Assembly: GCF_013410665.1 (NCBI RefSeq)
Contig: NZ_JACCFM010000001.1
Span: 2,666,001-2,730,000, forward strand
Direction of reading: 5' to 3'
Length of the DNA stretch: 64,000 bases
Source: Leifsonia psychrotolerans
GTDB lineage: Bacteria > Actinomycetota > Actinomycetes > Actinomycetales > Microbacteriaceae
Shown: positions 1 to 64,000 of the stretch, piece after piece
Layout: each line of letters opens with the position of its first letter
Numbering within the stretch: the first letter of the stretch is position 1
Notes under the pieces: model-generated
The model's database searches: none
The model's input: only the letters and a program-made list of their open reading frames with translations
Told to the model about the DNA's origin: nothing
Position numbers and translations under genes: made by a program

Positions 1-1263
1 AACCCGATGCCCGTCGCATCCGGTGCCGGCGCCACCTTCTGGGATTACGAGGGCAACGCCTACCTCGATTTCAGCTCACAGCTGGTGAACCTGAACCTCG
101 GCCACCAGCACCCCGACCTGGTTGCGTCCATCCAGGAGCAGGCTGGCCGTCAGGCCACCATTCAGCCGGCTATGGCCAGCGACGTGCGCGGCGAACTCGC
201 CCGCCGTATCAGTGAGGTCGCTCCCGGCAGCCTCAATAAGGTTCTCTTCACCAACGGTGGAGCGGATGCCAATGAGTACGCCGTGCGTCTGGCTCGCCGG
301 GTCACTGGCAAGCGCAAGGTGCTCTCGATGTACCGCAGCTACCACGGCTCGACCGCCACGGCGATCTCGCTGACCGGCGACCCGCGTCGCTGGTCGAACG
401 AGCCGGGCGATGGTTCGGTCGCGCACTTCTTCGGCCCCTACCTCTATCGGTCCGCGTTCCACGCCACGACCGAGGCCGAAGAGAGCGCCCGCGCCCTCGA
501 GCACCTCGAGCAGGTCATCGTGCTCGAAGGCGCCTCGACCATCGGCGCGATCATCCTCGAGACCATCGTCGGCACCAACGGCGTGCTCGTGCCGCCGGCC
601 GGCTACCTGCCGGGCGTGCGCGCCCTGTGCGACAAGTACGGCATCATGTACATCGCCGACGAGGTCATGGTGGGCTTCGGTCGCATCGGCGAGTGGTTCG
701 CGGTCAACGCGTTCGACGTCACCCCCGATCTGATCACCTTCGCGAAGGGCGTCAACTCGGGTTATGTGCCGCTCGGCGGCGTGGTGATTTCGGATGAGAT
801 CGCTTCGTTCTTCGACAATGTGCCCTTCCCCGGCGGTCTCACTTACTCGGGCCACCCGCTGGCCTGCGCCCCCGGAGTCGCGACGTTCGACGTGTTCGAA
901 CGTGACGGCATCCTGGAGCGTGTGAAGGATCTGGGCGAGCGTGTCGTCGCCCCGACCGTGCAGGCGTGGCTTGCGAGCCACCCGTCGGTCGGCGACGTCC
1001 GTGGCACCGGACTGTTCTGGGCGATCGAACTCGTGCTCGACAAGGCCACGGGCGAACCTCTGGTTCCGTTCAACGCAGCCGGCGCGGATGCTGCGCCGAT
1101 GAACGCTGTCGCCGCGGCGTGCAAGGCGGCCGGCCTCTGGCCGTTCGTGCACTTCAACCGTCTGCACATCGCTCCCCCGCTGATCATCTCCGAAGAGGAC
1201 CTGGTGCGCGGTCTCGCCATCATCGACGAGGCACTCACGGTGGCGGACGGCTACGTCGTCTAA
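1..1263 (+). CDS. Class III PLP-dependent aminotransferase, 5' end cut by window edge
   Basis: This is a class III (omega-type) aminotransferase that transfers an amino group from an amine or omega-amino acid to a keto acid. The reading frame is open from base 1 (Asn-Pro before the first Met), and the first residues correspond to the SGAGATFWDYEGNAYLDF region that normally lies 20-30 residues inside the family, so the true start is upstream of the window. The PLP lysine is in FAKGVNSGYVPLGG (codon at 745-747), preceded by the IADEVMVGFGR metal/PLP motif. A semialdehyde dehydrogenase follows on the same strand, which fits catabolism of GABA, a diamine or beta-alanine. The substrate cannot be settled from sequence. 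Confidence 0.9.
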   Translation, partial: NPMPVASGAGATFWDYEGNAYLDFSSQLVNLNLGHQHPDLVASIQEQAGRQATIQPAMASDVRGELARRISEVAPGSLNKVLFTNGGADANEYAVRLARRVTGKRKVLSMYRSYHGSTATAISLTGDPRRWSNEPGDGSVAHFFGPYLYRSAFHATTEAEESARALEHLEQVIVLEGASTIGAIILETIVGTNGVLVPPAGYLPGVRALCDKYGIMYIADEVMVGFGRIGEWFAVNAFDVTPDLITFAKGVNSGYVPLGGVVISDEIASFFDNVPFPGGLTYSGHPLACAPGVATFDVFERDGILERVKDLGERVVAPTVQAWLASHPSVGDVRGTGLFWAIELVLDKATGEPLVPFNAAGADAAPMNAVAAACKAAGLWPFVHFNRLHIAPPLIISEEDLVRGLAIIDEALTVADGYVV

Positions 1264-1277
1264 CGGTCACCACGCAC

Positions 1278-1324
1278 AACGCCGGGGACGGGAGCCACAC
1301 ACTCCTCGTTCCCGGCGTTTTTCG
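1278..1324 (+). terminator. Rho-independent terminator after the aminotransferase
   Basis: AACGCCGGGGA pairs with TTCCCGGCGTT across a 20-base loop and is followed by TTTTCG. It lies 15 bases past the stop codon. Confidence 0.65.
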
Positions 1325-1344
1325 TTGCTCGCGCCCCCGTCGGT

Positions 1345-1800
1345 CGAACGGCCCCGCGGGTCGAGCCACCCCGCCGGTCGAGCCACCCCGCCGGTCGAAC
1401 CACCCCCGTTGGTCGAGCCACCCCCGTTGGTCGAGCTTGTCGAGACCCCGCGAGCCAACCCCCACACCCAACCACCCGATCTCGACACGCTCGATCAACG
1501 GATCCCCCGCCGGCCGACCCGCCCCCGCCGGCCGAGCCACCCCCGCCGGTCGAGCCACCCCCGCCGCCGGTCGAGCCACCCCCGCTGGTCGAGCTTGTCG
1601 AGACCCCGCGAGCCAACCCCCACACCCAACCACCCGATCGCGACACGCTCGATCAACGGATCCTTTCCCGGTCGGCCCCACCCCCGCCGGTCGACCCACC
1701 CCGCTGGTCAAGCCACCCCCGCTGGTCGAGCTTGTCGAGACCCCGCGAGCCAACCCCCACACCCAACCGCCCGATCTTGACCCGCTCGATCAACGGATCC
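1345..1800. repeat. Intergenic repeat block: three 77-bp units plus short GGTCGAGCCACCC units
   Basis: The block fills most of the 719-bp gap between the aminotransferase and the dehydrogenase. Three near-identical 77-bp units lie at 1429-1505, 1587-1663 and 1724-1800. Each begins with the imperfect palindrome GGTCGAGCTTGTCGAGACC and ends with CGATCAACGGATCC. Variable numbers of 15-18-bp units of the form CCGGTCGAGCCACCC fill the spaces before each copy. Open frames here are proline- or glycine-rich artefacts without initiation signals, so I treat the block as non-coding. The spacing varies between copies, as expected for slippage or recombination. Confidence 0.9.
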
Positions 1801-1850
1801 TTCGAGCCGCCCGCGCGGGTCGAACTGCTCCCGCCCCACGCTGTACGCAC

Positions 1851-1864
1851 TGTCGAATTCGACA
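1851..1864. promoter_or_regulatory. Perfect 14-bp palindrome upstream of the aldehyde dehydrogenase
   Basis: TGTCGAATTCGACA is perfectly self-complementary and lies about 120 bases before the dehydrogenase start, outside the repeat block. It is a plausible operator for an unidentified dimeric regulator. Nothing in the window ties a particular regulator to it. Confidence 0.4.
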
Positions 1865-1982
1865 CATGATTCAGACGGTCCGTCCATTCCTTCGGTGGCA
1901 TCGCTCGCCGTATGCTGGTTTCACGTGTGCGCCGTTGCCGTCCTGCCAATGCTCGTCGACGGCGCCCTGACAAGGAGACCTC

Positions 1983-3350
1983 ATGAGCGATTACGCCGTC
2001 ATCAACCCCGCGACCGGTGAAACGGTCAAGACCTACCCCCGCATCACCGACGAGCAGCTCGATGCGGCGATCGCATCCGCCGACGAAGCACACCGCGGTT
2101 GGTCGCGCGCCAGCACCGTCGAGCAGCGGGCCGCCCTCATCCGTCGTGTTGCCGAGCTGCACACCGAGCGCCGTCAGCAACTCGCCGAGATCATCGTGCG
2201 CGAGATGGGCAAGCCGCTCGAACAGGCACTTGGCGAGGTTGACTTCAGCGCTGACATCTACGCCTACTACGCCGACAACGCGGTCGATTTGATGAAGGAC
2301 GAGCCGATCACGCTTCTCGCCGGCGAGGGGTCCGCACTCATCCGCCGCAGCTCGCTCGGCGTCTTGCTCGGCATCATGCCGTGGAACTTCCCCTACTATC
2401 AGGTTGCCCGCTTCGCCGGCCCCAACCTCATCGTGGGCAACACCATCCTGCTCAAGCACGCGTCGCAGTGCCCCGAGTCCGCCGCGGCCATTGAGCAGAT
2501 CTTCCTTGACGCCGGTTTCCCGGAGGGCGCATACGTCAACATCTACGCCGACAACGAGCAGATCGCCGGCGTCATCGCCGACCCGCGCGTACACGGCATC
2601 TCGCTGACCGGTTCCGAGCGGGCCGGCGCAGCCGTCGCTGAGACCGCTGGTCGCCACCTCAAGAAGGTCGTGCTCGAGCTCGGCGGCTCCGATCCGTTCA
2701 TTCTGCTCAGCACCGACGACCTGGATGCCACGGTCGAGGCCGCCGTCGCCGCCCGTCTCGACAACAACGGCCAGGCCTGCAATGCGGCCAAGCGATTCAT
2801 CGTCGCCGACGACCTCTACGATTCGTTCCTCGAAAAGTTCAACGCCGCGATCGCTTCAGCCGTGCCGGGCGACCCGATGCACGCCGACACCGTGCTCGGC
2901 CCGCTCTCCTCGGCGGCCGCCGCCGACAACTTGCAGAACCAGCTCGACCGGGCCGTGGCCCAGGGCGCGACCATCGCGCTCGGCGGCGAGCGCAACGGCA
3001 CGTACTTCCCATCAACCGTGCTCACCAACCTGACCCCCGACAACGACGCCTACCACGAGGAGTTCTTCGGCCCCGTGGCCTCCATCTTCCGTGCGACCTC
3101 GGAAGACGACGCCATCCGTCTCGCGAACGACACCCCGTTCGGCCTCGGTTCCTACGTCTTCACGACGGATGCCGAGCAGGCCATCCGGGTCGCCAACCAG
3201 ATTGAGGCCGGCATGGTCTTCATCAACCTGGTCGGTGCCGACGGCGCCGAGCTGCCCTTCGGTGGCATCAAGCGCTCGGGTTCGGGCCGCGAACTTGGCC
3301 GCTTCGGTGCCGACGAGTTCGTCAACAAGAAGATGATCCGCATCGGCTAA
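1983..3350 (+). CDS. NAD(P)-dependent succinate-semialdehyde dehydrogenase family protein
   Basis: An aldehyde dehydrogenase of 455 residues that oxidises a semialdehyde to the acid. It begins with YAVINPATGETVKTYP, typical of the short GabD-type subgroup. The general-base glutamate is E232 in VLELGGSDPF and the catalytic cysteine is C266 in NNGQACNAAKRF. The C-terminal LPFGGIKRSGSGRELG motif is intact. A strong ribosome binding site (AAGGAG, 1971-1976) lies seven bases before the ATG. With the upstream aminotransferase it would complete amine to semialdehyde to acid conversion. The aldehyde specificity (succinate semialdehyde is the usual annotation) is inferred from family only. Confidence 0.9.
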   Translation: MSDYAVINPATGETVKTYPRITDEQLDAAIASADEAHRGWSRASTVEQRAALIRRVAELHTERRQQLAEIIVREMGKPLEQALGEVDFSADIYAYYADNAVDLMKDEPITLLAGEGSALIRRSSLGVLLGIMPWNFPYYQVARFAGPNLIVGNTILLKHASQCPESAAAIEQIFLDAGFPEGAYVNIYADNEQIAGVIADPRVHGISLTGSERAGAAVAETAGRHLKKVVLELGGSDPFILLSTDDLDATVEAAVAARLDNNGQACNAAKRFIVADDLYDSFLEKFNAAIASAVPGDPMHADTVLGPLSSAAAADNLQNQLDRAVAQGATIALGGERNGTYFPSTVLTNLTPDNDAYHEEFFGPVASIFRATSEDDAIRLANDTPFGLGSYVFTTDAEQAIRVANQIEAGMVFINLVGADGAELPFGGIKRSGSGRELGRFGADEFVNKKMIRIG

Positions 3351-3370
3351 CCACCAAAGAACCACCCTTC

Positions 3371-3411
3371 GGGGGTTGAGGTGGCCCGCACGGCTGCCTC
3401 AACCCCCTCCT
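3371..3411 (+). terminator. Terminator-like hairpin after the aldehyde dehydrogenase
   Basis: An 11-bp perfect stem (GGGGGTTGAGG at 3371-3381 with its complement at 3397-3407) encloses a 15-base loop and starts 20 bases after the stop codon. The following T-run is weak. Confidence 0.6.
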
Positions 3412-3535
3412 CGTTTGCACGCGGCCCAACCCGCGCGTCTGTGTGCGCCCTCGTCTCTCCCCTGTGCATGCTCCCCGCCTCGCCTGTTTCCTGGCGTCCC
3501 GCATCTTCTTCCGGCACGCCACCCGCCCTGCGTAT

Positions 3536-3621
3536 GTCCCCGGATTCGGATAACCGTCGCTTCTGTGGCGTGTCGGCGCCCCGAACCTCGGCGTGTCGCA
3601 TGAGTCTCCGAATCCGGGGAC
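3536..3621. repeat. Perfect 15-bp inverted repeat with 56-base spacer
   Basis: GTCCCCGGATTCGGA (3536-3550) is exactly matched by its reverse complement at 3607-3621. It sits in the 329-bp gap between the dehydrogenase and the VOC gene. Apart from this repeat and the upstream terminator I see nothing else there. The wide spacer argues against a simple terminator. Confidence 0.8.
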
Positions 3622-3679
3622 AGAAACGACACGCTAGACAGGGCGAGCCCGCCAACGCATGATCAAGGTGGAGGTCACC

Positions 3680-4057
3680 ATGGAGATTCTGCAGGTCGCC
3701 CAGCACGCCGACGATCTTGACCGCGCGAGCGCGTTCTACGAAATGTTGCTCGGCGGTCCGCCCGCCGCCTGTAACACGACGGCCGGCGTGCTCTACTTCA
3801 ACGTCGGCAGGTCACGACTGCTGCTTGACGCTGCAGCACCCTCGTGCACCTTCTCTTTTCTCGTCGACGACGTGCGTCAGAGCATCGAACGGATGCACAC
3901 CCTCGGCGTCGAGGTCGTCGACGAACCGCACGTCGTCTTCACGCACACCGACGACACCCTCGGCCCCGCCGGCAACGACGAGTGGTTGGCCCTCATTCGC
4001 GACAGTGAGGGCAACACAGTAGGCCTGATCAGTCACGAGCCGAGGCACGACCCGTAG
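3680..4057 (+). CDS. VOC (glyoxalase/bleomycin-resistance fold) family protein
   Basis: A 125-residue single-domain vicinal-oxygen-chelate protein. The N-terminal beta-alpha-beta part (MEILQVAQHADDLDRASAFYEMLLGG) and the C-terminal WLALIRDSEGNTVGLISH strand are the usual family signatures. The ATG at 3680 is preferred to an in-frame ATG at 3659 because AAGGTGGAGG lies at the right distance before it and the homologous fold starts there. No specific substrate or resistance function can be assigned. It stands alone, convergent with the oxidoreductase gene, with a 59-bp palindrome between the two. Confidence 0.8.
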   Translation: MEILQVAQHADDLDRASAFYEMLLGGPPAACNTTAGVLYFNVGRSRLLLDAAAPSCTFSFLVDDVRQSIERMHTLGVEVVDEPHVVFTHTDDTLGPAGNDEWLALIRDSEGNTVGLISHEPRHDP

Positions 4058-4139
4058 ATCGCCGGCCGTTCTGTCCAGTGCGGTGCCGCGGACCGACTGC
4101 TCACGAGCCGCCCGCCTGAACATTTCAGCGACACTCACC

Positions 4140-4198
4140 GTGAGGTCGCGCAAATGACCCTTCCCCTGCTCCGGGAAGGGTCATGTGCGCGACCTCAC
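4140..4198. repeat. 59-bp hairpin palindrome, copy 1
   Basis: The arms GTGAGGTCGCGCAAATGACC... pair over 26 bp with one mismatch around a 7-base loop. The element lies between two convergent genes, so it may also end transcription from both sides. Copies of exactly the same length occur at 11407-11465 and 51343-51401. Confidence 0.9.
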
Positions 4199-4236
4199 TG
4201 GCGGGCGGCGGGTAGACGGCCGAGGCCCGCCGCGCC

Positions 4237-5292
4237 TCAGCCGGCGGGCAGGTCCCCGACCAGCTCCTTCAGAGCGGCGATCTGGGCGAGGCGACCAACG
4301 GCATCCTCAGCCAGCGGCACGACATTCAATGACGTCACCCCGGCCTCGGCGAATGCGGCGAGGCGCTCGGCCACGTAGCTCTTCGGACCAACCAGCGAGA
4401 TCGCCCGCACGAGCTCGTCGGGCACGGCGGCCGCGGCTTCATCCTTGCGGCCGGCCAGATAGAGATCCTGAATCAGCTCCGCTTCGGCCTCATACCCGTA
4501 CGAACGCACAAGATCGTTGTAGAAGTTTGTGCCGCGCGCCCCCATGCCGCCGATGTAAAGTGCCAGCTGCGGCTTGAGCTGCGGCAGCAGCGCCTCGGCC
4601 TTCTCCCCGATGCACAGCACCGGGCTCGCATGAATCTCAAGAGGCGGCATTGCCCCGTCACGTTTGGCCTGCCCGGCGGCGAGCGCTGCGCCCCAGACGC
4701 GGTCGGCCCGCTCGGGATGGAAGAAAATCGGCTGCCATGCCTCGGCGATCTCGGCCGCCTGCTCGACGCTCTTCGGCCCAAGCGCCGCAATCGAGATCGG
4801 GATGCGCGAGCGCACCGGCTGGTTGATCAGCTTGAGCGGCTTGCCGAGTCCTGTTCCTTGGTCGGCCGGCAGCGGGATCGTATAGTGCCGACCCGAATAC
4901 TCGACCTTCTCGCGTTGCCAGACCAACCGACAGATCTCGACGATCTCTCGCGTGCGTGCCACGGGTGCGTCATACCTGACCCCGTGAAACCCTTCGACGA
5001 CCTGCGGCCCTGAGGCTCCGATGCCGAGCAGAAAACGACCGTCAGAGACATAGTCAAGGCCGGCCGCAGTCATGGCGGTGAGCGTCGGCGTGCGCGTGAA
5101 GATTTGCAGGATGCCGGAGGCGAGCGTGATCGTCGACGTCTTCGCTGCGATGAACCCCAGTTGGCTGACGGCATCGAAGGAGTACGCCTCCGGCACTGAG
5201 ATCAGGTCAAGACCGGCGCGCTCCAGCTCCGCGACCTCGGCCACAGCCTCGCGGAAACCGCTCGCATAATTGATCGCCATTCCGATGCGCAT
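4237..5292 (-). CDS. LLM class F420-dependent oxidoreductase
   Basis: A luciferase-like TIM-barrel oxidoreductase of 351 residues. The N-terminus MRIGMAINYASGFREAVAEV and the central RFLLGIGASGPQVVEGFHGV are characteristic of the F420-using branch, which reduces or oxidises organic substrates with the deazaflavin cofactor F420. The start is supported by GAAGGAG six bases before the ATG. No F420 biosynthesis gene is in the window, so cofactor use is inferred from family. It is transcribed alone, divergent from the permease gene at 5444. Confidence 0.85.
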   Translation of the reverse strand: MRIGMAINYASGFREAVAEVAELERAGLDLISVPEAYSFDAVSQLGFIAAKTSTITLASGILQIFTRTPTLTAMTAAGLDYVSDGRFLLGIGASGPQVVEGFHGVRYDAPVARTREIVEICRLVWQREKVEYSGRHYTIPLPADQGTGLGKPLKLINQPVRSRIPISIAALGPKSVEQAAEIAEAWQPIFFHPERADRVWGAALAAGQAKRDGAMPPLEIHASPVLCIGEKAEALLPQLKPQLALYIGGMGARGTNFYNDLVRSYGYEAEAELIQDLYLAGRKDEAAAAVPDELVRAISLVGPKSYVAERLAAFAEAGVTSLNVVPLAEDAVGRLAQIAALKELVGDLPAG

Positions 5293-5443
5293 ATCGCTCC
5301 TTCGCGTTCATCACAGTTGAGCTTGAGTCTACGCATCCGCTGCTATCGCTCAGCAATCTCTCAGCTGTATGGTTGGCACACACAATGAGGTGTCGACGGC
5401 CAGTTCGGCCCGGTGCACCTCCGGCTTGAACCGAAAGGTCATC

Positions 5444-6943
5444 ATGTCAGCAGAGGTACCCGCACAGGATCGGCTCGGAGACAGCGAGCATCTGAAGGCT
5501 CTCGGCTACGAGGATTCCTTCAACCGCTCGATGTCACTCTGGGCCAACTTCGCCCTCGGTTTCACCTATCTCTCGCCCCTGGTCGGCGTCTATTCGCTGT
5601 TCGCCCTTGCCGTGTCGACGGGCGGCCCGCCGTCAATCTTCTGGATGCTCATCGTTGGCTCCGGCCAGATGCTCGTCGCCCTGGTCTTCGGCGAGGTCGT
5701 CTCGCAGTATCCGATCCATGGCGGCATCTACCCGTGGACGCGGCGCCTCTGGGGTAAGCGCTACGCCTGGCTGGCGGCCTGGGTGTATATCTGGGCGATG
5801 ATCGTCACGATTACCGCCGTCGCCGAGTTCGGCAGCGGCTTCCTGGCCAGTCTTCTCGACATTCCCATCACGAAGGGCGCCACACTCGGCCTCTCCGCCC
5901 TGTTCCTGATCGTGGCGTTGGCTTTCAATTTCTCGGGCACGAGGACACTGGGCCGTGTCGCGCGCATCGGCCTCGCCGCCGAACTCATCGGCGTGATCGC
6001 CGTCGGCCTCTACCTGCTGATCTTCCAACGCCACCAGGGCTTCGATGTTTTCGTCAACACCCTCGGCGTGCAGGGTGACGGCTCATACTTCTTCGCATTC
6101 CTGGGCGCCGCACTCGCCGGCCTGTTCTTGTTCTACGGTTTCGAAGCCTGCGGGGATGTCGCGGAGGAAGTCACTGACCCGGCCCGCCGCATCCCGGTTG
6201 CCATGATCATGACAATCGCCGTCGGCGGTGTCTCGGCACTTCTCGCGTTCGGCGGTTATGTGTTGGCCGCACCCGACCTGCAGGCCATTGTCGACGGCAA
6301 GGATGCCGACCCGATTCCCGCCATTCTCGAGGCATCACTCGGCACTGTCGGCGCGAAGATCTTCTTGGTCGTCGCGCTCACGGCGTTCCTCTCCTGCGTG
6401 CTCAGCCTGCAGGCCGCCGCGAGCCGGCTCCTGTTCTCGTTTGCGCGCGACGGCATGATGCCGGGTCACCGCTGGCTGGCGAAGGTGTCTCCGCGCAGCA
6501 AGGTTCCCCGCAACGCCCTCATCGTGGCCTGCACCATCCCGCTGCTGCTCTGTTTCATCATCTTCGTCGGCCCCGACGAGTTGCTCACGCAGATCACGGC
6601 CTTCGCGGTGCTCGGCATCTACGTCGCCTTCCAATCTGTCGTGCTCGCCGCGCTGCGGCAACGCATCATGGGCTGGCGCCCGGCCGGCCCGTTCAGCCTC
6701 GGCCGATGGGGTTTCCTCGTCAACGCCGTCGCGCTGGCCTATGGAATCTTCGCGATGGTACTGCTGGCCTGGCCGGGCAGCAGCGGCGTCTTCGTGAACG
6801 ACTGGATCGTGCTCATCGGCTTCGGCGTTGTGGCCGGCTCGGGTCTGCTTTACCTGTTCATTGCCCGCCCAGACCGCCGATCGGATGCCCCGGAGGGCGA
6901 CGCCATCGCAGTCGCTGAGAAGTTGCGCACCCTCGCCCGCTAA
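5444..6943 (+). CDS. APC family amino acid/amine permease
   Basis: A 499-residue integral membrane transporter of the amino acid-polyamine-organocation superfamily with about 12 hydrophobic segments. The first helix region (FNRSMSLWANFALGFTYLSPLVGVYS) and FLFYGFEACGDVAEEVTDPARRIP are typical of the GABA/amine-type permeases. I place the start at 5444 (GAAAGGTC before it) rather than at the in-frame ATG at 5369, whose 25 extra residues look non-transmembrane and unrelated. Its vicinity to an aminotransferase and a semialdehyde dehydrogenase suggests uptake of an amine or amino acid. The substrate is not known. Confidence 0.85.
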   Translation: MSAEVPAQDRLGDSEHLKALGYEDSFNRSMSLWANFALGFTYLSPLVGVYSLFALAVSTGGPPSIFWMLIVGSGQMLVALVFGEVVSQYPIHGGIYPWTRRLWGKRYAWLAAWVYIWAMIVTITAVAEFGSGFLASLLDIPITKGATLGLSALFLIVALAFNFSGTRTLGRVARIGLAAELIGVIAVGLYLLIFQRHQGFDVFVNTLGVQGDGSYFFAFLGAALAGLFLFYGFEACGDVAEEVTDPARRIPVAMIMTIAVGGVSALLAFGGYVLAAPDLQAIVDGKDADPIPAILEASLGTVGAKIFLVVALTAFLSCVLSLQAAASRLLFSFARDGMMPGHRWLAKVSPRSKVPRNALIVACTIPLLLCFIIFVGPDELLTQITAFAVLGIYVAFQSVVLAALRQRIMGWRPAGPFSLGRWGFLVNAVALAYGIFAMVLLAWPGSSGVFVNDWIVLIGFGVVAGSGLLYLFIARPDRRSDAPEGDAIAVAEKLRTLAR

Positions 6944-6969
6944 CGGCATCCGCCCACACGCCCACACGC

Positions 6970-7003
6970 AAAAAACGGCCCGTCCAGTGGACGGGCCGTT
7001 TTT
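6970..7003. terminator. Bidirectional terminator between permease and rplA
   Basis: AAAAACGGCCCGTCC and GGACGGGCCGTTTTT form a 15-bp perfect stem with a 3-base loop, giving a T-run on either strand. It sits between two convergent genes. Confidence 0.9.
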
Positions 7004-7034
7004 GTGCTGACTAACGCACGGTGTTTGAGAGAAC

Positions 7035-7724
7035 TTAAATGCTGTTCACATCGAGGGGGATGCCCGGACCGAAGGTGGTCGAGACGGCGCCCTTGGTGAT
7101 GTAGCGGCCCTTGGAGGAGCTCGGCTTCAAACGGACGACCTCTTCGAGGGCGGCCTTGATGTTCTCATCCAGCTGCTCGGCGGTGAAGGAAACCTTGCCG
7201 ACGACGAAGTGCACGTTGGAGTGCTTGTCGACGCGGAATTCGATCTTTCCACCCTTGATGTCAGAGACAGCCTTGGCGACGTCGGGCGTCACGGTGCCGG
7301 TCTTCGGGTTCGGCATCAGACCGCGCGGGCCGAGGACCTTACCGAGACGACCGACCTTACCCATAAGCTCGGGGGTCGAGACGGCGGAGTCGAACGAGGT
7401 GTAACCAGCGGCAACCTTCTCGATGAGCTCGTCGCCACCAACCTCGTCGGCGCCGGCTGCAATTGCAGCTTCGGCCGCGGGGCCCGTTGCGAACACAATG
7501 ACGCGGGCGGTCTTACCGGTGCCGTGAGGAAGAATCACGGTGCCGCGAACCATCTGGTCTGCCTTGCGCGGGTCGACACCGAGCTTGAGGGCAACCTCAA
7601 CGGTGGAGTTGAACTTGGCAGAACCGGTCTCTTTTGCAAGAGTAACTGCGTCGGTCGGGGTGTAGAGCTTGTCGGCTTCGATCTTCTCGGCCGCGGCCCG
7701 GTAGGCCTTTGACTTCTGTGCCAT
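7035..7724 (-). CDS. rplA: 50S ribosomal protein L1
   Basis: Ribosomal protein L1 (229 residues), a component of the L1 stalk of the large subunit that helps release deacylated tRNA from the E site. The [15 protein letters not shown] start and the [18 protein letters not shown] signature are intact. The ATG at 7722-7724 has AGGAG seven bases upstream; an upstream in-frame extension of 21 residues is rejected. It follows rplK by 112 bases in the same direction. L1 of other bacteria represses its own operon by binding the mRNA; I did not find a convincing binding mimic here. Confidence 0.98.
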
Positions 7725-7836
7725 TTGAATCTCCTGTAATGAGAACTTGAGAGTGTGGTGGTGCGAGCCTGGCTGGCTCTTCCACATGCCTGTCGGCGAA
7801 ATACCGCTCGGCGCAATGCTGGGGGGGTGGGGAGGG

Positions 7837-8268
7837 TTAGCCCTCGACCGTGACGCCCATGGAACGGGCGGTGCCGGCGATGATCTTCGACGCTGCGTCG
7901 AGGTCGTTGGCGTTCAGGTCAACCATCTTGGCCTGAGCGATCTCGCGAACCTGAGCCTGCGTGAGCTTGGCAACCTTGACGGTGTGCGGGGTTCCTGAGC
8001 CCTTGGCAACTCCAGCAGCCTTCTTGATGAGCTCTGCAGCCGGCGGGGTCTTCAGGATGAACGTGAACGAGCGGTCTTCGTACACGGTGATCTCAACGGG
8101 AACGACGTTGCCGCGCTGCGACTCGGTTGCTGCGTTGTACGCCTTGCAGAACTCCATGATGTTGACGCCGTGCTGACCGAGCGCCGGACCAATGGGCGGA
8201 GCGGGGTTGGCGGCGCCGGCCTTGATCTGAAGCTTGATCAGACCAGTAACCTTCTTCTTCGGTGCCAT
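7837..8268 (-). CDS. rplK: 50S ribosomal protein L11
   Basis: Ribosomal protein L11 (143 residues), which forms the GTPase-associated centre with its rRNA target and is needed for the RelA-type stringent response. The N-terminal [20 protein letters not shown] and the proline-rich [17 protein letters not shown] segment are fully conserved, as is the C-terminal [18 protein letters not shown] precedes the ATG. It lies between nusG and rplA in the conserved actinobacterial order. Confidence 0.98.
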
Positions 8269-8348
8269 TGTTCTTCCTTCTTTTGATGTTCGAGTGGCCG
8301 CTAGGGCTGCTCTCCCGGTACCCGGATGGGCCCCGGTGGTTTAGTGTG

Positions 8349-8385
8349 AGGTCGGGGTGCGGCGCCAGGGCGCCTTGCTCGACCT
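8349..8385 (-). other. Possible hairpin in the nusG-rplK spacer
   Basis: AGGTCG (8349-8354) pairs with CGACCT (8380-8385) and an inner GGCGC/GCGCC stem lies between them. It is inside the 164-base spacer upstream of rplK and could act as an attenuator or processing site; there is no T-run after it. Confidence 0.3.
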
Positions 8386-8432
8386 GACCCGAGTCGCATC
8401 AACGCCGCTTCGCGACATTGATCCGACTCGCG

Positions 8433-9356
8433 TCAAAGCTTGGTGACCTGGTCGAAGCTGAGCTCGACCGGGGTCTCACGCTCGAAGAGCGAAACGAGCA
8501 CGATGAGCTTGCCGCTCTCGGGCTTGATCTCGTTGATCGAACCGGGGAGGCCAGCGAACGAGCCTTCCTTGATGGTGATCGTCTCGCCGATTTCGAAGTC
8601 GATCTCGGCGGCGATGACGCGAACCGGAGCCTTGCCGCCCTGCCCGCTTCCACCCTTGGCTGCCGGAACATCCTTGATCTCGACCAGGCTCTTCAGCATG
8701 CCGAAGGCCTCTTCGAAACGCAGCGGCGTCGGGTTGTGGGCATTGCCCACGAAGCCCGTGACACCGGGGGTGTGACGAACAACAGACCAGCTGTCTTCGT
8801 TCAGATCCATGCGAACGAGCACGTATCCAGGGATGCGCACGCGGGTGACCATCTTGCGCTGGCCGTTCTTGATCTCGACAACATCTTCCATCGGAACCTC
8901 GACCTGGTAGATGTAATCTTCCATGGCCATCGACTGCTTGCGGTTCTCGATGTTCGACTTCACGCGGCGTTCGAAACCGGCGTAGGAGTGAATAACAAAC
9001 CACTTGCCCGGTGCGAAGCGCAGTTCCTTACGGAACTCTTCGTACGGGTCGTCGGATGCTTCGTCTTCGACGGCCTCAACGGCTGCCTCTGCTTCGTCGG
9101 CGGAGTCGATGTCGAGCGCGTCGTTGACGACGGCGTCTGCCTCGGGGTCTGTCGCCTCGGCGAGAGCGTCGAGCGCAGCATCGAGGTCGGTCAGGCTGTC
9201 GGCGTCCTCGTCGATGATGTGAACGGCGACGTGCTCGGCTGCGACGACCGAGTTCTCTTCAGCGGCGAGGGTGTTGCCCTCCTGCGCCTCATCGTCGTCA
9301 GCGGACTGCTCGGCTGCGGTCGCCCAGTCAACGTCGTCGTGATTCGTCTCAGACAC
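8433..9356 (-). CDS. nusG: Transcription termination/antitermination protein NusG
   Basis: NusG (307 residues) binds RNA polymerase and modulates elongation, Rho-dependent termination and coupling to ribosomes. About 105 N-terminal residues are acidic, low in complexity and probably disordered (repeated E/D/A such as EAEAAVEAVEDEASDDPYEE); such extensions are known in actinobacterial NusG. The NGN domain begins near WFVIHSYAGFERRVKSNIENR and the KOW domain lies at the C-terminus around GSFAGLPGSINEIKPESGKL. It follows secE by 106 bases in the conserved order. Confidence 0.97.
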   Translation of the reverse strand: MSETNHDDVDWATAAEQSADDDEAQEGNTLAAEENSVVAAEHVAVHIIDEDADSLTDLDAALDALAEATDPEADAVVNDALDIDSADEAEAAVEAVEDEASDDPYEEFRKELRFAPGKWFVIHSYAGFERRVKSNIENRKQSMAMEDYIYQVEVPMEDVVEIKNGQRKMVTRVRIPGYVLVRMDLNEDSWSVVRHTPGVTGFVGNAHNPTPLRFEEAFGMLKSLVEIKDVPAAKGGSGQGGKAPVRVIAAEIDFEIGETITIKEGSFAGLPGSINEIKPESGKLIVLVSLFERETPVELSFDQVTKL

Positions 9357-9462
9357 AAAATCTCAATTCTTCTCTATTGCATTGGGCACGAAAGCCTGTC
9401 GAGCCGCGTTGCCAGGATTCCCAGTTGTCACGTGTTCACGCTGTCCGGGCATCGTGACGGAG

Positions 9463-9738
9463 TTAGCCGCCTGGAGTTCCGAACACCCAGGTCACAGCGA
9501 GGGCAAACACCCAGTCAAACGCGGAAACAATGAGCATCATGATGACCACGAAGACCAAAACGACGCCCGTGTAGCTCACGAGTTCTTTGCGAGTCGGCGT
9601 AACCACCTTGCGGAGTTCAGCCATGACCTGCTTGATGAACAGGGACAACCGTCCGAAGGGACCGCGTTTGGATTCGCGGGCCGTCTTCGCGTTGGCGACG
9701 ATTTCCTCACTGGGTTCGTCGATAACTTTCCGGGCCAC
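9463..9738 (-). CDS. secE: Preprotein translocase subunit SecE
   Basis: SecE (91 residues) clamps the SecY channel of the general secretion pathway. After a basic cytoplasmic N-terminus, the conserved LSLFIKQVMAELRKVVTPTR amphipathic segment precedes one membrane helix (VSYTGVVLVFVVIMMLIVSAF). It lies between tRNA-Trp and nusG, as in nearly all actinobacteria. The GTG/ATG context with AGGAAAGGTG upstream supports the chosen start. Confidence 0.96.
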   Translation of the reverse strand: MARKVIDEPSEEIVANAKTARESKRGPFGRLSLFIKQVMAELRKVVTPTRKELVSYTGVVLVFVVIMMLIVSAFDWVFALAVTWVFGTPGG

Positions 9739-9780
9739 CTAGTACACCTTTCCTGGGCCGATGGAGTGACCATCGACTTG

Positions 9781-9853
9781 CAGGGCGGACAGGACTCGAA
9801 CCTGCAACCTGCGGTTTTGGAGACCGCTGCTCTACCAATTGAGCCACCACCCT
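9781..9853 (-). tRNA. tRNA-Trp (anticodon CCA)
   Basis: A 73-base cloverleaf: acceptor AGGGTGG with CCGCCCT (one G-T wobble), D arm GGCTC...GAGC, anticodon loop CTCCAAA and T loop GTTCGAGTC. The discriminator is G and CCA is not encoded. It is 43 bases upstream of secE. Confidence 0.97.
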
Positions 9854-10159
9854 TTGAGCAAAATCCTCAAGGCTTACCTCACGAACATCGTCATGCTCGG
9901 CACAAGGCCGTGCTCAAAAATGGGCGCAAAAAAGCATCGCTGATTTCAACTACTTCGATCAAGTGTAGGTCACCGAACCGGCCGTGTAAAGCTGAGCCCT
10001 TCCGATGACGCTCCGACCGACGCATCCGCGCCTGTCAGCACACCCGTAGCCCCACGAATCACGTGATTCCCGCAAAATATGCGGAACGTGTTCGACTGGG
10101 CTGCACTCACTATCGTAACCTCTCTGTTCCCGACGCGCATGCCCCCGTAAGCTCGGAGC
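9854..10159. other. 306-bp divergent intergenic region
   Basis: The gap separates the minus-strand tRNA-Trp/secE unit from the plus-strand aminotransferase and must hold both promoters. I see a 7-bp imperfect hairpin at 9895-9913 (GCTCGGC/GCCGTGC) followed by A-rich sequence, and a TATCGT element at 10111-10116 that could be a -10 box for the aminotransferase. I see no gene. Confidence 0.5.
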
Positions 10160-11362
10160 GTGAACCACGAACTCAAGCGCATCTCAACCCGGGTCGGCTC
10201 CATTGCAGAGTCGGCAACTCTCAAAGTCGACGGAAAGGCCAAGGCGCTTCAAGCTGCCGGCCGGCCGGTGATCAGCTTTGCGGCTGGGGAACCTGACTTC
10301 CCCACTCCCCAGCACATCATCGAAGCCGCCCTCGCCGCCGTCGTCGATCCCAAGAACCACCGCTACACGCCCGCAGCAGGACTGCCTGAGCTGCGCGAAG
10401 CCGTTGCCGCGAAGACACTGCGCGACAGTGGGCTTGCGGTGTCGCCCAGCCAGGTGATCATCACCAACGGTGGCAAGCAGGCCGTGTATCAGTCGTTCGC
10501 CACCCTGCTCGACCCGGGCGACGAGGTACTCGTCCCCACTCCCTACTGGACCACGTACCCCGAGGCCATCAAACTGGCCGGTGGCGTGCAGGTTGACGTT
10601 TTCGCCGGCAGTGAGCAGAACTATCTCGTCACCGTCGAGCAGCTCGAGGCCGCCCGCACCCCGCGCACCAAGGTGTTGCTCTTCGTCTCACCGTCGAACC
10701 CGACCGGCTCGGTCTACTCCCCCGAGCAGACCAAGGAGATCGGCGAATGGGCCGACTCCCACGGCCTCTGGGTGATCTCCGACGAGATCTACCAGAATCT
10801 CACCTACGACGGAGTACGCGCCGTGTCGATCGTGGAGGCCGTGCCGGCACTGGCCGACCGCACCATCCTCGTCAATGGTGTGGCCAAGACGTATGCGATG
10901 ACCGGATGGCGCCTCGGCTGGATGGTCGGCCCCGCCGACGCCATCAAGGCCGCGAGCAACCTGCAGTCGCACCTCACGTCGAACGTGTCAAACATCTCCC
11001 AGCGTGCGGCGATCGCCGCGCTGAACGGTCCGCAAGACGCCGCGATCGCGATGCGCGAGGCGTTTGACCGTCGCCGCAAGCTGATCGTCTCGGAACTCAA
11101 CAAGATCCCCGGCATGCACACGCCCACCCCGCAGGGAGCGTTCTACGTCTACCCGGATGTCACGGGCTTGCTTGGGAAGACCTGGGGCGGCATCACCCCG
11201 ACGACATCGCTCGAACTGGCCGATCTGATCCTCGACCAGGCCGAGGTCGCCGTTGTTCCCGGCGAGGCCTTCGGCCCCAGCGGCTTCCTGCGCCTGAGTT
11301 ACGCACTCGGCGACGAGGCCCTGCTGGAGGGCGTGCAGCGCCTGCAGCGCCTCTTCGCGTAA
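10160..11362 (+). CDS. Aspartate-type PLP-dependent aminotransferase (class I)
   Basis: A fold-type I aminotransferase of 400 residues that most likely interconverts aspartate/2-oxoglutarate and oxaloacetate/glutamate. The PLP lysine is K243 in [32 protein letters not shown] and [12 protein letters not shown] are the PLP-phosphate and pyridine-contact motifs. The N-terminal [16 protein letters not shown] is the Ib-subgroup signature (AspB/AAT of Gram-positives). The start is a GTG with CGGAGC upstream. Its position beside tRNA-Trp/secE is conserved in related actinobacteria. Specificity for aspartate is inferred. Confidence 0.9.
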
Positions 11363-11406
11363 CGCAGCATCCGTCGCAGCCGTCACACCCGTCGCATCCG
11401 TCGGCC

Positions 11407-11465
11407 GTGAGGTCGCGCGAATGACCTTTCATGAGCGAGATGAAGGGTCATTTTCGCGACTTCAC
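11407..11465. repeat. 59-bp hairpin palindrome, copy 2
   Basis: Same family and length as the element at 4140-4198. The arms begin GTGAGGTCGCGCGAATGACC and pair at about 22 of 26 positions. It lies 44 bases after the aminotransferase stop codon, between two genes on the same strand. Confidence 0.85.
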
Positions 11466-11567
11466 GCCACGGCAGCTCCACATCGAGCGTTGGTCCACCG
11501 AACGGTGGATGCCCGGGTCAGACAGGTAGGGGTTTCGGTCACGGGCATCCGCTGCGAGTGTTGACGT

Positions 11568-12596
11568 ATGACAGAGACAACGCCCATCGTGCAGGTGCGC
11601 GACCTGCGCAAGAGCTATGGCACCTTTGAGGCCGTAGGCGGTATCAGCTTCGACATCCAGGCCGGCGAAACCTTCGCGCTGCTCGGCCCGAACGGCGCCG
11701 GCAAGAGCACCACAATCGAGATCCTCGAGGGCTACCGCGACCGCACGAGCGGCGAGGCGAGCGTGCTCGGCATCGACCCCCGGCACGCGACCAGGCGGTG
11801 GAAGGAACGTCTCGGCATTGTGCTGCAGTCCACGGGCGAGAGCGGAAACGTCACGGTGCTCGAACAGCTCACCCACTTCGCGGGCTTCTACCCGCGTCCG
11901 CGCAGCGTCGGTGAGGTCATGGACGCCGTTGGCCTGGCCGACAAGGCAAAGACTCGCATCGGCAAGCTCTCTGGAGGGCAACGACGACGAGTGGATGTCG
12001 CGCTTGGCATCATTGGCCGCCCCGAGCTGCTGTTTCTCGACGAGCCCACGACCGGCTTCGACCCCGAGGCTCGGCATCAGTTCTGGGATCTGATCCGCTC
12101 GCTCAAAGCCGAGGGCACGACCATCCTGCTCACCACGCATTATCTCGACGAGGCCGCCCAGCTTGGCGACCGGGCCGGGGTCATCGCGGGCGGACGCCTG
12201 ATCGACATCGGCGCCATCGACGCGATCGGCGGGGCCGCGGCCCGGGTGCCATTCGTGCGCTGGCGCGATGCTTCCGGGGTCAAACGGGAGACCCGCACCG
12301 AGCAGCCGGCAGCCGTTGTCGCCGCCCTCGTGGCGGAGCTCGGCGGGGAGCCGAACGAGCTCGAGATCATCCGGCCAAGCCTCGAAGATGTCTACCTCGA
12401 TCTGGTGCGCTCGGCAGAGACTGTCGCCGTCGACACGGCGCCTGACGCGCCCGCTCCGAAGCGGCATCCGACCTCGATCGAGCCCCCAGCCGTGGCCTCC
12501 TCCGAGGCTTCATCCGAGCCCTCCTCCGAGGCGAACTCTGTCTCCTCCAGCCTCACTACTCCCACAGCGACATTCATCAAGGACCTGTCAGCATGA
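11568..12596 (+). CDS. ABC-2 type exporter, ATP-binding protein
   Basis: The ATPase of an ABC exporter, 342 residues. Walker A is GPNGAGKST (residues 40-48), the signature is LSGGQRRRVDVA, Walker B is ELLFLDEPTTG and the switch histidine is in TTHYLDEA. The usual DrrA/CcmA-type NBD ends near residue 290; the remainder is a Ser/Glu/Pro-rich tail (SSEASSEPSSEANSVSSS) of low complexity. It overlaps the permease gene by four bases (ATGA), so the two are translationally coupled. Together with the following two-component genes it resembles antibiotic- or lipid-stress export operons. The substrate is unknown. Confidence 0.92.
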   Translation: MTETTPIVQVRDLRKSYGTFEAVGGISFDIQAGETFALLGPNGAGKSTTIEILEGYRDRTSGEASVLGIDPRHATRRWKERLGIVLQSTGESGNVTVLEQLTHFAGFYPRPRSVGEVMDAVGLADKAKTRIGKLSGGQRRRVDVALGIIGRPELLFLDEPTTGFDPEARHQFWDLIRSLKAEGTTILLTTHYLDEAAQLGDRAGVIAGGRLIDIGAIDAIGGAAARVPFVRWRDASGVKRETRTEQPAAVVAALVAELGGEPNELEIIRPSLEDVYLDLVRSAETVAVDTAPDAPAPKRHPTSIEPPAVASSEASSEPSSEANSVSSSLTTPTATFIKDLSA

Positions 12597-13405
12597 GCAC
12601 ACTCGCACTCGGCGCCGCCCGAATCGGCTATGAGACCCGCATCTACTTCCGTTCGCCGGACACCCTGTTCTTCACCTTCCTTTTTCCCGTCGTCATGCTC
12701 GGCATCTTCACGACGGCGTTCGGCTCGGCCGGCAACGTCGGCACCCAGCCCGACGGCACGGGCGGCATCAGCGTCGGCGCGTACTATCTGCCCGGCATGA
12801 TCGCAGCCGGCATGCTGCTCTCCGGCCTGCAGAATCTCGCGGTCGACATCGCCACCGAGAAGGGCGACGGCACCCTGAAACGGCTGGGCGGCACCCCGCT
12901 CTCGCCCCTCAGTTACTTCGTCGGCAAGATCGGCCAGGTGTTCGTCACCGGCATTCTGCAGGCCGCTCTGCTGTTGGTTGTGGCGCGTTTCGCCTTCGGC
13001 GTCTCCCTGCCAACCGAGCCGAGCGCGTGGTTCACCTTCGCCTGGGTCTTCGTCTTCGGCGTGATCACCTCGGCACTGCTCGGCATCGCCCTCTCCTCGG
13101 TGCCTCGTTCCGGCAAGAGCGCGACGGCCGTCATCATTCCCACCGTGCTCCTCTTACAGTTCATTTCTGGCGTCTACCTGCAATTTTATATGCTGCCATC
13201 CTGGATGCAGAACTTCGCCAGCCTCTTCCCCCTCAAGTGGATGGCGCAGGGCATGCGCTCGGTGTTTCTCCCCGAAAACTTTCAGACGCTGGAACCCTCG
13301 GGAGCCTGGGATCTGCCGCTCGTGGCCCTCAATCTCGGAATCTGGCTCGTCGTCGGGGTCGTGCTGAGCCTCGTGACGTTCCGGTGGATCCGCAAGGACA
13401 GCTGA
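12593..13405 (+). CDS. ABC-2 type exporter, permease protein
   Basis: A 270-residue membrane subunit of the ABC-2 family with six predicted membrane spans. The family-typical region LPGMIAAGMLLSGLQNLAVDIATEKGDGTLKRLGGTP (split here only for description) contains the conserved coupling segment, and ISGVYLQFYMLPSWMQNFASLFPLKW is the ABC-2 C-terminal motif. It starts within the stop codon of the ATPase gene and lies 28 bases before the histidine kinase gene, so exporter and regulator form one operon. Confidence 0.9.
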   Translation: MSTLALGAARIGYETRIYFRSPDTLFFTFLFPVVMLGIFTTAFGSAGNVGTQPDGTGGISVGAYYLPGMIAAGMLLSGLQNLAVDIATEKGDGTLKRLGGTPLSPLSYFVGKIGQVFVTGILQAALLLVVARFAFGVSLPTEPSAWFTFAWVFVFGVITSALLGIALSSVPRSGKSATAVIIPTVLLLQFISGVYLQFYMLPSWMQNFASLFPLKWMAQGMRSVFLPENFQTLEPSGAWDLPLVALNLGIWLVVGVVLSLVTFRWIRKDS

Positions 13406-13433
13406 GCCATCGTCCGAATGGGAAGATAGACGG

Positions 13434-14681
13434 ATGACGACGAAACACTGGTGGAGCCTCGCCTTCGCTGGCACTCTGCTGCTCCTGGCCGCCGTGGCAC
13501 TTCTCGCCGATGCGCCGAGCGCGAGTTCTGCGGCCGGCGCGCTCATCACGCTCGCCGTGATCGGAGCTGGTTACGCGGCCTTCGGGCACCGTGCGTTCGC
13601 CAGCCCCGTGGCATCCGTCGCGTTTCGCATTCTCGTCATCGTCGGCACCGGCGTCGCCGTCTATTTCTTGCCGAATATGGCCACCCTGCAGGCGCTGATC
13701 TTTCCGCTGCTCTGGGTGCTGAGTGGGTCGACGCTGCTCGCGATCGTGCAGAGCGGGCTGCTCGCCCTCACGGTGGGCATCGGCTTCTACCTCGGTCTCG
13801 GCGGCGGGCCGGAGATCCTGCTGCAGGCCGTCGCCATCGAGGGCGTCTCTCTTCTGTTCGCCATCGTGCTCGGCCTGTGGATCACCCGCATCGACCAGGA
13901 CGGACAGAGGCACAAACAACTGTTGCAGGAACTCACCGCAGCGCAGGACGAATTGGCGGCGCTGCATCGGGATGCCGGCAGTTCCACCGAGCGCGAACGC
14001 TTGGCCCGGGAGATTCACGACACGATCGCACAGAGCCTGACCAGCCTGGTGATGCTCGCCCAGCGCGCCGACACCGAGCTCGCGTCGATTCCGGCGGCGG
14101 AGGTCGTCGCGGGCGACGGCCCCGAGGGCCGTGCCGCAGGCGGTGCCGAGGGCCGTGCCACGGGCGGCGTCGTGCACGGCCTCGTCGCAGCCCAATTGAG
14201 CGTCGGCCTGATCGAGGAGACCGCATGCGACGCGCTCACCGAAGCGCGTGCGCTGGTCACCGCGATGTCGCCGGTGCGTGTGGGTGACTCGACGCTGGCT
14301 GAGACCGTCGGCCGGTTATCGGCGCGATTCATGCAGGAGACCGGCATCCGGGTGGATGTCGCAGTGCAGCCCGGTGACCTCGATCGCGAACTCGAGGTGG
14401 TCATGCTGCGCTGCATTCAGGAGGGTCTCGCGAACGTGAGGAAACACTCGCGGGCGAGTGTGGCATCCGTCAGCCTGACGAGCGCGAACGGGGAGCTGGC
14501 CGTGGAGGTGCGCGACAACGGACGGGGGCTCGGGGTCTATTCGGCCGAGTCGACGACTGGATACGGGCTGGCCGGCATGCGCGATCGCGTGGATCTGGTG
14601 GGCGGCCGACTCAACGTCGCCGACGGCGCTGCGGGCGGCACAGTGCTGCGCGTGAGCGTGCCGGTAGGGAGTGCGCGATGA
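13434..14681 (+). CDS. NarL-family sensor histidine kinase
   Basis: A membrane histidine kinase (415 residues) with about five N-terminal hydrophobic segments and no large extracellular domain, followed by a short coiled coil. The phospho-accepting histidine is H195 in LAREIHDTIAQSLTSL (HisKA_3), and the ATPase has DNGRGLGV and GYGLAGMRDRV. An unusual Gly/Ala/Glu insert (EVVAGDGPEGRAAGGAEGRA, about residues 222-247) interrupts the helical hairpin after the H box. Its lack of a sensor domain and its place in an ABC operon resemble LiaS/YvfT-type kinases that sense the transporter or membrane. ATGA overlap couples it to the regulator. Confidence 0.9.
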   Translation: MTTKHWWSLAFAGTLLLLAAVALLADAPSASSAAGALITLAVIGAGYAAFGHRAFASPVASVAFRILVIVGTGVAVYFLPNMATLQALIFPLLWVLSGSTLLAIVQSGLLALTVGIGFYLGLGGGPEILLQAVAIEGVSLLFAIVLGLWITRIDQDGQRHKQLLQELTAAQDELAALHRDAGSSTERERLAREIHDTIAQSLTSLVMLAQRADTELASIPAAEVVAGDGPEGRAAGGAEGRATGGVVHGLVAAQLSVGLIEETACDALTEARALVTAMSPVRVGDSTLAETVGRLSARFMQETGIRVDVAVQPGDLDRELEVVMLRCIQEGLANVRKHSRASVASVSLTSANGELAVEVRDNGRGLGVYSAESTTGYGLAGMRDRVDLVGGRLNVADGAAGGTVLRVSVPVGSAR

Positions 14682-15373
14682 TCCGCGTGTTGGTCGTCGA
14701 CGACCACCCGATCGTGCGCGCTGGAATCGTCGGGTTACTCGGTGCCGCCGACGATATCCAGGTCGTCGGCGAGGCCGGCGACGGCCACCATGCTGTCGAG
14801 CTGGCGGCGGATCTCTCCCCCGACGTCGTGCTGATGGACCTCCGGATGCCGCAACTCGACGGGGTTGCCGCCACGGCACAGATTCTCGCGGCTGCGGGGA
14901 GCGTGGGCGGCGCCAGCTCCGGCGGCACCGGCCCGACCGTCCGGGTGCTCATCGTGACGACCTACGAGAGCGACGATCAGATTCTCGGTGCCATCGAGGC
15001 GGGAGCGAGCGGGTACCTGCTCAAGGCTGCCCCGCAGGCCGAGATCATCGAGGGCGTCCGCCAGGTGGCGCGTGGCCAGAGTGTGCTCTCGCCGTCGATC
15101 GCCGCGAAACTGGTGCAGCGTGTGCGGGCGGATGCACCCGCCGCACCACGCCTCTCTGCCCGCGAGCTCGACGTGCTCCGACTGGTCGCTACAGGCCAAA
15201 GCAACGCGGCAATCGGGCGGTCGCTGTTCATCGGCGAAGCGACGGTGAAAACACATCTGCTGCATGCGTTCGAGAAGCTTGATGTGAACGACCGCACGCG
15301 CGCGGTCACCCGTGCAATGGAGCTCGGCTTGCTGTCGGTGGGGTCGACGCGAGACCATCCGCCGACTCTGTGA
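14678..15373 (+). CDS. LuxR/NarL-family response regulator
   Basis: A 231-residue regulator: REC domain with phosphorylation site D54 in VVLMDLRMPQLDG and conserved K in SGYLLKAAPQAE, then a LuxR-type helix-turn-helix (LSARELDVLRLVATGQSNAA to VKTHLLHAFEKL). A glycine/serine insert (SVGGASSGGTG) precedes the fourth REC strand. It is coupled by a four-base overlap to the kinase gene and probably controls the exporter operon in front of it. The DNA site was not identified. Confidence 0.92.
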   Translation: MIRVLVVDDHPIVRAGIVGLLGAADDIQVVGEAGDGHHAVELAADLSPDVVLMDLRMPQLDGVAATAQILAAAGSVGGASSGGTGPTVRVLIVTTYESDDQILGAIEAGASGYLLKAAPQAEIIEGVRQVARGQSVLSPSIAAKLVQRVRADAPAAPRLSARELDVLRLVATGQSNAAIGRSLFIGEATVKTHLLHAFEKLDVNDRTRAVTRAMELGLLSVGSTRDHPPTL

Positions 15374-15448
15374 GGGGTTCCGCACCGGCCCTCCACTGGC
15401 TCCGGACGGTCGCTGTGCGTCACCTCACGCAGGCACCACAGGGTTTCG

Positions 15449-16132
15449 TTAGAGCAGCTTGCGCTCCAGCGCCCAGGCCGTCAGTTCGTGCCGCGACGAG
15501 AGCTGAAGCTTGCGCAGCACGGCCGACACATGTGTTTCGACCGTCTTCACCGAGATGAACAGCGTGCCGGCGACCTCTTTGTAGGTGTAGCCGCGCGCGA
15601 TCAGGCGCATGACTTCCTGTTCGCGGGCCGACAACCGGTCGAGTTCCTCGGTGGTTTCGGCGATCTCGCCGGCAACGGCTCCGAACGCATCGAGCACGAA
15701 GCCTGCGAGCTTGGGCGAGAACACGGCGTCGCCGTCGGAGACGCGGCGCGCGGCATCCGAAACCTCGGCCCCCGATGCGCTCTTGGTGATGTACCCGCGC
15801 GCGCCTGCACGGATGACGGTGACGACGTCATCCGCGGCATCTGAGACGCTCAGCGCCAGGAACAAGGTCTGCGGCGAGTGGGGTGCCGCCTCGCGGATCA
15901 CCTCGGCGCCACCGCCGCCGCGCCCTCCGGGCAGGTGCACGTCCAGCAACACGACGCGCGGCTGCGTGGAGACCACCAGCGCGATCGCCTCCTCGACCGT
16001 TGCCGCCTCGCCGAGCACGTGCAGGTCGGGCTCAAGTTCTGTGCGCAGCCCCGAGCGGAAGATCGAGTGGTCGTCGACGATCACGACGGGCAGGGTCGGC
16101 GCGTTGGCTGCCTCGTGCTCGGGGTCACTCAT
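15449..16132 (-). CDS. LuxR-family response regulator of the PspC kinase module
   Basis: A 227-residue response regulator with REC aspartate D64 in VVLLDVHLPGG and a C-terminal LuxR HTH (LSAREQEVMRLIARGYTYKE to VKTVETHVSAVLRKL). It follows the PspC-domain histidine kinase by 151 bases on the same strand and is its evident partner. Convergent with the exporter regulator at 15373. An ACGAGGCAGCAATG context supports the ATG start. Confidence 0.9.
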   Translation of the reverse strand: MSDPEHEAANAPTLPVVIVDDHSIFRSGLRTELEPDLHVLGEAATVEEAIALVVSTQPRVVLLDVHLPGGRGGGGAEVIREAAPHSPQTLFLALSVSDAADDVVTVIRAGARGYITKSASGAEVSDAARRVSDGDAVFSPKLAGFVLDAFGAVAGEIAETTEELDRLSAREQEVMRLIARGYTYKEVAGTLFISVKTVETHVSAVLRKLQLSSRHELTAWALERKLL

Positions 16133-16283
16133 TGCTGCCTCGTTTCAGGGTTCGCTGTTGTGTGAGCGGTGTGTGCGCCCCGCCCGGCGCAGGTTGTGAC
16201 ACTTCGCGCAGGGTAGAACATACGCCGGGCGCCACACGCTGCGCCTGCCGGCCGCAATGAACGCGGCATCCGTCTGACTCCGG

Positions 16284-17618
16284 TCATATTGCCCCGCCCT
16301 CTCCCGTCTCTGACGGTGGCTGTTCGCCCGCTGCGGTCTCGCCCATCGCCGCGCTGACCGGCATGACCAGCACGATCTCGGTGCCCGTTCCGCCCGGACC
16401 GCGGCGCACGGTTGCGGTGCCGCCGACCCGGCGCATCCGTCCGACGATCGATTCCTTGACGCCGAGGCGGTCGTCGGGGATGTCATCGAGGCTGAAGCCG
16501 GGGCCGCGATCGGTGACGCTGAGTTCGATGCGCGACGGGCCGGATTCCAGGTAGATCGAGACCAGGCCGCCTGCATGCCGAGCCGCGTTCAACATCGCCT
16601 CACGGGCCGCGGCGACGAGGGCATCCGGCACGTCCTCGGGGCTCGCCCCGGCCGTGACGACGTCGAATTGAACTGCGAAGTCCTGCTCGATCACCCCGGC
16701 GAGGCGCCGCAATTCGGCAGCGAGGTCGATGGTCGTCGCCTCCGACCCGGTGAACAGCCACTCGCGCAGCTCCCGCTCCTGCGCGCGGGCGAGCCGAGCC
16801 GCCTCGCTCTGCGGGCCGGCCTTCTGCTGAATGAGCGCCAGGGTTTGAAGCACCGAATCGTGCAGGTGCGCGGCAATTTCGGCGCGCTCCAACTCCCGCA
16901 CCCGCGCGGCACGCTCATCCGCGAGATCATGCGAGAGACGGATGAGCCAGGGCGCGATCACGACGGCGACGCCCAGCAGCACCGACACCGCGGCGATGAC
17001 CACCGTCCAGACGTTTGGACTGTCGCCGGTGACGAAGAACAAGAGAATCCCGACCGCCACGAGCACGAGGGCGCCGAGTGCCCGCACCAGCAAGGCGGAG
17101 GATCGCTGGGCCGCGCCGCTGCGAATGTCGGCGAATTGGCGCCAGGCCAGGGCAGTTCCCGCGAGCACGACAATGCCCGGGATGATGACGGCCAGCGGGA
17201 TACCGGCCCCGAGTCGGCTGGCGACCAGAGCGACGCCTGCCGCGAGCAGCGCGACACCGAGCAAGATCTCGGTGACGGGCGCCGAGCGCGCGGGTGGGGC
17301 ATCCGATGCGGCAGAGGAACCAACGCCGAACCGACCAACGGACGGGCCGGCGGACAGGGCAGCGGTCCTACCCGGGAACGAGCCGACGGCGGCAGCGGCA
17401 GCCGTCGACCCGGCCAGTCCGAGTCGCGGACCTGCCCCGTGGTCAGCGGCCACAGTCGTGGGCGTCGTCACCCAGAGCCAGACATAGAGCAGCACGCCCG
17501 CGCCGCCGCACAGCGAGAGGAGGAGAGTGACGGTGCGCACGGTGCGCACCGGCACGCCGGTGTGGTCGGAGAAACCCGCGCAGACTCCACCGACCAGGCG
17601 CAGCCGGGGTCGAGTCAT
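16284..17618 (-). CDS. PspC-domain sensor histidine kinase
   Basis: A 444-residue membrane kinase. Residues 1-50 are a PspC domain (RPRLRLVGGVCAGFSDHTGV and a hydrophobic stretch), followed by several further membrane spans, a HisKA_3-like H box (AHLHDSVLQTLALIQQKA) and an HATPase domain ending in a GTGTEIVLVMPV strand. I start it at the ATG at 17618; an in-frame start at 17660 adds 14 residues before the PspC domain and cannot be excluded. It is divergent from the PspC/toastrack-like gene. Actinobacterial PspC kinases are linked to envelope stress; the signal here is unknown. Confidence 0.85.
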   Translation of the reverse strand: MTRPRLRLVGGVCAGFSDHTGVPVRTVRTVTLLLSLCGGAGVLLYVWLWVTTPTTVAADHGAGPRLGLAGSTAAAAAVGSFPGRTAALSAGPSVGRFGVGSSAASDAPPARSAPVTEILLGVALLAAGVALVASRLGAGIPLAVIIPGIVVLAGTALAWRQFADIRSGAAQRSSALLVRALGALVLVAVGILLFFVTGDSPNVWTVVIAAVSVLLGVAVVIAPWLIRLSHDLADERAARVRELERAEIAAHLHDSVLQTLALIQQKAGPQSEAARLARAQERELREWLFTGSEATTIDLAAELRRLAGVIEQDFAVQFDVVTAGASPEDVPDALVAAAREAMLNAARHAGGLVSIYLESGPSRIELSVTDRGPGFSLDDIPDDRLGVKESIVGRMRRVGGTATVRRGPGGTGTEIVLVMPVSAAMGETAAGEQPPSETGEGGAI

Positions 17619-17746
17619 CACGAGAGTGTTCACAGTCAAAATCAAAGCATGTCGCGACACCCCGAATGTGCGTTCGGCACGAACTCAGGGTTCGATCAGG
17701 GTGATCCCCCATGGCAGCGTCGGGCCCGGGCCGCCAGACTCGAAGC

Positions 17747-19288
17747 ATGAACGACGCACCGCACCACCCGCCCACGCATCCGCCTGCGCCGCAGGTCACG
17801 CGATTCTTCGACTGGATCCGCTCGACCGGCATCGACCGTGGCCACGACCGCTGGTTTGCCGGAGTCTGCGGCGGCATCGCCCATCGCACCGGTCTTGACC
17901 CGCTGATCATCCGCGGCATCGCACTCGTGCTCGCTGTGCTCGGCGGTCCCGCACTCTTCGCCTACGCTCTGGGCTGGGCGCTGCTGCCGAACGCCAGCGG
18001 CCGCATTCACGTCGAGCAGGCCTTTCGTGGCGTCTTCGAACCAGCCATGATCGCCATCGGCGCGCTGATCTTGTTCACCGTGTTTCCGTTCGCCCGCGGC
18101 CTCTGGTGGCAGGGCGCCCCACTCGCCTGGGGAATGCCCGACTGGCTCGCCGTGACCTTCACCATCGGTTGGTCGATCGCCGTGACGGTTTTCATCGTCT
18201 GGGTGGTGATCTTCTTGCTGCGGCGCATTCCCGCATCGGATTCCGCCTTCCGCGGGGCTTCCGCAGGGGCGCCGGCCGCTGGATCAGCGTCAACAGGCAT
18301 GCCTCCGACTGGTCCGCGTACGTCCTTCGTCACGACACCTTCCGCTCAGACGGATGCCGCCGCACCGGCCGCCCCAGCCGCAGCCGCAGCCGCGTCACAC
18401 TCAGTGGTCTGGGAATCCACAGCGGCCGGCACCGCGACGGCGCCCGGCCCGGCCGTAGGTGCGGCGATACCCGCTGCCCCGACCGGAACCGTTCCACCGG
18501 TGCCGCCCCTTTCCCCCGTTCCTCCGGCAGCCCAGCGCAGCGCTTGGGACGCCCTGCTTGAGCAGAAGAATGCTGTCGGCGAAGCCGCCCGCACGCATGA
18601 CCGCCACGACCACCGCCCGCACCCCGGCGCCGGTTTCACAGCCATCGCGCTCGGCCTCGCATTAGCACTTGGGTCCAGCGCAGCCGCCGTATACTCCGGA
18701 GCCTTCGCCGGCGGCATCTGGTCGAATTCCGCCCTCCTGATCGGGTTGTCATTCACCCTCGGAATTCTGGCGCTCGGCGTTATCGTGTCGGGCATCCGTG
18801 GTCGCTCAAGCGGCGCATTGGGCGGCTTCGCCTTTCTGGCCGCTGCTGCCCTGGTCGTGCTCGGCGTGCTGCCCCCGGGCACCCAGTACTCGATTTTCGG
18901 GTCGCCGACCTGGACGGTTTCGGCGAGCGCAGAGGGCGCCCCGGCCGGCTACGCCATGCTCGCCGGAAATCCAACCGTCGATCTGAGAGCCCTCGACCGT
19001 GCGGCCCTCACCGTGCCGACGGGAGAGCCGCGCGTCATCGATGTCTGGCTTGGTTTTGGTCAGACCGAACTCGTTCTGCCGAACAACAGCCCGGTGACCA
19101 TCGAGGTGAATGTGCTCGCGGGCGCCGTGGACTATGAGGAACCCGGTAGCAATCGCGCCGACGTGGCACGAGGCGGCATCTTTGTGCACGACGTACGCAC
19201 CTTCAACGGCACCGCGTCGACGTCGGTTCCCACTATCCGGGTCTGGACCCTCGCCGGCCAGGTCACCGTCGAAGACCCCCGCAACTAG
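17747..19288 (+). CDS. PspC domain membrane protein with toastrack-like C-terminus
   Basis: A 513-residue membrane protein. A PspC domain (RWFAGVCGGIAHRTGLDPL, residues about 36-90) with membrane helices comes first, then further helices, a Pro/Ala-rich linker, another four-helix membrane block and a C-terminal beta-rich region (LTVPTGEPRVIDVWLGFGQT onward) resembling the toastrack/DUF4097-type domains that accompany PspC. Start chosen at the ATG at 17747 (GAAGC upstream); 12 extra upstream residues are possible. It is divergent from the PspC kinase, which suggests a membrane sensor or effector for the same stress circuit. Confidence 0.8.
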   Translation: MNDAPHHPPTHPPAPQVTRFFDWIRSTGIDRGHDRWFAGVCGGIAHRTGLDPLIIRGIALVLAVLGGPALFAYALGWALLPNASGRIHVEQAFRGVFEPAMIAIGALILFTVFPFARGLWWQGAPLAWGMPDWLAVTFTIGWSIAVTVFIVWVVIFLLRRIPASDSAFRGASAGAPAAGSASTGMPPTGPRTSFVTTPSAQTDAAAPAAPAAAAAASHSVVWESTAAGTATAPGPAVGAAIPAAPTGTVPPVPPLSPVPPAAQRSAWDALLEQKNAVGEAARTHDRHDHRPHPGAGFTAIALGLALALGSSAAAVYSGAFAGGIWSNSALLIGLSFTLGILALGVIVSGIRGRSSGALGGFAFLAAAALVVLGVLPPGTQYSIFGSPTWTVSASAEGAPAGYAMLAGNPTVDLRALDRAALTVPTGEPRVIDVWLGFGQTELVLPNNSPVTIEVNVLAGAVDYEEPGSNRADVARGGIFVHDVRTFNGTASTSVPTIRVWTLAGQVTVEDPRN

Positions 19289-19296
19289 GAGCGAGC

Positions 19297-19617
19297 ATGT
19301 CCGACACCCCCACGACTCCCCTGCCGAACGAGCAACCGACGGTTCCGTTGACTACTCTCCGCACCGATGCTGACGCAGCTGCCGCCGAATCCCACGCTCC
19401 CCCGGCTCCAGCTCCGACGGCGGACTCTCGGCACCGCCCACTCTTTGCGACAATCTTCTGGGGCGTTCTACTTCTTGCTTTCGCCGGCTTCATGGTCGTG
19501 CGTACAGTGCTACCGGCGGCCCCAGATCCCACGTTGTGGCTGCTGAGCACGGTGATCGTGATCGGCCTGGCGCTCGTCGTCGCTGGCATCGCGGCGGCCT
19601 CCCGGCGGGCGGGTTAG
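19297..19617 (+). CDS. Small two-helix membrane protein
   Basis: A 106-residue protein of unknown function: a disordered Pro/Ala/Thr-rich N-terminus of about 48 residues, then two hydrophobic helices (LFATIFWGVLLLAFAGFMVV and LWLLSTVIVIGLALVVAGIA) and a short basic tail. It starts nine bases after the PspC/toastrack-like gene, preceded by GGAGCG, and is probably cotranscribed with it. Confidence 0.75.
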   Translation: MSDTPTTPLPNEQPTVPLTTLRTDADAAAAESHAPPAPAPTADSRHRPLFATIFWGVLLLAFAGFMVVRTVLPAAPDPTLWLLSTVIVIGLALVVAGIAAASRRAG

Positions 19618-19748
19618 GCAGCACCGCCCAGCGGTCCGCCCGGCTAACTCCTGCACGAAGCGCCGCCCGGCCGAGAGAACCCCGTGTTCAAGCGGCATCC
19701 CACACGACGTCACGCGAAGTGCAGGAGTTATGCACAGGCCGCGTGCCC

Positions 19749-19816
19749 GGCTGGAGCCGGGGGTCGGCTGGAGCAGGGGGCCTGCTGGATCAGGGGGCCG
19801 GCTGGAGCCGGGGGCT
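19749..19816. repeat. Four tandem 17-bp units
   Basis: GGCTGGAGCCGGGGGTC and three variants follow one another without spacer in the gap between the membrane protein and murB, which are convergent. Downstream GGGCAGGGGCAGGGGCTGGG continues the G-rich pattern on the plus strand. No gene is visible here. Confidence 0.85.
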
Positions 19817-19843
19817 GGGCAGGGGCAGGGGCTGGGCTGAGAG

Positions 19844-21076
19844 CTAGAGCTCAACCCCGACGAGAACCGGCTCCGGCCGCAGAATCACACCGAACTCCGC
19901 CGCCACGCGGCCCTGCACATAGCGAGCGAGCTGCGCGATTTCCTCAGCCGTCGCCCCACCTGTGTTAGTCAGCGCGAGTGTGTGCTTACTCGAAATCGCA
20001 GCCCGCGAACCCGGCAGTTGAAACCCCTTTGAGATGCCTGAATTTTCGATCAGCCAGGCCGCACTCAGCTTCGTCAGCGCCACGGTCGGCTCCCCGGGAA
20101 TCGGGCCAACTCCGGCATATTCCTCCAATGGAATGATGCGATCGGCGACATCGGGCACCTGCGACCAGCGGGGCGCGGCATCCGGCAGGCTACGTGCGAA
20201 GCTCTCGGTCACGATTGGGTTCGTGAAGAACGAACCGGCGCTGGCGGTGTCGGGGTCGCTCGGGTCGAGCACCATGCCCTTCGACGCACGCAATGCCAGC
20301 ACCGACGCGCGAATTGCGTCAAGCGCCACCCGATCGCCCACCTGCACGTCGAGCGCACCGGCCAACTGAGCGTAGGCGATGGGCCGGCCGAGGGAGCTAC
20401 CCAGAACGACTGCCTCCGCTCGCGTGTCCGACAGCTCCAGCTCGATCGCCAGCACGATTCCCTGCAGCCCCTGTTTGAGAGCGGACGTGCGATAGCCGAG
20501 GCGCAGCTCGGCCGCCTCGATGTGACGCACCTCGCCGAGCTCGTAGTCCAGGAAGTCGATCGCAACGAGGCTCGTATCGAGCTCCTGGCCGTAGGCTCCG
20601 ATGTTCTGCACCGGCGCGGCCCCGGCCGAACCTGGAATGCCCGACAGTGCTTCGATACCCGCCCAACCGTTGGCCACACAGGTGGCGACCAACTCGTCCC
20701 ACGGCTCGCCGGCCTGCACGCGCAACCGCACTCGATCGGTCGTCGAGGCGGTTGGCGAGGCGGTTGGCGAGGCGACAGAATCGGCATCCGTCACGCGGTC
20801 GTCGCCCACTGTCCACGCTCCGACCGCAGCCGGCAGCACCTCAATGCCGCGGGTGACGATGCGAATGACCGTGCCCTCGAAACCGTCGTCGGCGGCAACG
20901 GTGTTCGAGCCGCCGCCGAGCAGCATCCAGTCGTCGCCGTCGGCCCAGACGGCGAGCGCCGCGTCGACGAGCTCCCCCTCGGTGGCCGGGGCGATCATGG
21001 CGGTCGGCACGCCGCCGACCTGCAGGGTCGTCAGCTCGCTGAGCGCGATCGGGGTCTCGGGGCGGTGCTGCATCAT
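19844..21076 (-). CDS. murB: UDP-N-acetylmuramate dehydrogenase
   Basis: MurB reduces UDP-GlcNAc-enolpyruvate to UDP-MurNAc with FAD and NADPH in peptidoglycan precursor synthesis. FAD-binding elements include LTTLQVGGVPTAMIAPAT and WMLLGGGSNTVAADDGF; the substrate-site GIPGSAGAAPVQNIGAYGQE and the catalytic serine in SAGSFFTNPIV are intact. At 410 residues it is longer than E. coli MurB (342), partly because of a low-complexity insert with SPTASPTAST (a 12-bp DNA repeat near 20748-20775). A MaoC dehydratase gene ends three bases upstream. Confidence 0.95.
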   Translation of the reverse strand: MMQHRPETPIALSELTTLQVGGVPTAMIAPATEGELVDAALAVWADGDDWMLLGGGSNTVAADDGFEGTVIRIVTRGIEVLPAAVGAWTVGDDRVTDADSVASPTASPTASTTDRVRLRVQAGEPWDELVATCVANGWAGIEALSGIPGSAGAAPVQNIGAYGQELDTSLVAIDFLDYELGEVRHIEAAELRLGYRTSALKQGLQGIVLAIELELSDTRAEAVVLGSSLGRPIAYAQLAGALDVQVGDRVALDAIRASVLALRASKGMVLDPSDPDTASAGSFFTNPIVTESFARSLPDAAPRWSQVPDVADRIIPLEEYAGVGPIPGEPTVALTKLSAAWLIENSGISKGFQLPGSRAAISSKHTLALTNTGGATAEEIAQLARYVQGRVAAEFGVILRPEPVLVGVEL

Positions 21077-21079
21077 CGG

Positions 21080-21508
21080 CTAGGCCAGGCTGACGCGCGC
21101 CTGCGCCTTGCCGAGAACGGTCTGTTCGTTGAACGTGACGGTGAGGTCGATGCGCGCGATAGCGGCATCCGTGTCGATGGCGCCGACCTTCGCGACGACC
21201 GTGACGAGCGCACCCGTCTCGGCATCGACCGGCACCGGACGCGTGAAGCGCACCTGGTAGTCGACGATCCGCGCGGGGTCGCCGGCCCAATCGACGACCG
21301 ACTGCACGGCCAGGCCCATGGTGAGCATGCCGTGGGCGAGCACGCCCGGCAGGCCCACCGAGACGGCCACGTCGTCGCGGTAATGAATGGGATTGAAATC
21401 TCCGGATGCCCCGGCGTAGCGCACGAGGGAGTCACGCGTCAGGGGGAAGCTTCCGCCCGCGACCACGTCGCCGACAGAGAGAGAGTGCAGTGTGGGTGCG
21501 GCGTTCAT
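21080..21508 (-). CDS. MaoC family dehydratase (HadB-like)
   Basis: A 142-residue hot-dog-fold enoyl-CoA/acyl-ACP hydratase. The catalytic motif is YAGASGDFNPIHYRDDVAVSV, with the Asp-His pair of MaoC hydratase 2, followed by GVLAHGMLTMGLAVQSVVDW. It overlaps the upstream hot-dog gene by four bases; the two probably form a heterodimer as do HadA/HadB of mycobacteria. The microbial substrate is unknown; placement before murB is conserved in relatives as far as I recall. Confidence 0.88.
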   Translation of the reverse strand: MNAAPTLHSLSVGDVVAGGSFPLTRDSLVRYAGASGDFNPIHYRDDVAVSVGLPGVLAHGMLTMGLAVQSVVDWAGDPARIVDYQVRFTRPVPVDAETGALVTVVAKVGAIDTDAAIARIDLTVTFNEQTVLGKAQARVSLA

Positions 21509-21951
21509 TCGTCTCCCCTGACGACCAGAGTGGATGTCGCGGTCACGACGTGCGCGCCGTCGGCGTCGACGATGTCGGATTCGGCCGTGACCATCGAGTG
21601 GCCGCCGAGGCTCTTCACGCTGGCCACGCGCAGGGTCGCGGTCAGCAGGTCACCGGCGACGATCGGACGGCTGTAGCTGAAGCGCTGGTCGCCGTGCACG
21701 ACCCGGGTGAAGTCGATTCCGGAGTCCGGTTCGGCCAGAAGCTGCGCGAGGGTGAGCTCTTGCACGACCACGGCGAACGTCGGCGGCGCGACGACATCGG
21801 CGTGACCGGCGGCGCGGGCGGCCTCAGGATCGAGGTTGATCGGGTTCGTGGCGAAAACGGCGCGGGAGAACTCGCGCACCTTTTCGCGACCGACCAGGTA
21901 GGGCGGCGCGGGCGGGAAGACCCGGCCCTGAAGTTCGGGATTTACTGGCAC
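21505..21951 (-). CDS. MaoC-like N-terminal domain dehydratase (HadA-like)
   Basis: A 148-residue hot-dog protein without its own complete catalytic motif, matching the non-catalytic N-terminal MaoC type (FAS1-like dehydratase): PPAPPYLVGREKVREFSRAV and VVHGDQRFSYSRPIVAGD. I start it at the GTG at 21949-21951 (VPVNPELQG); the frame remains open for hundreds of bases upstream but runs antisense through the HEAT-like gene and is unlikely to be translated. Four-base overlap with the catalytic partner supports a heterodimer. Confidence 0.85.
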   Translation of the reverse strand: MPVNPELQGRVFPPAPPYLVGREKVREFSRAVFATNPINLDPEAARAAGHADVVAPPTFAVVVQELTLAQLLAEPDSGIDFTRVVHGDQRFSYSRPIVAGDLLTATLRVASVKSLGGHSMVTAESDIVDADGAHVVTATSTLVVRGDE

Positions 21952-22065
21952 CCGCCCAGTGTACTTTGCGGGCGTGGGCTCGTGCCCGAACAGCCTCAGC
22001 CGCCGATAGCGGCGCACCGCCAGCCTGACAGTCGCCAAGGTGCTGCGGCTACAGTGGGAATTGCC

Positions 22066-22692
22066 ATGGCAAACAAACTTGAGATGCACCCCGACATTCC
22101 CCTCGACCTTCCGACGAACGAGCGTATTCAGGCGGCGATCGCCCATTACGGCGAAGACGTCGTCAGCGCCAACGCCGTCACGCTGCTGCGTGCGAAGAAC
22201 GCCGGAAAGGACTTTCTGCTGTACGTGGGCGGACGCCACGCTCTCGGAATCCTCGAAGGCGCTCCGGCCCTCTACTGGCCCGAACTCTGGGGCGCCCGCA
22301 CCCTGCTCCACGTCTGGACCGATTCTGCGGCTCCCTACGTCGTCGTCGGTCTCACCAACCAGGCCTGGCGCGTGCGCGAAATGTGTGCCCGCGTCATCAC
22401 GCTGCGCGAGCTGAGCGTTTCGCCCAAGCTGGTGCGTATGACGACGGATGAGGTTCCCCGCGTTCGCTCGGCCGCCCTGAACGCGCTGGCCGCGCAGGGC
22501 ACCGCCGAGCACCTTCCGGCCATTGAGCAGCGCTTGCGCGATCCCGATAAGGACGTGCGCCGCTCGGCCCGGGCCGCGCGCGACGTGCTGCGGGAACGCC
22601 TGGCGAAGAACGATCCCGCCGGCACCGCGGCAGCATCCGAGACCGCGTCCGCCGACACCACACATGCAGAATCGGCCACGCCAAGCGAGTAA
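22066..22692 (+). CDS. HEAT-repeat-like conserved protein
   Basis: A 208-residue protein. The first half is an uncharacterised domain with MHPDIPLDLPTNERIQAAIA and LLYVGGRHALGILEGAPALY; the second half has two to three HEAT-like helical repeats (EVPRVRSAALNALAAQGTAE, RDPDKDVRRSARAARDVLRE). The tail is Ala/Thr/Ser-rich. Function unknown; HEAT repeats usually mediate protein contacts. Start taken at the ATG at 22066, since the frame upstream is antisense to the dehydratase gene. Confidence 0.7.
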   Translation: MANKLEMHPDIPLDLPTNERIQAAIAHYGEDVVSANAVTLLRAKNAGKDFLLYVGGRHALGILEGAPALYWPELWGARTLLHVWTDSAAPYVVVGLTNQAWRVREMCARVITLRELSVSPKLVRMTTDEVPRVRSAALNALAAQGTAEHLPAIEQRLRDPDKDVRRSARAARDVLRERLAKNDPAGTAAASETASADTTHAESATPSE

Positions 22693-22759
22693 CATCCCAG
22701 ATCTGGGCCGACTCACCGCTGAGCCGACACCGCTTGAGTAGGTTTCATGAGGGAGACGC

Positions 22760-23530
22760 ATGTTTCAGCGTTACGTGGCCATGGGCGACAGCTTTACCGA
22801 GGGAGTCGGCGACGAACTCCCGAACGGTGATGTGCGTGGCTGGGCTGATCTCGTTGCGCTCGGGCTCGCGACCGCCCAGTCCGAGCCCGTCGGCTACGCC
22901 AACCTGGCGATCCGTGGCAAGCTGCTGGGGCCAATCGTGGCCGAGCAGTTGCAGCCGGCACTCGCGCTGAAGCCCGATCTGCTGACCATCGTCGGCGGCG
23001 GCAACGACATAATGCGACCCAAGGTCGAGATCTCATCGGTCATCGATCTGCTGGAGCAGGTCGTCGATACCGCCTCGGCAACCGGCGCCCAGGTGGTCAT
23101 GCTGAGCGGTGCGAACCCGTCACGGCACCTGCCACTCGGCTCCCTCATGCAAAAGCGCGGCGATGCCCTCGCGCAGGCGGCACGGGCTGCGTTCGTGCGA
23201 CCCGGCGTGATTCTCGTCGATAATTGGGCCGACGACGAGCTCGAGCTCAAGAAGTACTGGTCGGTCGACAAGTTGCACATGAATGCGCGCGGTCACGCCC
23301 GTGTCGCCAGTAACGTGCTCCGTTCGCTGGGCGTTCCGGTGCCTGTCGAGTGGGAGGCCCGAGCGGATGCCGACGCTGCGTCAACCGAACGCGCCCAGGG
23401 CACCGCGGCCTACTATCGCGAGTTCGTCTTGCCCTGGATCGGACGACGCCTCACCGGCCGCTCGTCGGGCGACGGCCGTGCACCCAAGCGCGGCAGCCTC
23501 GAGATCGTGCACGTCGTCTCGCCGCGCTGA
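22760..23530 (+). CDS. SGNH/GDSL-type hydrolase
   Basis: A 256-residue serine hydrolase of the SGNH superfamily (lipase, acyl-esterase or similar). Block I contains S11 in AMGDSFTEGVGDE, block III is VGGGNDIM, and the Asp-His dyad is D170 and H173 in VDKLHMNARGH. No signal peptide is seen, so it is likely cytoplasmic. GGGAG precedes the ATG. Substrate unknown. Confidence 0.88.
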   Translation: MFQRYVAMGDSFTEGVGDELPNGDVRGWADLVALGLATAQSEPVGYANLAIRGKLLGPIVAEQLQPALALKPDLLTIVGGGNDIMRPKVEISSVIDLLEQVVDTASATGAQVVMLSGANPSRHLPLGSLMQKRGDALAQAARAAFVRPGVILVDNWADDELELKKYWSVDKLHMNARGHARVASNVLRSLGVPVPVEWEARADADAASTERAQGTAAYYREFVLPWIGRRLTGRSSGDGRAPKRGSLEIVHVVSPR

Positions 23531-23579
23531 GGCGTCGCCTGGCGAACCCAACCCACTCTGTGCCCGCATCCGCAGAGCT

Positions 23580-24653
23580 TCAGAGCGTATCTTTGCGCGG
23601 CATGACGACCTCGGTGATGATGAGTATCACCCCGGCCGAAATCGGAATTGCCATGAGTGCCCCGGCCAGACCGAAGAGTGTGCCACCGGCCAGCGCCGAG
23701 ATCAGCACGACCGAGCCCGGGATCTTCACCGCCTTACTCATCACCTTGGGCGTGAGCACGTACGCCTCGACCTGCATGTAGATGAGCATGAAGATGAGCA
23801 CGATGAGTGCCGACGTCGGCGAGTGAAAGAGGGCGAGTACGGTCATCGCGATGGTCGTCAGAATCGTGCCGACCAGCGGGATGAGGGTGATGAAGAAGGC
23901 GAGGAGTGCGATCAAGAACGCGCCGGGAACTCCCACCAGAAGCAGCAGAATCAGGCTGTAGACGGCATTGATGAACGCCAAGATCACCATGCCGCTGAGG
24001 TACTTGCCCACATTGCCGAGAATGCGTTCGGTATACCCGGTGAACGCGGCCCGCCGTGAGGCTGCGACCAATCTGAACGCCGCGCGCTTCGTGGCATCGT
24101 AGGCACCGATGAAATAGATCGTCAGGATGGCGATGAAGAATCCCGAGGCGATCGCGTTGGCGATCGTAAACCCAAGCCCGACGACACCGGCGCCGGCTGC
24201 GGCGATGAATTTGGGATCGCTGATCTCTTTCGTCAGCCAGGTCGCAAAGGTGCCGATCACCCCGTTGCTCGCTGCGTTGGCCTGGTCAAACCACCCCTGT
24301 TCCCTCATCATCTGAATTTCTGCCGGGATGGATGTCGCCAGCGCGTTGATCTGTGAGATCACGAGTGGCAGCACCACCCAGACGATCGAGACGAGAAGCG
24401 CAACGATGAGCAGGATGACGGTGACGATCCCCCAGGTGCGGGTCATCCCGCGACGTTGAAACCACCGCACCAAAGGGTCGAGGCCCACGGTCGCGAACGC
24501 GGCGAGAAAGACCGAGAAGACGATACCGCGCAGGTTGTATATCGCCATGCCCGTGACGATCGCACCGAGTCCGCCGAGAGTGACGGCATAACCCCAGCGA
24601 AACGGCGGCTGGAATCGAGGCTGCACGGCATCTGATGAAAGCGAGTTGGTCAT
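23580..24653 (-). CDS. AI-2E family transporter (PerM/TqsA family)
   Basis: A 357-residue polytopic membrane protein with about eight hydrophobic helices. The family pattern LILLLLVGVPGAFLIALLAF ... FFITLIPLVGTILTTI and GGTLFGLAGALMAIPISAGV is clear. Members export AI-2 or act as sodium/proton antiporters; which applies here cannot be told. It is divergent from the GAP-family gene and ends facing the SGNH gene. Confidence 0.87.
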   Translation of the reverse strand: MTNSLSSDAVQPRFQPPFRWGYAVTLGGLGAIVTGMAIYNLRGIVFSVFLAAFATVGLDPLVRWFQRRGMTRTWGIVTVILLIVALLVSIVWVVLPLVISQINALATSIPAEIQMMREQGWFDQANAASNGVIGTFATWLTKEISDPKFIAAAGAGVVGLGFTIANAIASGFFIAILTIYFIGAYDATKRAAFRLVAASRRAAFTGYTERILGNVGKYLSGMVILAFINAVYSLILLLLVGVPGAFLIALLAFFITLIPLVGTILTTIAMTVLALFHSPTSALIVLIFMLIYMQVEAYVLTPKVMSKAVKIPGSVVLISALAGGTLFGLAGALMAIPISAGVILIITEVVMPRKDTL

Positions 24654-24758
24654 GGCCGTCCTTCGCTGATCGATTGCGCTGCGCCTACGCTATTGGGCAG
24701 GGGTTGGTTGCCACAATCCCGCCAACGCACATGTCGACGCTGCAGAAGGGTGCTCTTG

Positions 24759-25424
24759 GTGTTTCTGGCACTCGGCCAGCTGCTTCCGATCGCGGTCGCC
24801 CTCGCTCTGAGCTCGGTTACCATCATGGCCACGATTGCCATTCTGCTTTCACCGAACCGCGAGCGCGCCGCCGTTCCATTCCTGCTCGGCTCAGTGGTGG
24901 GACTCGTTCTTGTGACCGGCCTCTTCGTGCTCTTTGCACGAGCTATTCCCATGCCGCCGACCCGGCGCCCGCAACCCGGCTTGGCCGTCGCACTGATCCT
25001 GATCGGCATCGCCGTCATCGTGTTCGCTGTCATCCGCTTGCGCCGAGCGGTGAAGGCGCCCACCGGCAAAACGCCGAAGTGGTTGCGGACCGTCGGTTCG
25101 CTGGGTGCGTTGTCGTCGTTCGGGCTCGCGTTGAGCCTGAACCTTCGGCCCAAGGCGTTGCTTCTGGGCACGGCGACTGGCCTGATCCTGCGCGGTAATG
25201 GCCTGCCGGTCAGTGGCACGCTGATCGTCGTCGCGATCTATGTGACCGTATCGCTCAGCACGATCGCGGTGCCGATCATCATGACACTGGCCTCTCCGAC
25301 GAAGATGGAGAAGCGACTGCACTCTGGCCGCGAGTGGGTTGCTACCCACAGCCGACCGGTGACCATCGTGATCATGATCGTGATTGGTGTCGTGATTATC
25401 GGAAGTGGAATATCACGGCTTTAA
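24759..25424 (+). CDS. GAP family (Sap-type) membrane protein
   Basis: A 221-residue membrane protein with about six hydrophobic segments and RPQPGLAVALILIGIAVIVF and LSLNLRPKALLLGTATGLIL typical of the GAP/LysE-like family that includes the mycobacterial sulfolipid-addressing protein Sap. The GTG at 24759 has AGAAGGG eight bases before it; a GTG at 24750 overlaps that ribosome binding site and is less likely. Specific role unknown, perhaps export of a lipid or small metabolite. Confidence 0.75.
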   Translation: MFLALGQLLPIAVALALSSVTIMATIAILLSPNRERAAVPFLLGSVVGLVLVTGLFVLFARAIPMPPTRRPQPGLAVALILIGIAVIVFAVIRLRRAVKAPTGKTPKWLRTVGSLGALSSFGLALSLNLRPKALLLGTATGLILRGNGLPVSGTLIVVAIYVTVSLSTIAVPIIMTLASPTKMEKRLHSGREWVATHSRPVTIVIMIVIGVVIIGSGISRL

Positions 25425-25430
25425 ACCGAC

Positions 25431-25463
25431 GATCGGGGCCCCTCAGTTGAGGAGCCCCGATCA
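25431..25463. terminator. Bidirectional terminator
   Basis: GATCGGGGCCCCTCA pairs with TGAGGAGCCCCGATC (one mismatch, two-to-four-base loop) between the convergent GAP-family gene and the small membrane protein gene. Confidence 0.75.
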
Positions 25464-25475
25464 CGGCAGAGTGGG

Positions 25476-25640
25476 TCAGGCGCCGCGACGTCCTGAAATC
25501 GCTCGCAGCAGGAACATGATCACGGCGATTACCGCCAATACAATTCCGACCCAGAGCAGAAATTGCAGGGATTGAACGAAACCACCGGTGATCAGCAGCA
25601 CAACGGCGACAACAACGATGATAATAAGTAGCAGATTCAC
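25476..25640 (-). CDS. Small 54-residue membrane protein
   Basis: A short gene that begins with GTG at 25640 after GAAGAGGGG, encoding 54 residues. Two membrane helices (LLLIIIVVVAVVLLI and FLLWVGIVLAVIAVIMFLL) are joined by a short TGGFVQSLQ turn; a positively charged tail RAISGRRGA follows. Similar very short two-helix proteins are common in actinobacteria with no assigned function. The good ribosome binding site, hydrophobic composition and following terminator all support it as real. Confidence 0.75.
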   Translation of the reverse strand: MNLLLIIIVVVAVVLLITGGFVQSLQFLLWVGIVLAVIAVIMFLLRAISGRRGA

Positions 25641-25769
25641 GGAGTACCCCTCTTCCAGTCGAGGAAAATTCCTCGTTCGCCGAGCTTAGACCCCCAAAGC
25701 GGGGGGTGGCAAATGGCGAGTGAGTGAACTCTCACTTTTCAGCGAGCTGCAGATGAGAGCAGAAAACCG

Positions 25770-26654
25770 TCACGGGGCAGCCGGAGGAGTGTCTTCGTTC
25801 ATCGGATCTGACGCCCAGAGGTGCATCAGCGCGTAGGCGCGATACGGCGCCCACCGCCCCGACACTGCCGTCGCCTCTTTCGCGCTGACACCGCCGAGTG
25901 CTCGGCGCAGCACCAGGTCTGTCGGAGTGAACGCATCGTGGTCGGCCAGCACACGAACCGCCAGATAATCGGCTGTCCACGGCCCAATCCCGGGCACATC
26001 GAGCAGCCTGCGACGGATGTCGTCACGGTCGCCATCCGCAGAAATCTCAAGACCCTCGGCACACGCCACCGCGAGTGCGTGCACCGTTCGCGCACGGGCG
26101 CCCGTGATACGGATGCGGCGTTGCAGGTCCTCGGCATCGACCTCGGCCAGTTGCTGTGGCGTAGGAAACAGGAGCAGCCCGCCCGGCCCGGGTGTTCCCC
26201 ATTCAGCGGCAAGCCGACCACCGAACGTGCGGCAGGCTGCAAGCGAGACCTGCTGGCCCAGCACCGTCATCACCGCGGCCTCGAAGCCGTTCGGGTAGCC
26301 GATGATGCGCAATCCGGGCCGGGCGCCGATGAGCGGGCCGATGACGGCATCGCCGCCGAGCACATCCCGCACTGCGCTGAGATCGGTGTCGAAGTCGAGC
26401 CAACGGCGCGCGATCACGGTGAGCTCGTCGGCCTGAACCGGCGCACCGGCGTCGACGCGCACGCGGACGGCATCCGTGGCCAGTGTGAGCGTCACCGCGA
26501 CCGGCCCAACCGAGGTGGGCAGCACGCGCTGATGGGTCTGGGCCGCCGCGTCGGCGACTTCGGCGCCCGGAATGGCATGCAGCGCAAACGAGGCCAGCAT
26601 GGCGCGCACCTCGAGCGACTCAGGGGCGGCGAGATCGAGCACGAGGCGGCTCAC
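25770..26654 (-). CDS. alkA: DNA-3-methyladenine glycosylase II (AlkA-type)
   Basis: A base-excision glycosylase (294 residues) that removes 3-methyl and other alkylated purines. The N-terminal half is the AlkA beta domain (LDLAAPESLEVRAMLASFAL ...) and the C-terminal half is the HhH-GPD domain: LLDVPGIGPWTADYLAVRVL with the catalytic Asp in FTPTDLVLRRALG. It has no Ada N-terminal domain. Translation begins with a GTG whose last bases overlap the tag stop codon (GTGA), so an upstream in-frame extension antisense to tag is rejected. It is the last gene of the sigma/repair operon. Confidence 0.9.
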   Translation of the reverse strand: MSRLVLDLAAPESLEVRAMLASFALHAIPGAEVADAAAQTHQRVLPTSVGPVAVTLTLATDAVRVRVDAGAPVQADELTVIARRWLDFDTDLSAVRDVLGGDAVIGPLIGARPGLRIIGYPNGFEAAVMTVLGQQVSLAACRTFGGRLAAEWGTPGPGGLLLFPTPQQLAEVDAEDLQRRIRITGARARTVHALAVACAEGLEISADGDRDDIRRRLLDVPGIGPWTADYLAVRVLADHDAFTPTDLVLRRALGGVSAKEATAVSGRWAPYRAYALMHLWASDPMNEDTPPAAP

Positions 26655-27313
26655 GGTGCGGTCGTTGCCGACCAGACACCCGAACTGCCTCGCCGGTGGC
26701 TGCCGAGCAGATGCGTGTCGACGATGCCAATGGCCTCCATCAGCGCAAACATCGTGGTGGGACCGACGAAGGCGAAGCCGCGTGCGCGGAGCGCTTTCGA
26801 CAGGGCGACGGATTCCACGGATTGCGTGGGTACCTCCGCAGACGTGTGCGGGTGCGGGGTTTCGGCCGGTTGGAATGACCAGACGAAGTCGACCAGACCG
26901 CCGTCGGCCCGCAAGGCGATCGTGGCCCGCGCGTTGGTGATTGTTGCATTCACCTTGAGCCGATTGCGCACGATTCTCGCATCGCCCAGCAGCCGCTCGA
27001 CATCGCGTTCGGTGTAGCCAGCCACAACGTCGGGATCGAAGCCGTCGAACGCCGATCGAAATGCCGGCCGCTTCTTCAAGATCGTCGCCCACGACAGTCC
27101 GGCCTGAAAAGCCTCGAGGCTGATGCGTTCGAACAGCCCGTGCTCGTCACGCACCGGCACTCCCCACTCGGTGTCGTAGTAGTCGCGCATCAGCGGGTCG
27201 GTCGCCGCCCAGGTCGGCCGGGCGAGGCCGTCGTCGCCGCGCACCGTTCCAGCGGGGACAACGGATACCGCACTCGCCGCGGATGCCGCGGCATCCGTTT
27301 TCGGGATGGTCAT
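26651..27313 (-). CDS. tag: DNA-3-methyladenine glycosylase I
   Basis: A Tag-family glycosylase (220 residues). The core DYYDTEWGVPVRDEHGLFER, the catalytic-site LEAFQAGLSWATILKKR and ALSKALRARGFAFVGPTTMF align well with E. coli Tag. The zinc ligands of the E. coli enzyme are mostly absent: the first Cys is replaced in RPTWAATDP, His17 by Tyr in DYYD, and the last Cys by Ser in THLLGSHRRG; only His175 remains. Start: ATG at 27313 sharing one base with the alkB stop, or GTG three bases earlier. It overlaps alkA by four bases. Confidence 0.9.
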   Translation of the reverse strand: MTIPKTDAAASAASAVSVVPAGTVRGDDGLARPTWAATDPLMRDYYDTEWGVPVRDEHGLFERISLEAFQAGLSWATILKKRPAFRSAFDGFDPDVVAGYTERDVERLLGDARIVRNRLKVNATITNARATIALRADGGLVDFVWSFQPAETPHPHTSAEVPTQSVESVALSKALRARGFAFVGPTTMFALMEAIGIVDTHLLGSHRRGSSGVWSATTAP

Positions 27314-27975
27314 CACTCGGAGAGCCCTGTCACGCGCATGGTGATATTGATTCTGCCCGAAGCGAGCCCCGTGGCGCGACTGCCGGTGCCGGGGTAGATC
27401 TTGGGCACACCGTGGAAGGCGAAGCGGCTCGGCCCGCCGAACACGAAGAGGTCACCGGAGACGAGATCGAGGTCGGTGTACGGCTGGCCACGATCGGCCG
27501 TATTGCCGAACCTGAATTTGGCGGTGTCGCCGATGCTCAGTGAGACGACCGGCGCGTCGGACTTCTCGTCTTTGTCTTGGTGCATGCCCATCTTCGCGGT
27601 GTCGCCGTAGTAGTTCACGAGGGCGGCATCCGGTCGATAGGCCGCAGCGGACGTCTGATCGTCGAAGGCCGCGGCCACCGCACGCTGACCGAGCGTGACC
27701 AACCAGTCGGGAAAGTCGAGCACGCGCACGCCGTTGACGTCGCCGGCCTCGCGGGTGTAACGGTAGGGCTGCCAATGCCAGCCCAGGCACACCGTGCGCA
27801 CCGACATATCGTGACCGCCCGGGAGTCGGGCAGCCCGGATCGGCACCGGTCCGCGCGCCCAGCACATGAACTGGGCGACGATATCTTTCTGCTCATGGAG
27901 GTCGAGCCAGCCCGGAACGTGCACGGCACCGGGCGCCACTTCGCGACGCTCCGCCGGGAACAGGGCGTCGGTCAT
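27313..27975 (-). CDS. alkB: Alpha-ketoglutarate-dependent DNA repair dioxygenase AlkB
   Basis: AlkB (220 residues) oxidatively demethylates N1-methyladenine and N3-methylcytosine using Fe(II) and 2-oxoglutarate. The HxD iron motif is in MGMHQDKDE, the distal iron histidine in RFAFHGVPKI and the 2-oxoglutarate-binding arginines in RINITMR. NYYGDTAKMGMH is the family signature. It starts in the ogt stop codon (ATGA) and its stop overlaps the tag start, so the three proteins are tightly coupled. Confidence 0.95.
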   Translation of the reverse strand: MTDALFPAERREVAPGAVHVPGWLDLHEQKDIVAQFMCWARGPVPIRAARLPGGHDMSVRTVCLGWHWQPYRYTREAGDVNGVRVLDFPDWLVTLGQRAVAAAFDDQTSAAAYRPDAALVNYYGDTAKMGMHQDKDEKSDAPVVSLSIGDTAKFRFGNTADRGQPYTDLDLVSGDLFVFGGPSRFAFHGVPKIYPGTGSRATGLASGRINITMRVTGLSE

Positions 27976-28775
27976 CGTGGCTCCGGTCGAACGGCGTCGG
28001 CGAAGTCGGAGGTGCCGGACGCAGCGGCGGCGGCAGCGGCGGAGGCAGCGGCGGAGGCAGCGGAAGCAGGGTCGGAGGCGGCGGACGCAGCGTCGGCGAC
28101 CTCGAGAACGGCGTTCGGCGCAGCCCTCACACGGGCAACCCCCGCCGCCTCCAGGCTGAGCAGCAGGTGCTTAGCCTCGGTCCCCCCGAGGTAGCCACCG
28201 TACGAGCCATCGGAGCGCACGACCCGGTGGCAGGGCACAACGAGCGGCAGAGGGTTTGTTGCGCACGCGGTACCGACCGCCCGCATCGCCCGCGGGCTTC
28301 CCGCAGCGAGCGCGACTTGGGCATAACTCTCGGTGCGGCCGTACGCGATATGAGGCAGGTGGGCGAGCACGCTGAGCCGAAACCCCGTCGAGAGTCGGTG
28401 GTCGAGCTCCAGGTCGAAGGCGTGCCGGGCTCCGGCGAAGTACTCGTCGAGTTCGCGGGCTGCGGCATCCAGGCGTCGCGGTGCGTGCAGGATGCGCGGG
28501 CTCACCAGCGCGGCCAGCCGGTCGAGCACCGCATCATGGTTCTCTCGCTCGAAGGCGATCCGCACGAGGCCCTGCTCGGTCGCAGCCAGCAGAAGCAGTC
28601 CGATCGGGGTATCGAGGGTGCGATAGGCGACGTCGAGGTCGCCGCCGGATGCCGCAGCCGCCTCGAGCGCGGCATGCAGTCGGTCGAGGTCTGCGGGATC
28701 CACGTCGCGGGTGGGGGCGAGCAGATCGGTGAGATCGTGCGTGCCACCGAGGTGCGGAGTAGGTGCGGTGGTCAT
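27972..28775 (-). CDS. ogt: Methylated-DNA--protein-cysteine S-methyltransferase with N-terminal extension
   Basis: An O6-alkylguanine-DNA alkyltransferase, 267 residues. The acceptor Cys is C182 in LPLVVPCHRVVRSDGSYGGY; the ribonuclease-like domain precedes it (YRTLDTPIGLLLLAATEQGL). Residues 1-48 form an extra N-terminal helical region (HDLTDLLAPTRDVDPADLDR and LHAALEAAAASGGDLD) that is not part of minimal Ogt. The C-terminus, after residue 215, is an Ala/Ser-rich low-complexity tail encoded by 12-bp-like repeats. It lacks the Ada N-terminal zinc domain. ATGA overlaps join it to the sigma gene before and alkB after. Confidence 0.92.
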   Translation of the reverse strand: MTTAPTPHLGGTHDLTDLLAPTRDVDPADLDRLHAALEAAAASGGDLDVAYRTLDTPIGLLLLAATEQGLVRIAFERENHDAVLDRLAALVSPRILHAPRRLDAAARELDEYFAGARHAFDLELDHRLSTGFRLSVLAHLPHIAYGRTESYAQVALAAGSPRAMRAVGTACATNPLPLVVPCHRVVRSDGSYGGYLGGTEAKHLLLSLEAAGVARVRAAPNAVLEVADAASAASDPASAASAAASAAAAAAASGTSDFADAVRPEPR

Positions 28776-29308
28776 GGGGAGGTTCCCTCCGCTACGGGTG
28801 CGGGTCTAAGTGTGAGTTCGGGGGTTGGTCGCTCGGGCGGGGGTGCGGCGGCGAGCCGCAGCCTGAGGGCCTTGATGCCGTCGGCGGCAGCGCGTCGGGC
28901 CGCATCCGTCGTGCCGCCGAGAATATCGGCGATATCCCGGTGCGGCAGTCCCGTCAGATAGTGATAGGCGACGGCCTGGCGCTGCTTGGGAGGGAGCGCG
29001 GCGAGCGCGGGCCACAGATCCGGGTCGCTTTTTTCGGGCAGGCCGATCGTGGAGATCGACTCCGGCAGCGTCTCGAGCGGGATCGGTGCGCGGCCTCGGG
29101 CTCGAATCAGGTCGATGGCTTTGCGATGGGCGATGGTCACAAGCCAGGCCTCGACGTTCGCCTCGACGTCGAGCGCCGGGTAGGCGCGTAAGGCCGCAAG
29201 AAACGTCTCGGACCAGGCGTCGTCGGCATCACTGGGGCCGACCACGGCGCGACAGACGCGCAGCACAGTAGCCCCGTGCACGGCGACGATCTGTTCGAAC
29301 GGCTTCAT
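28772..29308 (-). CDS. ECF-like sigma-70 family RNA polymerase sigma factor
   Basis: A 178-residue sigma factor. Region 2 covers about residues 12-85 (SDADDAWSETFLAALRAYP and AWLVTIAHRKAIDLIRARGR); region 4 covers about 105-160 (LPPKQRQAVAYHYLTGLPHR and DIADILGGTTDAARRAAADG). No sigma 1.1/1.2 and no C-terminal extension are present, so it is of ECF type. No anti-sigma gene lies in the window next to it. Its stop overlaps the ogt start (ATGA). I start it at the ATG at 29308 because a promoter-like sequence ends seven bases before it. It probably directs transcription of the repair operon, including itself. Confidence 0.85.
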   Translation of the reverse strand: MKPFEQIVAVHGATVLRVCRAVVGPSDADDAWSETFLAALRAYPALDVEANVEAWLVTIAHRKAIDLIRARGRAPIPLETLPESISTIGLPEKSDPDLWPALAALPPKQRQAVAYHYLTGLPHRDIADILGGTTDAARRAAADGIKALRLRLAAAPPPERPTPELTLRPAPVAEGTSP

Positions 29309-29314
29309 AGTCAC

Positions 29315-29342
29315 ATTATGCAGACGTCCGCCGACAGGTAAA
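29315..29342 (-). promoter_or_regulatory. Promoter-like sequence of the sigma/repair operon
   Basis: Read on the minus strand, TTTACC (29342-29337) and CATAAT (29320-29315) are separated by 16 bases. CATAAT matches the -10 consensus at five of six positions. Transcription would start near 29308, the A of the sigma ATG, so the transcript may be leaderless; no Shine-Dalgarno-like sequence is present between. Confidence 0.5.
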
Positions 29343-29356
29343 CGTGAGATCGCCGG

Positions 29357-29497
29357 TCACACGAGGCGCCCCAGGGCCGCGGCGCTCGGTTCTTCGAGGG
29401 CGAGCAGGAACCGTGTGCGGTCGAGCCGGCTGGCGTACCCGACGAGGTCGCCATCGGCGCCAACCGCCCGGTGCCACGGCCGGATCCGCGAAGTCAC
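29357..29497 (-). pseudogene. 5'-truncated MGMT/ATL-family remnant with PWHR motif
   Basis: A 46-codon open stretch on the minus strand (GTG at 29497 to TGA at 29357) encodes RIRPWHRAVGADGDLVGYAS followed by RLDRTRFLLALEEP. This is the DNA-binding C-terminus of the alkylguanine transferase family, with Trp in place of the acceptor Cys as in alkyltransferase-like (ATL) proteins. A TAA stop lies directly upstream in the same frame and no N-terminal domain is present. The stop codon is 48 bases before the sigma ATG, on the same strand. The break coincides with the inverted repeat at 29504-29541. Confidence 0.65.
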
Positions 29498-29503
29498 CCT
29501 TTA

Positions 29504-29541
29504 CGGTCGAGTTTCCGTCGCACGCCGGCGAAACTCGACCG
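29504..29541. repeat. Perfect 12-bp inverted repeat at the break of the MGMT remnant
   Basis: CGGTCGAGTTTC (29504-29515) is matched by GAAACTCGACCG (29530-29541) around a 14-base loop. It occupies the place where the 5' part of the MGMT-like gene should be. Confidence 0.8.
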
Positions 29542-29584
29542 CACGAGGCGAAGTCGGCGAAAGCGGGGCGCCGACAGAGCGAAA

Positions 29585-29619
29585 GCGGGGCGCCCCCTTT
29601 CGAAAAGGGACGCCCCGCC
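29585..29619 (-). terminator. Terminator of the acetamidase gene
   Basis: GCGGGGCGCCCCCTTTCG pairs with CGAAAAGGGACGCCCCGC with minor mismatches. It lies just downstream (minus strand) of the acetamidase stop codon. Confidence 0.7.
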
Positions 29620-29634
29620 AGACTGCACGACCGG

Positions 29635-30555
29635 TTAGAGAACGCTCTTCGCCAGGCGGTGAATCGTCACGGCGCCGATGGCTTCGAACGGATGCAGCGG
29701 GTCGGGTTCGCCCGAACCTGTCGGACCGCCCAGGCGCGAGTGGCCGACCGCGCTCATCACGGCGTAGGCGTCACCCTTCGTCCAACCGTTGTCCTCGACG
29801 AGGAAGTTGAACATGTCCTCATAGCCACGCTGAATGCTCTCTTGCACCGGGTCGCCCAGGCCGACGAAGATCCACTCGTCGGCCGTCTCGACCCGTGGGG
29901 CGCGCAAGGTCAGCCCGGGCACGACGTCGATGCTGACAACGGCAATACCCTCGGCCTCGATCGCAACGAATGACGATTCGCCCTCGGCCATGATCGCGTG
30001 GATATCGCCGATCGAGAGGTAGGCACCTTCGACCATGACAGGAAGGTAGACGGTCGAGCCGGGCTTGCACTCGGTGACATCCATGTTGCCGCCCTGCGGC
30101 GTGGAAGGCATGATCGTCGAGTTCGCTCCCTCTGCGGGAGCCGTGCCGATACAGCCGATCATGGGGCGCGCGTCGAAGGTATGCCGATCGGTGACGTGCA
30201 CCCCCGCCTCATCGATGGGTACGCGGCGGGTGAACACCTCGTCGCCCATCAGGTGCTGCAACGCGCCTGAGCCGGGCAGGCTCACCGACCAGCCGTGTTC
30301 CTTGAGACGGATCTCGTGGATGGTCACGGCAAGGGCATCGCCGGGCATGGCACCTTCGACGTAGACCGGGCCGGTCACCGGATTGATGCCGACGGTGACC
30401 TTCGCGAGATCTTTGACGTCATGCAGCTGGGCATACACGGCGTCGCTGGTTTCAAAGCCGATGCGCTCCCCCGTGCCCGGCGTGATGCGCAGGGCGGGTT
30501 CGACGTCGGCCGCGAAGCCGAACTTGCCGTGTGACTTGTCGAGAAAATGATCCAC
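29635..30555 (-). CDS. Acetamidase/formamidase family protein
   Basis: An amidase of the FmdA/AmdA family, 306 residues, expected to hydrolyse short aliphatic amides to acid and ammonia. Conserved family segments are TGPVYVEGAMPGDALAVTIH, PMIGCIGTAPAEGANSTIMP, STPQGGNMDVTECKPGSTVY and GDIHAIMAEGE. The ATG directly abuts the upstream permease stop, so both are probably on one transcript with the iminopeptidase. The exact amide is unknown; with a peptidase and a permease it could remove a formyl or acetyl amide. Confidence 0.92.
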   Translation of the reverse strand: MDHFLDKSHGKFGFAADVEPALRITPGTGERIGFETSDAVYAQLHDVKDLAKVTVGINPVTGPVYVEGAMPGDALAVTIHEIRLKEHGWSVSLPGSGALQHLMGDEVFTRRVPIDEAGVHVTDRHTFDARPMIGCIGTAPAEGANSTIMPSTPQGGNMDVTECKPGSTVYLPVMVEGAYLSIGDIHAIMAEGESSFVAIEAEGIAVVSIDVVPGLTLRAPRVETADEWIFVGLGDPVQESIQRGYEDMFNFLVEDNGWTKGDAYAVMSAVGHSRLGGPTGSGEPDPLHPFEAIGAVTIHRLAKSVL

Positions 30556-31989
30556 TTAGACAGCGCTCCGTTCGCCCAATGCCGGCGCCTCACGGCCATC
30601 GGCCTCGCCCGATAGATCGGTCTTGCGACCCGTTGCCCGGTAGTAGAGAAACACGCCGGCGCCGAGGATGAGCCAGACGAGACCGCCGACCTTGGCTTCG
30701 ACTGCGGCGTTCAGCAGCACATAGCCGATGATCAGGAAGCCGACCACGGGCGCAACCAGGTGCAGCAGGTAGTTGCGCGACTTCTTGCGCACCAGGTAGT
30801 GCACGATCACGGCGATGTGCAGCATCATGAAGCCGAACAGCGCACCGAAGTTCACCAGCGACGAAATCAGGTCGATCTGACCGACGAAGAACAGCACGAG
30901 AATCGCGGAGAGCGCAGAGACGAACAGCACGGCATTGCGCGGAATCTGGCGTCCGCTGATTTCGCTGAGGAACTTCGGCAGCTGGCGGTCGCGGCTCATC
31001 GAGAACAGCAGACGCGAGGTTGCAGCCTGCGCAGCCATGGCATTGGCGATACCCACGGCGAGCACGTTGACCACGAAGAATGCGTTCATCCAGCCGGTGT
31101 TTGAGGCGGCCTGAACGATGAGGAAGAAGGCGTTGCCCACCTCGTTGTCGGCGAACGACTCACGGCCACCGGCCAGGGCGCTGGCGAGCCAGGTCTGCAG
31201 AATAAAGCAGAATGCGACGATCACCAGGGCAATGATCATGGCCTTGCCGGCCGAGTTACGGCCACCGGTTGACTCTTCGGCCATAGTTGAGATGCCATCG
31301 AAGCCGAGGAAGCTGAGCACGGCGATCGACAGAGCGGATGCGATCAGCGGCCCGGTCACCTTGCTGGCGTCCCAAATGGGTGCGGTGGTGAGTTCGGCTC
31401 CCGGGATGGTGCCGCTGTTCAGCGCGTTGAAGGCGATGATCACGAAGATCACGATGAAGACGATCTCGACGGCGAGGAAGACACGGTTGATCAGCTTGAT
31501 CGAGCTGATGCCGAGCAGGTTGATCGTCGTGTTGATCGCCACGAAGATGAGCGCCCACATCCAGCGTTCCGTGCCGGGGAAGATTCCGATCATGGATTCT
31601 GCCGCGAAGACGTAGAGGAGCGTCGGCACGAGCAGGTAGTCGAGGAGGATCGCCCAACCGGCGAAGAAGCCGGCCGTGGGATGGATGCCGCGGCCGACGT
31701 AGGAGAACACCGACCCGGCCAGCGGAATCGACTTCGCCATCTGCTGGTAGGCCAAGGCGGTGAAGATCATCGCGATCAGGCCGATCAGGTAGACCAGCGG
31801 CACCATGCCACCCGCGGCGTTGTAGACGACGCCGAAGATGGCCCAGGGTGCGATCGGCACCATGAAGATCAGCCCATAAATGAGCAGGTCCATGGTCGAG
31901 ACCGAACGTTTGAGCTGCTGCTTATAGCCATACGCTTCGAGCTGCTGTTGCGGGGTGAGCTCTGCCGAGCTTGTCGTCACTTTCGACAC
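30556..31989 (-). CDS. APC family amino acid permease
   Basis: A 477-residue amino acid/amine transporter with 12 hydrophobic segments; MDLLIYGLIFMVPIAPWAIF and FLGFDGISTMAEESTGGRNS are characteristic, related to the putrescine/amino acid-type APC branch. GAAAGGA six bases before the GTG at 31989 decides the start; a GTG at 32025 overlapping the iminopeptidase stop would add 12 residues with no ribosome binding site. Located between iminopeptidase and acetamidase genes. Substrate unknown. Confidence 0.88.
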   Translation of the reverse strand: MSKVTTSSAELTPQQQLEAYGYKQQLKRSVSTMDLLIYGLIFMVPIAPWAIFGVVYNAAGGMVPLVYLIGLIAMIFTALAYQQMAKSIPLAGSVFSYVGRGIHPTAGFFAGWAILLDYLLVPTLLYVFAAESMIGIFPGTERWMWALIFVAINTTINLLGISSIKLINRVFLAVEIVFIVIFVIIAFNALNSGTIPGAELTTAPIWDASKVTGPLIASALSIAVLSFLGFDGISTMAEESTGGRNSAGKAMIIALVIVAFCFILQTWLASALAGGRESFADNEVGNAFFLIVQAASNTGWMNAFFVVNVLAVGIANAMAAQAATSRLLFSMSRDRQLPKFLSEISGRQIPRNAVLFVSALSAILVLFFVGQIDLISSLVNFGALFGFMMLHIAVIVHYLVRKKSRNYLLHLVAPVVGFLIIGYVLLNAAVEAKVGGLVWLILGAGVFLYYRATGRKTDLSGEADGREAPALGERSAV

Positions 31990-32021
31990 GGTGGTGTCCT
32001 TTCGAGGGCGGAAAAGTTCGA

Positions 32022-32936
32022 TCACGTGGCCGGATGGCCGTCGTGAGACGCGATGAATTCGGCGATGACTGCGCGGAACTCAGCGGGGTGTTCGAGGTGC
32101 ACGCAGTGGCTCGCGTTGGGGAAGATGTGACTCGTCGCCCCCGTGATGCCGTCGACGAAGGGCTGCCAGGTCTCTGGCGTGGCTTCATCGTGTTCACCGG
32201 CGACGACCAACGTCGGCGCACTGATCGCGCCGAGTCGGTCGATGATGCTCCAGGAGCGCATGCTCCCGATTACATGGAACTCATTGGGGCCGTTCATGGT
32301 GTGGTACACCGTGGGCTCGGCCTCCATCTGGTCGACGCTCTCCTGAAAGTCGACCGGATTGGGGGTGATCATGCAGACGTGACGTTGGTAGAAAACGTCT
32401 GCGGCGCGGAGGTATTCGGGGTCGAGGATGCTGCCGGCTTCTTCATGCCGGGTCAGCGCATCCTGCACATCGGCCGGCAGCTGGGCGCGGAGCGCACGCG
32501 CACCGTCCGCCCAGAGCTGCATGGATGCCGGGGAATTGCAGATCATGACACTGGCCAGGCCCGCTGGGCGCCGAGTGGCGATCTCAGCGGCGAGCATTCC
32601 GCCCCACGACTGGCCGAGGAGGTGGTACTCGGTGAGTCCGAGCTGTTCGACCAGGTTGAGAAACTCATCGACGAAGAGCTGGGGATTCCAGAACTCGGCT
32701 GGTGCATCGGGCAGGTGGGTGCTGTTGCCGCACCCCAACTGGTCATAGTGAATGACAGTTCGGCCGGTGGAGGCGAGTTCGCCGATGTTGCGCACATAGT
32801 TGTGCGCCATACCGGGGCCGCCGTGCAGCACGATGAGCGGAAGCGCACCCTCGAGCGGCTGTTCGGGCTCGGTCAGGCGAACCCAGGTCTTCCATTCGCG
32901 GAAAGGGATGGTGGTGCTGGTGGAGACGTGGTGCAC
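32022..32936 (-). CDS. pip: Proline iminopeptidase family alpha/beta hydrolase
   Basis: A 304-residue peptidase of family S33 that releases an N-terminal proline or related residue. The oxyanion HGGPGMAHNYV motif, the nucleophile S110 in GQSWGGMLA, the acid in VAGEHDEATPETW and the catalytic His in NASHCVHLEHP are all in place. AAGGAG before the GTG at 32936 sets the start. First gene of the three-gene locus on the minus strand, divergent from the GntR regulator. Preference for proline is inferred from family. Confidence 0.88.
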   Translation of the reverse strand: MHHVSTSTTIPFREWKTWVRLTEPEQPLEGALPLIVLHGGPGMAHNYVRNIGELASTGRTVIHYDQLGCGNSTHLPDAPAEFWNPQLFVDEFLNLVEQLGLTEYHLLGQSWGGMLAAEIATRRPAGLASVMICNSPASMQLWADGARALRAQLPADVQDALTRHEEAGSILDPEYLRAADVFYQRHVCMITPNPVDFQESVDQMEAEPTVYHTMNGPNEFHVIGSMRSWSIIDRLGAISAPTLVVAGEHDEATPETWQPFVDGITGATSHIFPNASHCVHLEHPAEFRAVIAEFIASHDGHPAT

Positions 32937-33024
32937 GGCACTCCTTCGTCGGCGGCGGGGCGCAGTGTGCGCATCCGGAGCAAGCACCCACACTGCGACG
33001 CCGAACCGGTGAGCAATATCATGG

Positions 33025-33053
33025 ACTATAAAAGGTCTCAGTTCAAGACCATT
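33025..33053. promoter_or_regulatory. Candidate GntR operator overlapping the pip promoter
   Basis: AAAGGTCT (33031-33038) and AGACCATT (33046-33053) form an inverted repeat with one mismatch and a 7-base centre, containing the GGTCT/AGACC half-sites common to FadR-type GntR regulators. On the minus strand TATAGT (33030-33025) is a good -10 box for pip, placing the operator directly upstream, in the spacer region. Confidence 0.5.
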
Positions 33054-33115
33054 TGAATGTCTTACCATGGGCGAGACACGGATTTCGACCCGAATTCGGC
33101 TCGACCAAATGAGGA

Positions 33116-33919
33116 GTGGGGGCTTCTATCACCGAAAACGTAGGCCGACTCGGGGGCACACCTCCGCTCGACCAGGAACCCACGGGTTCGCTCAGCGTTC
33201 CGTTTTCTGGACCCTCGCGGATCGATGAGATCACCGACCGACTCATCACGGCCATCGCCATCGGCGAGTATTTGCCCGGCTCGAAGCTGCCGCCTGAACG
33301 TGAGCTTGCCGCCGCTCTTCGAGTCGGACGCATGACCGTGCGGGCTGCCCTCGCACGGCTCGTCGAGCATGGCCTCCTCGAGACCCAGCGGGGTCGCGGC
33401 GGCGGGTCGTTCGTGCGGGAAGCGTGGGCTGCTCCATCCGGCGCTTCGGTGCACCGATCCCTCACGACGCGGTGGGCGGACATGCTCGACACCTCCGAAG
33501 CCGTCAGCCGCCTGCAGGGAACCCTCGCCCGAGCCGCAGCAGAGAACCGCACTGCCGAGGACGTCGTGATACTCCGGCAACGGCTCGAGGCTTTCCGCGC
33601 CGCCGACTCTGGCTTGCACTCGCAAAAAGCCGACGAGCGGCTTCACCTCGCCATCGGCGAGGCCTCCCATAACGCCACGCTCCAGGGCGTGGTTCTCGAC
33701 CTCGATTCACGCATCAGCATCTCGGCTCCATCGCACCTCTGGGGCGAGCCGGAGGGGATGGCCGCGATGGAGCGGCGGGCTCTGGCCGAACACGAGCAGC
33801 TCGTTGCCGCGATCTGCGACCGGCGCGCAAACGACGCGAGCGCAATCGCCCGCGAGCACGCCCGCATCGATGTCGAACTCTTGGAGTCTGCACTGCGTCG
33901 AGCCGGCACGAGGCCTTGA
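33116..33919 (+). CDS. GntR family regulator (FadR subfamily)
   Basis: A 267-residue repressor or activator with an N-terminal winged HTH (ITDRLITAIAIGEYLPGSKL, PPERELAAALRVGRMTVRAA and LVEHGLLETQRGRGGGSFVR) and a C-terminal all-helical FCD domain (residues about 120-260). It is divergent from the iminopeptidase/permease/acetamidase genes and probably controls them in response to a metabolite. GTG start taken because no later start lies before the HTH; GAGGA is close upstream, so start assignment is moderate. Confidence 0.85.
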   Translation: MGASITENVGRLGGTPPLDQEPTGSLSVPFSGPSRIDEITDRLITAIAIGEYLPGSKLPPERELAAALRVGRMTVRAALARLVEHGLLETQRGRGGGSFVREAWAAPSGASVHRSLTTRWADMLDTSEAVSRLQGTLARAAAENRTAEDVVILRQRLEAFRAADSGLHSQKADERLHLAIGEASHNATLQGVVLDLDSRISISAPSHLWGEPEGMAAMERRALAEHEQLVAAICDRRANDASAIAREHARIDVELLESALRRAGTRP

Positions 33920-33987
33920 GCGCCCCCACACCAGCTCTGGGCAGATGATCCCCCGCGGCGTAGCCTGGCGCTACGGAGGTGGATGCC

Positions 33988-34179
33988 ATGCAGGCTGCAG
34001 TTGGCGACCGAATTCTGATCCGAGGCAAGACCGTCGAGACCCCGGATCGCCACGGCGAGATTATCGAAGTGCGTGGGGCCGAGGGTGGCCCGCCCTATCT
34101 GGTGCGCTTTGAAAACGGGCACGAAACGGTGGTGTTCCCCGGCTCCGACTTCGTGGTTGACCGTCCCCCACAGCCCTGA
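33988..34179 (+). CDS. DUF1918 domain protein
   Basis: A 63-residue protein made of one small beta-barrel-like domain, recognised by AAVGDRILIRGKTVETPDRH, GEIIEVRG and YLVRFENGHETVVFPGSD. The ATG at 33988 lies eight bases after GGAGG; an ATG nine bases upstream is too close to it. Function of DUF1918 is unknown. Confidence 0.85.
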   Translation: MQAAVGDRILIRGKTVETPDRHGEIIEVRGAEGGPPYLVRFENGHETVVFPGSDFVVDRPPQP

Positions 34180-34349
34180 CTCAGCATCCGGGTCGGGGCG
34201 ACACGCAGACCCACGCCTGCGCACGACTGCGCACGACTCGGACCCTCCCTGAGGTTATGCTTATTCTCGCCCTCCAGCCCCGTGCTGCGTGCGCACGCAT
34301 CGCGGCTGAGCCGATGATGGCTGGGCACTGAGCTGGAAGTTGAGCATTC

Positions 34350-35708
34350 ATGGGTCACGACCGCGCCTCAAAGATTTTAGGGGCTCTCTCACTCACCGCG
34401 ATCGGCATAGCCGCGTCGTGCGGGATGGTCGCCGAGTCCGCCGCGGCCGGCGCTCTGCCCGCCTCATCCTGCGTCACCGACTGCACGGCAACATTCACGT
34501 CGACCTTCGGCGAGGCAGCGTTCACGCTGCCCGACGGAGTTTCCAGCCTCACCGCCACCATCGCTGGTTACGCTGGCGCCCCGGCCTCGATCGACCAGTG
34601 GGACGACCCGACCTCCGTCGGCGGCCCGGGTGGACAGACCACGATTGACCTGGGTCCCGCCTACGCCGGCCAAACCGTCCGTTTCAGTGCCGGCTCACTT
34701 CCCAGCGAGGGCAGCTACCTGCAGGCCAGCGACGACACCCTCCTCGCGGTCGCCGGTGGCGGCGGTGGCGGCGGTTTCGCCACCTACTTCAGCTTCCCCG
34801 ACCAGATTCTCGCGACATACCCCGGCGGCTCGGGCGGCTCCCCCTCCGCCCCCGGCATCGCTCCGGGCACGGATGCCACGGCATTCGGCACGCATGCGGC
34901 CAATGGTCGAGGCGCCACGTCCGGCGGCGGCCTCGGCGGAGTAGGCACCGCCAACGGCCACCCCGGAGCCCCCGAGATGTCGCTCACCGCGCCCACCGCG
35001 CTCCTCGCCGCCGGCGGCGACCACAGCCCATTCACGTCTCCCCTGCTTAACCGTTATTGGTCTGGTCACGGCGGCAGCGGCTACACGGGCGGCGGCAGCG
35101 GCGCTGTGCAAACCGGCGTGGACAACGGTGATGTCGCGATTGACCTCGTCGCCCCCGGTGGTGGCGGTTCTGGCTACCTGGCCCCCACGCTCACGGCGAC
35201 GGCCGGGGCACCCCACACCGGCGCCGGATTCGTGACCTTCACGTGGTCGTACACGCCAAGCGTCACCATCCCGACCGCCGATGTTCACCCCGGCGGGACA
35301 GTTCCGGTCACCGCACACGGGCTGCCACCGCTGACACCGTTCACCGTGGAGTTTGACGGCACGGTGGTGGGATCAGGGGTGACGGATGCCGCCGGCAACG
35401 CCTCGCTGTCCTTTACCATTCCAACCGGTCGGGCCCCCGGTACGTACCCGGTGCAGCTCGTTCTCAGTGGAACCACTGTGGCCTGGTCGACTGAAATTGT
35501 CGTCACAGCCGCCGCGGTTGTCGTACCACCGGTCGTGACCGTTCCCGAGACGGGCACTCCCCCGGCATCCGTGCCCGCCGGTACGGTCGGAAGCCTGGCT
35601 GAGACCGGTTCCACCGTACTCGGCTGGGCCGTTCCGGCAGCAGTTGTGCTGCTCGTCGGCGGAGCCGCAACGTTCTTCGTGGGCCGCCGCCGCCGCTCGA
35701 AGCGCTAA
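34350..35708 (+). CDS. Glycine-rich surface protein with LAETG sorting signal
   Basis: A 452-residue secreted protein. Signal peptide at residues 1-30 (ILGALSLTAIGIAASCGMVA, cleavage near SAAAGA). Residues 130-300 are Gly/Ser/Ala-rich (GGGGGGGFATYFSF, GHGGSGYTGGGSGAVQ). A beta-rich Ig-like segment follows (GGTVPVTAHGLPPLTPFTVE). The C-terminus has LAETG, a hydrophobic span and RRRRSKR, a class-E-type sortase signal for cell-wall anchoring. Function unknown, possibly adhesion; the glycine-rich repeat part resembles structural or adhesive surface proteins. Confidence 0.85.
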   Translation: MGHDRASKILGALSLTAIGIAASCGMVAESAAAGALPASSCVTDCTATFTSTFGEAAFTLPDGVSSLTATIAGYAGAPASIDQWDDPTSVGGPGGQTTIDLGPAYAGQTVRFSAGSLPSEGSYLQASDDTLLAVAGGGGGGGFATYFSFPDQILATYPGGSGGSPSAPGIAPGTDATAFGTHAANGRGATSGGGLGGVGTANGHPGAPEMSLTAPTALLAAGGDHSPFTSPLLNRYWSGHGGSGYTGGGSGAVQTGVDNGDVAIDLVAPGGGGSGYLAPTLTATAGAPHTGAGFVTFTWSYTPSVTIPTADVHPGGTVPVTAHGLPPLTPFTVEFDGTVVGSGVTDAAGNASLSFTIPTGRAPGTYPVQLVLSGTTVAWSTEIVVTAAAVVVPPVVTVPETGTPPASVPAGTVGSLAETGSTVLGWAVPAAVVLLVGGAATFFVGRRRRSKR

Positions 35709-35754
35709 CCCTCCACACCCACGGCCTGCGAAGGCAGATGAACGGATTGTTCGG

Positions 35755-36072
35755 ATGAACTGGATTCTCTTCGGCGTCAGCATTCTTGCTCTACTTCTCG
35801 GCATCCTCGCTTACACGCAGCGCTGGCGCGGCTGGGTGCGGCCCGTGCCCCCCGGGCACTACGGGTATAGCGTCGGGTTCGGGCTTCTCTTTTTCGGTCT
35901 TGCAGGGCTCGCGCTCGGCACCGCACGCGCTCTGCTCGACGCGGGCTGGCGTGAGGCGGCGTTTGTCGCAGGCGCCCTGAGCGTCATCGCACTGGGGATC
36001 TTCGTGGTGTCGTTGTTTTGGATGCCGCGGGTGCTCCTGCCGCGCTGGTTCCACACCGTGAAGGGCCTGTGA
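35755..36072 (+). CDS. Membrane protein of unknown function
   Basis: A 105-residue membrane protein with three hydrophobic segments (WILFGVSILALLLGILAYTQ, GFGLLFFGLAGLALGTARAL, VAGALSVIALGIFVVSLFWM). It starts 46 bases after the surface protein gene and its stop shares a base with the start of the following gene (TGATG), so it is coupled to it. No family recognised. Confidence 0.75.
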   Translation: MNWILFGVSILALLLGILAYTQRWRGWVRPVPPGHYGYSVGFGLLFFGLAGLALGTARALLDAGWREAAFVAGALSVIALGIFVVSLFWMPRVLLPRWFHTVKGL

Positions 36073-37400
36073 TGGCCGGTGGCCAGCCGCAGGCCAGTGC
36101 GACGCTGCCCGAAATCGACAACTGGGTGGAGGTTGACGTCGACATCAACGTCGACATCAATGGAGAGGGCTGCGAGTATGTGCGCGCACGTGAGAACTGG
36201 GGAGCCGGTGACTTTCGCCCCCACGTCGCTCTGACCTCCTCAGCCTCAACGGCACCCATTGAATCGGCATCGAGCGCCTCGATCGCCGCAATCCTGGCCA
36301 CGCATCCGGGTGCGCAGATCATCGCCGTCGATGTGTGGAGCGCGCAGCCGGCCTCGGGCCGACGCATCACGGCCAGCTACCCGAATGGCAACGCGCAGAT
36401 CGTCATCGCGCGGTGGGTGTGGGCCGATGGTGCCCGCCACGTGCAGTTGACGGCGTCCGCGGCCACGCATCAGTTCCTCGCCTGTGAGCCCGCCTTCCTG
36501 TATTGGGCCACGCACCTTGTGCTCACCGCTGAACCGGGCGACACCCGCCGAGACGCAGCAGTCGACCCGGTACTCGACGGGTGGGCGAGTGCTCACGCCC
36601 AACTCCCGCTGGAGCTGCTCGACCGCATCGCTCCCCCGCAGACGTTCATCCTGCCCTCTGTTGTGCTTTCCGAGTGGGCCGAGCGCGAACTTCTCGCGGC
36701 ATCCGGGCGGTCACTACCGCGACGCTCCGCCGCCGACGAGTTGCGTGCGGCCGGTCTGCTGCACGGCAATCGGCGCCGGTTAAGCCCGTTTGCGAGCCTG
36801 CTCGCCAGCCACTGGCAGCCCACAGCCACGGTGCTGGAGGTGAGTCGCAGCAACGCCGGGGTCACCCAGACAATGACCACCTGGACGCTGGGCGAATCCA
36901 CCGCCTTCGCCGTCGATGTGGTCGATGCCGATGCGGTTGATGTCGTTACTGCGGATGCCGCGTCTGCCGGCTCCACGCGGGGCGCCCGGCGTGCCTACGG
37001 AGTGATTCCCATCGCACACACCGTCGATACCGTTCTACGTTTTCTTCAGATCGGTCCGGCCTGGAGTTTCGCAATCAATCCGGCCCTCCTCTCGGTCGCC
37101 GATTATGAGCAGCGGCTGTCTCACGGTGATGCGTCTGCCGGCCAGCCCGCACCCGACTGCGCGAACGACGCGTTTTCACATTTCTGGGCACAGCCGTGGA
37201 CCGAGCTGCGCGTGCGCACGGCACGCCGAGCAGGGCGCTTCATTTCGGCAGGAGGAGCGGGCGTGCTCAGTCTGTCCGCCGCCGATGCCGCCGCCGATAT
37301 CGATGCCGCCGCCGAACCGATGCTTGCCCTCGAGACCGTGCCGACCTACGCCGTGTACACGTGGCTGCTTGAAGCCTTCGAGGCGGCGCTCGCTGTGTGA
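36072..37400 (+). CDS. Hypothetical protein, possible LpqN-like/EspG-like type VII-secretion-associated protein
   Basis: A 442-residue protein. Residues 85-170 (SGRRITASYPNGNAQIVIAR, GARHVQLTASAATHQFLACE) weakly recall the LpqN-like lipoprotein fold. Residues 195-330 (SVVLSEWAERELLAASGRSL, ADELRAAGLLHGNRRRLSPF, TVLEVSRSNAGVTQTMTTW) resemble the pattern of EspG-type ESX chaperones: an ELRxxGLL turn, then beta strands. Both are pattern-level guesses. It is coupled to the small membrane protein upstream; no ESX core genes are in the window. Confidence 0.4.
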   Translation: MAGGQPQASATLPEIDNWVEVDVDINVDINGEGCEYVRARENWGAGDFRPHVALTSSASTAPIESASSASIAAILATHPGAQIIAVDVWSAQPASGRRITASYPNGNAQIVIARWVWADGARHVQLTASAATHQFLACEPAFLYWATHLVLTAEPGDTRRDAAVDPVLDGWASAHAQLPLELLDRIAPPQTFILPSVVLSEWAERELLAASGRSLPRRSAADELRAAGLLHGNRRRLSPFASLLASHWQPTATVLEVSRSNAGVTQTMTTWTLGESTAFAVDVVDADAVDVVTADAASAGSTRGARRAYGVIPIAHTVDTVLRFLQIGPAWSFAINPALLSVADYEQRLSHGDASAGQPAPDCANDAFSHFWAQPWTELRVRTARRAGRFISAGGAGVLSLSAADAAADIDAAAEPMLALETVPTYAVYTWLLEAFEAALAV

Positions 37401-37452
37401 GGACAACACGTCCGCCAGTCCCGGCCCTTTCAGCCGAATCGAGGGCAAAAAG

Positions 37453-37494
37453 AAAGACCCTATGACCGAGGATATTCCTGGTCAAAGGGCCTTT
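37453..37494. terminator. Terminator-like hairpin between the EspG-like gene and tRNA-Met
   Basis: AAAGACCCTATGACC pairs with GGTCAAAGGGCCTTT (two mismatches) across a 12-base loop, with A/T at both ends. It serves convergent units on both strands. Confidence 0.65.
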
Positions 37495-37499
37495 ATGTG

Positions 37500-37573
37500 T
37501 AGCGGGAGCGGGAATTGAACCCGCGACACCACGATTATGAGCCGTGTGCTCTAACCAACTGAGCTACCCCGCC
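37500..37573 (-). tRNA. tRNA-Met (anticodon CAT)
   Basis: A 74-base cloverleaf: acceptor GGCGGGG, D arm AGCTC...GAGC, anticodon loop CTCATAA, T loop GGTTCAATTCCCGC. Elongator type because an A follows the usual GC-rich stem and no three-GC-pair anticodon stem is present. CCA is not encoded. Confidence 0.95.
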
Positions 37574-37610
37574 GCGACTATGACCCCAGCCTAAGCTAAA
37601 ATCCAGCCTG

Positions 37611-37682
<72 letters not shown>

Positions 37683-37759
37683 GAAGCTTCGAAACCGAAG
37701 CTGCACCTAATTTTGGCAACCCATAGAGATTATCATCACTTCGCACCCTCTCATGACCG

Positions 37760-39634
37760 TTACGCAGACCCAGCGCCAAACTGGGGCAACTGAAGCCCCC
37801 GAAGTGACCATGCCGTGAAGCACGCACCACGCGCCGCCAGACGGATGCCGTCGGCCGCGACACGTAAAGAACCCTCCCCGATCAGCAGATTTGCTTCGGC
37901 TGCGCCCGCAAGAGCCCTGGCCGGGAGCGTGACCTCCGCCGCCGAACGCGCCGCGAGCACGAGCACAGAACCCTCGGACGATTCCCGCACAAAGACGAGA
38001 ATCTCCTCGCCGACATGCAGCCAACGCAGGCCGCCCCCGTTGAGGGCGGCGTGCGAATCCGTTTCCCCGGTGCGCAAACCGATCACCCGGGCATACAGCT
38101 CGATGGTCTCGGACACGGCCGGCTCGGCGGCGGTCTCCCACGGAATGGGCGTACGTGACTGTTCGCCGTCGATGCCGACCAGCCCGAACTCGTCGCCCGC
38201 GAAGATCACGGGGATGCCCGGCAGCGTGACCGAAAGCCCCAGCGCCACGGGCACAGTGCCCGGCCGGGCACTCGTGCGAAAGCGCGGAGTGTCGTGCGTG
38301 TCGAGCGCGTTCATCGTGGCCAACCGGATGCGCCAGGGAAACCCGGCCACGAACCGCTGATGCGCGTCGAAGAACTGCCGCCCGGTGTACTCCGGCACTG
38401 AATTGTCGGCGAAGCCGATTCCCCCGCCCGCTGGACTGCCCGGCTCGCTCAGCCAGCTCCAGAGCGGCCGGGTGAATGGGGCATATGTCATTGCACCGTG
38501 CCAGGCGTCGCCCTGAAAGTCACTCGCCGCATCGTTGGTTGATTCGCCAAGCAGAATCGTGTCGGGGTTGACATCTCGCATGGTCGTAAGAATCGTCTGC
38601 CGCACCTGGGCGTTGAGGTCTTCGGCGCCGAGCCGTCCCGTCATATTCGCCACGTCAATTCGCCAGCCGTCGAGGCCGTAGGGTGCCTTCAACCAGCGTG
38701 CGACGACCGAATCCGGCCCGTCGATGAAGCGGCGACGCAGCTCGGTCGAGTTCCAGTTAAACTTGGGTAGGCTCGGCACTCCCAGCCACGACTCGTAACC
38801 CTCGTTTTCGGTGTCGCGCCAATAGTAAAAGTCGCTTTCCGGTGCATCCGGATGCCGGTGCGCAGCCTGAAACCACTCATGCCGGTCTCCGGAATGGTTA
38901 CTGGTCAGGTCTCCGATCACCTTGAATCCGCGGGCGTGCGCGGCGTCGATCAGGCGCGCGAAGGCCGCGTTACCGCCGAGCAGCGGGTCGACTTCGTCGA
39001 AGCTTGAGGCGTCGTAGCGGTGGTTCGAACCACCGGGGAACACCGGGGTGAGGTAGATCAGGGTGACGCCGAGGCGCTGCAGGTGATCGAAGTGCGCCGC
39101 AATACCGTCGAGGTCTCCCCCATAGAACTGCTGAGATCGGCCCGGCGGCTCAAGCTCGACGGGGTCGTCCCAGTCTGCCGCGATGGCCCAACCCGGCTGT
39201 TCGCGCGTCTCGGCGGCGGGCGAACGCCCGAACCGGTCGGGAAAGATTTGGTAGAGCACGCTCGAGGCAGCCCAGGCGGGGGCTGCGGGCGTTGCCAAAA
39301 GTGTGAAGTCCGCCGCGTCGAGCGTCTCGATCTCGTGCAGGCCCGCGGCGTTCAGCCACCAGCGGGTGCCGTCGGTGCGTTCGATCGCGAACCGGTAGCC
39401 GTGCACCGGGTTCTCGACCGTGACCGCGGCCTCCCACCAGTCCCAGCCATCGCTCGAAGCAATGACGGATGCCTCCGAGTAGCGCGGCTCCCGATTGGGG
39501 TTCGAGCGAGTGCGCACCCAGGCGACCGTGCCCCACTCGTGCGGGATGCGCAGCCGCACCTGCACTACGTCGCCGAGCGAGGGCTCCTGGGTCGAGACGT
39601 ACAGCGGCGATCCGTCATGGTGTGGCTGCAGCAT
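37760..39634 (-). CDS. GH13 glycosidase, neopullulanase/maltogenic amylase type
   Basis: An alpha-glycosidase of 624 residues. The N-terminal ~125 residues form a beta domain as in neopullulanase (LGDVVQVRLRIPHEWGTVAW). The GH13 barrel follows: SVLYQIFPDRFG (region near strand 1), DLTSNHSGDRHEWF (region I), nucleophile D327 in LDGWRIDVANM, acid/base E364 in ILLGESTND and DTHDTPR (region IV). No signal peptide, so it acts on imported maltodextrins. Start: ATG at 39634 (a GTG lies two codons earlier). It is divergent from a second GH13 gene. Confidence 0.9.
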   Translation of the reverse strand: MLQPHHDGSPLYVSTQEPSLGDVVQVRLRIPHEWGTVAWVRTRSNPNREPRYSEASVIASSDGWDWWEAAVTVENPVHGYRFAIERTDGTRWWLNAAGLHEIETLDAADFTLLATPAAPAWAASSVLYQIFPDRFGRSPAAETREQPGWAIAADWDDPVELEPPGRSQQFYGGDLDGIAAHFDHLQRLGVTLIYLTPVFPGGSNHRYDASSFDEVDPLLGGNAAFARLIDAAHARGFKVIGDLTSNHSGDRHEWFQAAHRHPDAPESDFYYWRDTENEGYESWLGVPSLPKFNWNSTELRRRFIDGPDSVVARWLKAPYGLDGWRIDVANMTGRLGAEDLNAQVRQTILTTMRDVNPDTILLGESTNDAASDFQGDAWHGAMTYAPFTRPLWSWLSEPGSPAGGGIGFADNSVPEYTGRQFFDAHQRFVAGFPWRIRLATMNALDTHDTPRFRTSARPGTVPVALGLSVTLPGIPVIFAGDEFGLVGIDGEQSRTPIPWETAAEPAVSETIELYARVIGLRTGETDSHAALNGGGLRWLHVGEEILVFVRESSEGSVLVLAARSAAEVTLPARALAGAAEANLLIGEGSLRVAADGIRLAARGACFTAWSLRGLQLPQFGAGSA

Positions 39635-39711
39635 GCCCACACCCTACTTGAGGGACCTGACGCAGAGCCTCCCGCCGCTCCCACCCGCACCACTCCCGTA
39701 GGGTGTCTTTC

Positions 39712-41373
39712 ATGACAGGCTCGGAGTGGTGGCGCACCGCAGTTATTTATCAGATCTACCCCCGCTCGTTCGCCGACGCGAATGGCGACGGCGTGGGAGA
39801 CCTCCCGGGCATCAGCAGCAGGCTGGGAGCTCTGCGGGATCTCGGGGTCGACGCCATCTGGCTCTCGCCGTTTTACATGTCGCCCCAGCGCGATGGCGGC
39901 TATGACGTCTCGGACTACTGCGACGTCGATCCACTGTTCGGCACGCTCGCCGACTTTGACGAGATGCTTCGCACCGCGCACGAACTCGGGCTGCGGGTCA
40001 TCGTCGACATCGTTCCCAACCATTCCTCGAGCGATCACCCCTGGTTCCAGGCTGCTCTCGCCGCCGCACCGGGCAGCGCCGAGCGCGCGCGTTATCTGTT
40101 CCGTGACGGCCGCGGCACACACGGTGAGCTCCCTCCGAACAACTGGGAATCCGTGTTTGGTGGCCGCGCCTGGACCCGCGTCCTGGATTCCGACGGCACA
40201 CCCGGCCAGTGGTATCTGCACCTCTTCGACACCAGCCAACCCGACTTCGATTGGGAGAACGAGTGGGTGCGCGAACAGTTTCGCGGTGTGCTGCGCTTCT
40301 GGCTCGACCGTGGCGTGGACGGCTTCCGGGTCGACGTCGCGCACGGCATGATCAAGGCGGCCGGACTCCCCGACTACATCCCGCCCGCCGACGGGGGAAG
40401 CATGGGCGGCGGCGGAACGCCCTCCCTCGAACCGGAACCCGCACCAACAGCGCCGTTCTGGGCCCAAGACGGCGTCCACGAAATCTACCGCGACTGGCGC
40501 ACGGTGCTGGCCGGTTACCCGGGTGAGCGCGTACTCGCAGCCGAGGCCTGGGTCGATCCACTCAGCGAGGTCGCCAAATGGGTACGCCCCGATGAAATGC
40601 ATCAGGCGTTCAACTTCGCCTACCTCGAGACCCCCTGGAGCGCCCCGGCTCTTCGCACCGTCATCGATGCCTCGCTCGACGCCTTCACCGCCGTCGGCGC
40701 GCCGAGCACCTGGGTGCTTTCCAACCACGACGTCGTGCGGCATGCAACGCGCCTCGCGCTCACCGTCGAGAATCCGCAGGGGCATGGCGTCGGCCCCACA
40801 ACCGTCGGACTTGGCAACCCGGCGGTCGGCCTGCGTCGCGCGCGCGCTGCATCCGCCCTCATGCTGGCCCTGCCTGGCTCCAGCTACCTCTACCAGGGCG
40901 AAGAGCTCGGCCTGCCCGAGGTCATCGACCTGCCCGATTCTGCACGCCAAGACCCCACCTGGTTTCGCACCAACGGCGAGCGTTACGGTCGAGACGGATG
41001 CCGCGTGCCGCTGCCCTGGACCGCCGCCGGCCCGTCCTACGGATTCGGCCCGACGCCCGCCAGCTGGCTGCCTCAGCCGGCCGAATGGGCGACGCTCGCC
41101 CGTGATACCCAGCTGGGCGAGGCCGACTCAACGCTGGAGCTCTACACGCGCGCCCTGCGCCTGCGCCGCGCGAACGAACTCGGCTGGGGGTCAGTGCGCT
41201 GGCTGCCGGGCTATCCGCGAGAGGTCGTGGCGTTTACCAATGGCCCGGTGACGGTGATCGCGAACACCGGGTCGACGACCGTCGCCCTCCCCGCCGGTGA
41301 CGTTCTTCTCGCGAGCGAGGCCCTCACGGGGAGGGAACTGCCCGGCGACACGACGGTCTGGTTACGAAGCTGA
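39712..41373 (+). CDS. GH13 alpha-glucosidase (oligo-1,6-glucosidase-like)
   Basis: A cytoplasmic alpha-glucosidase of 553 residues. WWRTAVIYQIYPRSFADANG is the classic N-terminus, DIVPNHSSSDHPWFQ is region I, the nucleophile is D208 in GFRVDVAHG, the acid/base E278 in LAAEAWVDP and SNHDVVRHATR closes the site. It starts at the ATG at 39712 and is divergent from the neopullulanase-like gene, 77 bases away, so the two probably degrade maltodextrin together. Confidence 0.92.
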   Translation: MTGSEWWRTAVIYQIYPRSFADANGDGVGDLPGISSRLGALRDLGVDAIWLSPFYMSPQRDGGYDVSDYCDVDPLFGTLADFDEMLRTAHELGLRVIVDIVPNHSSSDHPWFQAALAAAPGSAERARYLFRDGRGTHGELPPNNWESVFGGRAWTRVLDSDGTPGQWYLHLFDTSQPDFDWENEWVREQFRGVLRFWLDRGVDGFRVDVAHGMIKAAGLPDYIPPADGGSMGGGGTPSLEPEPAPTAPFWAQDGVHEIYRDWRTVLAGYPGERVLAAEAWVDPLSEVAKWVRPDEMHQAFNFAYLETPWSAPALRTVIDASLDAFTAVGAPSTWVLSNHDVVRHATRLALTVENPQGHGVGPTTVGLGNPAVGLRRARAASALMLALPGSSYLYQGEELGLPEVIDLPDSARQDPTWFRTNGERYGRDGCRVPLPWTAAGPSYGFGPTPASWLPQPAEWATLARDTQLGEADSTLELYTRALRLRRANELGWGSVRWLPGYPREVVAFTNGPVTVIANTGSTTVALPAGDVLLASEALTGRELPGDTTVWLRS

Positions 41374-41425
41374 GCGGAGAACGCCCCGCAGCAGCCCGCG
41401 GCGCAGCAGCCGGCCGAAACGCGAC

Positions 41426-42700
41426 CTAGTTCGTGTTTTCGCGCAGCCAGACGAGCGGGTCGACCTTGGTACCGTCGATGCCGCCCAGACGAATCTCGAA
41501 GTGCAGGTGCGGGCCCGTCGACATGCCGGTCGTACCGGTCTTGCCGATGATATCGCCGACCTTCACAACATCGCCTTGGTTGAACAGCATCGAACCGTGG
41601 ACCATATGCGCATACACGCTGGTCACGGTCTTGCCGTCGATCACGTGGTCAATCATCATGTGCACGCCGAGGCTGCCTTCGCCGTCTTCGGCCAGGCTCA
41701 CAACGCCGTCCGCGATCGCCTGAATGGGAGCGCCCAGACCGGGGTTGAAGTCCTGTCCGCCATGATTCGCGGAGCATCCGGCACAATCGCGGTGGCCAAA
41801 CTCATCGCCCACGTGCACACCGACCGCGAACGGCCACTGAATCGTGCCGTTCGGATTGTTCACGAACGAGTTTTCCAAACGGATGCCGCTGGCCACTGCG
41901 ACTTCAGCGACGGACTTGGAGTCGAAGCCGTCGCGCTCGACCGACAACGTGTCAATCCCGCTGGCGACGTTGAGTTTTTGCGCATCCTGCTTGGCCGGAG
42001 CGCCTGGGGCAACGACCGCAGCCCGAACGTCGGCGCTTGAGAGCAGGGCTTCAGCCGGGAGTGAGGTAGAGACCGCCATCAGCGCGACGAAGGCCATGGC
42101 CACGACGCTGGCGCCCTTGGCGGCCAGAATGCCGACACGACCGTTACGGCGCGGGGCGGATGCCGCAAGAACGCGGCTCGGCGTCCACGCCGGTGCGGGC
42201 GGACGGGTCAGGTCCACCCGCGGGGCGCCACTCGAAGGGCGCTGCACGGTGCGCTGTGAGCGTCGCGACGGAATATCCAGCACGGGCGCGACAGTAGCAC
42301 CGACCGGCACGGGTGCAACCGGAATCGACGAAGTAGTGGGGGAAACCGTCGTGGCAATGCTCAATTCCTGCGGCGCGTCCACAACGGGCGGCAGGAAAAC
42401 TGGGCCATTCTGCGCGGCCGCAACTAGCGCGGAAACGACGAGTGCAGGAGTTACGAGTGCGGGAGCCTCCGCGTCAGGGGCCGCAGCAGGAGTGTCAGCA
42501 GGTGCAGCACCAGTCTCAGCCTCAATCAACGCAACCTGCGGAAGAGCAGCCGTCTCGGTCACGGTCCAGGCTGCGGCCGATTCCTGCACCCTCCGCTCGC
42601 GCTCACGCAACTCACGACGTGTGAGCGGCTGCGATGCGCCAGAGGTCAGGTCGTCCAGGGCGGGCGCCGGAGCGCCCAGCGCAGTGGAGTGACGTGTCAA
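41426..42700 (-). CDS. M23 family peptidoglycan endopeptidase (LytM type)
   Basis: A 424-residue cell-wall hydrolase. The first ~175 residues are Ala/Pro/Val-rich and probably disordered, then one membrane anchor (ILAAKGASVVAMAFVALMAV), then the extracytoplasmic LytM domain: HxxxD motif in ANHGGQDFNPG and HLHFEIRLGG. FGHRDCAGC adds Cys residues likely to form a disulphide. The frame begins with TTG at 42700, the only plausible start (GAAAGATT upstream). The 234-bp leader up to 42934 holds its promoter; I see a small hairpin CCCCCGAAAAGGGG at 42838-42851 but no recognisable riboswitch. Confidence 0.8.
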   Translation of the reverse strand: MTRHSTALGAPAPALDDLTSGASQPLTRRELRERERRVQESAAAWTVTETAALPQVALIEAETGAAPADTPAAAPDAEAPALVTPALVVSALVAAAQNGPVFLPPVVDAPQELSIATTVSPTTSSIPVAPVPVGATVAPVLDIPSRRSQRTVQRPSSGAPRVDLTRPPAPAWTPSRVLAASAPRRNGRVGILAAKGASVVAMAFVALMAVSTSLPAEALLSSADVRAAVVAPGAPAKQDAQKLNVASGIDTLSVERDGFDSKSVAEVAVASGIRLENSFVNNPNGTIQWPFAVGVHVGDEFGHRDCAGCSANHGGQDFNPGLGAPIQAIADGVVSLAEDGEGSLGVHMMIDHVIDGKTVTSVYAHMVHGSMLFNQGDVVKVGDIIGKTGTTGMSTGPHLHFEIRLGGIDGTKVDPLVWLRENTN

Positions 42701-42934
42701 GGCAGAGAATCTTTCGGTGTTGGGCTGACGCTATGAGACGCGCATCGTGGCCTGCGCCACATGTAACGGGTAAATAACGGAACCTCCAGAGGCTATCGCC
42801 CCGAACCTGAGAATTCCAACACAACGCTGGTGAATCACCCCCGAAAAGGGGTAAATTGTGCGGTTTCGAGTGCCTCCTCCAGCTGCCGCCCGTCGATAAT
42901 TTCCCTGATCATCGACCGTGCCGCGCTCCGCAGG

Positions 42935-43768
42935 TTAGATCGGGTCGTCGCCCATATGATCGGCAAAGAGACCCGCCAGAATCGGCTCGAGCGTGCCGTA
43001 GACGTCGGGCGCGGCGGCGATGAGCAACGTCTCGGTCGCACGGTCCTCGCCGAATCCACCGACCTTCGCCCCGGCCTCGGTCGCGATGAGCTCGCCGGCA
43101 GCGTGGTCCCACGGCTTCAAACCGCGTTCGTAGTAGGCATCGATGCGGCCGGCCGCCACCAAGCACAGGTCGAGTGCGGCCGCACCGAAGCGACGGATGT
43201 CGCGCACCTCACTGATCAAGCCGGCCACCACCCGCGCCTGCTTCACTCGGCGGGCGGCGGTGTAGGAGAATCCGGTTCCGATCAGCGCAAGCGGCATGCT
43301 CACCCCGGTATTCACGTGCAACTGCCGTGTGCCGAGGAATGCGCCACCACCGAGGGAGGCGGTGAACAGCTCACCGGTAGCCGGGTTGAGCACGGCTCCG
43401 GCCAGAGGGGTGGATGTGGCCGGGTCGCCGTCCCCCTCGACGACGGCGATGCTGACGGCATAGGTAGGAATTCCATAGAGATAGTTGACGGTGCCATCGA
43501 TCGGGTCGACGACCCAGGTCAGTCCGCTCGTGCCGGCCGTGGCCTCCGATTCTTCTCCATAGAAGCCGTCGTTCGGCCTGGCTGCAGCCAGCATGCGCCG
43601 AATGAGCGCCTCGGTCTCTTGATCGGCCAGGGTCACGACGTCTTCGGGCGACGACTTCGACGCCGCGATGTTGACCCCTTCGGCGCGGCGGGCACGGGCG
43701 AGATCCCCGGCGGTGAGGGTGATGTCACGGGCGATGGCGAGGAGGTCAGCAGCAGCGGTAGGCGTCAT
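42935..43768 (-). CDS. Inositol monophosphatase family protein
   Basis: A 277-residue Mg2+-dependent, Li+-sensitive-type phosphatase. Metal ligands are in FYGEESEATAG, VDPIDGTVNYLYG (the family signature) and LKPWDHAAGELIATEAG. The substrate may be myo-inositol 1-phosphate, fructose-1,6-bisphosphate, PAP or histidinol phosphate; the family alone does not decide. It stands alone on the minus strand. Confidence 0.9.
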   Translation of the reverse strand: MTPTAAADLLAIARDITLTAGDLARARRAEGVNIAASKSSPEDVVTLADQETEALIRRMLAAARPNDGFYGEESEATAGTSGLTWVVDPIDGTVNYLYGIPTYAVSIAVVEGDGDPATSTPLAGAVLNPATGELFTASLGGGAFLGTRQLHVNTGVSMPLALIGTGFSYTAARRVKQARVVAGLISEVRDIRRFGAAALDLCLVAAGRIDAYYERGLKPWDHAAGELIATEAGAKVGGFGEDRATETLLIAAAPDVYGTLEPILAGLFADHMGDDPI

Positions 43769-43883
43769 ATTCCCACGCTACCGCGAAGCAGCTCCGACAA
43801 AACTAAGAGTGCGGGGTGAACGGAGCACGAGACCCCCGCGCTGCACCGTTCGCCAATTCGCTCCCCCGAGAGTTGGTCCCCTC

Positions 43884-43895
43884 GTACGATCGTAC
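43884..43895. promoter_or_regulatory. 12-bp palindrome upstream of the phosphatase gene
   Basis: GTACGATCGTAC is perfectly self-complementary and lies 116 bases before the phosphatase start and downstream of the TetR gene, next to TATAAC. It could be an operator in the phosphatase promoter region. Confidence 0.35.
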
Positions 43896-43968
43896 TATAA
43901 CAACGGTGTCGTCGCGAAACGCCCCCTGAGACCCTGACTCGGGAAGCCTCGAGGCCGCCGCAGCTGGG

Positions 43969-44583
43969 TCAGGCACCCAGGTAGCGCTCCAGGTCACGCA
44001 CACCCAGGCGGGGCAGCTGCAGGGCCATCATCTGTTCGATGCGCTCGGGCAGATCGTGCCGGCCGGTCAGGCGTTGCGAGGTCTCCTGCACGCCGGTGAA
44101 GGTTGCGACCAGGTGCCACCCTTCGACGTCGTAGTCGCTCAGCGGCGGGATTTCTCCGTCGTCAACAGCCTCGCGCAGCAACTCTGCCATCCGTGCCATC
44201 CAGCCCACGTACGGAGTCGGAAAGGTCACCGGAATCACGTCATATTCGCGCACGAGCCGCACGGCTGCCCGCACCCGTACGTCGTCTCGAAAGGCACCGG
44301 AGACACCTCGAATCGACGCGACGATGGCCGCGACACCGCGGGCCTCTGCTCCGCCATCGAGCGGATTGGCGAATGGAGCTTTCGAGAAGGCTCCCCGCAC
44401 GATCGCCACGGCGATGTCAGATTTTGCCTTGAAGTGGTACTGAACCAATCCTTTTCCGGCGCCGGATTTCTCGGCGATCGTGCCGATGGAGGTGCCGGCA
44501 TAGCCGCGCTCTGCGAATTCCACGGAGGCGACGCCCAAGATCCGCTCGCGCGTCTCGGCCGACTTGGCACTCGCTGCGTTCAT
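43969..44583 (-). CDS. TetR family regulator resembling gamma-butyrolactone receptors
   Basis: A 204-residue TetR-type repressor. HTH: FAERGYAGTSIGTIAEKSGA and GKGLVQYHFKAKSD. The C-terminal VATFTGVQETSQRLTGRHDL with PERIEQM closely follows the pattern of the ScbR/ArpA family of gamma-butyrolactone receptors (known there as FTGVQ...SQ.LTGR.DLPER). No AfsA-type synthase gene is within the window. Its targets are unknown; it ends facing the phosphatase gene and no palindrome is seen directly at its own start. Confidence 0.8.
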   Translation of the reverse strand: MNAASAKSAETRERILGVASVEFAERGYAGTSIGTIAEKSGAGKGLVQYHFKAKSDIAVAIVRGAFSKAPFANPLDGGAEARGVAAIVASIRGVSGAFRDDVRVRAAVRLVREYDVIPVTFPTPYVGWMARMAELLREAVDDGEIPPLSDYDVEGWHLVATFTGVQETSQRLTGRHDLPERIEQMMALQLPRLGVRDLERYLGA

Positions 44584-44784
44584 GGGCGCCTTCCTGCCAC
44601 GGTTTCCCCGCGACCGAACCTACCAGCCGACTCTCGGGCGTTCGCTGAATCACATCTCGGTGCGTCCGGGAATTCACCGCCGCCTGTTCGGATGCGCAGG
44701 CTCAGGCCGTCGGCGCACGCTAGAACGTGCGCGAACCGCGCTACCCCGCGCAAGCCCACGCAGGGTGGTGGCGCGTGAAACGAA

Positions 44785-44826
44785 TAAGCCCCGCCCAGCA
44801 ACTCGCGGGAGTGCTGACGGGGCTTA
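44785..44826 (-). terminator. Terminator after tRNA-Tyr
   Basis: TAAGCCCCG and CGGGGCTTA enclose a second imperfect stem (CAGCAACTC/GGAGTGCTG). On the minus strand it follows tRNA-Tyr by 22 bases and is succeeded by TTCGTTTC. Confidence 0.65.
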
Positions 44827-44847
44827 CTTCCTTGCATTACTGCGATG

Positions 44848-44929
44848 TGGCGAGTGAGGGATTCGAACCCCCGAATGCTGAGCAGTCTGATTTACAGTCA
44901 GATCCCTTTGGCCGCTTGGGTAACTCGCC
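44848..44929 (-). tRNA. tRNA-Tyr (anticodon GTA)
   Basis: An 82-base class II tRNA: acceptor GGCGAGT with ACTCGCC, anticodon loop CTGTAAA, a long variable arm (CTGCTCAGCATTC region) and T loop GTTCGAATC. Discriminator A; CCA not encoded. Confidence 0.95.
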
Positions 44930-45119
44930 AATGCGCACCCGACCATATGAAAACACGTGACCGAAGACGCGTTGACAAGAATACAAGGCGGAGTGCCATT
45001 CAGGAAATCGCCTGATCCCGCGTGCGTCGAAGCCTCCGTGTCGAGGCTCCTCATCCTGCTGAAAAAGCTGCCGGCTGCGGCGACTCCATCTTCCTAACGC
45101 TTCTCGGTACCATGGGAGC

Positions 45120-45608
45120 ATGGCAGATTCAACGTTCGACATCGTCAGCAAGGTCGACCAGATGGAGGCGGACAACGCACTCCATCAGGCACAGAAGGAG
45201 GTCGCGCAGCGCTACGACTTCAAAAATGTGGGTGCGTCGATCGAACAGAGCGGCGACAAGGTGCTCATGAAGGCCTCGAGCGAGGAGCGCGTGAAGGCGA
45301 TCCTCGAAGTCTATGAAGCCAAGCTCATCAAGCGCGGCATCTCGCTGCGCAGCCTGGATGCCGGCGACCCCTACCCCTCGGGCAAGGAATACCGCATCGA
45401 AGTGTCGCTGAAGGCCGGAATCGACCAGGAGAACGCGAAGAAGATCAACAAGATCATTCGCGACGAAGCGCCGAAGAGCGTCAAGAGCCAGATTCAGGGC
45501 GACGAACTGCGGGTCAGCTCCAAGAGCCGCGACGACCTGCAGGAGACCATGGCACTGCTCAAGGGCTCAGACCTCAACGTCGCGCTTCAGTTCGTGAACT
45601 TCCGCTAA
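45120..45608 (+). CDS. YajQ family nucleotide-binding protein
   Basis: A 162-residue protein of the YajQ/UPF0234 family, two similar alpha-beta domains ([79 protein letters not shown]). In Xanthomonas and others it binds cyclic-di-GMP and regulates virulence; here the signal is unknown. GGAGC before ATG. Its stop overlaps the convergent hydrolase gene by four bases. Confidence 0.95.
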
Positions 45609-46618
45609 CTCATCCGCTCATTTTCGGGCTGCAGGTAGCTGCGCAACCACCGGGTCAACTCCCGGTACGCCTGCCGCCGCACGGGCTCTGCCGACAAGAA
45701 AACGTCGTGCAGGGCCCCGTCCAGCCGCAGAATCGTCACGAGTGCACCCAGCCGAGTCGAGCGCACGGCGATGTCGTCGACGCGCAGCACCACGTCGCTC
45801 GTCATCATTGCGGGTTCCCATTTCGGCACCAGCATCGACCGCGCCGAAATCATCGAGAGCACCGGGGCGTCAATCGCCAGACCGGATGCCACGCGCGCAT
45901 GCCCGGCCAGGATCGCACGCAACCACGCGGGGTGCGCCATGAACCCGCGCTCCGGCCGCCACTCCTTCTTATAGGTCCAGCTCCCCTCGTAGTCGGCCGA
46001 CACCGAGCGCGTATAGAAACCCAAGTCGACCCGCGGCAGCGGCGCCCGCGGATCGACCCGCGCTTGTAAGTCGATGATCGGCTGAATAGCGGCTCGACCA
46101 ACACCGGAGGCCTGGAACTCCAGCCACGGGCTGTTGAGCACGAGCGCCGAGGCACGACCACGATGCCGGTTCGCCCAGAGGCTGAGGATGAGCCCACCGG
46201 TCGAGTGCCCCAGCAGCAGAAGCTGCCGCTTACTCCGCGAACCCTCACCGTGCCCCATCGCCGACAGCGCGGCTTCGATGTCTTCGTCATAGGCGGCCAG
46301 GTCGGTGATGTAGCCGGGCGTTTGCCCCTCACGCAGGCTGCGCCCATACTTACGCAGGTCAAGCGCATGAAAATGAGCCCCGGCATCCTGCCAAAAATCG
46401 GCCAGCTCGGTCTGAAAAAAGTAGTCGGACCAGCCGTGCAGATAGAGCACATCGACGCCCGCGGCGATCGGACGCACCAGTTCGAGCCTGAACCGACCGA
46501 CCGCGCGCACGAGTGTGGCGACGACTGGCCCTTCGGCATCCGGCTTCAGCGACAGAGTGAGCGCTTCGAAACCCGCGCCAAGGATGTCGGGTTGCCAGCC
46601 ATTCTCCGGAATGCGCAT
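45605..46618 (-). CDS. Alpha/beta hydrolase (monoacylglycerol lipase-like)
   Basis: A 337-residue serine hydrolase. [20 protein letters not shown] is the oxyanion region, [20 protein letters not shown] is the nucleophile elbow and the C-terminal [20 protein letters not shown] supplies the catalytic histidine. It resembles bacterial lysophospholipase/monoglyceride lipases. ATG at 46618; a GTG six codons upstream is possible. Substrate unknown. Convergent overlap with YajQ gene. Confidence 0.85.
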
Positions 46619-46708
46619 GCCTGGAGGGTATCGCACGCCGCCCAGTGTTCCCCGAATGATGCGCGTTGCTCCACAGGCTGACCGCGACGGATGCCGCCGC
46701 GCACGAGA

Positions 46709-48088
46709 CTATTTCGAGCGCGACACCGTCACCATCTCGTCACGCGGCACAACCTTGATTCGGGTGCGGCCGGCCGACTCCCCGAGCGATAGCTCGTGTT
46801 GGTCGAGGTTATGCCAGCCGTTCAGGTCGGTGTAGTGGATGCCGCGCGAATCGAGCAACTCGGTCACGCTCTCTTCGGCGGGGTGCTCGGGGTGCCACCA
46901 ATTGCCCGAATCGTTGATGAGGTGACGCACGGTCTCCATCGCATCCGACTTGGTGTGACCAATCAGCCCCACCGGCCCACGCTTGATCCACCCCGTCGCG
47001 TAGACGCCGTACATCTGCTCATTGGCACCGCCCGAACCCGACGACGGGTCCTTGCGCAGCACCTGGCCCTCGCGGTTCGGAATCACACCGCGCTTCTTGT
47101 CGAACGGGATGCCTGGCAGCGGCGAACCGAAGTAGCCGACGGCGCGGTACACGGCCTGAATCGGCAGTTCGCGCATTTCGCCGGTACCGACGACTCCGCC
47201 CTCACCGTCGGGCACCGTGCGCTCGTAACGGATGCCACCTACCCGACCGGCGCCGTCGTCAACGATCTCGATGGGCTTGGCGAAGAAGTGCAGGTGCAGG
47301 CGACGGCTGGCCTCGCCGACCTCGCGCTGGCGCCACTGGTTCAGCACCTTATCGATCACGAACACCTGCTTGTTTCCGGCGACGGCCGCGCGGGCAGCAT
47401 CGTCGTAGTCGAAGTCTTCGTCGTAGACCATGATGTCGACGTCGCGCAGCTCGCCGAGTTCCCGCAGTTCGAGCGGGGTGAACTTCACCGAGGTCGGACC
47501 GCGGCGGCCGAACACGTGAACATCGGTCACCGGCGACTCCTTGAGTCCGCCGTAGACGTTATCTGGAATCTCGGTCACCAACAGGTCGTCGGCATGCTTG
47601 GCCAGGATGCGGGAGACGTCGAGGGCCACATTGCCATTGCCGATCACCGCCACCTGCTTCGCCTCGAGCGGCCAGGTGCGCGGAAAGTCGGGGTGCCCGT
47701 CGAACCAGCTAACGAACTCGGCGGCGCCGTACGAGCCCTCGAGCTCGATGCCCGGAATGTTCAGGTCGGCGTCACGCACGGCTCCCGTGGCGAAGATCAC
47801 CGCGTTGTAGTGCTGTTTGAGGTCATCGAGCGTGATGTCGGTGCCGTAGCGCACGTTGCCAAAGAGACGAATGTCGCCACGGTCGAGCACATCGCGCAGG
47901 GCGTTGATGATGCCCTTGATGCGCGGGTGGTCGGGGGCGACGCCATAGCGCACGAGCCCATACGGCGCGGGCAGGTGGTCGAACAGGTCAATCGAAACGT
48001 CGAAGTTGCGCTCTGCCTTCAACAGGATGTCGGCGGCGTAGATGCCGGCGGGGCCTGCTCCGACAATGGCCAATCGCAACTTGGTCAT
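46709..48088 (-). CDS. fprA: NADPH-ferredoxin reductase FprA
   Basis: A 459-residue FAD enzyme that shuttles electrons between NADPH and ferredoxins (adrenodoxin reductase type). FAD-binding LAIVGAGPAGIYAADILLK, the NADPH motif VAVIGNGNVALDVSRIL and the terminal ATGWIKRGPVGLIGHTKSDA are all conserved. AAGGAAGG precedes the ATG at 48088; an 85-residue upstream extension in the same frame lacks homology and is rejected. Possible partners are cytochrome P450s or other ferredoxin users, none in the window. Confidence 0.95.
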   Translation of the reverse strand: MTKLRLAIVGAGPAGIYAADILLKAERNFDVSIDLFDHLPAPYGLVRYGVAPDHPRIKGIINALRDVLDRGDIRLFGNVRYGTDITLDDLKQHYNAVIFATGAVRDADLNIPGIELEGSYGAAEFVSWFDGHPDFPRTWPLEAKQVAVIGNGNVALDVSRILAKHADDLLVTEIPDNVYGGLKESPVTDVHVFGRRGPTSVKFTPLELRELGELRDVDIMVYDEDFDYDDAARAAVAGNKQVFVIDKVLNQWRQREVGEASRRLHLHFFAKPIEIVDDGAGRVGGIRYERTVPDGEGGVVGTGEMRELPIQAVYRAVGYFGSPLPGIPFDKKRGVIPNREGQVLRKDPSSGSGGANEQMYGVYATGWIKRGPVGLIGHTKSDAMETVRHLINDSGNWWHPEHPAEESVTELLDSRGIHYTDLNGWHNLDQHELSLGESAGRTRIKVVPRDEMVTVSRSK

Positions 48089-48152
48089 GAAAACCTTCCT
48101 TAGGGTTGAGGCCTGCGCTCGCAGTCTCAGTCGTTCTTGGGCGGGCGGCTCG

Positions 48153-49232
48153 TTAGCTCGAGCGTTCCACAATCGTTTCAGCGAACTTGGTGAGCGCCTT
48201 CTTAACCGAGCCCTTGGGCAGCGGTTCGAGCGCCGCGACGGCATCTCTGGCCCACTGGTGGGCTTCTGCGAGGGTCTGGTGGGTGACGTCGTGGTCGCGC
48301 AGCTCCGCGATCGCCGCGTCGGCAGCGACGGCACCGGCAGCATCGCTGGCCGGTCCGCTCATCACGTCACGTTCGAGGCGTTCGAGCAGCGCGGCCGCGG
48401 CGGCATCCGTCGTCTGACGTTCCCGCAACCGCAGCAGCGGCAGCGTGGCGACCCCGGCGCGCAAGTCGGTGCCGGGCACCTTGCCGGTCTCGTCGGGCTG
48501 CGGCGAGAGGTCAATGACGTCGTCGATGAGTTGGAAGGCGACACCGATCTTCTCGCCGAACTCAACCACGGGGCCTTCGAACTCGTCGGGAGCGTCAGAG
48601 AAGACGATTCCGGCCTGGGCGGCGGCGGCGATGAGCGACCCGGTCTTGTCGGCGAGCACCTGAATGTAGTGCTGAACCGGGTCTTCGCCGTCGCGCGGAC
48701 CGACGGTCTCATGCAGTTGGCCGAGCACGAGGCGCTCGAAGGTGTCGGCCTGCAAACGGATGGCGCGCTCCCCGAGACGGGCCATCAGTTGGCTCGCCCG
48801 AGCGAACAACAGGTCACCGGTGAGAATCGCAATCGAGTTGCCCCACACCGTCTGGGCACTCGGCACGCCGCGACGCTTGTCGGCGTCATCCATCACATCG
48901 TCGTGATAGAGCGAGGCCAGGTGGGTGATTTCGATCGCCGCCGCGGCCGTCACGACGTTGGGCACCGACCCGCTACCGAGGTGAGCGGTGAGCAGGGCCA
49001 GCATGGGTCGCACCCGTTTGCCGCCGGCGTTGAGCAGGTAGCGACTGGTGACGTTCGCGATTTCGTCGGCGAAGACGACCTCCGCCAACAGCCCAGCCTC
49101 GACCTGCTCGAGCCCGGCATCGATGTCGGCCGCCAAACCGCGATCGGCGGCGGTCGAAAAGATACGGTCGCTCAAGCCCAGTTGCGACGTCACCGACGAG
49201 CTACGGCGGACGACAGGGGCGCTCGGTTTCAC
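48153..49232 (-). CDS. Polyprenyl diphosphate synthase (menaquinone side chain)
   Basis: A trans-prenyltransferase, 359 residues, that extends FPP/GGPP with IPP. The first aspartate motif is LYHDDVMDDADKRRG and the second is FQLIDDVIDLSPQPDETG. SRYLLNAGGKRVRPMLALL is the substrate lysine/arginine region. Next to menG and menF, it most probably supplies the all-trans polyprenyl diphosphate of menaquinone. It begins with a GTG and ends 64 bases before fprA. Chain length cannot be read off; family members make C35-C45. Confidence 0.9.
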   Translation of the reverse strand: MKPSAPVVRRSSSVTSQLGLSDRIFSTAADRGLAADIDAGLEQVEAGLLAEVVFADEIANVTSRYLLNAGGKRVRPMLALLTAHLGSGSVPNVVTAAAAIEITHLASLYHDDVMDDADKRRGVPSAQTVWGNSIAILTGDLLFARASQLMARLGERAIRLQADTFERLVLGQLHETVGPRDGEDPVQHYIQVLADKTGSLIAAAAQAGIVFSDAPDEFEGPVVEFGEKIGVAFQLIDDVIDLSPQPDETGKVPGTDLRAGVATLPLLRLRERQTTDAAAAALLERLERDVMSGPASDAAGAVAADAAIAELRDHDVTHQTLAEAHQWARDAVAALEPLPKGSVKKALTKFAETIVERSS

Positions 49233-49263
49233 TCTATGTGCCTAACGATTGAGGAGAAGGGGA

Positions 49264-49992
49264 TCAGGATGCCGCGGGGGCGGCGGAACGCTCCGGCTTG
49301 ATGCCGCGGTGCAGCGCGACGACGCCGAGCGTGAGGTTACGGTACGCCACGGAGCGGTAGCCCGCCTCGCGCAGCCAGCCGCTGAGGGTGCGCTGATTCG
49401 GCCACGCCTCGATCGACTCACCCAAATAGTCATAGGCGGGGTCATTCGACGATGCGAACTTCACGAGCGTCGGCATCACGTAGCGCAGATAGGCGTAGTA
49501 GCCCGCCCGAACCGGGGCAATCTGCGGCGTGGAGAATTCGCAAATCACGACACGGCCGCCGGGCTTGGTCACGCGGTAGAACTCGGCGAGCGCTTTCTTC
49601 GGCTCCACGACGTTACGCAGACCGAACGAGATGGTGACGGCGTCGAATTCGCCGTCTGCGAACGGCAGGGCTGTGGCATCCGCCTGCACGAACTCAATGT
49701 TGGGGTTGCCGGCATTGCGCTCACGCCCGACCCGAATCATGCCCGCCGAGAAGTCGGCGGCAACGATGTGGGCGCCGGACTTCGCCAACGAAGCGCTCGA
49801 GGTGCCGGTTCCGGCCGCGATGTCGAGGATGCGTTCGCCCGGCTTCGGCGCGACGGCCTTGGTCGTCGCGATGCGCCAGAGGGCGGCGTTTCCCATCGAC
49901 AGCACGGTGTTCGTACGGTCATAGTTGGCGGCCACCTCATCGAACATGGCGGCAACTTGCGCCGGCTGTTTGCCCAGGTCTGCTCTGTTCAC
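49264..49992 (-). CDS. menG: Demethylmenaquinone methyltransferase
   Basis: MenG/UbiE (242 residues), the SAM-dependent last step of menaquinone synthesis. SAM motif LDIAAGTGTSSASLA; MFDEVAANYDRTNTVLSMG and SFGLRNVVEPKKALAEFYRV are the UbiE signatures. It is divergent from menF (73 bases) and lies 31 bases before the polyprenyl synthase gene on the same strand, so the latter two are probably cotranscribed. Confidence 0.96.
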   Translation of the reverse strand: MNRADLGKQPAQVAAMFDEVAANYDRTNTVLSMGNAALWRIATTKAVAPKPGERILDIAAGTGTSSASLAKSGAHIVAADFSAGMIRVGRERNAGNPNIEFVQADATALPFADGEFDAVTISFGLRNVVEPKKALAEFYRVTKPGGRVVICEFSTPQIAPVRAGYYAYLRYVMPTLVKFASSNDPAYDYLGESIEAWPNQRTLSGWLREAGYRSVAYRNLTLGVVALHRGIKPERSAAPAAS

Positions 49993-50065
49993 CCCCCTAG
50001 TCTAGATTGAGTGGCCGAGAGCTCACCGCACGATCGAAACCGGGGCGCAGGCGTAGGCTGAACAG

Positions 50066-51298
50066 GTGAATGTGCAGGCTTTGACGGTGGAGACCACCGC
50101 GATCAGCGACATCCGTCAACTCATTCTCTTGCTTGACCGCCAGGAGCCTCTGCTCTGGATGCGGCGCACGCAGGGATTAGCCGGCATCGGCACGGCGTTA
50201 CGACTGGAGTTCGGCGGGGAAACCCGCATGACGGATGCCGCGCTCGCCTGGCGGGAGGTCGTCGCCGCCGCAACCATCACCGACCCCCTCGCGCGCACCG
50301 GAACCGGCCTGCTCGCGTTCGGCGCCTTCGCGTTCGACGCGTCGTCGGCACAGAAGAGCGTCTTGATCGTGCCGCGGCTCATTGTGGGTCGCGAAGACGG
50401 CCAGTGCTGGGTTACCCGCATTTGGGAGACGGGGACCGAGCCGCCCGAAATTCCGCTGACGTTGCATCCGCTCGGCGCCGAATACCGCCTCTCGCTGCTG
50501 CCCGGCGCCATGACAGCCGAGGCCTACCGCGACGCCGTGGCCGAGGCAGTGCGCCGCATCGCCGCGCGCGACGTGAGCAAGATCGTGCTGGCACGAGACC
50601 TCGTGGGGCATCTGCCGGCCGAGTCCGATGCGCGGCGGGCCCTCACGCAGCTCGCACTCGGCTACCCGGACTGTTGGACCTTCGCCGTTGACGGACTCAT
50701 TGGTTCGAGCCCCGAGACGCTGATTCGCGCCTCGCAGGGTGAGGTCAATGCGCGTGTGCTCGCCGGCACCATGTCGCGGGGAGCGGATGCCGAGTCAGAC
50801 GCCGAGGCGGCTCTCACGCTGGCCACGTCGAGCAAGGACGGTGACGAGCACGAGTTCGCGGTGCAGAGCGTCGTGGCGTCGCTGCGCCCGCACACCTCGC
50901 ACCTCACGGCGAGCGAGGTGCCGTTCACATTGAAGCTTCCGAACCTGTGGCACCTGGCCACCGACCTTGAGGGCACGCTGAGCGACGGGTCAACCTCGCT
51001 CGACCTCATCGCGGCGCTGCACCCCACTGCCGCGGTCGCGGGAACCCCCACCGACACCGCCCTGGCCGTGATTCGCGAGCTCGAACCCTTCGACCGCGGG
51101 CGCTACGCCGGCCCGGTCGGCTGGGTGGGCGCCGACGGCGACGGCGAGTGGGCAATCGCGTTGCGCTGCGCCCAGATCAGTCCCACCGGCGATGTCACCG
51201 CCTATGCCGGTTGCGGCATCGTGCTCGACTCGGAGCCCGACCGCGAGCTGGCCGAGACGCGCATGAAGTTCCGCCCGGTGGTGGAGGCCTTCGGCTGA
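50066..51298 (+). CDS. menF: Isochorismate synthase
   Basis: A chorismate-utilising enzyme, 410 residues, converting chorismate to isochorismate for menaquinone. The C-terminal chorismate-binding domain has DVSKIVLARDLVGHL, FAVDGLIGSSPETLIRASQG and VLAGTMSRGADAESDAE; GTPTDTALAVIRELEPFDRG, GPVGWVGADGDGEWAIALRC and AYAGCGIVLDSEPDRE complete the site. Menaquinone context favours MenF over EntC or PabB. GTG start. Confidence 0.93.
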   Translation: MNVQALTVETTAISDIRQLILLLDRQEPLLWMRRTQGLAGIGTALRLEFGGETRMTDAALAWREVVAAATITDPLARTGTGLLAFGAFAFDASSAQKSVLIVPRLIVGREDGQCWVTRIWETGTEPPEIPLTLHPLGAEYRLSLLPGAMTAEAYRDAVAEAVRRIAARDVSKIVLARDLVGHLPAESDARRALTQLALGYPDCWTFAVDGLIGSSPETLIRASQGEVNARVLAGTMSRGADAESDAEAALTLATSSKDGDEHEFAVQSVVASLRPHTSHLTASEVPFTLKLPNLWHLATDLEGTLSDGSTSLDLIAALHPTAAVAGTPTDTALAVIRELEPFDRGRYAGPVGWVGADGDGEWAIALRCAQISPTGDVTAYAGCGIVLDSEPDRELAETRMKFRPVVEAFG

Positions 51299-51342
51299 CC
51301 TGCTCCGCTGGTCGAGACCGCAGCTTCCAACATCCGCAGCCG

Positions 51343-51401
51343 GTGAGGTAGCGCAGATGACCCTTATCGAGGCAATCGAAGGGTCATCTGCGCGACCTCA
51401 C
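51343..51401. repeat. 59-bp hairpin palindrome, copy 3
   Basis: Same length and ends as the copies at 4140 and 11407 (GTGAGGTAGCGCAGATGACC... CATCTGCGCGACCTCAC). The 23-bp stem has one mismatch and a 13-base loop. It lies 44 bases after the menF stop codon. Confidence 0.88.
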
Positions 51402-51447
51402 CAGCCGAAGCCTGGCGCGCGGCGACGACGCTCGCTACCCTGTGCGC

Positions 51448-51630
51448 ATGAGCTTCGAGCTGCAAAATCCGAGCCCTGCGCGACTCATGCGGCCGCGTCA
51501 GCGGCCGCGTCAGCGGCCGCGTCAGCGGCCGCGTCAGCGGCCGCGTCAGCGGCCGCGTCAGCGGCCGCGTCAGCGGCCGCGTCAGCCTGATTCAGCGCAG
51601 GTCGAATCGACCGAGACGGTCGCGCCGTGA
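51448..51630 (+). CDS. Small RPRQ-repeat protein, uncertain
   Basis: A 60-codon frame: MSFELQNPSPARLM, eight RPRQ repeats from the 12-bp array, then PDSAQVESTETVAP. Its TGA overlaps the GTG of the DUF1622 gene (GTGA), as in many true gene pairs here, but no ribosome binding site lies before the ATG. The RPRQ peptide would be strongly basic. It may equally be a leader or chance frame. Confidence 0.35.
   Translation: MSFELQNPSPARLMRPRQRPRQRPRQRPRQRPRQRPRQRPRQRPRQPDSAQVESTETVAP
51489..51584. repeat. Minisatellite: eight perfect 12-bp units GCGGCCGCGTCA
   Basis: Eight identical units in tandem, each containing the palindrome GCGGCCGC. Because the unit is 12 bp, changes in copy number keep every reading frame. 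It ends 42 bases before the DUF1622 start and lies between menF and that gene. Confidence 0.95.
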
Positions 51631-52001
51631 TATTCGCGGAGGTCATCGAAACCGTCGGCAAGGTCATCGATGCGGCCGGTGTCGCGGCGATCGTCATCGG
51701 CGCCCTCGTCGCAACGGTGATCGCCGGTCTGCGCCTGAAAAACCGTGACCCGAACGTCTATCGGCTCTACCGCAGGCAGTTGGGCCGCTCGATCCTGTTG
51801 GGTCTGGAGCTCTTGGTCGCGGCCGACATCATCCGCACCGTGGCGATCACGCCCACCCTGGAGAGCCTCGCCGTACTGGCCGGGATCGTGCTGATCCGCA
51901 CGTTCCTCAGCTTTTCACTCGAGCTGGAAATCACCGGTTCCTGGCCCTGGCAGAAACCCAGTCGCGCCGACACTCCGGGCGAGGCACCCGAGCTGGACTA
52001 G
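51627..52001 (+). CDS. DUF1622 family membrane protein
   Basis: A 124-residue membrane protein with three hydrophobic helices (VIDAAGVAAIVIGALVATVI, SILLGLELLVAADIIRTVAI, SLAVLAGIVLIRTFLSFSLE). ELLVAADIIRT and RTFLSFSLELEI are the DUF1622 signatures. Function unknown. It begins with GTG overlapping the previous short frame. Confidence 0.88.
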   Translation: MIFAEVIETVGKVIDAAGVAAIVIGALVATVIAGLRLKNRDPNVYRLYRRQLGRSILLGLELLVAADIIRTVAITPTLESLAVLAGIVLIRTFLSFSLELEITGSWPWQKPSRADTPGEAPELD

Positions 52002-52149
52002 AGCCGTTCGGCCGGCGGGAGCGGTTCGCCTGCGCCGGCCACGATGCCTGAATCCTGAGCGGAGTGTCGACGTCGCTTTCTCCCGCCACTCAATAGAGTG
52101 AGCCGATTGCACCACTGACGGTGCAGCTATTCGAAAAATTTGGAGTCCC

Positions 52150-52518
52150 ATGGAAACCGCCGCCATCACCGCTTGGACATTCGTTTCGGAGACTCCGATC
52201 CCGGCCGACATCGCCCCGATGCTCGTTCCGGGTGAGCAGCCCGTTGCCGCCTACAAGACATTCCGCGACAGCGCGGTCTTCACCAACAAGCGGCTGATCG
52301 TGCGCGACGCCCAGGGCATCACGGGCAAAAAGGTCGAGCTGTATTCCCTGCCCTACTCAAGCGTGAACATGTGGTCGTCTGAGAACGCCGGCACGCTCGA
52401 CTTCAATGCCGAGCTTGAGCTGTGGACCCGCGCCGGCCACATCAAGATCAAAATCGGAAAGGGTGTCGACATTCGCAAGTTGGATCGTCTCCTCGCCGAG
52501 GTTCTCCTCGCCGATTAG
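52150..52518 (+). CDS. Bacterial PH-domain protein
   Basis: A 122-residue protein consisting almost wholly of a pleckstrin-like fold of bacterial PH type: YKTFRDSAVFTNKRLIVRDA and KKVELYSLPYSSVNMWSSEN, followed by TLDFNAELELWTRAGHIKIK. No membrane segment. Binding partner unknown. Confidence 0.85.
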   Translation: METAAITAWTFVSETPIPADIAPMLVPGEQPVAAYKTFRDSAVFTNKRLIVRDAQGITGKKVELYSLPYSSVNMWSSENAGTLDFNAELELWTRAGHIKIKIGKGVDIRKLDRLLAEVLLAD

Positions 52519-52557
52519 TTGGAACGAGACGCCTGGCCGGCGCGCGGCGTCCTCCCC

Positions 52558-53418
52558 TCAGGTCGCCGCCAGGCGCGCCTTCTCGACTGCAACGTCGAAG
52601 GTGGCCGCCGGCCAGTCCAGATTCATGCGCGACAGGGCGTCGATCAAAAGGTGCTGCACGGCGATGCGCGCGTACCATTTCTTGTCGGCGGGCACGACAT
52701 ACCAGGGCGCTGCCTCCGTTTGGGTGCGGTCGAAGACCACCTGGTAGGCGTCCTGATAGGCGGGCCAGAGCATGCGCTCGTCGACGTCCCCGGGGTTGTA
52801 CTTCCAGTACTTCTCGGGCCGGTCGAGCCGTTCGGCCAGCCGGTCCTTCTGCACGTCAAAGCTCAGGTGCAGCATGACCTTGATCACGGTCGTGTCGTCG
52901 TCAATCAATTCCTGCTCGAACGCGTTGATCGCGCCATAGCGGGCCTCGATCTCGTCGGGCGGAGCGAGGTGGCGCACCCGCGCGATCAGCACGTCTTCGT
53001 AGTGTGAACGGTCGAACACGCCGATCATGCCGGCACCGGGAACGTGGCGACGCACCCGCCACAGAAAGTCGTGGGCGCGTTCCTCGTCGGTCGGTGCCTT
53101 GAACGCGTAGTGGTCCACGCCCTGCGGATCGACCGCGCTGACAACGTGGCGCACAATGCCACCTTTTCCCGCAGTGTCCATGGCCTGCAGCACCAGCAGA
53201 ATCTTGCGGTTGTCGCCGCTGCGACTGTTCGCGAAGAGCTTCTCCTGTAACCCGGAGAGGATCGTGGCCCCCTCGGCGAGCGCCGCCGTGGCCTCAGCTT
53301 TGCGCCCCTGGAAGCCGGGTGTGGCATCCGTCGCGCGGTCGGACAGTTGAAATCCGGGCATGACGCGCAGCCCCTCGGCGGGGTCCTCGGTCCAGAATGT
53401 CTCGCTACTTTTCGCCAC
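52558..53418 (-). CDS. ppk2: PPK2-family polyphosphate kinase
   Basis: A 286-residue polyphosphate:nucleotide phosphotransferase. Walker A-like AMDTAGKGGIVRHVVSAVDP, the lid FDRSHYEDVLIARV and the conserved DVQKDRLAERLDRPEKYWKY are all present. PPK2 members transfer phosphate from polyphosphate to AMP, ADP or GDP; class not resolved. The GTG at 53418 has GAAAGG upstream; a start eight codons earlier is less likely. Confidence 0.93.
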   Translation of the reverse strand: MAKSSETFWTEDPAEGLRVMPGFQLSDRATDATPGFQGRKAEATAALAEGATILSGLQEKLFANSRSGDNRKILLVLQAMDTAGKGGIVRHVVSAVDPQGVDHYAFKAPTDEERAHDFLWRVRRHVPGAGMIGVFDRSHYEDVLIARVRHLAPPDEIEARYGAINAFEQELIDDDTTVIKVMLHLSFDVQKDRLAERLDRPEKYWKYNPGDVDERMLWPAYQDAYQVVFDRTQTEAAPWYVVPADKKWYARIAVQHLLIDALSRMNLDWPAATFDVAVEKARLAAT

Positions 53419-53480
53419 GGTGCACCTTTCGTTGCACGTCATTCTGCCGCGCAGCGGTAACGCTGCACCAGAGCGGACTC

Positions 53481-54038
53481 TCAGTGCGCTGCCGGATGTC
53501 GGGTGGCCAGCGAGTGCCTGGCCGCTTTCGATTCCTCGGCGGGTGTGTGCATGGACGTGCTCATGGCGTCGAGAAAGTCGATGATGGCGCGCTGCTGCTC
53601 GGCCGAGAAGTCCTGCGCGACAGCGATCATACGTTCATGCATATCCCCCAGCGTCTTGCGCACCTCCTGGTGAGCGTTGCGGGTGGCATAGAGCCGTTGG
53701 GCGCGACGGTCGGTGGGGTGCACCTCACGTCGGATATGACCGGAGTGCACGAGCCGTGCGAGCAGCTTCGCCGTCGCCGCCGTTGTGATTCGCAGGACCT
53801 CGCTCAATTCCTTCGGCCCAACCTCGTGGCCGCGGGCTTCCGCCGCGATCAGGTGCCGCAGCGCGAGCAGGTCAGTCTCGTTCATGTCCATCTCAGCCTG
53901 GGTGCGGTGCCGCATGGCTGAATCGGCTGCCTTGAAGCGACGCAGGGCTTGCAGCACCAGAATGGCTCGCGTAACGTCATCAGCATCATCGTCGTACCAG
54001 TACGACGACGTCGCTTCATGGTTTTTCCGCTCGGCCAT
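53481..54038 (-). CDS. MarR family regulator, CrtR-like
   Basis: A 185-residue winged-helix MarR protein. Core: MDMNETDLLALRHLIAAEAR, GPKELSEVLRITTAATAKLL and RREVHPTDRRAQRLYATRNA. It is divergent from idi-crtE with only 74 bases between the starts, the arrangement of CrtR in Corynebacterium, where CrtR represses crtE and responds to geranylgeranyl diphosphate. I infer the same role. A palindrome with TAGCTA half-sites lies in the gap. Confidence 0.85.
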   Translation of the reverse strand: MAERKNHEATSSYWYDDDADDVTRAILVLQALRRFKAADSAMRHRTQAEMDMNETDLLALRHLIAAEARGHEVGPKELSEVLRITTAATAKLLARLVHSGHIRREVHPTDRRAQRLYATRNAHQEVRKTLGDMHERMIAVAQDFSAEQQRAIIDFLDAMSTSMHTPAEESKAARHSLATRHPAAH

Positions 54039-54056
54039 TTGACCATGCTAACGTGG

Positions 54057-54081
54057 AAGTAGCTAGCCAGGTTAGCTATTT
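54057..54081. promoter_or_regulatory. Candidate MarR/CrtR operator
   Basis: AAGTAGCTA and TAGCTATTT (one mismatch between arms, 7-base centre) lie in the 74-bp divergent gap. A TTGACC at 54039-54044 could be a -35 element for idi; the operator lies where the -10 region would be. Confidence 0.55.
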
Positions 54082-54112
54082 TCTCGCGGGAAGCGAACCA
54101 GGGAGGTCGGAG

Positions 54113-54652
54113 ATGCAGTTGAGCACTATCGAGGAGGAAAGCGTCGTGCTCCTCGACGAGCACGGCCGCTCAATCGGCACGGCCCCCAAGCGAACCGTTC
54201 ATGGCGCAGACACGCCCCTGCACCTCGCCTTCTCGTGCTACGTTTTCAACCGTCAGGGGCAGGTTCTGATCACGCGACGAGCGCTCACCAAGCTCACCTG
54301 GCCAGGCGTTTGGACCAATTCGTTCTGCGGCCACCCGCTCCCCGACGAACCGCTCGCCACAGCCGTGCACCGTCGGGCCGACTTCGAACTCGGTCTCAGC
54401 CTCGACACCCTCGACGTCGCTCTCCCCGAGTTCCGCTACCGGGCCGTCGATAGTTCAGGAATCGTCGAGAACGAGTTCTGCCCGGTCTATCGGGCGACGA
54501 CGACGCTCGAACCGGCAGCCAACCCCAGCGAGGTGGCGGATTTCACCTGGGTCGACCCGTCCGATCTGCGCACCGCAGTCGGCGCCACACCGTGGGCGTT
54601 CAGCCCCTGGATGGCGCTGCAGCTCCCCGAGTTGGAGGAATTCCGTGCCTGA
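54113..54652 (+). CDS. idi: Isopentenyl-diphosphate delta-isomerase, type I
   Basis: Nudix-fold isomerase (179 residues) interconverting IPP and DMAPP. The active-site Cys is in TNSFCGHPLPDE and the Glu in IVENEFCPVYRA; Nudix-like RRADFELGL is present. GGGAGG eight bases before the ATG at 54113 decides the start; an upstream in-frame ATG at 54053 lies in the promoter/operator region. First gene of the carotenoid operon; crtE starts eight bases before its end. Confidence 0.95.
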   Translation: MQLSTIEEESVVLLDEHGRSIGTAPKRTVHGADTPLHLAFSCYVFNRQGQVLITRRALTKLTWPGVWTNSFCGHPLPDEPLATAVHRRADFELGLSLDTLDVALPEFRYRAVDSSGIVENEFCPVYRATTTLEPAANPSEVADFTWVDPSDLRTAVGATPWAFSPWMALQLPELEEFRA

Positions 54653-55688
54653 GCTCATCTCAACCGGCGTCGAGACCGAACTCCAGCGCTACTTCGCGGC
54701 TTCCCGCCTGCGCGCCAGCGACTACGGCGAGCACTACGTCGCACTCTGGGACGCACTGGCACAGGCGAGCTCCGGCGGAAAACGCGTGCGCCCGGCACTT
54801 GTCCTTGCCGCCTACGCCGGCTTCGGAGGGCAAGATCTCGCGCTGGCGATGCCGGTCGCCGTCAGTTTCGAACTGCTGCACACCGCATTCACAATCCATG
54901 ACGACGTGATCGATCGCGATCTCACTCGGCGCGGCCTGCCGAACATCGCCGGAACATTCCAGCGCCGAGCCCGCGAGTTGGGAGCCAGCGAGGACCAATC
55001 GAGCGTGTGGGCGACGACGGCTGCAATCCTGGCCGGCGATCTGGCGCTCAGCGAAGCGCACCGAGCGATCGCCACGTTGCCCGTCGACGTCGGCGCTCGC
55101 ACGCAACTCCTCGACCTCATCGATCGTTCGGTCTTCGTTTCGGCGGCGGGCGAGCTGGCAGATGTGACGAACACGGTGGGTCAAGCAGCCACGATCGAGC
55201 AGGTTCTTTCCACTCTCGAGCTGAAGACCGCCGTCTACTCGTTCGAAGCGCCCCTGCAGGCCGGGGCGATCGTCGCCGGAGCCTCGCCGGAGGCACTCGA
55301 CGCGCTCGGTCAGTTTGGGCGGCTGATCGGTATCGCCTTCCAGCTCACGGATGATCTTCTCGGCGTATTCGGTGATGCAGCAGTCACCGGAAAGAGCACA
55401 GCCTCCGACCTGCGCGAGGGCAAGCAGACCACGTTGATCGCTTTCGCGCGCACGACCGCGGCGTGGCCGGAGATTGACCCACTTCTCGGCTCACCCGCTC
55501 TGACTGACGCCCAAGCCGACCTCGTGCGCGAACATTTGCGCGATTGCGGGGCACTGCACGCGACAGAAGACCTCATCCGCGACCACGTGTCCCGAGCCGT
55601 TGGCGCTCTCGACACCCCCGCGTTGCCCGAAGCGGTGCGCACCATCCTCACCGACTTGGTCGCCCTCGCAACGGAGCGCCGCCGATGA
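54645..55688 (+). CDS. crtE: Geranylgeranyl diphosphate synthase
   Basis: A trans-prenyltransferase, 347 residues, making GGPP for carotenoids. First motif FTIHDDVIDRDLTRRG, second FQLTDDLLGVFGDAAVTGKS; SSGGKRVRPALVLAAYAGFG is the N-terminal substrate site. It is distinct from the menaquinone-linked synthase at 48153-49232. GTG start, overlapping idi, and its end overlaps crtB by four bases. Confidence 0.94.
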   Translation: MPELISTGVETELQRYFAASRLRASDYGEHYVALWDALAQASSGGKRVRPALVLAAYAGFGGQDLALAMPVAVSFELLHTAFTIHDDVIDRDLTRRGLPNIAGTFQRRARELGASEDQSSVWATTAAILAGDLALSEAHRAIATLPVDVGARTQLLDLIDRSVFVSAAGELADVTNTVGQAATIEQVLSTLELKTAVYSFEAPLQAGAIVAGASPEALDALGQFGRLIGIAFQLTDDLLGVFGDAAVTGKSTASDLREGKQTTLIAFARTTAAWPEIDPLLGSPALTDAQADLVREHLRDCGALHATEDLIRDHVSRAVGALDTPALPEAVRTILTDLVALATERRR

Positions 55689-56575
55689 GCGCGCTGGAAC
55701 CGGTGAGCAGCTCGGCCGCCGACTACGACGCAACGGCACTGGCCAGCGCCGCCACGATCATCCAGCACTATTCGACCTCGTTCGGCCTGGCGGCGCGTCT
55801 GCTCGAACCCCGCATGCGTACCGATGTGCGCTCGATCTACGCGCTTGTGCGCGTCGCTGACGAACTCGTCGATGGCGCAGCTGCCGGCGCCGGCGTCAGC
55901 CTCGCGGGCCAACGCGAACTGCTCGACGAGCTCGAAGTCGAGACCGTGCGAGCGATGCAACGCGGTTACAGCACCAATCTTATCGTTCACGCCTTCGCCC
56001 TGACCGCGCGGTCAACCGGAATCGAGGTGGCTCTGATCACCGCGTTCTTCGCGTCAATGCGCCGCGACCTTGATCCCACTCCACTCAGTCCCGGCGAATT
56101 GGAGACCTACATCTACGGTTCGGCGGAAGTCATCGGGCTGATGTGCCTCCGTTCCTTCTTGACCGGACTGACCCCTGATCCGGCCGAAGCCCACGACCTC
56201 GAGAACGGAGCACGTCGCCTTGGCGCTGCCTTCCAGAAGATCAACTTTCTGCGCGACCTCGCCAACGATTACGACTCCCTCGGCCGTAGTTACTTTCCCG
56301 GCATCGACCCGAAGACGATCAGCGAGGCTGACAAAATCCGACTGCTCGACGACATCGACGATGACCTGGCCGCCGCCTCCCTCGCGTTGCCCCTGCTGCC
56401 CCGCGGCTGCCGCGCGGCGGTGCGTGCCGCTCGCGACCTCTTCGCTCGGCTCTCTCACAAACTCCGCGCCACACCGGCCGACCTTCTTGTCTCGACGCGG
56501 GTACGCGTGCCAGATCGGGAGAAGCTGATGCTCGCCGTCGGAGTGCTGCTTGACCGCGGGGTACGAAGCCGATGA
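55685..56575 (+). CDS. crtB: Phytoene synthase
   Basis: A head-to-head prenyl synthase, 296 residues, condensing two GGPP to phytoene. YSTSFGLAARLLEPRMRTDV, YALVRVADELVDG and NFLRDLANDYDSLGRSYFPG carry both Asp-rich sites. The ATG overlaps the crtE stop (ATGA); an upstream in-frame extension is rejected. Confidence 0.95.
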   Translation: MSALEPVSSSAADYDATALASAATIIQHYSTSFGLAARLLEPRMRTDVRSIYALVRVADELVDGAAAGAGVSLAGQRELLDELEVETVRAMQRGYSTNLIVHAFALTARSTGIEVALITAFFASMRRDLDPTPLSPGELETYIYGSAEVIGLMCLRSFLTGLTPDPAEAHDLENGARRLGAAFQKINFLRDLANDYDSLGRSYFPGIDPKTISEADKIRLLDDIDDDLAAASLALPLLPRGCRAAVRAARDLFARLSHKLRATPADLLVSTRVRVPDREKLMLAVGVLLDRGVRSR

Positions 56576-58149
56576 GCGCTGCACCACTCCACCCCCGCAC
56601 CGTTGTGATCGGCGGGGGGATTGCAGGTCTGGCCAGCGCCGCACTTCTCGCACGCGAAGGACACGAGGTCACCCTCCTCGAAGCCAGAAGCACGCTGGGC
56701 GGACGAGTTGGCGTGTGGGAGGCCGACGGTTTCCGTTTCGACACCGGACCGTCGTGGTATCTGATGCCCGAGGTCTTCGAGCACTTCTTTCGGCTCTTCG
56801 GGCGCAGTGCCGCCACGGAGCTCACTCTGACTCGGCTCGATCCGGGCTACCGGGTCTACTTTGAAGCCGGCGGCGAACCACTCGACATCGCGAGCGATAG
56901 AAAGCGCAACGAAGCCGTATTCGAAGCCGTCGAGCCCGGAGCCGGAGCCGCCCTCGGCCGCTATCTCGACTCCGCCGAAGACACCTACCGCACCTCGGTC
57001 GACCGCTTCCTCTATTCGAGCTTCACTGCCGTGCGCCCTTTTCTGGTGCGGGAAATCCTCGGCCGGGCCGCCCGGCTGGGTCGACTGCTTCTGCAACCGC
57101 TAGACCGGTTCGCGGCAGGGTATGTGCGAGACCCGCGGTTGCGCCAAGTGCTCGGCTACCCCGCGGTCTTTCTCGGTTCATCTCCGGCGCAAACACCGGC
57201 GCTGTACCACCTGATGAGCCACCTTGACCTCGCCGACGGCGTTCTCTACCCGCAGGGTGGTTTCGGCACGGTGATCGAGCGCATTGCGGCGCTGGCCGCT
57301 GCCGAAGGCGTCACTGTCATTTCTGATGCCCGGGTGACCAAGATCCTCACTCGGCCGACGTCACGCAAGAAACCCGCGATCTCGGGAGTGCGTTACCAGA
57401 ACGCACAGGGCGCGACGGTTGAGCTGCCCGCCGACATCGTTGTCTCCGGTGCTGACCTGCACCACACCGAGACCGAACTTGTCGACGAACCCCTGCGCAC
57501 CTATCCAGAACGCTGGTGGAAGGGCCGCATCTCCGGCCCCGGCGCCGTGCTCGTGATGCTCGGTGTGCAGGGCGAACTCCCTCCCCTGGCCCACCACACC
57601 CTGTTCTTCACCACCGACTGGGATGACAATTTCGGCCGCATCTTCGGCGCACACCCCTCGGTGCCCGACCCTGCCTCGTTCTATGTCTGCATGCCCAGCG
57701 CGACCGACTCGACAGTCGCTCCCGAAGGCTGTTCGAACCTGTTTCTGCTTGTGCCGGTGCCGGCCGACCCCGGTTTGGGTCATGGCGGAATTGACGGCGG
57801 CGGTTCGCCTGCTGTCGAGGCAATCGCCGACCGCGCCATTGCACAACTCGCCGACTGGTCCGGAATTCCGGATCTCACCGAGCGCATTCTGGTTCGTCGC
57901 ACCGTCGGTCCGGCCAACTTCGCCGACGACCTCAACTCGTGGAAGGGTGGCGCGCTGGGACCGGCTCACACGCTGCGTCAGAGCGCATTCTTTCGCGGCT
58001 CGAACATGTCCAAGCGGATCACCGGCCTCTACTATGCGGGCGGAAGCACCATCCCCGGCATCGGACTACCCATGTGCCTGATCAGCGCCGAGATCCTCCT
58101 CAAGCGCATTCGCGGAGACGTGAGTACCACCCCGTTGCCGGAGCGCTGA
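56572..58149 (+). CDS. crtI: Phytoene desaturase
   Basis: A FAD-dependent desaturase, 525 residues, converting phytoene to lycopene. N-terminal Rossmann VVIGGGIAGLASAALLAREG, then RVGVWEADGFRFDTGPSWYL; C-terminal GLYYAGGSTIPGIGLPMCLI is the CrtI signature. It overlaps crtB (ATGA) and shares one base with crtYe. Confidence 0.96.
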   Translation: MSAAPLHPRTVVIGGGIAGLASAALLAREGHEVTLLEARSTLGGRVGVWEADGFRFDTGPSWYLMPEVFEHFFRLFGRSAATELTLTRLDPGYRVYFEAGGEPLDIASDRKRNEAVFEAVEPGAGAALGRYLDSAEDTYRTSVDRFLYSSFTAVRPFLVREILGRAARLGRLLLQPLDRFAAGYVRDPRLRQVLGYPAVFLGSSPAQTPALYHLMSHLDLADGVLYPQGGFGTVIERIAALAAAEGVTVISDARVTKILTRPTSRKKPAISGVRYQNAQGATVELPADIVVSGADLHHTETELVDEPLRTYPERWWKGRISGPGAVLVMLGVQGELPPLAHHTLFFTTDWDDNFGRIFGAHPSVPDPASFYVCMPSATDSTVAPEGCSNLFLLVPVPADPGLGHGGIDGGGSPAVEAIADRAIAQLADWSGIPDLTERILVRRTVGPANFADDLNSWKGGALGPAHTLRQSAFFRGSNMSKRITGLYYAGGSTIPGIGLPMCLISAEILLKRIRGDVSTTPLPER

Positions 58150-58469
58150 TGGGATTCCTCTACCTGCTCATCCTCGTCGTGTCGCTCGGCGCGATGGTGC
58201 TTCTCGATTGGCGGTTTCGGCTCTTCTTCTGGCGGCAGCCGGTGCGGGCCACCCTCGTGCTCGGTCTCGGCGTTGTCTTCTTTCTCGTCTGGGATCTGTT
58301 CGGAATTCGGCTGGGCATCTTCTACCGCGGTGAGACGCAGCTGCTGACCGGGTTGCTGCTCGCACCCGAGCTCCCGGTCGAAGAACTCTTCTTTCTCACC
58401 TTCCTCTGCTACCTCACCATGAACCTGATCGGGCTCGTGCGTCTCATCGGGAGCAGGCCACGCCAATGA
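58149..58469 (+). CDS. crtYe: Lycopene cyclase subunit CrtYe
   Basis: A 106-residue membrane subunit of the heterodimeric lycopene cyclase with three helices (LYLLILVVSLGAMVLLDWRF, LVLGLGVVFFLVWDLFGIRL, LLLAPELPVEELFFLTFLCY). PVEELFF is the family signature shared with fungal and actinobacterial lycopene cyclase domains. Starts on the last base of crtI's stop. Acts with CrtYf on C50 (flavuxanthin-like) end groups. Confidence 0.93.
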   Translation: MGFLYLLILVVSLGAMVLLDWRFRLFFWRQPVRATLVLGLGVVFFLVWDLFGIRLGIFYRGETQLLTGLLLAPELPVEELFFLTFLCYLTMNLIGLVRLIGSRPRQ

Positions 58470-58771
58470 CCTATCTGCTCGTGAACCTGGTGTTCCTCAC
58501 CGTCGCTCTCGCCGCCTGGCTGATCGCGGTGGGCCTGCGTCGCCTGGACCGGCGCGTTGTGATCGCCTCCGGGATCGCTCTCATCGTCGTCTTCGTGCTG
58601 ACTGCCGTCTTCGACACGGTCATGATCGCCGTCGGGTTGTTCAGCTATGACCCGGCCCATCATCTCGGCATCCTGATTGGCCTGGCTCCGATCGAAGACT
58701 TCGCTTATCCGCTCGGAGCCGCACTGCTGCTGCCCGCACTCTGGGGATTGTTTGGAGGCCGTGATGAGTGA
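58466..58771 (+). CDS. crtYf: Lycopene cyclase subunit CrtYf
   Basis: A 101-residue three-helix membrane subunit partner of CrtYe. IEDFAYPLGAALLLPALW is the family signature and FDTVMIAVGLFSYDPAHHLG precedes it. Four-base overlap with crtYe. Confidence 0.92.
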   Translation: MTYLLVNLVFLTVALAAWLIAVGLRRLDRRVVIASGIALIVVFVLTAVFDTVMIAVGLFSYDPAHHLGILIGLAPIEDFAYPLGAALLLPALWGLFGGRDE

Positions 58772-59678
58772 GATCAAGGCCGGCCCGGCTTCCGGACCCT
58801 GGGCGACGACCCGCCAGGTGTTGCTCTCGTCACGGCCGCTCAGCTGGATCAACACGGCATATCCGTTCGCCGCGGCGTGCCTCTTGACGACGGGCCGCGT
58901 CGATGCCCTGCTCATCGTCGGCACCCTGTTCTTTCTGATCCCCTACAACCTGCTGATGTACGGCATCAACGATGTCTTTGATTACGAATCAGATCTGCGC
59001 AATCCTCGAAAGGGCGGAGTGGAGGGCGCCCTGCTCGACCCCCGCGTGCATCGCACCGTCGTGATCGCGGGGGTGGTCACATCCGCACCGTTCCTCGTCG
59101 CACTGATCGTGCTGGGCCGTGACTCATCGCCGTGGGCATGGCTCGTGTTGGCACTCAGCCTGTTTGCCGTTGTCGCCTATTCCGCGCCCGGCCTGCGCTT
59201 CAAAGAGGTGCCCTTTCTCGATTCAATTACCTCGAGCATCCACTTCGTCAGCCCGGCCGTGTTCGGTCTCGTGCTCACCGGCGCGACGTTCACCCCGGCC
59301 CTGATCGCCGTGCTTGTCGCCTTTTTCTTCTGGGGCACGGCAAGCCATGCGTTTGGCGCCGTGCAGGATGTCGGACCCGATCGTGAGGCCGGAATCGGCT
59401 CGATCGCCACGGTACTCGGCGCCTCACCGACCGTGCGTCTGTCACTGTCGCTCTGGGCCGCCGCCGGCGCCCTGATGCTTGTCACTCCGTGGCCGGGGCC
59501 GATTTTCGCCGTGCTGGCGGTGCCGTACATTCTGACGGCCTTCCCCTGGCGCCGGGTCAGCGACGAGCGCTCCGCGGAGGCCAACGCCGGCTGGCGGCGA
59601 TTCCTCTGGCTGAACTACGCCTGCGGCTTCGTCGTGACGATGGTGCTCATCGCGCGCGCGTTCGCACTCGCGATTTAG
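58764..59678 (+). CDS. crtEb: Lycopene elongase (UbiA-type prenyltransferase)
   Basis: A 304-residue membrane prenyltransferase that attaches two C5 units to lycopene, giving the C50 skeleton. The first Asp motif is [12 protein letters not shown], the second [14 protein letters not shown]; about eight helices. Start at the ATG at 58764 with GGAGG five bases upstream, overlapping crtYf by eight bases. Placement after crtYf separates it from menA. Its end overlaps menD (convergent) by four bases. Confidence 0.9.
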
Positions 59679-61435
59679 CGCGCGAGCGGTACCTCGAGGA
59701 TGCTGGGGTTCGCCGGCGGCGTCGTGAGCTCACGCTCGAGGTCGCTGCGGGTGGCCGCGCGGGAATAGGCCCAGCCGTAAGCAGCGGCGAGCGCGGACAA
59801 ATCCACCTGCTGCGGGGTGAACAGCACCCGGTCCAGGCTCGATGCCGGCGCGGTGTCGGCCACTTCGAGGCCGTCGAAGATGCTGCCGCCGCCATCATTG
59901 CCGACCACAATCTGAATTCGCGGCTGATGCTCACCGGGTGGGATGAGCAGCGACCCGACGTCGTGCAGAAACGCCAGATCGCCCAGCAGCAACCGAGTCG
60001 TTCCGGTCGAGCGAGGCTCCTCGGTCCCGCCCTGGCTGGCGAGCGCAATACCGAGCGCCGTTGCGATCGTGCCGTCGATGCCCGCAAGCCCCCGGTTGGC
60101 GTGCACCTGAATCTTCTTGCCCGTCACCCGGCGGTCGGCCTCCCTGATCAGGCGTGAGGCTCCGAAGACCAGACGGTCATGCGGCCAGGACGCGCGCCAC
60201 ACGGCATCCACCAGCATCTCGCGGGTCACCGGCGCCCGCAGGGCAGCAAGTTCGGCGCGCGTGATTCCGCGCTCACTCAGGGGGGTGTCGTTCTGCGCGG
60301 CCTGTTCCCGCACGAAACTCCGGCTGGTCATCACCCAGCGTCCGAGCCATTCGCGCGCCGCCGGGGTGCCCACGACGGCGACGGATGCCTCGTCCGCCGC
60401 GATCGCACGCGCGAACTGAGTCACGCGATGGCCCGGGTTGTACCACTCCGTGCCGGCCGGCGACACGACGATCGTCTCGACGCCCTCGCGCTGGATCAGC
60501 GCCGGAACCTCACGGCTGAGCGTGGGGTGGCCGAAGACGACGACGCGCTCGACGAGCGCTCCGAAGTCATCGCTCTGCAGCAGCTCACGATAGGCCACGA
60601 CCAGATTCGGGCCGAATCGCGCGCCACTCGACACCTCCGCTAGGAGCGGCCAGCCGACCGAACGGGCGAATTCCTCGGCAGCGGCCCCTGCCCCGTGGCC
60701 GGCGACAACGACGGTGCGCAGGCCGGGACCAAGGAGGAGTGGTGGCGAGGATGCGGACGCCGCAGCCGAATCGATCGCAACGGTGGCGGGGCCGACGGGG
60801 GCGGGGGCGACGGCCGAGGGGGCGACGGCCGCCTCCTCAAGCACGAGGGCCGATGACAGCGGCTCTCGGAAGGCCAGATTCAGGTGCACCGGCCCCGGGT
60901 TCAGGCTGACCCGCCCGGTTGCCGCGTCACACGCACTCTGCACCAGCGCCGCGACCGACTCAGCGTGCGCGCCGGCATCCGTCAGCTCAGCCGCGACCGG
61001 TGCCGGCACGTCACGCATCAGACGTGTCGAACTGCCGAACAGTCCGGGCTGGTCGGTGGTCTGGTTGGAGCCAATGCCACGCATCTCTTCGGGTCGGTCG
61101 GCCGCCAGCACAATCAGTGGCACGCCCGAGTGGTGCGCCTCCAACACAGCGGGGTGCAGATTGGCCACGGCGGTTCCCGATGTCGTGACGAGCAGAACCG
61201 CACGGCCTGACTCGACCGCCAGGCCGAGCGCGAGAAACCCGGCCCCGCGTTCGTCGATGCGCACGTGCAGACGAAGCAGGCCGATGCGCTCCAACTCAGC
61301 CGCAGCCAGCGCCAACGCTTGCGAACGAGAGCCCGGGCTGAGGACGAGATCGCGTACCCCCGCGCGCACGAACTCGCCGAGCAGCGCGACGCTGAACGTC
61401 GTGGCCGGGCTCGTGCCTGGTGTCGGTTCGCTCAC
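59675..61435 (-). CDS. menD: 2-succinyl-5-enolpyruvyl-6-hydroxy-3-cyclohexene-1-carboxylate synthase
   Basis: MenD (586 residues), a ThDP-dependent enzyme that joins isochorismate and 2-oxoglutarate in menaquinone synthesis. N-terminal [20 protein letters not shown] and [20 protein letters not shown] carry the ThDP glutamate; the C-terminal [20 protein letters not shown] is the Mg/ThDP motif. GTG start. It is convergent with and overlaps crtEb. Confidence 0.96.
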
Positions 61436-61443
61436 CGCAACGC

Positions 61444-61920
61444 TCAGGCGTCGCGGCGGCCGGGCGTCTCGCCGTCGCCCGTGTCGTTGTTCTTGGGTGG
61501 CACACCGGCCGATCCGTCGGCGGTGGCCGATCCGGCGGCTCCGCTTGTGCCGGCGGTTCCGGGTCGCGTGGGCTTTCCGCCGTTACCGTGCGGGTCGGGC
61601 TTGTCGAGGTCAGCGAGCTCTTGCTCCAGCTGGCGGATGCGTTGCTCCTGCGTGGCCTTCACGTCGAGGCCCTTGAGAAAGTCGGGATCGTCGTCGGGGG
61701 CGAGTGAACGCGTTCCCCGCCCGGCCGAGGCCGAACGGCGACCGCGCCCGACGCTAAGCCACAAGAACGGGCCGATCACCGGGATGATGAGGATCACGAG
61801 AATCCATGCCCACCGCGGCAGGCCGCGAATTCTCTCGCGCTGCAGCATCGCGGCATCCACGAGCGTATAGACGGTCAATACGACGACCATCAAACCGAGA
61901 AGGAACCAGACGCGTGCCAT
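61444..61920 (-). CDS. PLD nuclease N-terminal domain (PLDc_N) membrane protein
   Basis: A 158-residue protein with two N-terminal helices ([40 protein letters not shown]) typical of PLDc_N, then a coiled coil ([18 protein letters not shown]) and a Gly/Pro/Thr-rich tail. The GTG of menD begins eight bases past its stop. Function unknown; often placed near menaquinone genes. Confidence 0.85.
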
Positions 61921-61991
61921 ACCCCGAGTCTAGGCCGGTCGGGTGGGAGTACGGTGACCGCTTGTTCAGCCGGGCAACCTAAACTGGAGGC

Positions 61992-62330
61992 ATGAAGGCT
62001 GTCCCCGTTTGGGTTTACTACTCCGTGCTGCGCATCGTGCTGTTTGCCGTACCGCTCGCCATCCTGCTCGCGCTGCGGGTCGAGTGGTGGCTGTCCGCCC
62101 TTCTCGCCGCGCTGATCGGGCTGTGCCTGTCGTACATCTTCCTGCGCAGGTCCCGCAATGCCATGTCGAGCGACCTCTACGCTGCCCGACACCCCGAGAA
62201 AGAGCCGATCAGTGACGACGCTGCAAGCGAGGACGCCGCAATCGACCTCGCTGCGGCTGAGGACGCGGCATCCGTTTCAACGACCGCGACCATCTCACAG
62301 GCGTCAGAGGGCGAACGCAAGCCCGAGTAG
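61992..62330 (+). CDS. DUF4229 membrane protein
   Basis: A 112-residue protein with two membrane helices (WVYYSVLRIVLFAVPLAILL and WLSALLAALIGLCLSYIFLR) and an acidic Ala/Ser-rich tail. The VLR.VLF...AL pattern is that of DUF4229. Its end overlaps the convergent menA by 27 bases. Function unknown. Confidence 0.85.
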   Translation: MKAVPVWVYYSVLRIVLFAVPLAILLALRVEWWLSALLAALIGLCLSYIFLRRSRNAMSSDLYAARHPEKEPISDDAASEDAAIDLAAAEDAASVSTTATISQASEGERKPE

Positions 62331-63263
62331 CAGCCCGTAGCCGAGACCGGCGAAGCTCGTGAGCTTCAGCGCCAGAATCAGCTCGCGTGAGGTCTTCGCG
62401 GTCACCGTGATCAACACGGCGGGCAGTGCCAACAGCAGCATAAAGAACGTGAAGAATGCCAACGGGTAGAAGAGTGTGAAGAACCCGACGATCACGAACG
62501 GCACCAGCAGGAACACGCAGTAGGCCACGCGCGCGGCTCGGTTGCCCAGTCGCACGGCGAGGGTGCGTTTGCCCGCGGCCGCGTCGGTTGCGATGTCGCG
62601 GATGTTGTTCACCATCAGCACGGCACACGAGATGAGGCCGATTCCGACGGCGCCGAGCCAGCTCTCGGTGTTGATCGTGCCCACCTGCACATAGGTGGTT
62701 CCGAGGGTGGCCACCAGTCCGAAGAAGACGAAGACGAACAGTTCGCCGAGCCCGGAATAGCCGTAGGGCTTCTTGCCGCCGGTGTAGAACCAGGCGGCAA
62801 GGATGGCAACGGCGCCGACCGCGAGCAGCCACCAGTGCTGGCTCAGAATCACGAGGGTGAGGCCGGCGACGGCGGCGAGGCCGAAGAAGACCAGGGCAAC
62901 CTTCAGCACGGTTGCCGGTTTTGCCGCCCCCGAGCCGGTGAGCCGAGCCGGGCCCACGCGGAATGCGTCGGTGCCCCGGATGCCGTCCGAGTAGTCGTTC
63001 GCGTAGTTCACGGCGATCTGCAGAAACAGTGCCACCAGCAGGGCGAGCACGGCCCGCACCGGGTGGAAGATTCCGGGCCCGCTGGCCACAACGGCGGCTC
63101 CGGTACCGATCGCGACGGGCGCGATGGCCAGGGGCAGCGTGCGCAGGCGCGCCCCGCTGACCCAGTCGCCCAGCGTCGCCGGCTTCACGTGCGCCGGGTT
63201 CTTACTCACTCCCGTGTGCCGACGTGCCGGGTTGCCCGACGTGCCGGTGCGCTTGTTCGACAT
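62304..63263 (-). CDS. menA: 1,4-dihydroxy-2-naphthoate polyprenyltransferase
   Basis: A UbiA-family integral membrane enzyme, 319 residues, attaching the polyprenyl chain to DHNA in menaquinone synthesis. NYANDYSDGIRGTDAFRVGP holds the first Asp-rich motif; NNIRDIATDAAAGKRTLAVR holds the second. A basic N-terminus precedes the first helix. ATG at 63263 taken; a GTG at 63308 would add 15 residues. menE is next upstream. Confidence 0.93.
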   Translation of the reverse strand: MSNKRTGTSGNPARRHTGVSKNPAHVKPATLGDWVSGARLRTLPLAIAPVAIGTGAAVVASGPGIFHPVRAVLALLVALFLQIAVNYANDYSDGIRGTDAFRVGPARLTGSGAAKPATVLKVALVFFGLAAVAGLTLVILSQHWWLLAVGAVAILAAWFYTGGKKPYGYSGLGELFVFVFFGLVATLGTTYVQVGTINTESWLGAVGIGLISCAVLMVNNIRDIATDAAAGKRTLAVRLGNRAARVAYCVFLLVPFVIVGFFTLFYPLAFFTFFMLLLALPAVLITVTAKTSRELILALKLTSFAGLGYGLLLGLAFAL

Positions 63264-63317
63264 GTTCTGCTGAGTGTTCGGCCGTTTCGGCCGTGATCCG
63301 TGTGCCACGCACTTATG

Positions 63318-64000
63318 TTAGCGGCCGGATGCGTGGGACTCTCCGCGCACCAGCTCGATGAGCGACTGCCTGTCGGGTTTGCCCGATGCCAGCAGCGGGA
63401 TCACCGGTACGATCACCAGCCGAGCCGGCCGCGCAGCCTTGCCGAGCGCCGTGCCCACAGCCTGCCGAATCTGCTCCAACCGAATCTGGGTGCGACGGAT
63501 GTCGGCCTGCTCGCCGTTCCCTCCCGCCGCGACGACCACCGGCACCTGCCCCCATTCGGAATCGGATGCGGCGAGCACGACGGCGTCACCGCATCCGGGC
63601 AGTGCGCGCAGCACCCGTTCGACGGCATCGAGCGAGACTTTCTCGCCGCCGGAGATGATCACGTTGTCGGCGCGGCCGAGCACGCGCACCGCACCTGCGG
63701 CATCCACCTCGCCGAGGTCCCCTGTGCGATACCAGCGCACGCCGTGCTCATCGACGAACCGCTCCCGGGTGCGCTTGACGTCGTTCCAATAGCCCTGTGC
63801 GAGCACCGAGCCCGACAGTTCGAGTTCGCCGCCGACGATGCGCACGCGCGTGTCACCGATCGGCACTCCGTTGTAGACGCAGCCGCCGGCGGTTTCGGAC
63901 GAACCGTAGGTGCGCACCAGATTCAGATCGAGCTCGGCCGCGCGCGCGACGAGCTCGGGCCGGATGGCCTGGCCGCCGACGAGGATCGCGCTGAAGCGGC
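63318..64000 (-). CDS. menE: O-succinylbenzoate-CoA ligase, 5' part outside window
   Basis: An AMP-binding acyl-CoA ligase, cut by the right edge. The visible part starts within FSAILVGGQAIRPELVARAA and includes RTYGSSETAGGCVYNGVPIG (the STE/ANL motif), WYRTGDLGEVDAAGAVRVLG (the TGD motif), GRADNVIISGGEKVSLDAVE and the terminal lysine region SGKPDRQSLIEL. MenE identity is inferred from its place next to menA in the menaquinone neighbourhood. Confidence 0.88.
   Translation of the reverse strand, partial: RFSAILVGGQAIRPELVARAAELDLNLVRTYGSSETAGGCVYNGVPIGDTRVRIVGGELELSGSVLAQGYWNDVKRTRERFVDEHGVRWYRTGDLGEVDAAGAVRVLGRADNVIISGGEKVSLDAVERVLRALPGCGDAVVLAASDSEWGQVPVVVAAGGNGEQADIRRTQIRLEQIRQAVGTALGKAARPARLVIVPVIPLLASGKPDRQSLIELVRGESHASGR

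What the first reader, a model, noticed from the sequence alone, without database searches (positions are those of the whole stretch)
25770..29314. An ECF-type sigma factor heads a translationally coupled ogt-alkB-tag-alkA alkylation repair operon
Directly in the sequence, five genes on the minus strand overlap by 1-4 bases at every junction (ATGA, ATGA, TGATG/GTGA, GTGA), so one transcript carries three alkylation-repair routes: direct transfer (Ogt), oxidative demethylation (AlkB) and base excision (Tag and AlkA). The first gene is an ECF-like sigma factor without an adjacent anti-sigma gene. In classical adaptive responses control runs through methylated Ada, which is absent here. I infer that the sigma factor takes its place. 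I am not certain how often this exact arrangement has been reported in related actinobacteria.
Basis: partly seen in the sequence, partly recalled or inferred. Interest (0 to 1): 0.85.

Follow-up and report, generated by a model that had tools for sequence, protein, structure and literature searches.

The report
Sigma-factor alkylation-repair operon replacing Ada
An actinobacterium carries a small sigma factor coupled to a DNA-methyl-removing enzyme and other repair genes, and comparison of several hundred genomes indicates that this pair takes the place of the classical Ada regulator by switching on repair genes through its own recognisable promoter.

Summary
The five-gene minus-strand operon sigma-ogt-alkB-tag-alkA (25770-29314) is real, with 1-4 base overlaps at every junction; the closed genome has no Ada zinc domain. 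The conserved core is not the five-gene order but the pair sigma + Ogt1 (119 of 120 and 78 of 80 loci), a pair of the kind filed in the literature as ECF122, 'unknown mechanism'. New here: (1) a promoter, CTCAC-N17-CGTC, precedes the sigma gene (or an ogt2 gene before it) in 118 of 121 loci; in the window -35 is 29344-29348, -10 29323-29326. (2) A strict form occurs 51 times in 75 sigma-bearing family genomes and once in 75 sigma-lacking ones; of 11 sites away from the operon 9 sit directly before a second ogt. (3) Sigma and Ada nearly exclude each other: Ada in 6 of 77 sigma-bearing against 152 of 222 sigma-lacking Microbacteriaceae; the five other sampled genomes of the window's genus have Ada and no sigma. 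So the sigma factor very likely replaces Ada as regulator of alkylation repair. What senses damage is unproven; Ogt1, translationally coupled to sigma and with an extra N-terminal helix, is the best candidate (a split Ada). Induction by alkylation could not be tested.

The parts
29320..29350 (-). ECF-type promoter ATCTCACGTTTACCTGTCGGCGGACGTCTGC; -35 CTCAC 29348-29344, 17-nt spacer, -10 CGTC 29326-29323; start codon 8 (GTG) or 14 (ATG) nt further on, so the mRNA is probably leaderless (inference)
   Evidence: conserved upstream of sigma in relatives; the only site of 8 bits or more in the window (31.0 bits); the other 25 own-genome matches of the looser pattern score at most 10.0 bits
28772..29314 (-). 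ECF sigma factor (sigma2 + sigma4), ECF122-like; ATG at 29308, alternative GTG at 29314
   Evidence: PF04542, PF08281; TIGR02937 over cut-off; relatives SigE, SigH by sequence in PDB
27972..28775 (-). ogt1: O6-alkylguanine-DNA alkyltransferase with N-terminal extension
   Evidence: PF01035, PF02870; PCHR Cys182 invariant in 44 of 44 rows; best fold match M. tuberculosis OGT
28644..28697 (-). N-terminal helix of Ogt1 (residues 27-44), ahead of the classical OGT fold; candidate sigma-binding element (inference)
   Evidence: AlphaFold2 helix, block pLDDT 83-92; M. tuberculosis OGT matches start at residue 49, E. coli Ada C-domain at 43; L33, L37, A41 invariant in 44 rows
28230..28232 (-). codon of the methyl-accepting Cys182 (PCHR)
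   Evidence: alignment A2
27313..27975 (-). alkB: oxidative demethylase
   Evidence: PF13532
26651..27316 (-). tag: 3-methyladenine DNA glycosylase I
   Evidence: PF03352; TIGR00624 216.5 bits, under its cut-off of 232.5
25770..26654 (-). alkA: 3-methyladenine DNA glycosylase II
   Evidence: PF06029, PF00730
29390..29557 (-). remnant of a second ogt (ogt2), C-terminal part, with a stop inside; ogt2 genes stand here in many relatives
   Evidence: PF01035 29.2 bits, 1 TAA; reading frames; ogt2 match upstream of sigma in 18 of 120 and 43 of 80 loci

Best explanation
The operon is a self-contained adaptive response to DNA alkylation in which an ECF sigma factor of the ECF122 type does the job of Ada. 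Shown by comparison: the sigma gene is bound to ogt1; a promoter CTCAC-N17-CGTC stands before the sigma operon and before other alkylation-repair genes in genomes with this sigma factor and hardly ever occurs in those without; sigma and Ada replace each other. Inferred: RNA polymerase with this sigma factor transcribes its own operon from 29320-29350 as a leaderless message, giving positive feedback. Inferred with less certainty: Ogt1, made in step with sigma by stop/start overlap, is the switch. It holds the sigma factor inactive (perhaps through its extra N-terminal helix) until its PCHR cysteine takes a methyl group from DNA, or it activates sigma when methylated, so that the couple works as an Ada split over two proteins.
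For: Pairing: 119 of 120 loci and 78 of 80 named loci; stop/start overlap of 4 bases in 159 of 196 pairs. In the exceptional genus g150 the motif stands between sigma and ogt. Specificity: 51 strict sites in 75 of the 77 sigma-bearing genomes (42 with a hit; reversed control 2), 1 in 75 sigma-lacking Ada-bearing ones (control 4). Regulon: 9 of 11 sites away from the operon precede ogt2, with tag or alkA behind in three (named by eye except L217, Pfam); six ogt2 homologues of sigma-lacking genomes have no site (best under 0 bits). Ada: 6 of 77 against 152 of 222, Fisher p 6e-22, kinship not corrected. Ogt1: matched in all 77 sigma-bearing genomes; of 222 others six matched, five of them weaker Ogt types and one (G241) a true Ogt1 whose sigma gene looks decayed and beside which no site is found. 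Precedent: Cada2 is activated by methylation of the PCHR cysteine of its alkyltransferase domain (PMC10957082, sections 8-10 read).
Against: No expression data. Direct contact of sigma and Ogt1 could not be shown: covariation is inconclusive (best inter-protein z 8.8 against up to 6.9 in six shuffles; the most suggestive residue pair fails the tree-aware test) and the fold of a read-through sigma-Ogt chain is of no use (pLDDT 52.7, pTM 0.31). Six genomes have both Ada and sigma. Two loci (L131, L282) have sigma with no ogt behind it. 33 of 75 sigma-bearing genomes have no strict site, though the looser matrix finds one at nearly all operons examined. The nine ogt2 genes were found by the site, so how many ogt2 genes of sigma-bearing genomes lack it was not counted. 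The Ogt1 extension is one helix, far shorter than the about 100 residues of class I anti-sigma domains (PMC7406223, passages). Outside the family the extra sites are less clear: 4 of 9 fetched are repair-linked.
Confidence: 0.75

Rival explanations
1. The sigma factor drives the repair regulon, but Ogt1 is only cargo; sigma is controlled in another way, such as by a DNA-damage activator upstream, proteolysis or an unlinked anti-sigma factor.
For: No contact shown. In g150 and in the window a TGTCRGNG-N8-NANNNT element (PafBC-like; that motif is recalled, not found in the paper searched) lies before sigma. The review lists transcriptional, proteolytic, phosphorylation and conformational control for ECFs without anti-sigma (PMC8999054, section 3 part 1).
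Against: The PafBC-like element is in 4 of 201 loci only. Of the four genes tested none is as constant beside sigma as ogt, and among 299 family genomes Ogt1 is tied to this sigma factor.
Confidence: 0.4
2. The signal is not alkylation: the sigma factor answers a general or growth-phase stress and keeps repair genes at a steady level.
For: No expression data. Some extra sites outside the family precede non-repair genes (an SDR-like enzyme by eye, an EamA transporter by Pfam).
Against: In the family 9 of 11 extra sites precede ogt2; strong exclusion with Ada, which answers alkylation; in the own genome no other pattern match scores above 10.0 bits.
Confidence: 0.2
3. The conserved element is an operator for another regulator on a housekeeping promoter, and the sigma factor acts elsewhere.
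For: No in vitro data; an extended -10-like TGCATAAT lies at 29315-29322 in the window (sequence).
Against: Two blocks with an invariant 17-nt spacer and a CGTC block fit an ECF promoter (CGTC as ECF -10 is recalled); the element tracks the presence of this sigma gene and was not found where sigma looks decayed (L310).
Confidence: 0.07
4. The operon is an ordinary chance cluster of repair genes with an unrelated sigma gene in front.
For: Downstream gene order varies: none of alkB, tag or alkA was matched in the fetched stretch of 72 of 120 loci.
Against: sigma-ogt pairing in 119 of 120 and 78 of 80 loci from Microbacteriaceae to Streptomyces, Rhodococcus and Acidimicrobiia MAGs.
Confidence: 0.02

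Closest known systems
ECF122 sigma factors (as reported in the review PMC8999054)
   Same: ECF sigma factor without a cognate anti-sigma factor, with a 6-O-methylguanine DNA methyltransferase as conserved neighbour; reference protein from the actinobacterium Cellulomonas
   Different: The passages seen give 'unknown mechanism' and no promoter, regulon, Ada exclusion or repair operon; the primary classification paper is not held and may say more. The group's own HMM could not be run here.
Ada (EcAda) adaptive response
   Same: Co-expression of alkyltransferase, AlkB and AlkA under a self-controlled promoter; near-exclusive distribution in the same family
   Different: No Ada zinc domain; the regulator is a sigma factor; the alkyltransferase is a separate polypeptide
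Cada2-type regulators (Kamat et al. 2024, PMC10957082)
   Same: Proposed sensing cysteine is the PCHR cysteine of an alkyltransferase domain; autoregulation; seldom found with EcAda (about 7%, section 8)
   Different: Cada2 joins DNA-binding and alkyltransferase domains in one chain; here the DNA-reading part is a separate sigma factor
ECF sigma / class I anti-sigma pairs
   Same: Two neighbouring, translationally coupled genes under a putatively autoregulated ECF promoter (general features recalled)
   Different: The partner is a repair enzyme with one extra helix, not a membrane or zinc anti-sigma domain

Membership tests
ECF (group IV) sigma factor | sigma2 and sigma4 domains only, about 180 aa | tested here: met
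   PF04542 residues 9-73 and PF08281 101-147 in 178 aa; TIGR02937 59.1 bits over cut-off 42.9
ECF122 | match to the group's HMM | not testable with these tools
   No ECF classification library on hand; primary paper not held
ECF122 | conserved neighbour 6-O-methylguanine DNA methyltransferase, no anti-sigma gene | tested here: met
   definition from PMC8999054
Ada (EcAda) | Ada_Zn_binding domain (PF02805) | tested here: not met
   0 matches in the closed genome
Cada2-like regulator | DNA-binding domain fused to PF01035 in one chain | tested here: not met
   Own-genome PF01035 open frames are 277, 200, 112, 112 and 47 aa; Ogt1 matches only PF02870 and PF01035. The 200-aa one was not scanned with Pfam.
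Ogt/MGMT | PF01035 with PCHR active site and MGMT fold | tested here: met
Class I anti-sigma factor (Ogt1 as one) | about 100-residue anti-sigma domain | tested here: not met
   Extension of about 48 residues with one long helix; size from PMC7406223
Class I anti-sigma factor (Ogt1 as one) | binds and inhibits the cognate sigma | tested here: inconclusive
   covariation and fused-chain fold gave no answer

The most novel reading that the evidence does not exclude
A third kind of adaptive-response regulator: a two-protein 'split Ada' in which a suicide DNA-repair enzyme (Ogt1) is itself the methylation-gated regulator of an ECF sigma factor, so that spending the enzyme on damage frees or activates the sigma factor that makes more of it and of the other alkylation-repair enzymes.
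Probability: 0.4. Interest if true: 0.87.

Novelty: new variant of a known kind. Interest (0 to 1): 0.72.

Why it matters
ECF122 is listed as a sigma group with an unknown mechanism (PMC8999054). The finding gives it a predicted promoter, regulon, signal and a testable switch, and it suggests how actinobacteria that lack Ada could still induce alkylation repair. If Ogt1 is the switch, a stoichiometric repair enzyme would double as a sigma-factor sensor, with no membrane protein or kinase. The exact CTCAC-N17-CGTC promoter could also serve as an orthogonal part for synthetic biology.

Tried and rejected
PafBC promoter: my first reading of TGTCGGCG-N8-CATAAT before sigma as a PafBC (RecA-independent) promoter was dropped; a relaxed form is in 4 of 201 loci (0.4 expected), and the ECF element is the conserved one. 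A paper on PafBC searched for the motif gave no passage, so that motif is recalled.

Sigma-Ogt1 contact: mean-field DCA on 188 of 196 pairs (short or misassigned rows dropped) and a tree-aware test of sigma residue 5 against Ogt residue 34 (crosstab; test) were inconclusive. Larger alignments of sigma-only and Ogt-only rows with a read-through chain looked misaligned; the small one (9 rows) gave a useless model.

Horizontal transfer: nearest rows in the tree are Arthrobacter (70% identity, no starred branch), but the closest Ogt1 in the protein database are up to 81% identical over about three quarters of the query, one of them (77%) named Leifsonia kafniensis; origin left open. 1 of 6 sampled genomes of the window's genus has the pair.

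Literature: nine of ten searches used; 'ECF122' as a word gave one paper. None of the listings pointed to an experiment on a sigma-Ogt pair. The library is partial (most subscription papers and preprints are missing), so this is not proof of absence. Passages only were seen of PMC8103513, PMC4437013 and PMC7406223.

PADLOC: no matches for sigma and Ogt1.
Full report
What is in the sequence. Five minus-strand genes, sigma, ogt, alkB, tag and alkA, fill 25770-29314 and overlap at every junction by 1-4 bases. Pfam confirms each. The genes around them (FmdA_AmdA, AI-2E transporter, SfLAP) are unrelated and none is a recognisable anti-sigma factor. The genome, one contig of 3.82 Mb, has no Ada zinc domain. 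Its five PF01035 places are the operon's Ogt, three other open frames of 200, 112 and 112 aa, and a decayed piece at 29390-29557 directly before the operon.

The conserved unit. I searched the sigma protein in 198 genomes of the order (63 besides the window's own with E up to 2e-23) and 299 of the family (77 with E <= 1e-15, own included). Of these 139 other genomes I fetched 120 loci and 8 more later; the rest were left out without a fixed rule, several because they lie at contig ends. ogt lies behind sigma on the same strand in 119 of the 120; the exception, L131, has 1.6 kb of sequence behind sigma without it. Of the 120, tag was matched in 34, alkA in 15, alkB in 8, and an ogt2 precedes in 18. 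A scan of named genomes kept the best 80 of 379 relatives: 78 are followed by ogt (misses L267, cut by the contig end, and L282). These come from Streptomyces, Rhodococcus, Arthrobacter, Amycolatopsis, Nocardia, Mycobacterium sp., Acidimicrobiia MAGs and others. The order sigma-ogt-alkB-tag with alkA further on occurs in two Arthrobacter loci (L247, L255). In an even draw of the phylum 49 of 296 genomes have a sigma match at E <= 1e-20; 39 of the 49 are weaker than 1e-40, and their neighbours were not looked at. In 159 of 196 pairs the ogt start overlaps the sigma stop by four bases.

The promoter. Upstream of sigma stands CTCAC(A/G), 17 nt, CGT(C/T). Allowing spacers of 14-24 it was found within 130 nt in 92 of 121 sequences (the window included), 91 at once with spacer 17; the last (L126) was read by the script with 14 but also has CGTC at 17 (sequence). 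The background is 0.021 per 130 nt. With a weight matrix of these 92, 26 of the other 29 have a site of 11 bits or more within the fetched upstream stretch, 15 of them before an upstream ogt2; the 95% background maximum over 1500 nt is 0.1 bits, the overall background maximum of 35.9 being a real site inside L078. The three left (one genus, g150) have the site between sigma and ogt, so there the repair gene, not the sigma gene, is the target. Seven further family loci all have ogt and a site (L318-L324, 18-39 bits). In the window the site scores 31.0 bits and nothing else in 64 kb reaches 8. Among 26 looser matches in the own genome (reversed control 23) no other scores above 10.0 bits, so the own regulon may be this one operon; variants outside the pattern were not sought.

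Does the promoter belong to this sigma factor? A strict form gave 51 sites in 75 of the 77 sigma-bearing genomes of the family (42 genomes with a hit; reversed control 2) and 1 in 75 sigma-lacking genomes (control 4; these 75 were the first Ada-bearing, sigma-lacking ones listed, not a random draw). Eleven of the 51 are not at the sigma operon: nine lie directly before a second ogt, in L218 followed by tag and in L219 and L220 by alkA; two (L211, L216) have no repair gene (genes named by eye, L217 by Pfam). One of the nine (L214) appears frameshifted. ogt2 itself is scarce in the sigma-lacking set (6 of 75 at E <= 1e-30), and those six have no site (best under 0 bits); ogt2 genes without a site in sigma-bearing genomes were not counted. 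In 33 of the 80 named genomes, all outside the family, there were 34 sites (control 3). Nine that I judged by coordinates to lie outside the operon were fetched, and a second site inside L271 was noted. Four of the nine are repair-linked: ogt2 (L332), an Oxygenase-NA gene followed by a lone Ada zinc domain (L329), a gene 52% identical to one in the Oxygenase-NA/ogt2 cluster of L271 (L330), and vsr followed by another Ogt1 (L334); the site in L271 precedes an Oxygenase-NA-like gene. The other five are not. A genome whose sigma gene looks decayed (G241, L310) keeps ogt and tag and shows no site in 8 kb.

Ada. Of 77 sigma-bearing family genomes 6 have an Ada zinc domain (one weakly, in a 7% contaminated assembly); of 222 without sigma 152 have it (recounted in 103). 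Fisher's test gives p = 6e-22, not corrected for kinship, and some of the others are reduced genomes with neither. The five other sampled genomes of the window's own genus have Ada and no sigma. Their Ada loci hold an alkA match but no sigma. This is the picture of one regulator replacing another.

The partner. Ogt1 homologues (E <= 1e-35) occur in all 77 sigma-bearing genomes; of six others, five are weaker matches of other Ogt types without sigma or site nearby and one is G241. Ogt1 has about 48 residues ahead of the classical fold (M. tuberculosis OGT matches begin at residue 49), with a helix at 27-44 (block pLDDT 83-92); the fold behind it is that of M. tuberculosis OGT. The PCHR cysteine is invariant in 44 rows. 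Cada2 of Caulobacter shows that methylation of this very cysteine can switch a regulator (PMC10957082, abstract and sections 8-10 read). I therefore take Ogt1 as the likeliest switch, at about 0.4. My attempts to show contact failed.

What is known. A review reports ECF122 as a group without anti-sigma factor whose conserved neighbour is a 6-O-methylguanine methyltransferase, under 'unknown mechanism' (PMC8999054, section 3 part 1 of 2 and the table passage). The original classification is not held and may hold a predicted promoter. The pairing is therefore known. I found in the searched library no report of the regulon, of the exclusion with Ada or of an experiment. The verdict is a new variant of a known kind: an adaptive response run by a sigma factor.

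Noticed in passing
window 29390-29557 (-): Decayed C-terminal piece of a second ogt directly before the promoter; many relatives carry an ogt2 there.
   Followed up: yes
window 27975-28142 (-): Ogt1 of the window has a 56-residue Ala/Ser-rich tail; relatives in the database are mostly 205-207 aa long in all.
   Followed up: no
window 29315-29336 (-): TGTCGGCG-N8-CATAAT, like a PafBC-type element (recalled), overlaps the ECF promoter; a relaxed form was otherwise found only in L078, L081 and L257 (genus g150) before sigma.
   Followed up: partly
window 25476-25640 (-): A 54-residue, strongly hydrophobic frame with a GTG start, downstream of alkA on the same strand; no family search was made.
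   Followed up: no
L071, L078, L081, L238, L257: In this genus (Salinibacterium by the titles of L238 and L257) the ECF promoter lies between sigma and ogt instead of before sigma.
   Followed up: partly
L310 (G241): Sigma gene looks decayed, ogt1 and tag present, no promoter site: a natural loss experiment.
   Followed up: partly
L329, L330, L271: Amycolatopsis: Oxygenase-NA (PF09859), a lone Ada zinc domain and an uncharacterised small protein family under the same promoter.
   Followed up: partly
L334: A Vsr endonuclease gene followed by a second Ogt1, under the promoter, away from the sigma locus of that genome.
   Followed up: no
L172, L179, L180, L181, L182: Sigma homologues whose sigma2 and sigma4 halves match in two pieces with extra sequence between them.
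   Followed up: no
L131, L282: Sigma homologues without ogt behind them.
   Followed up: no
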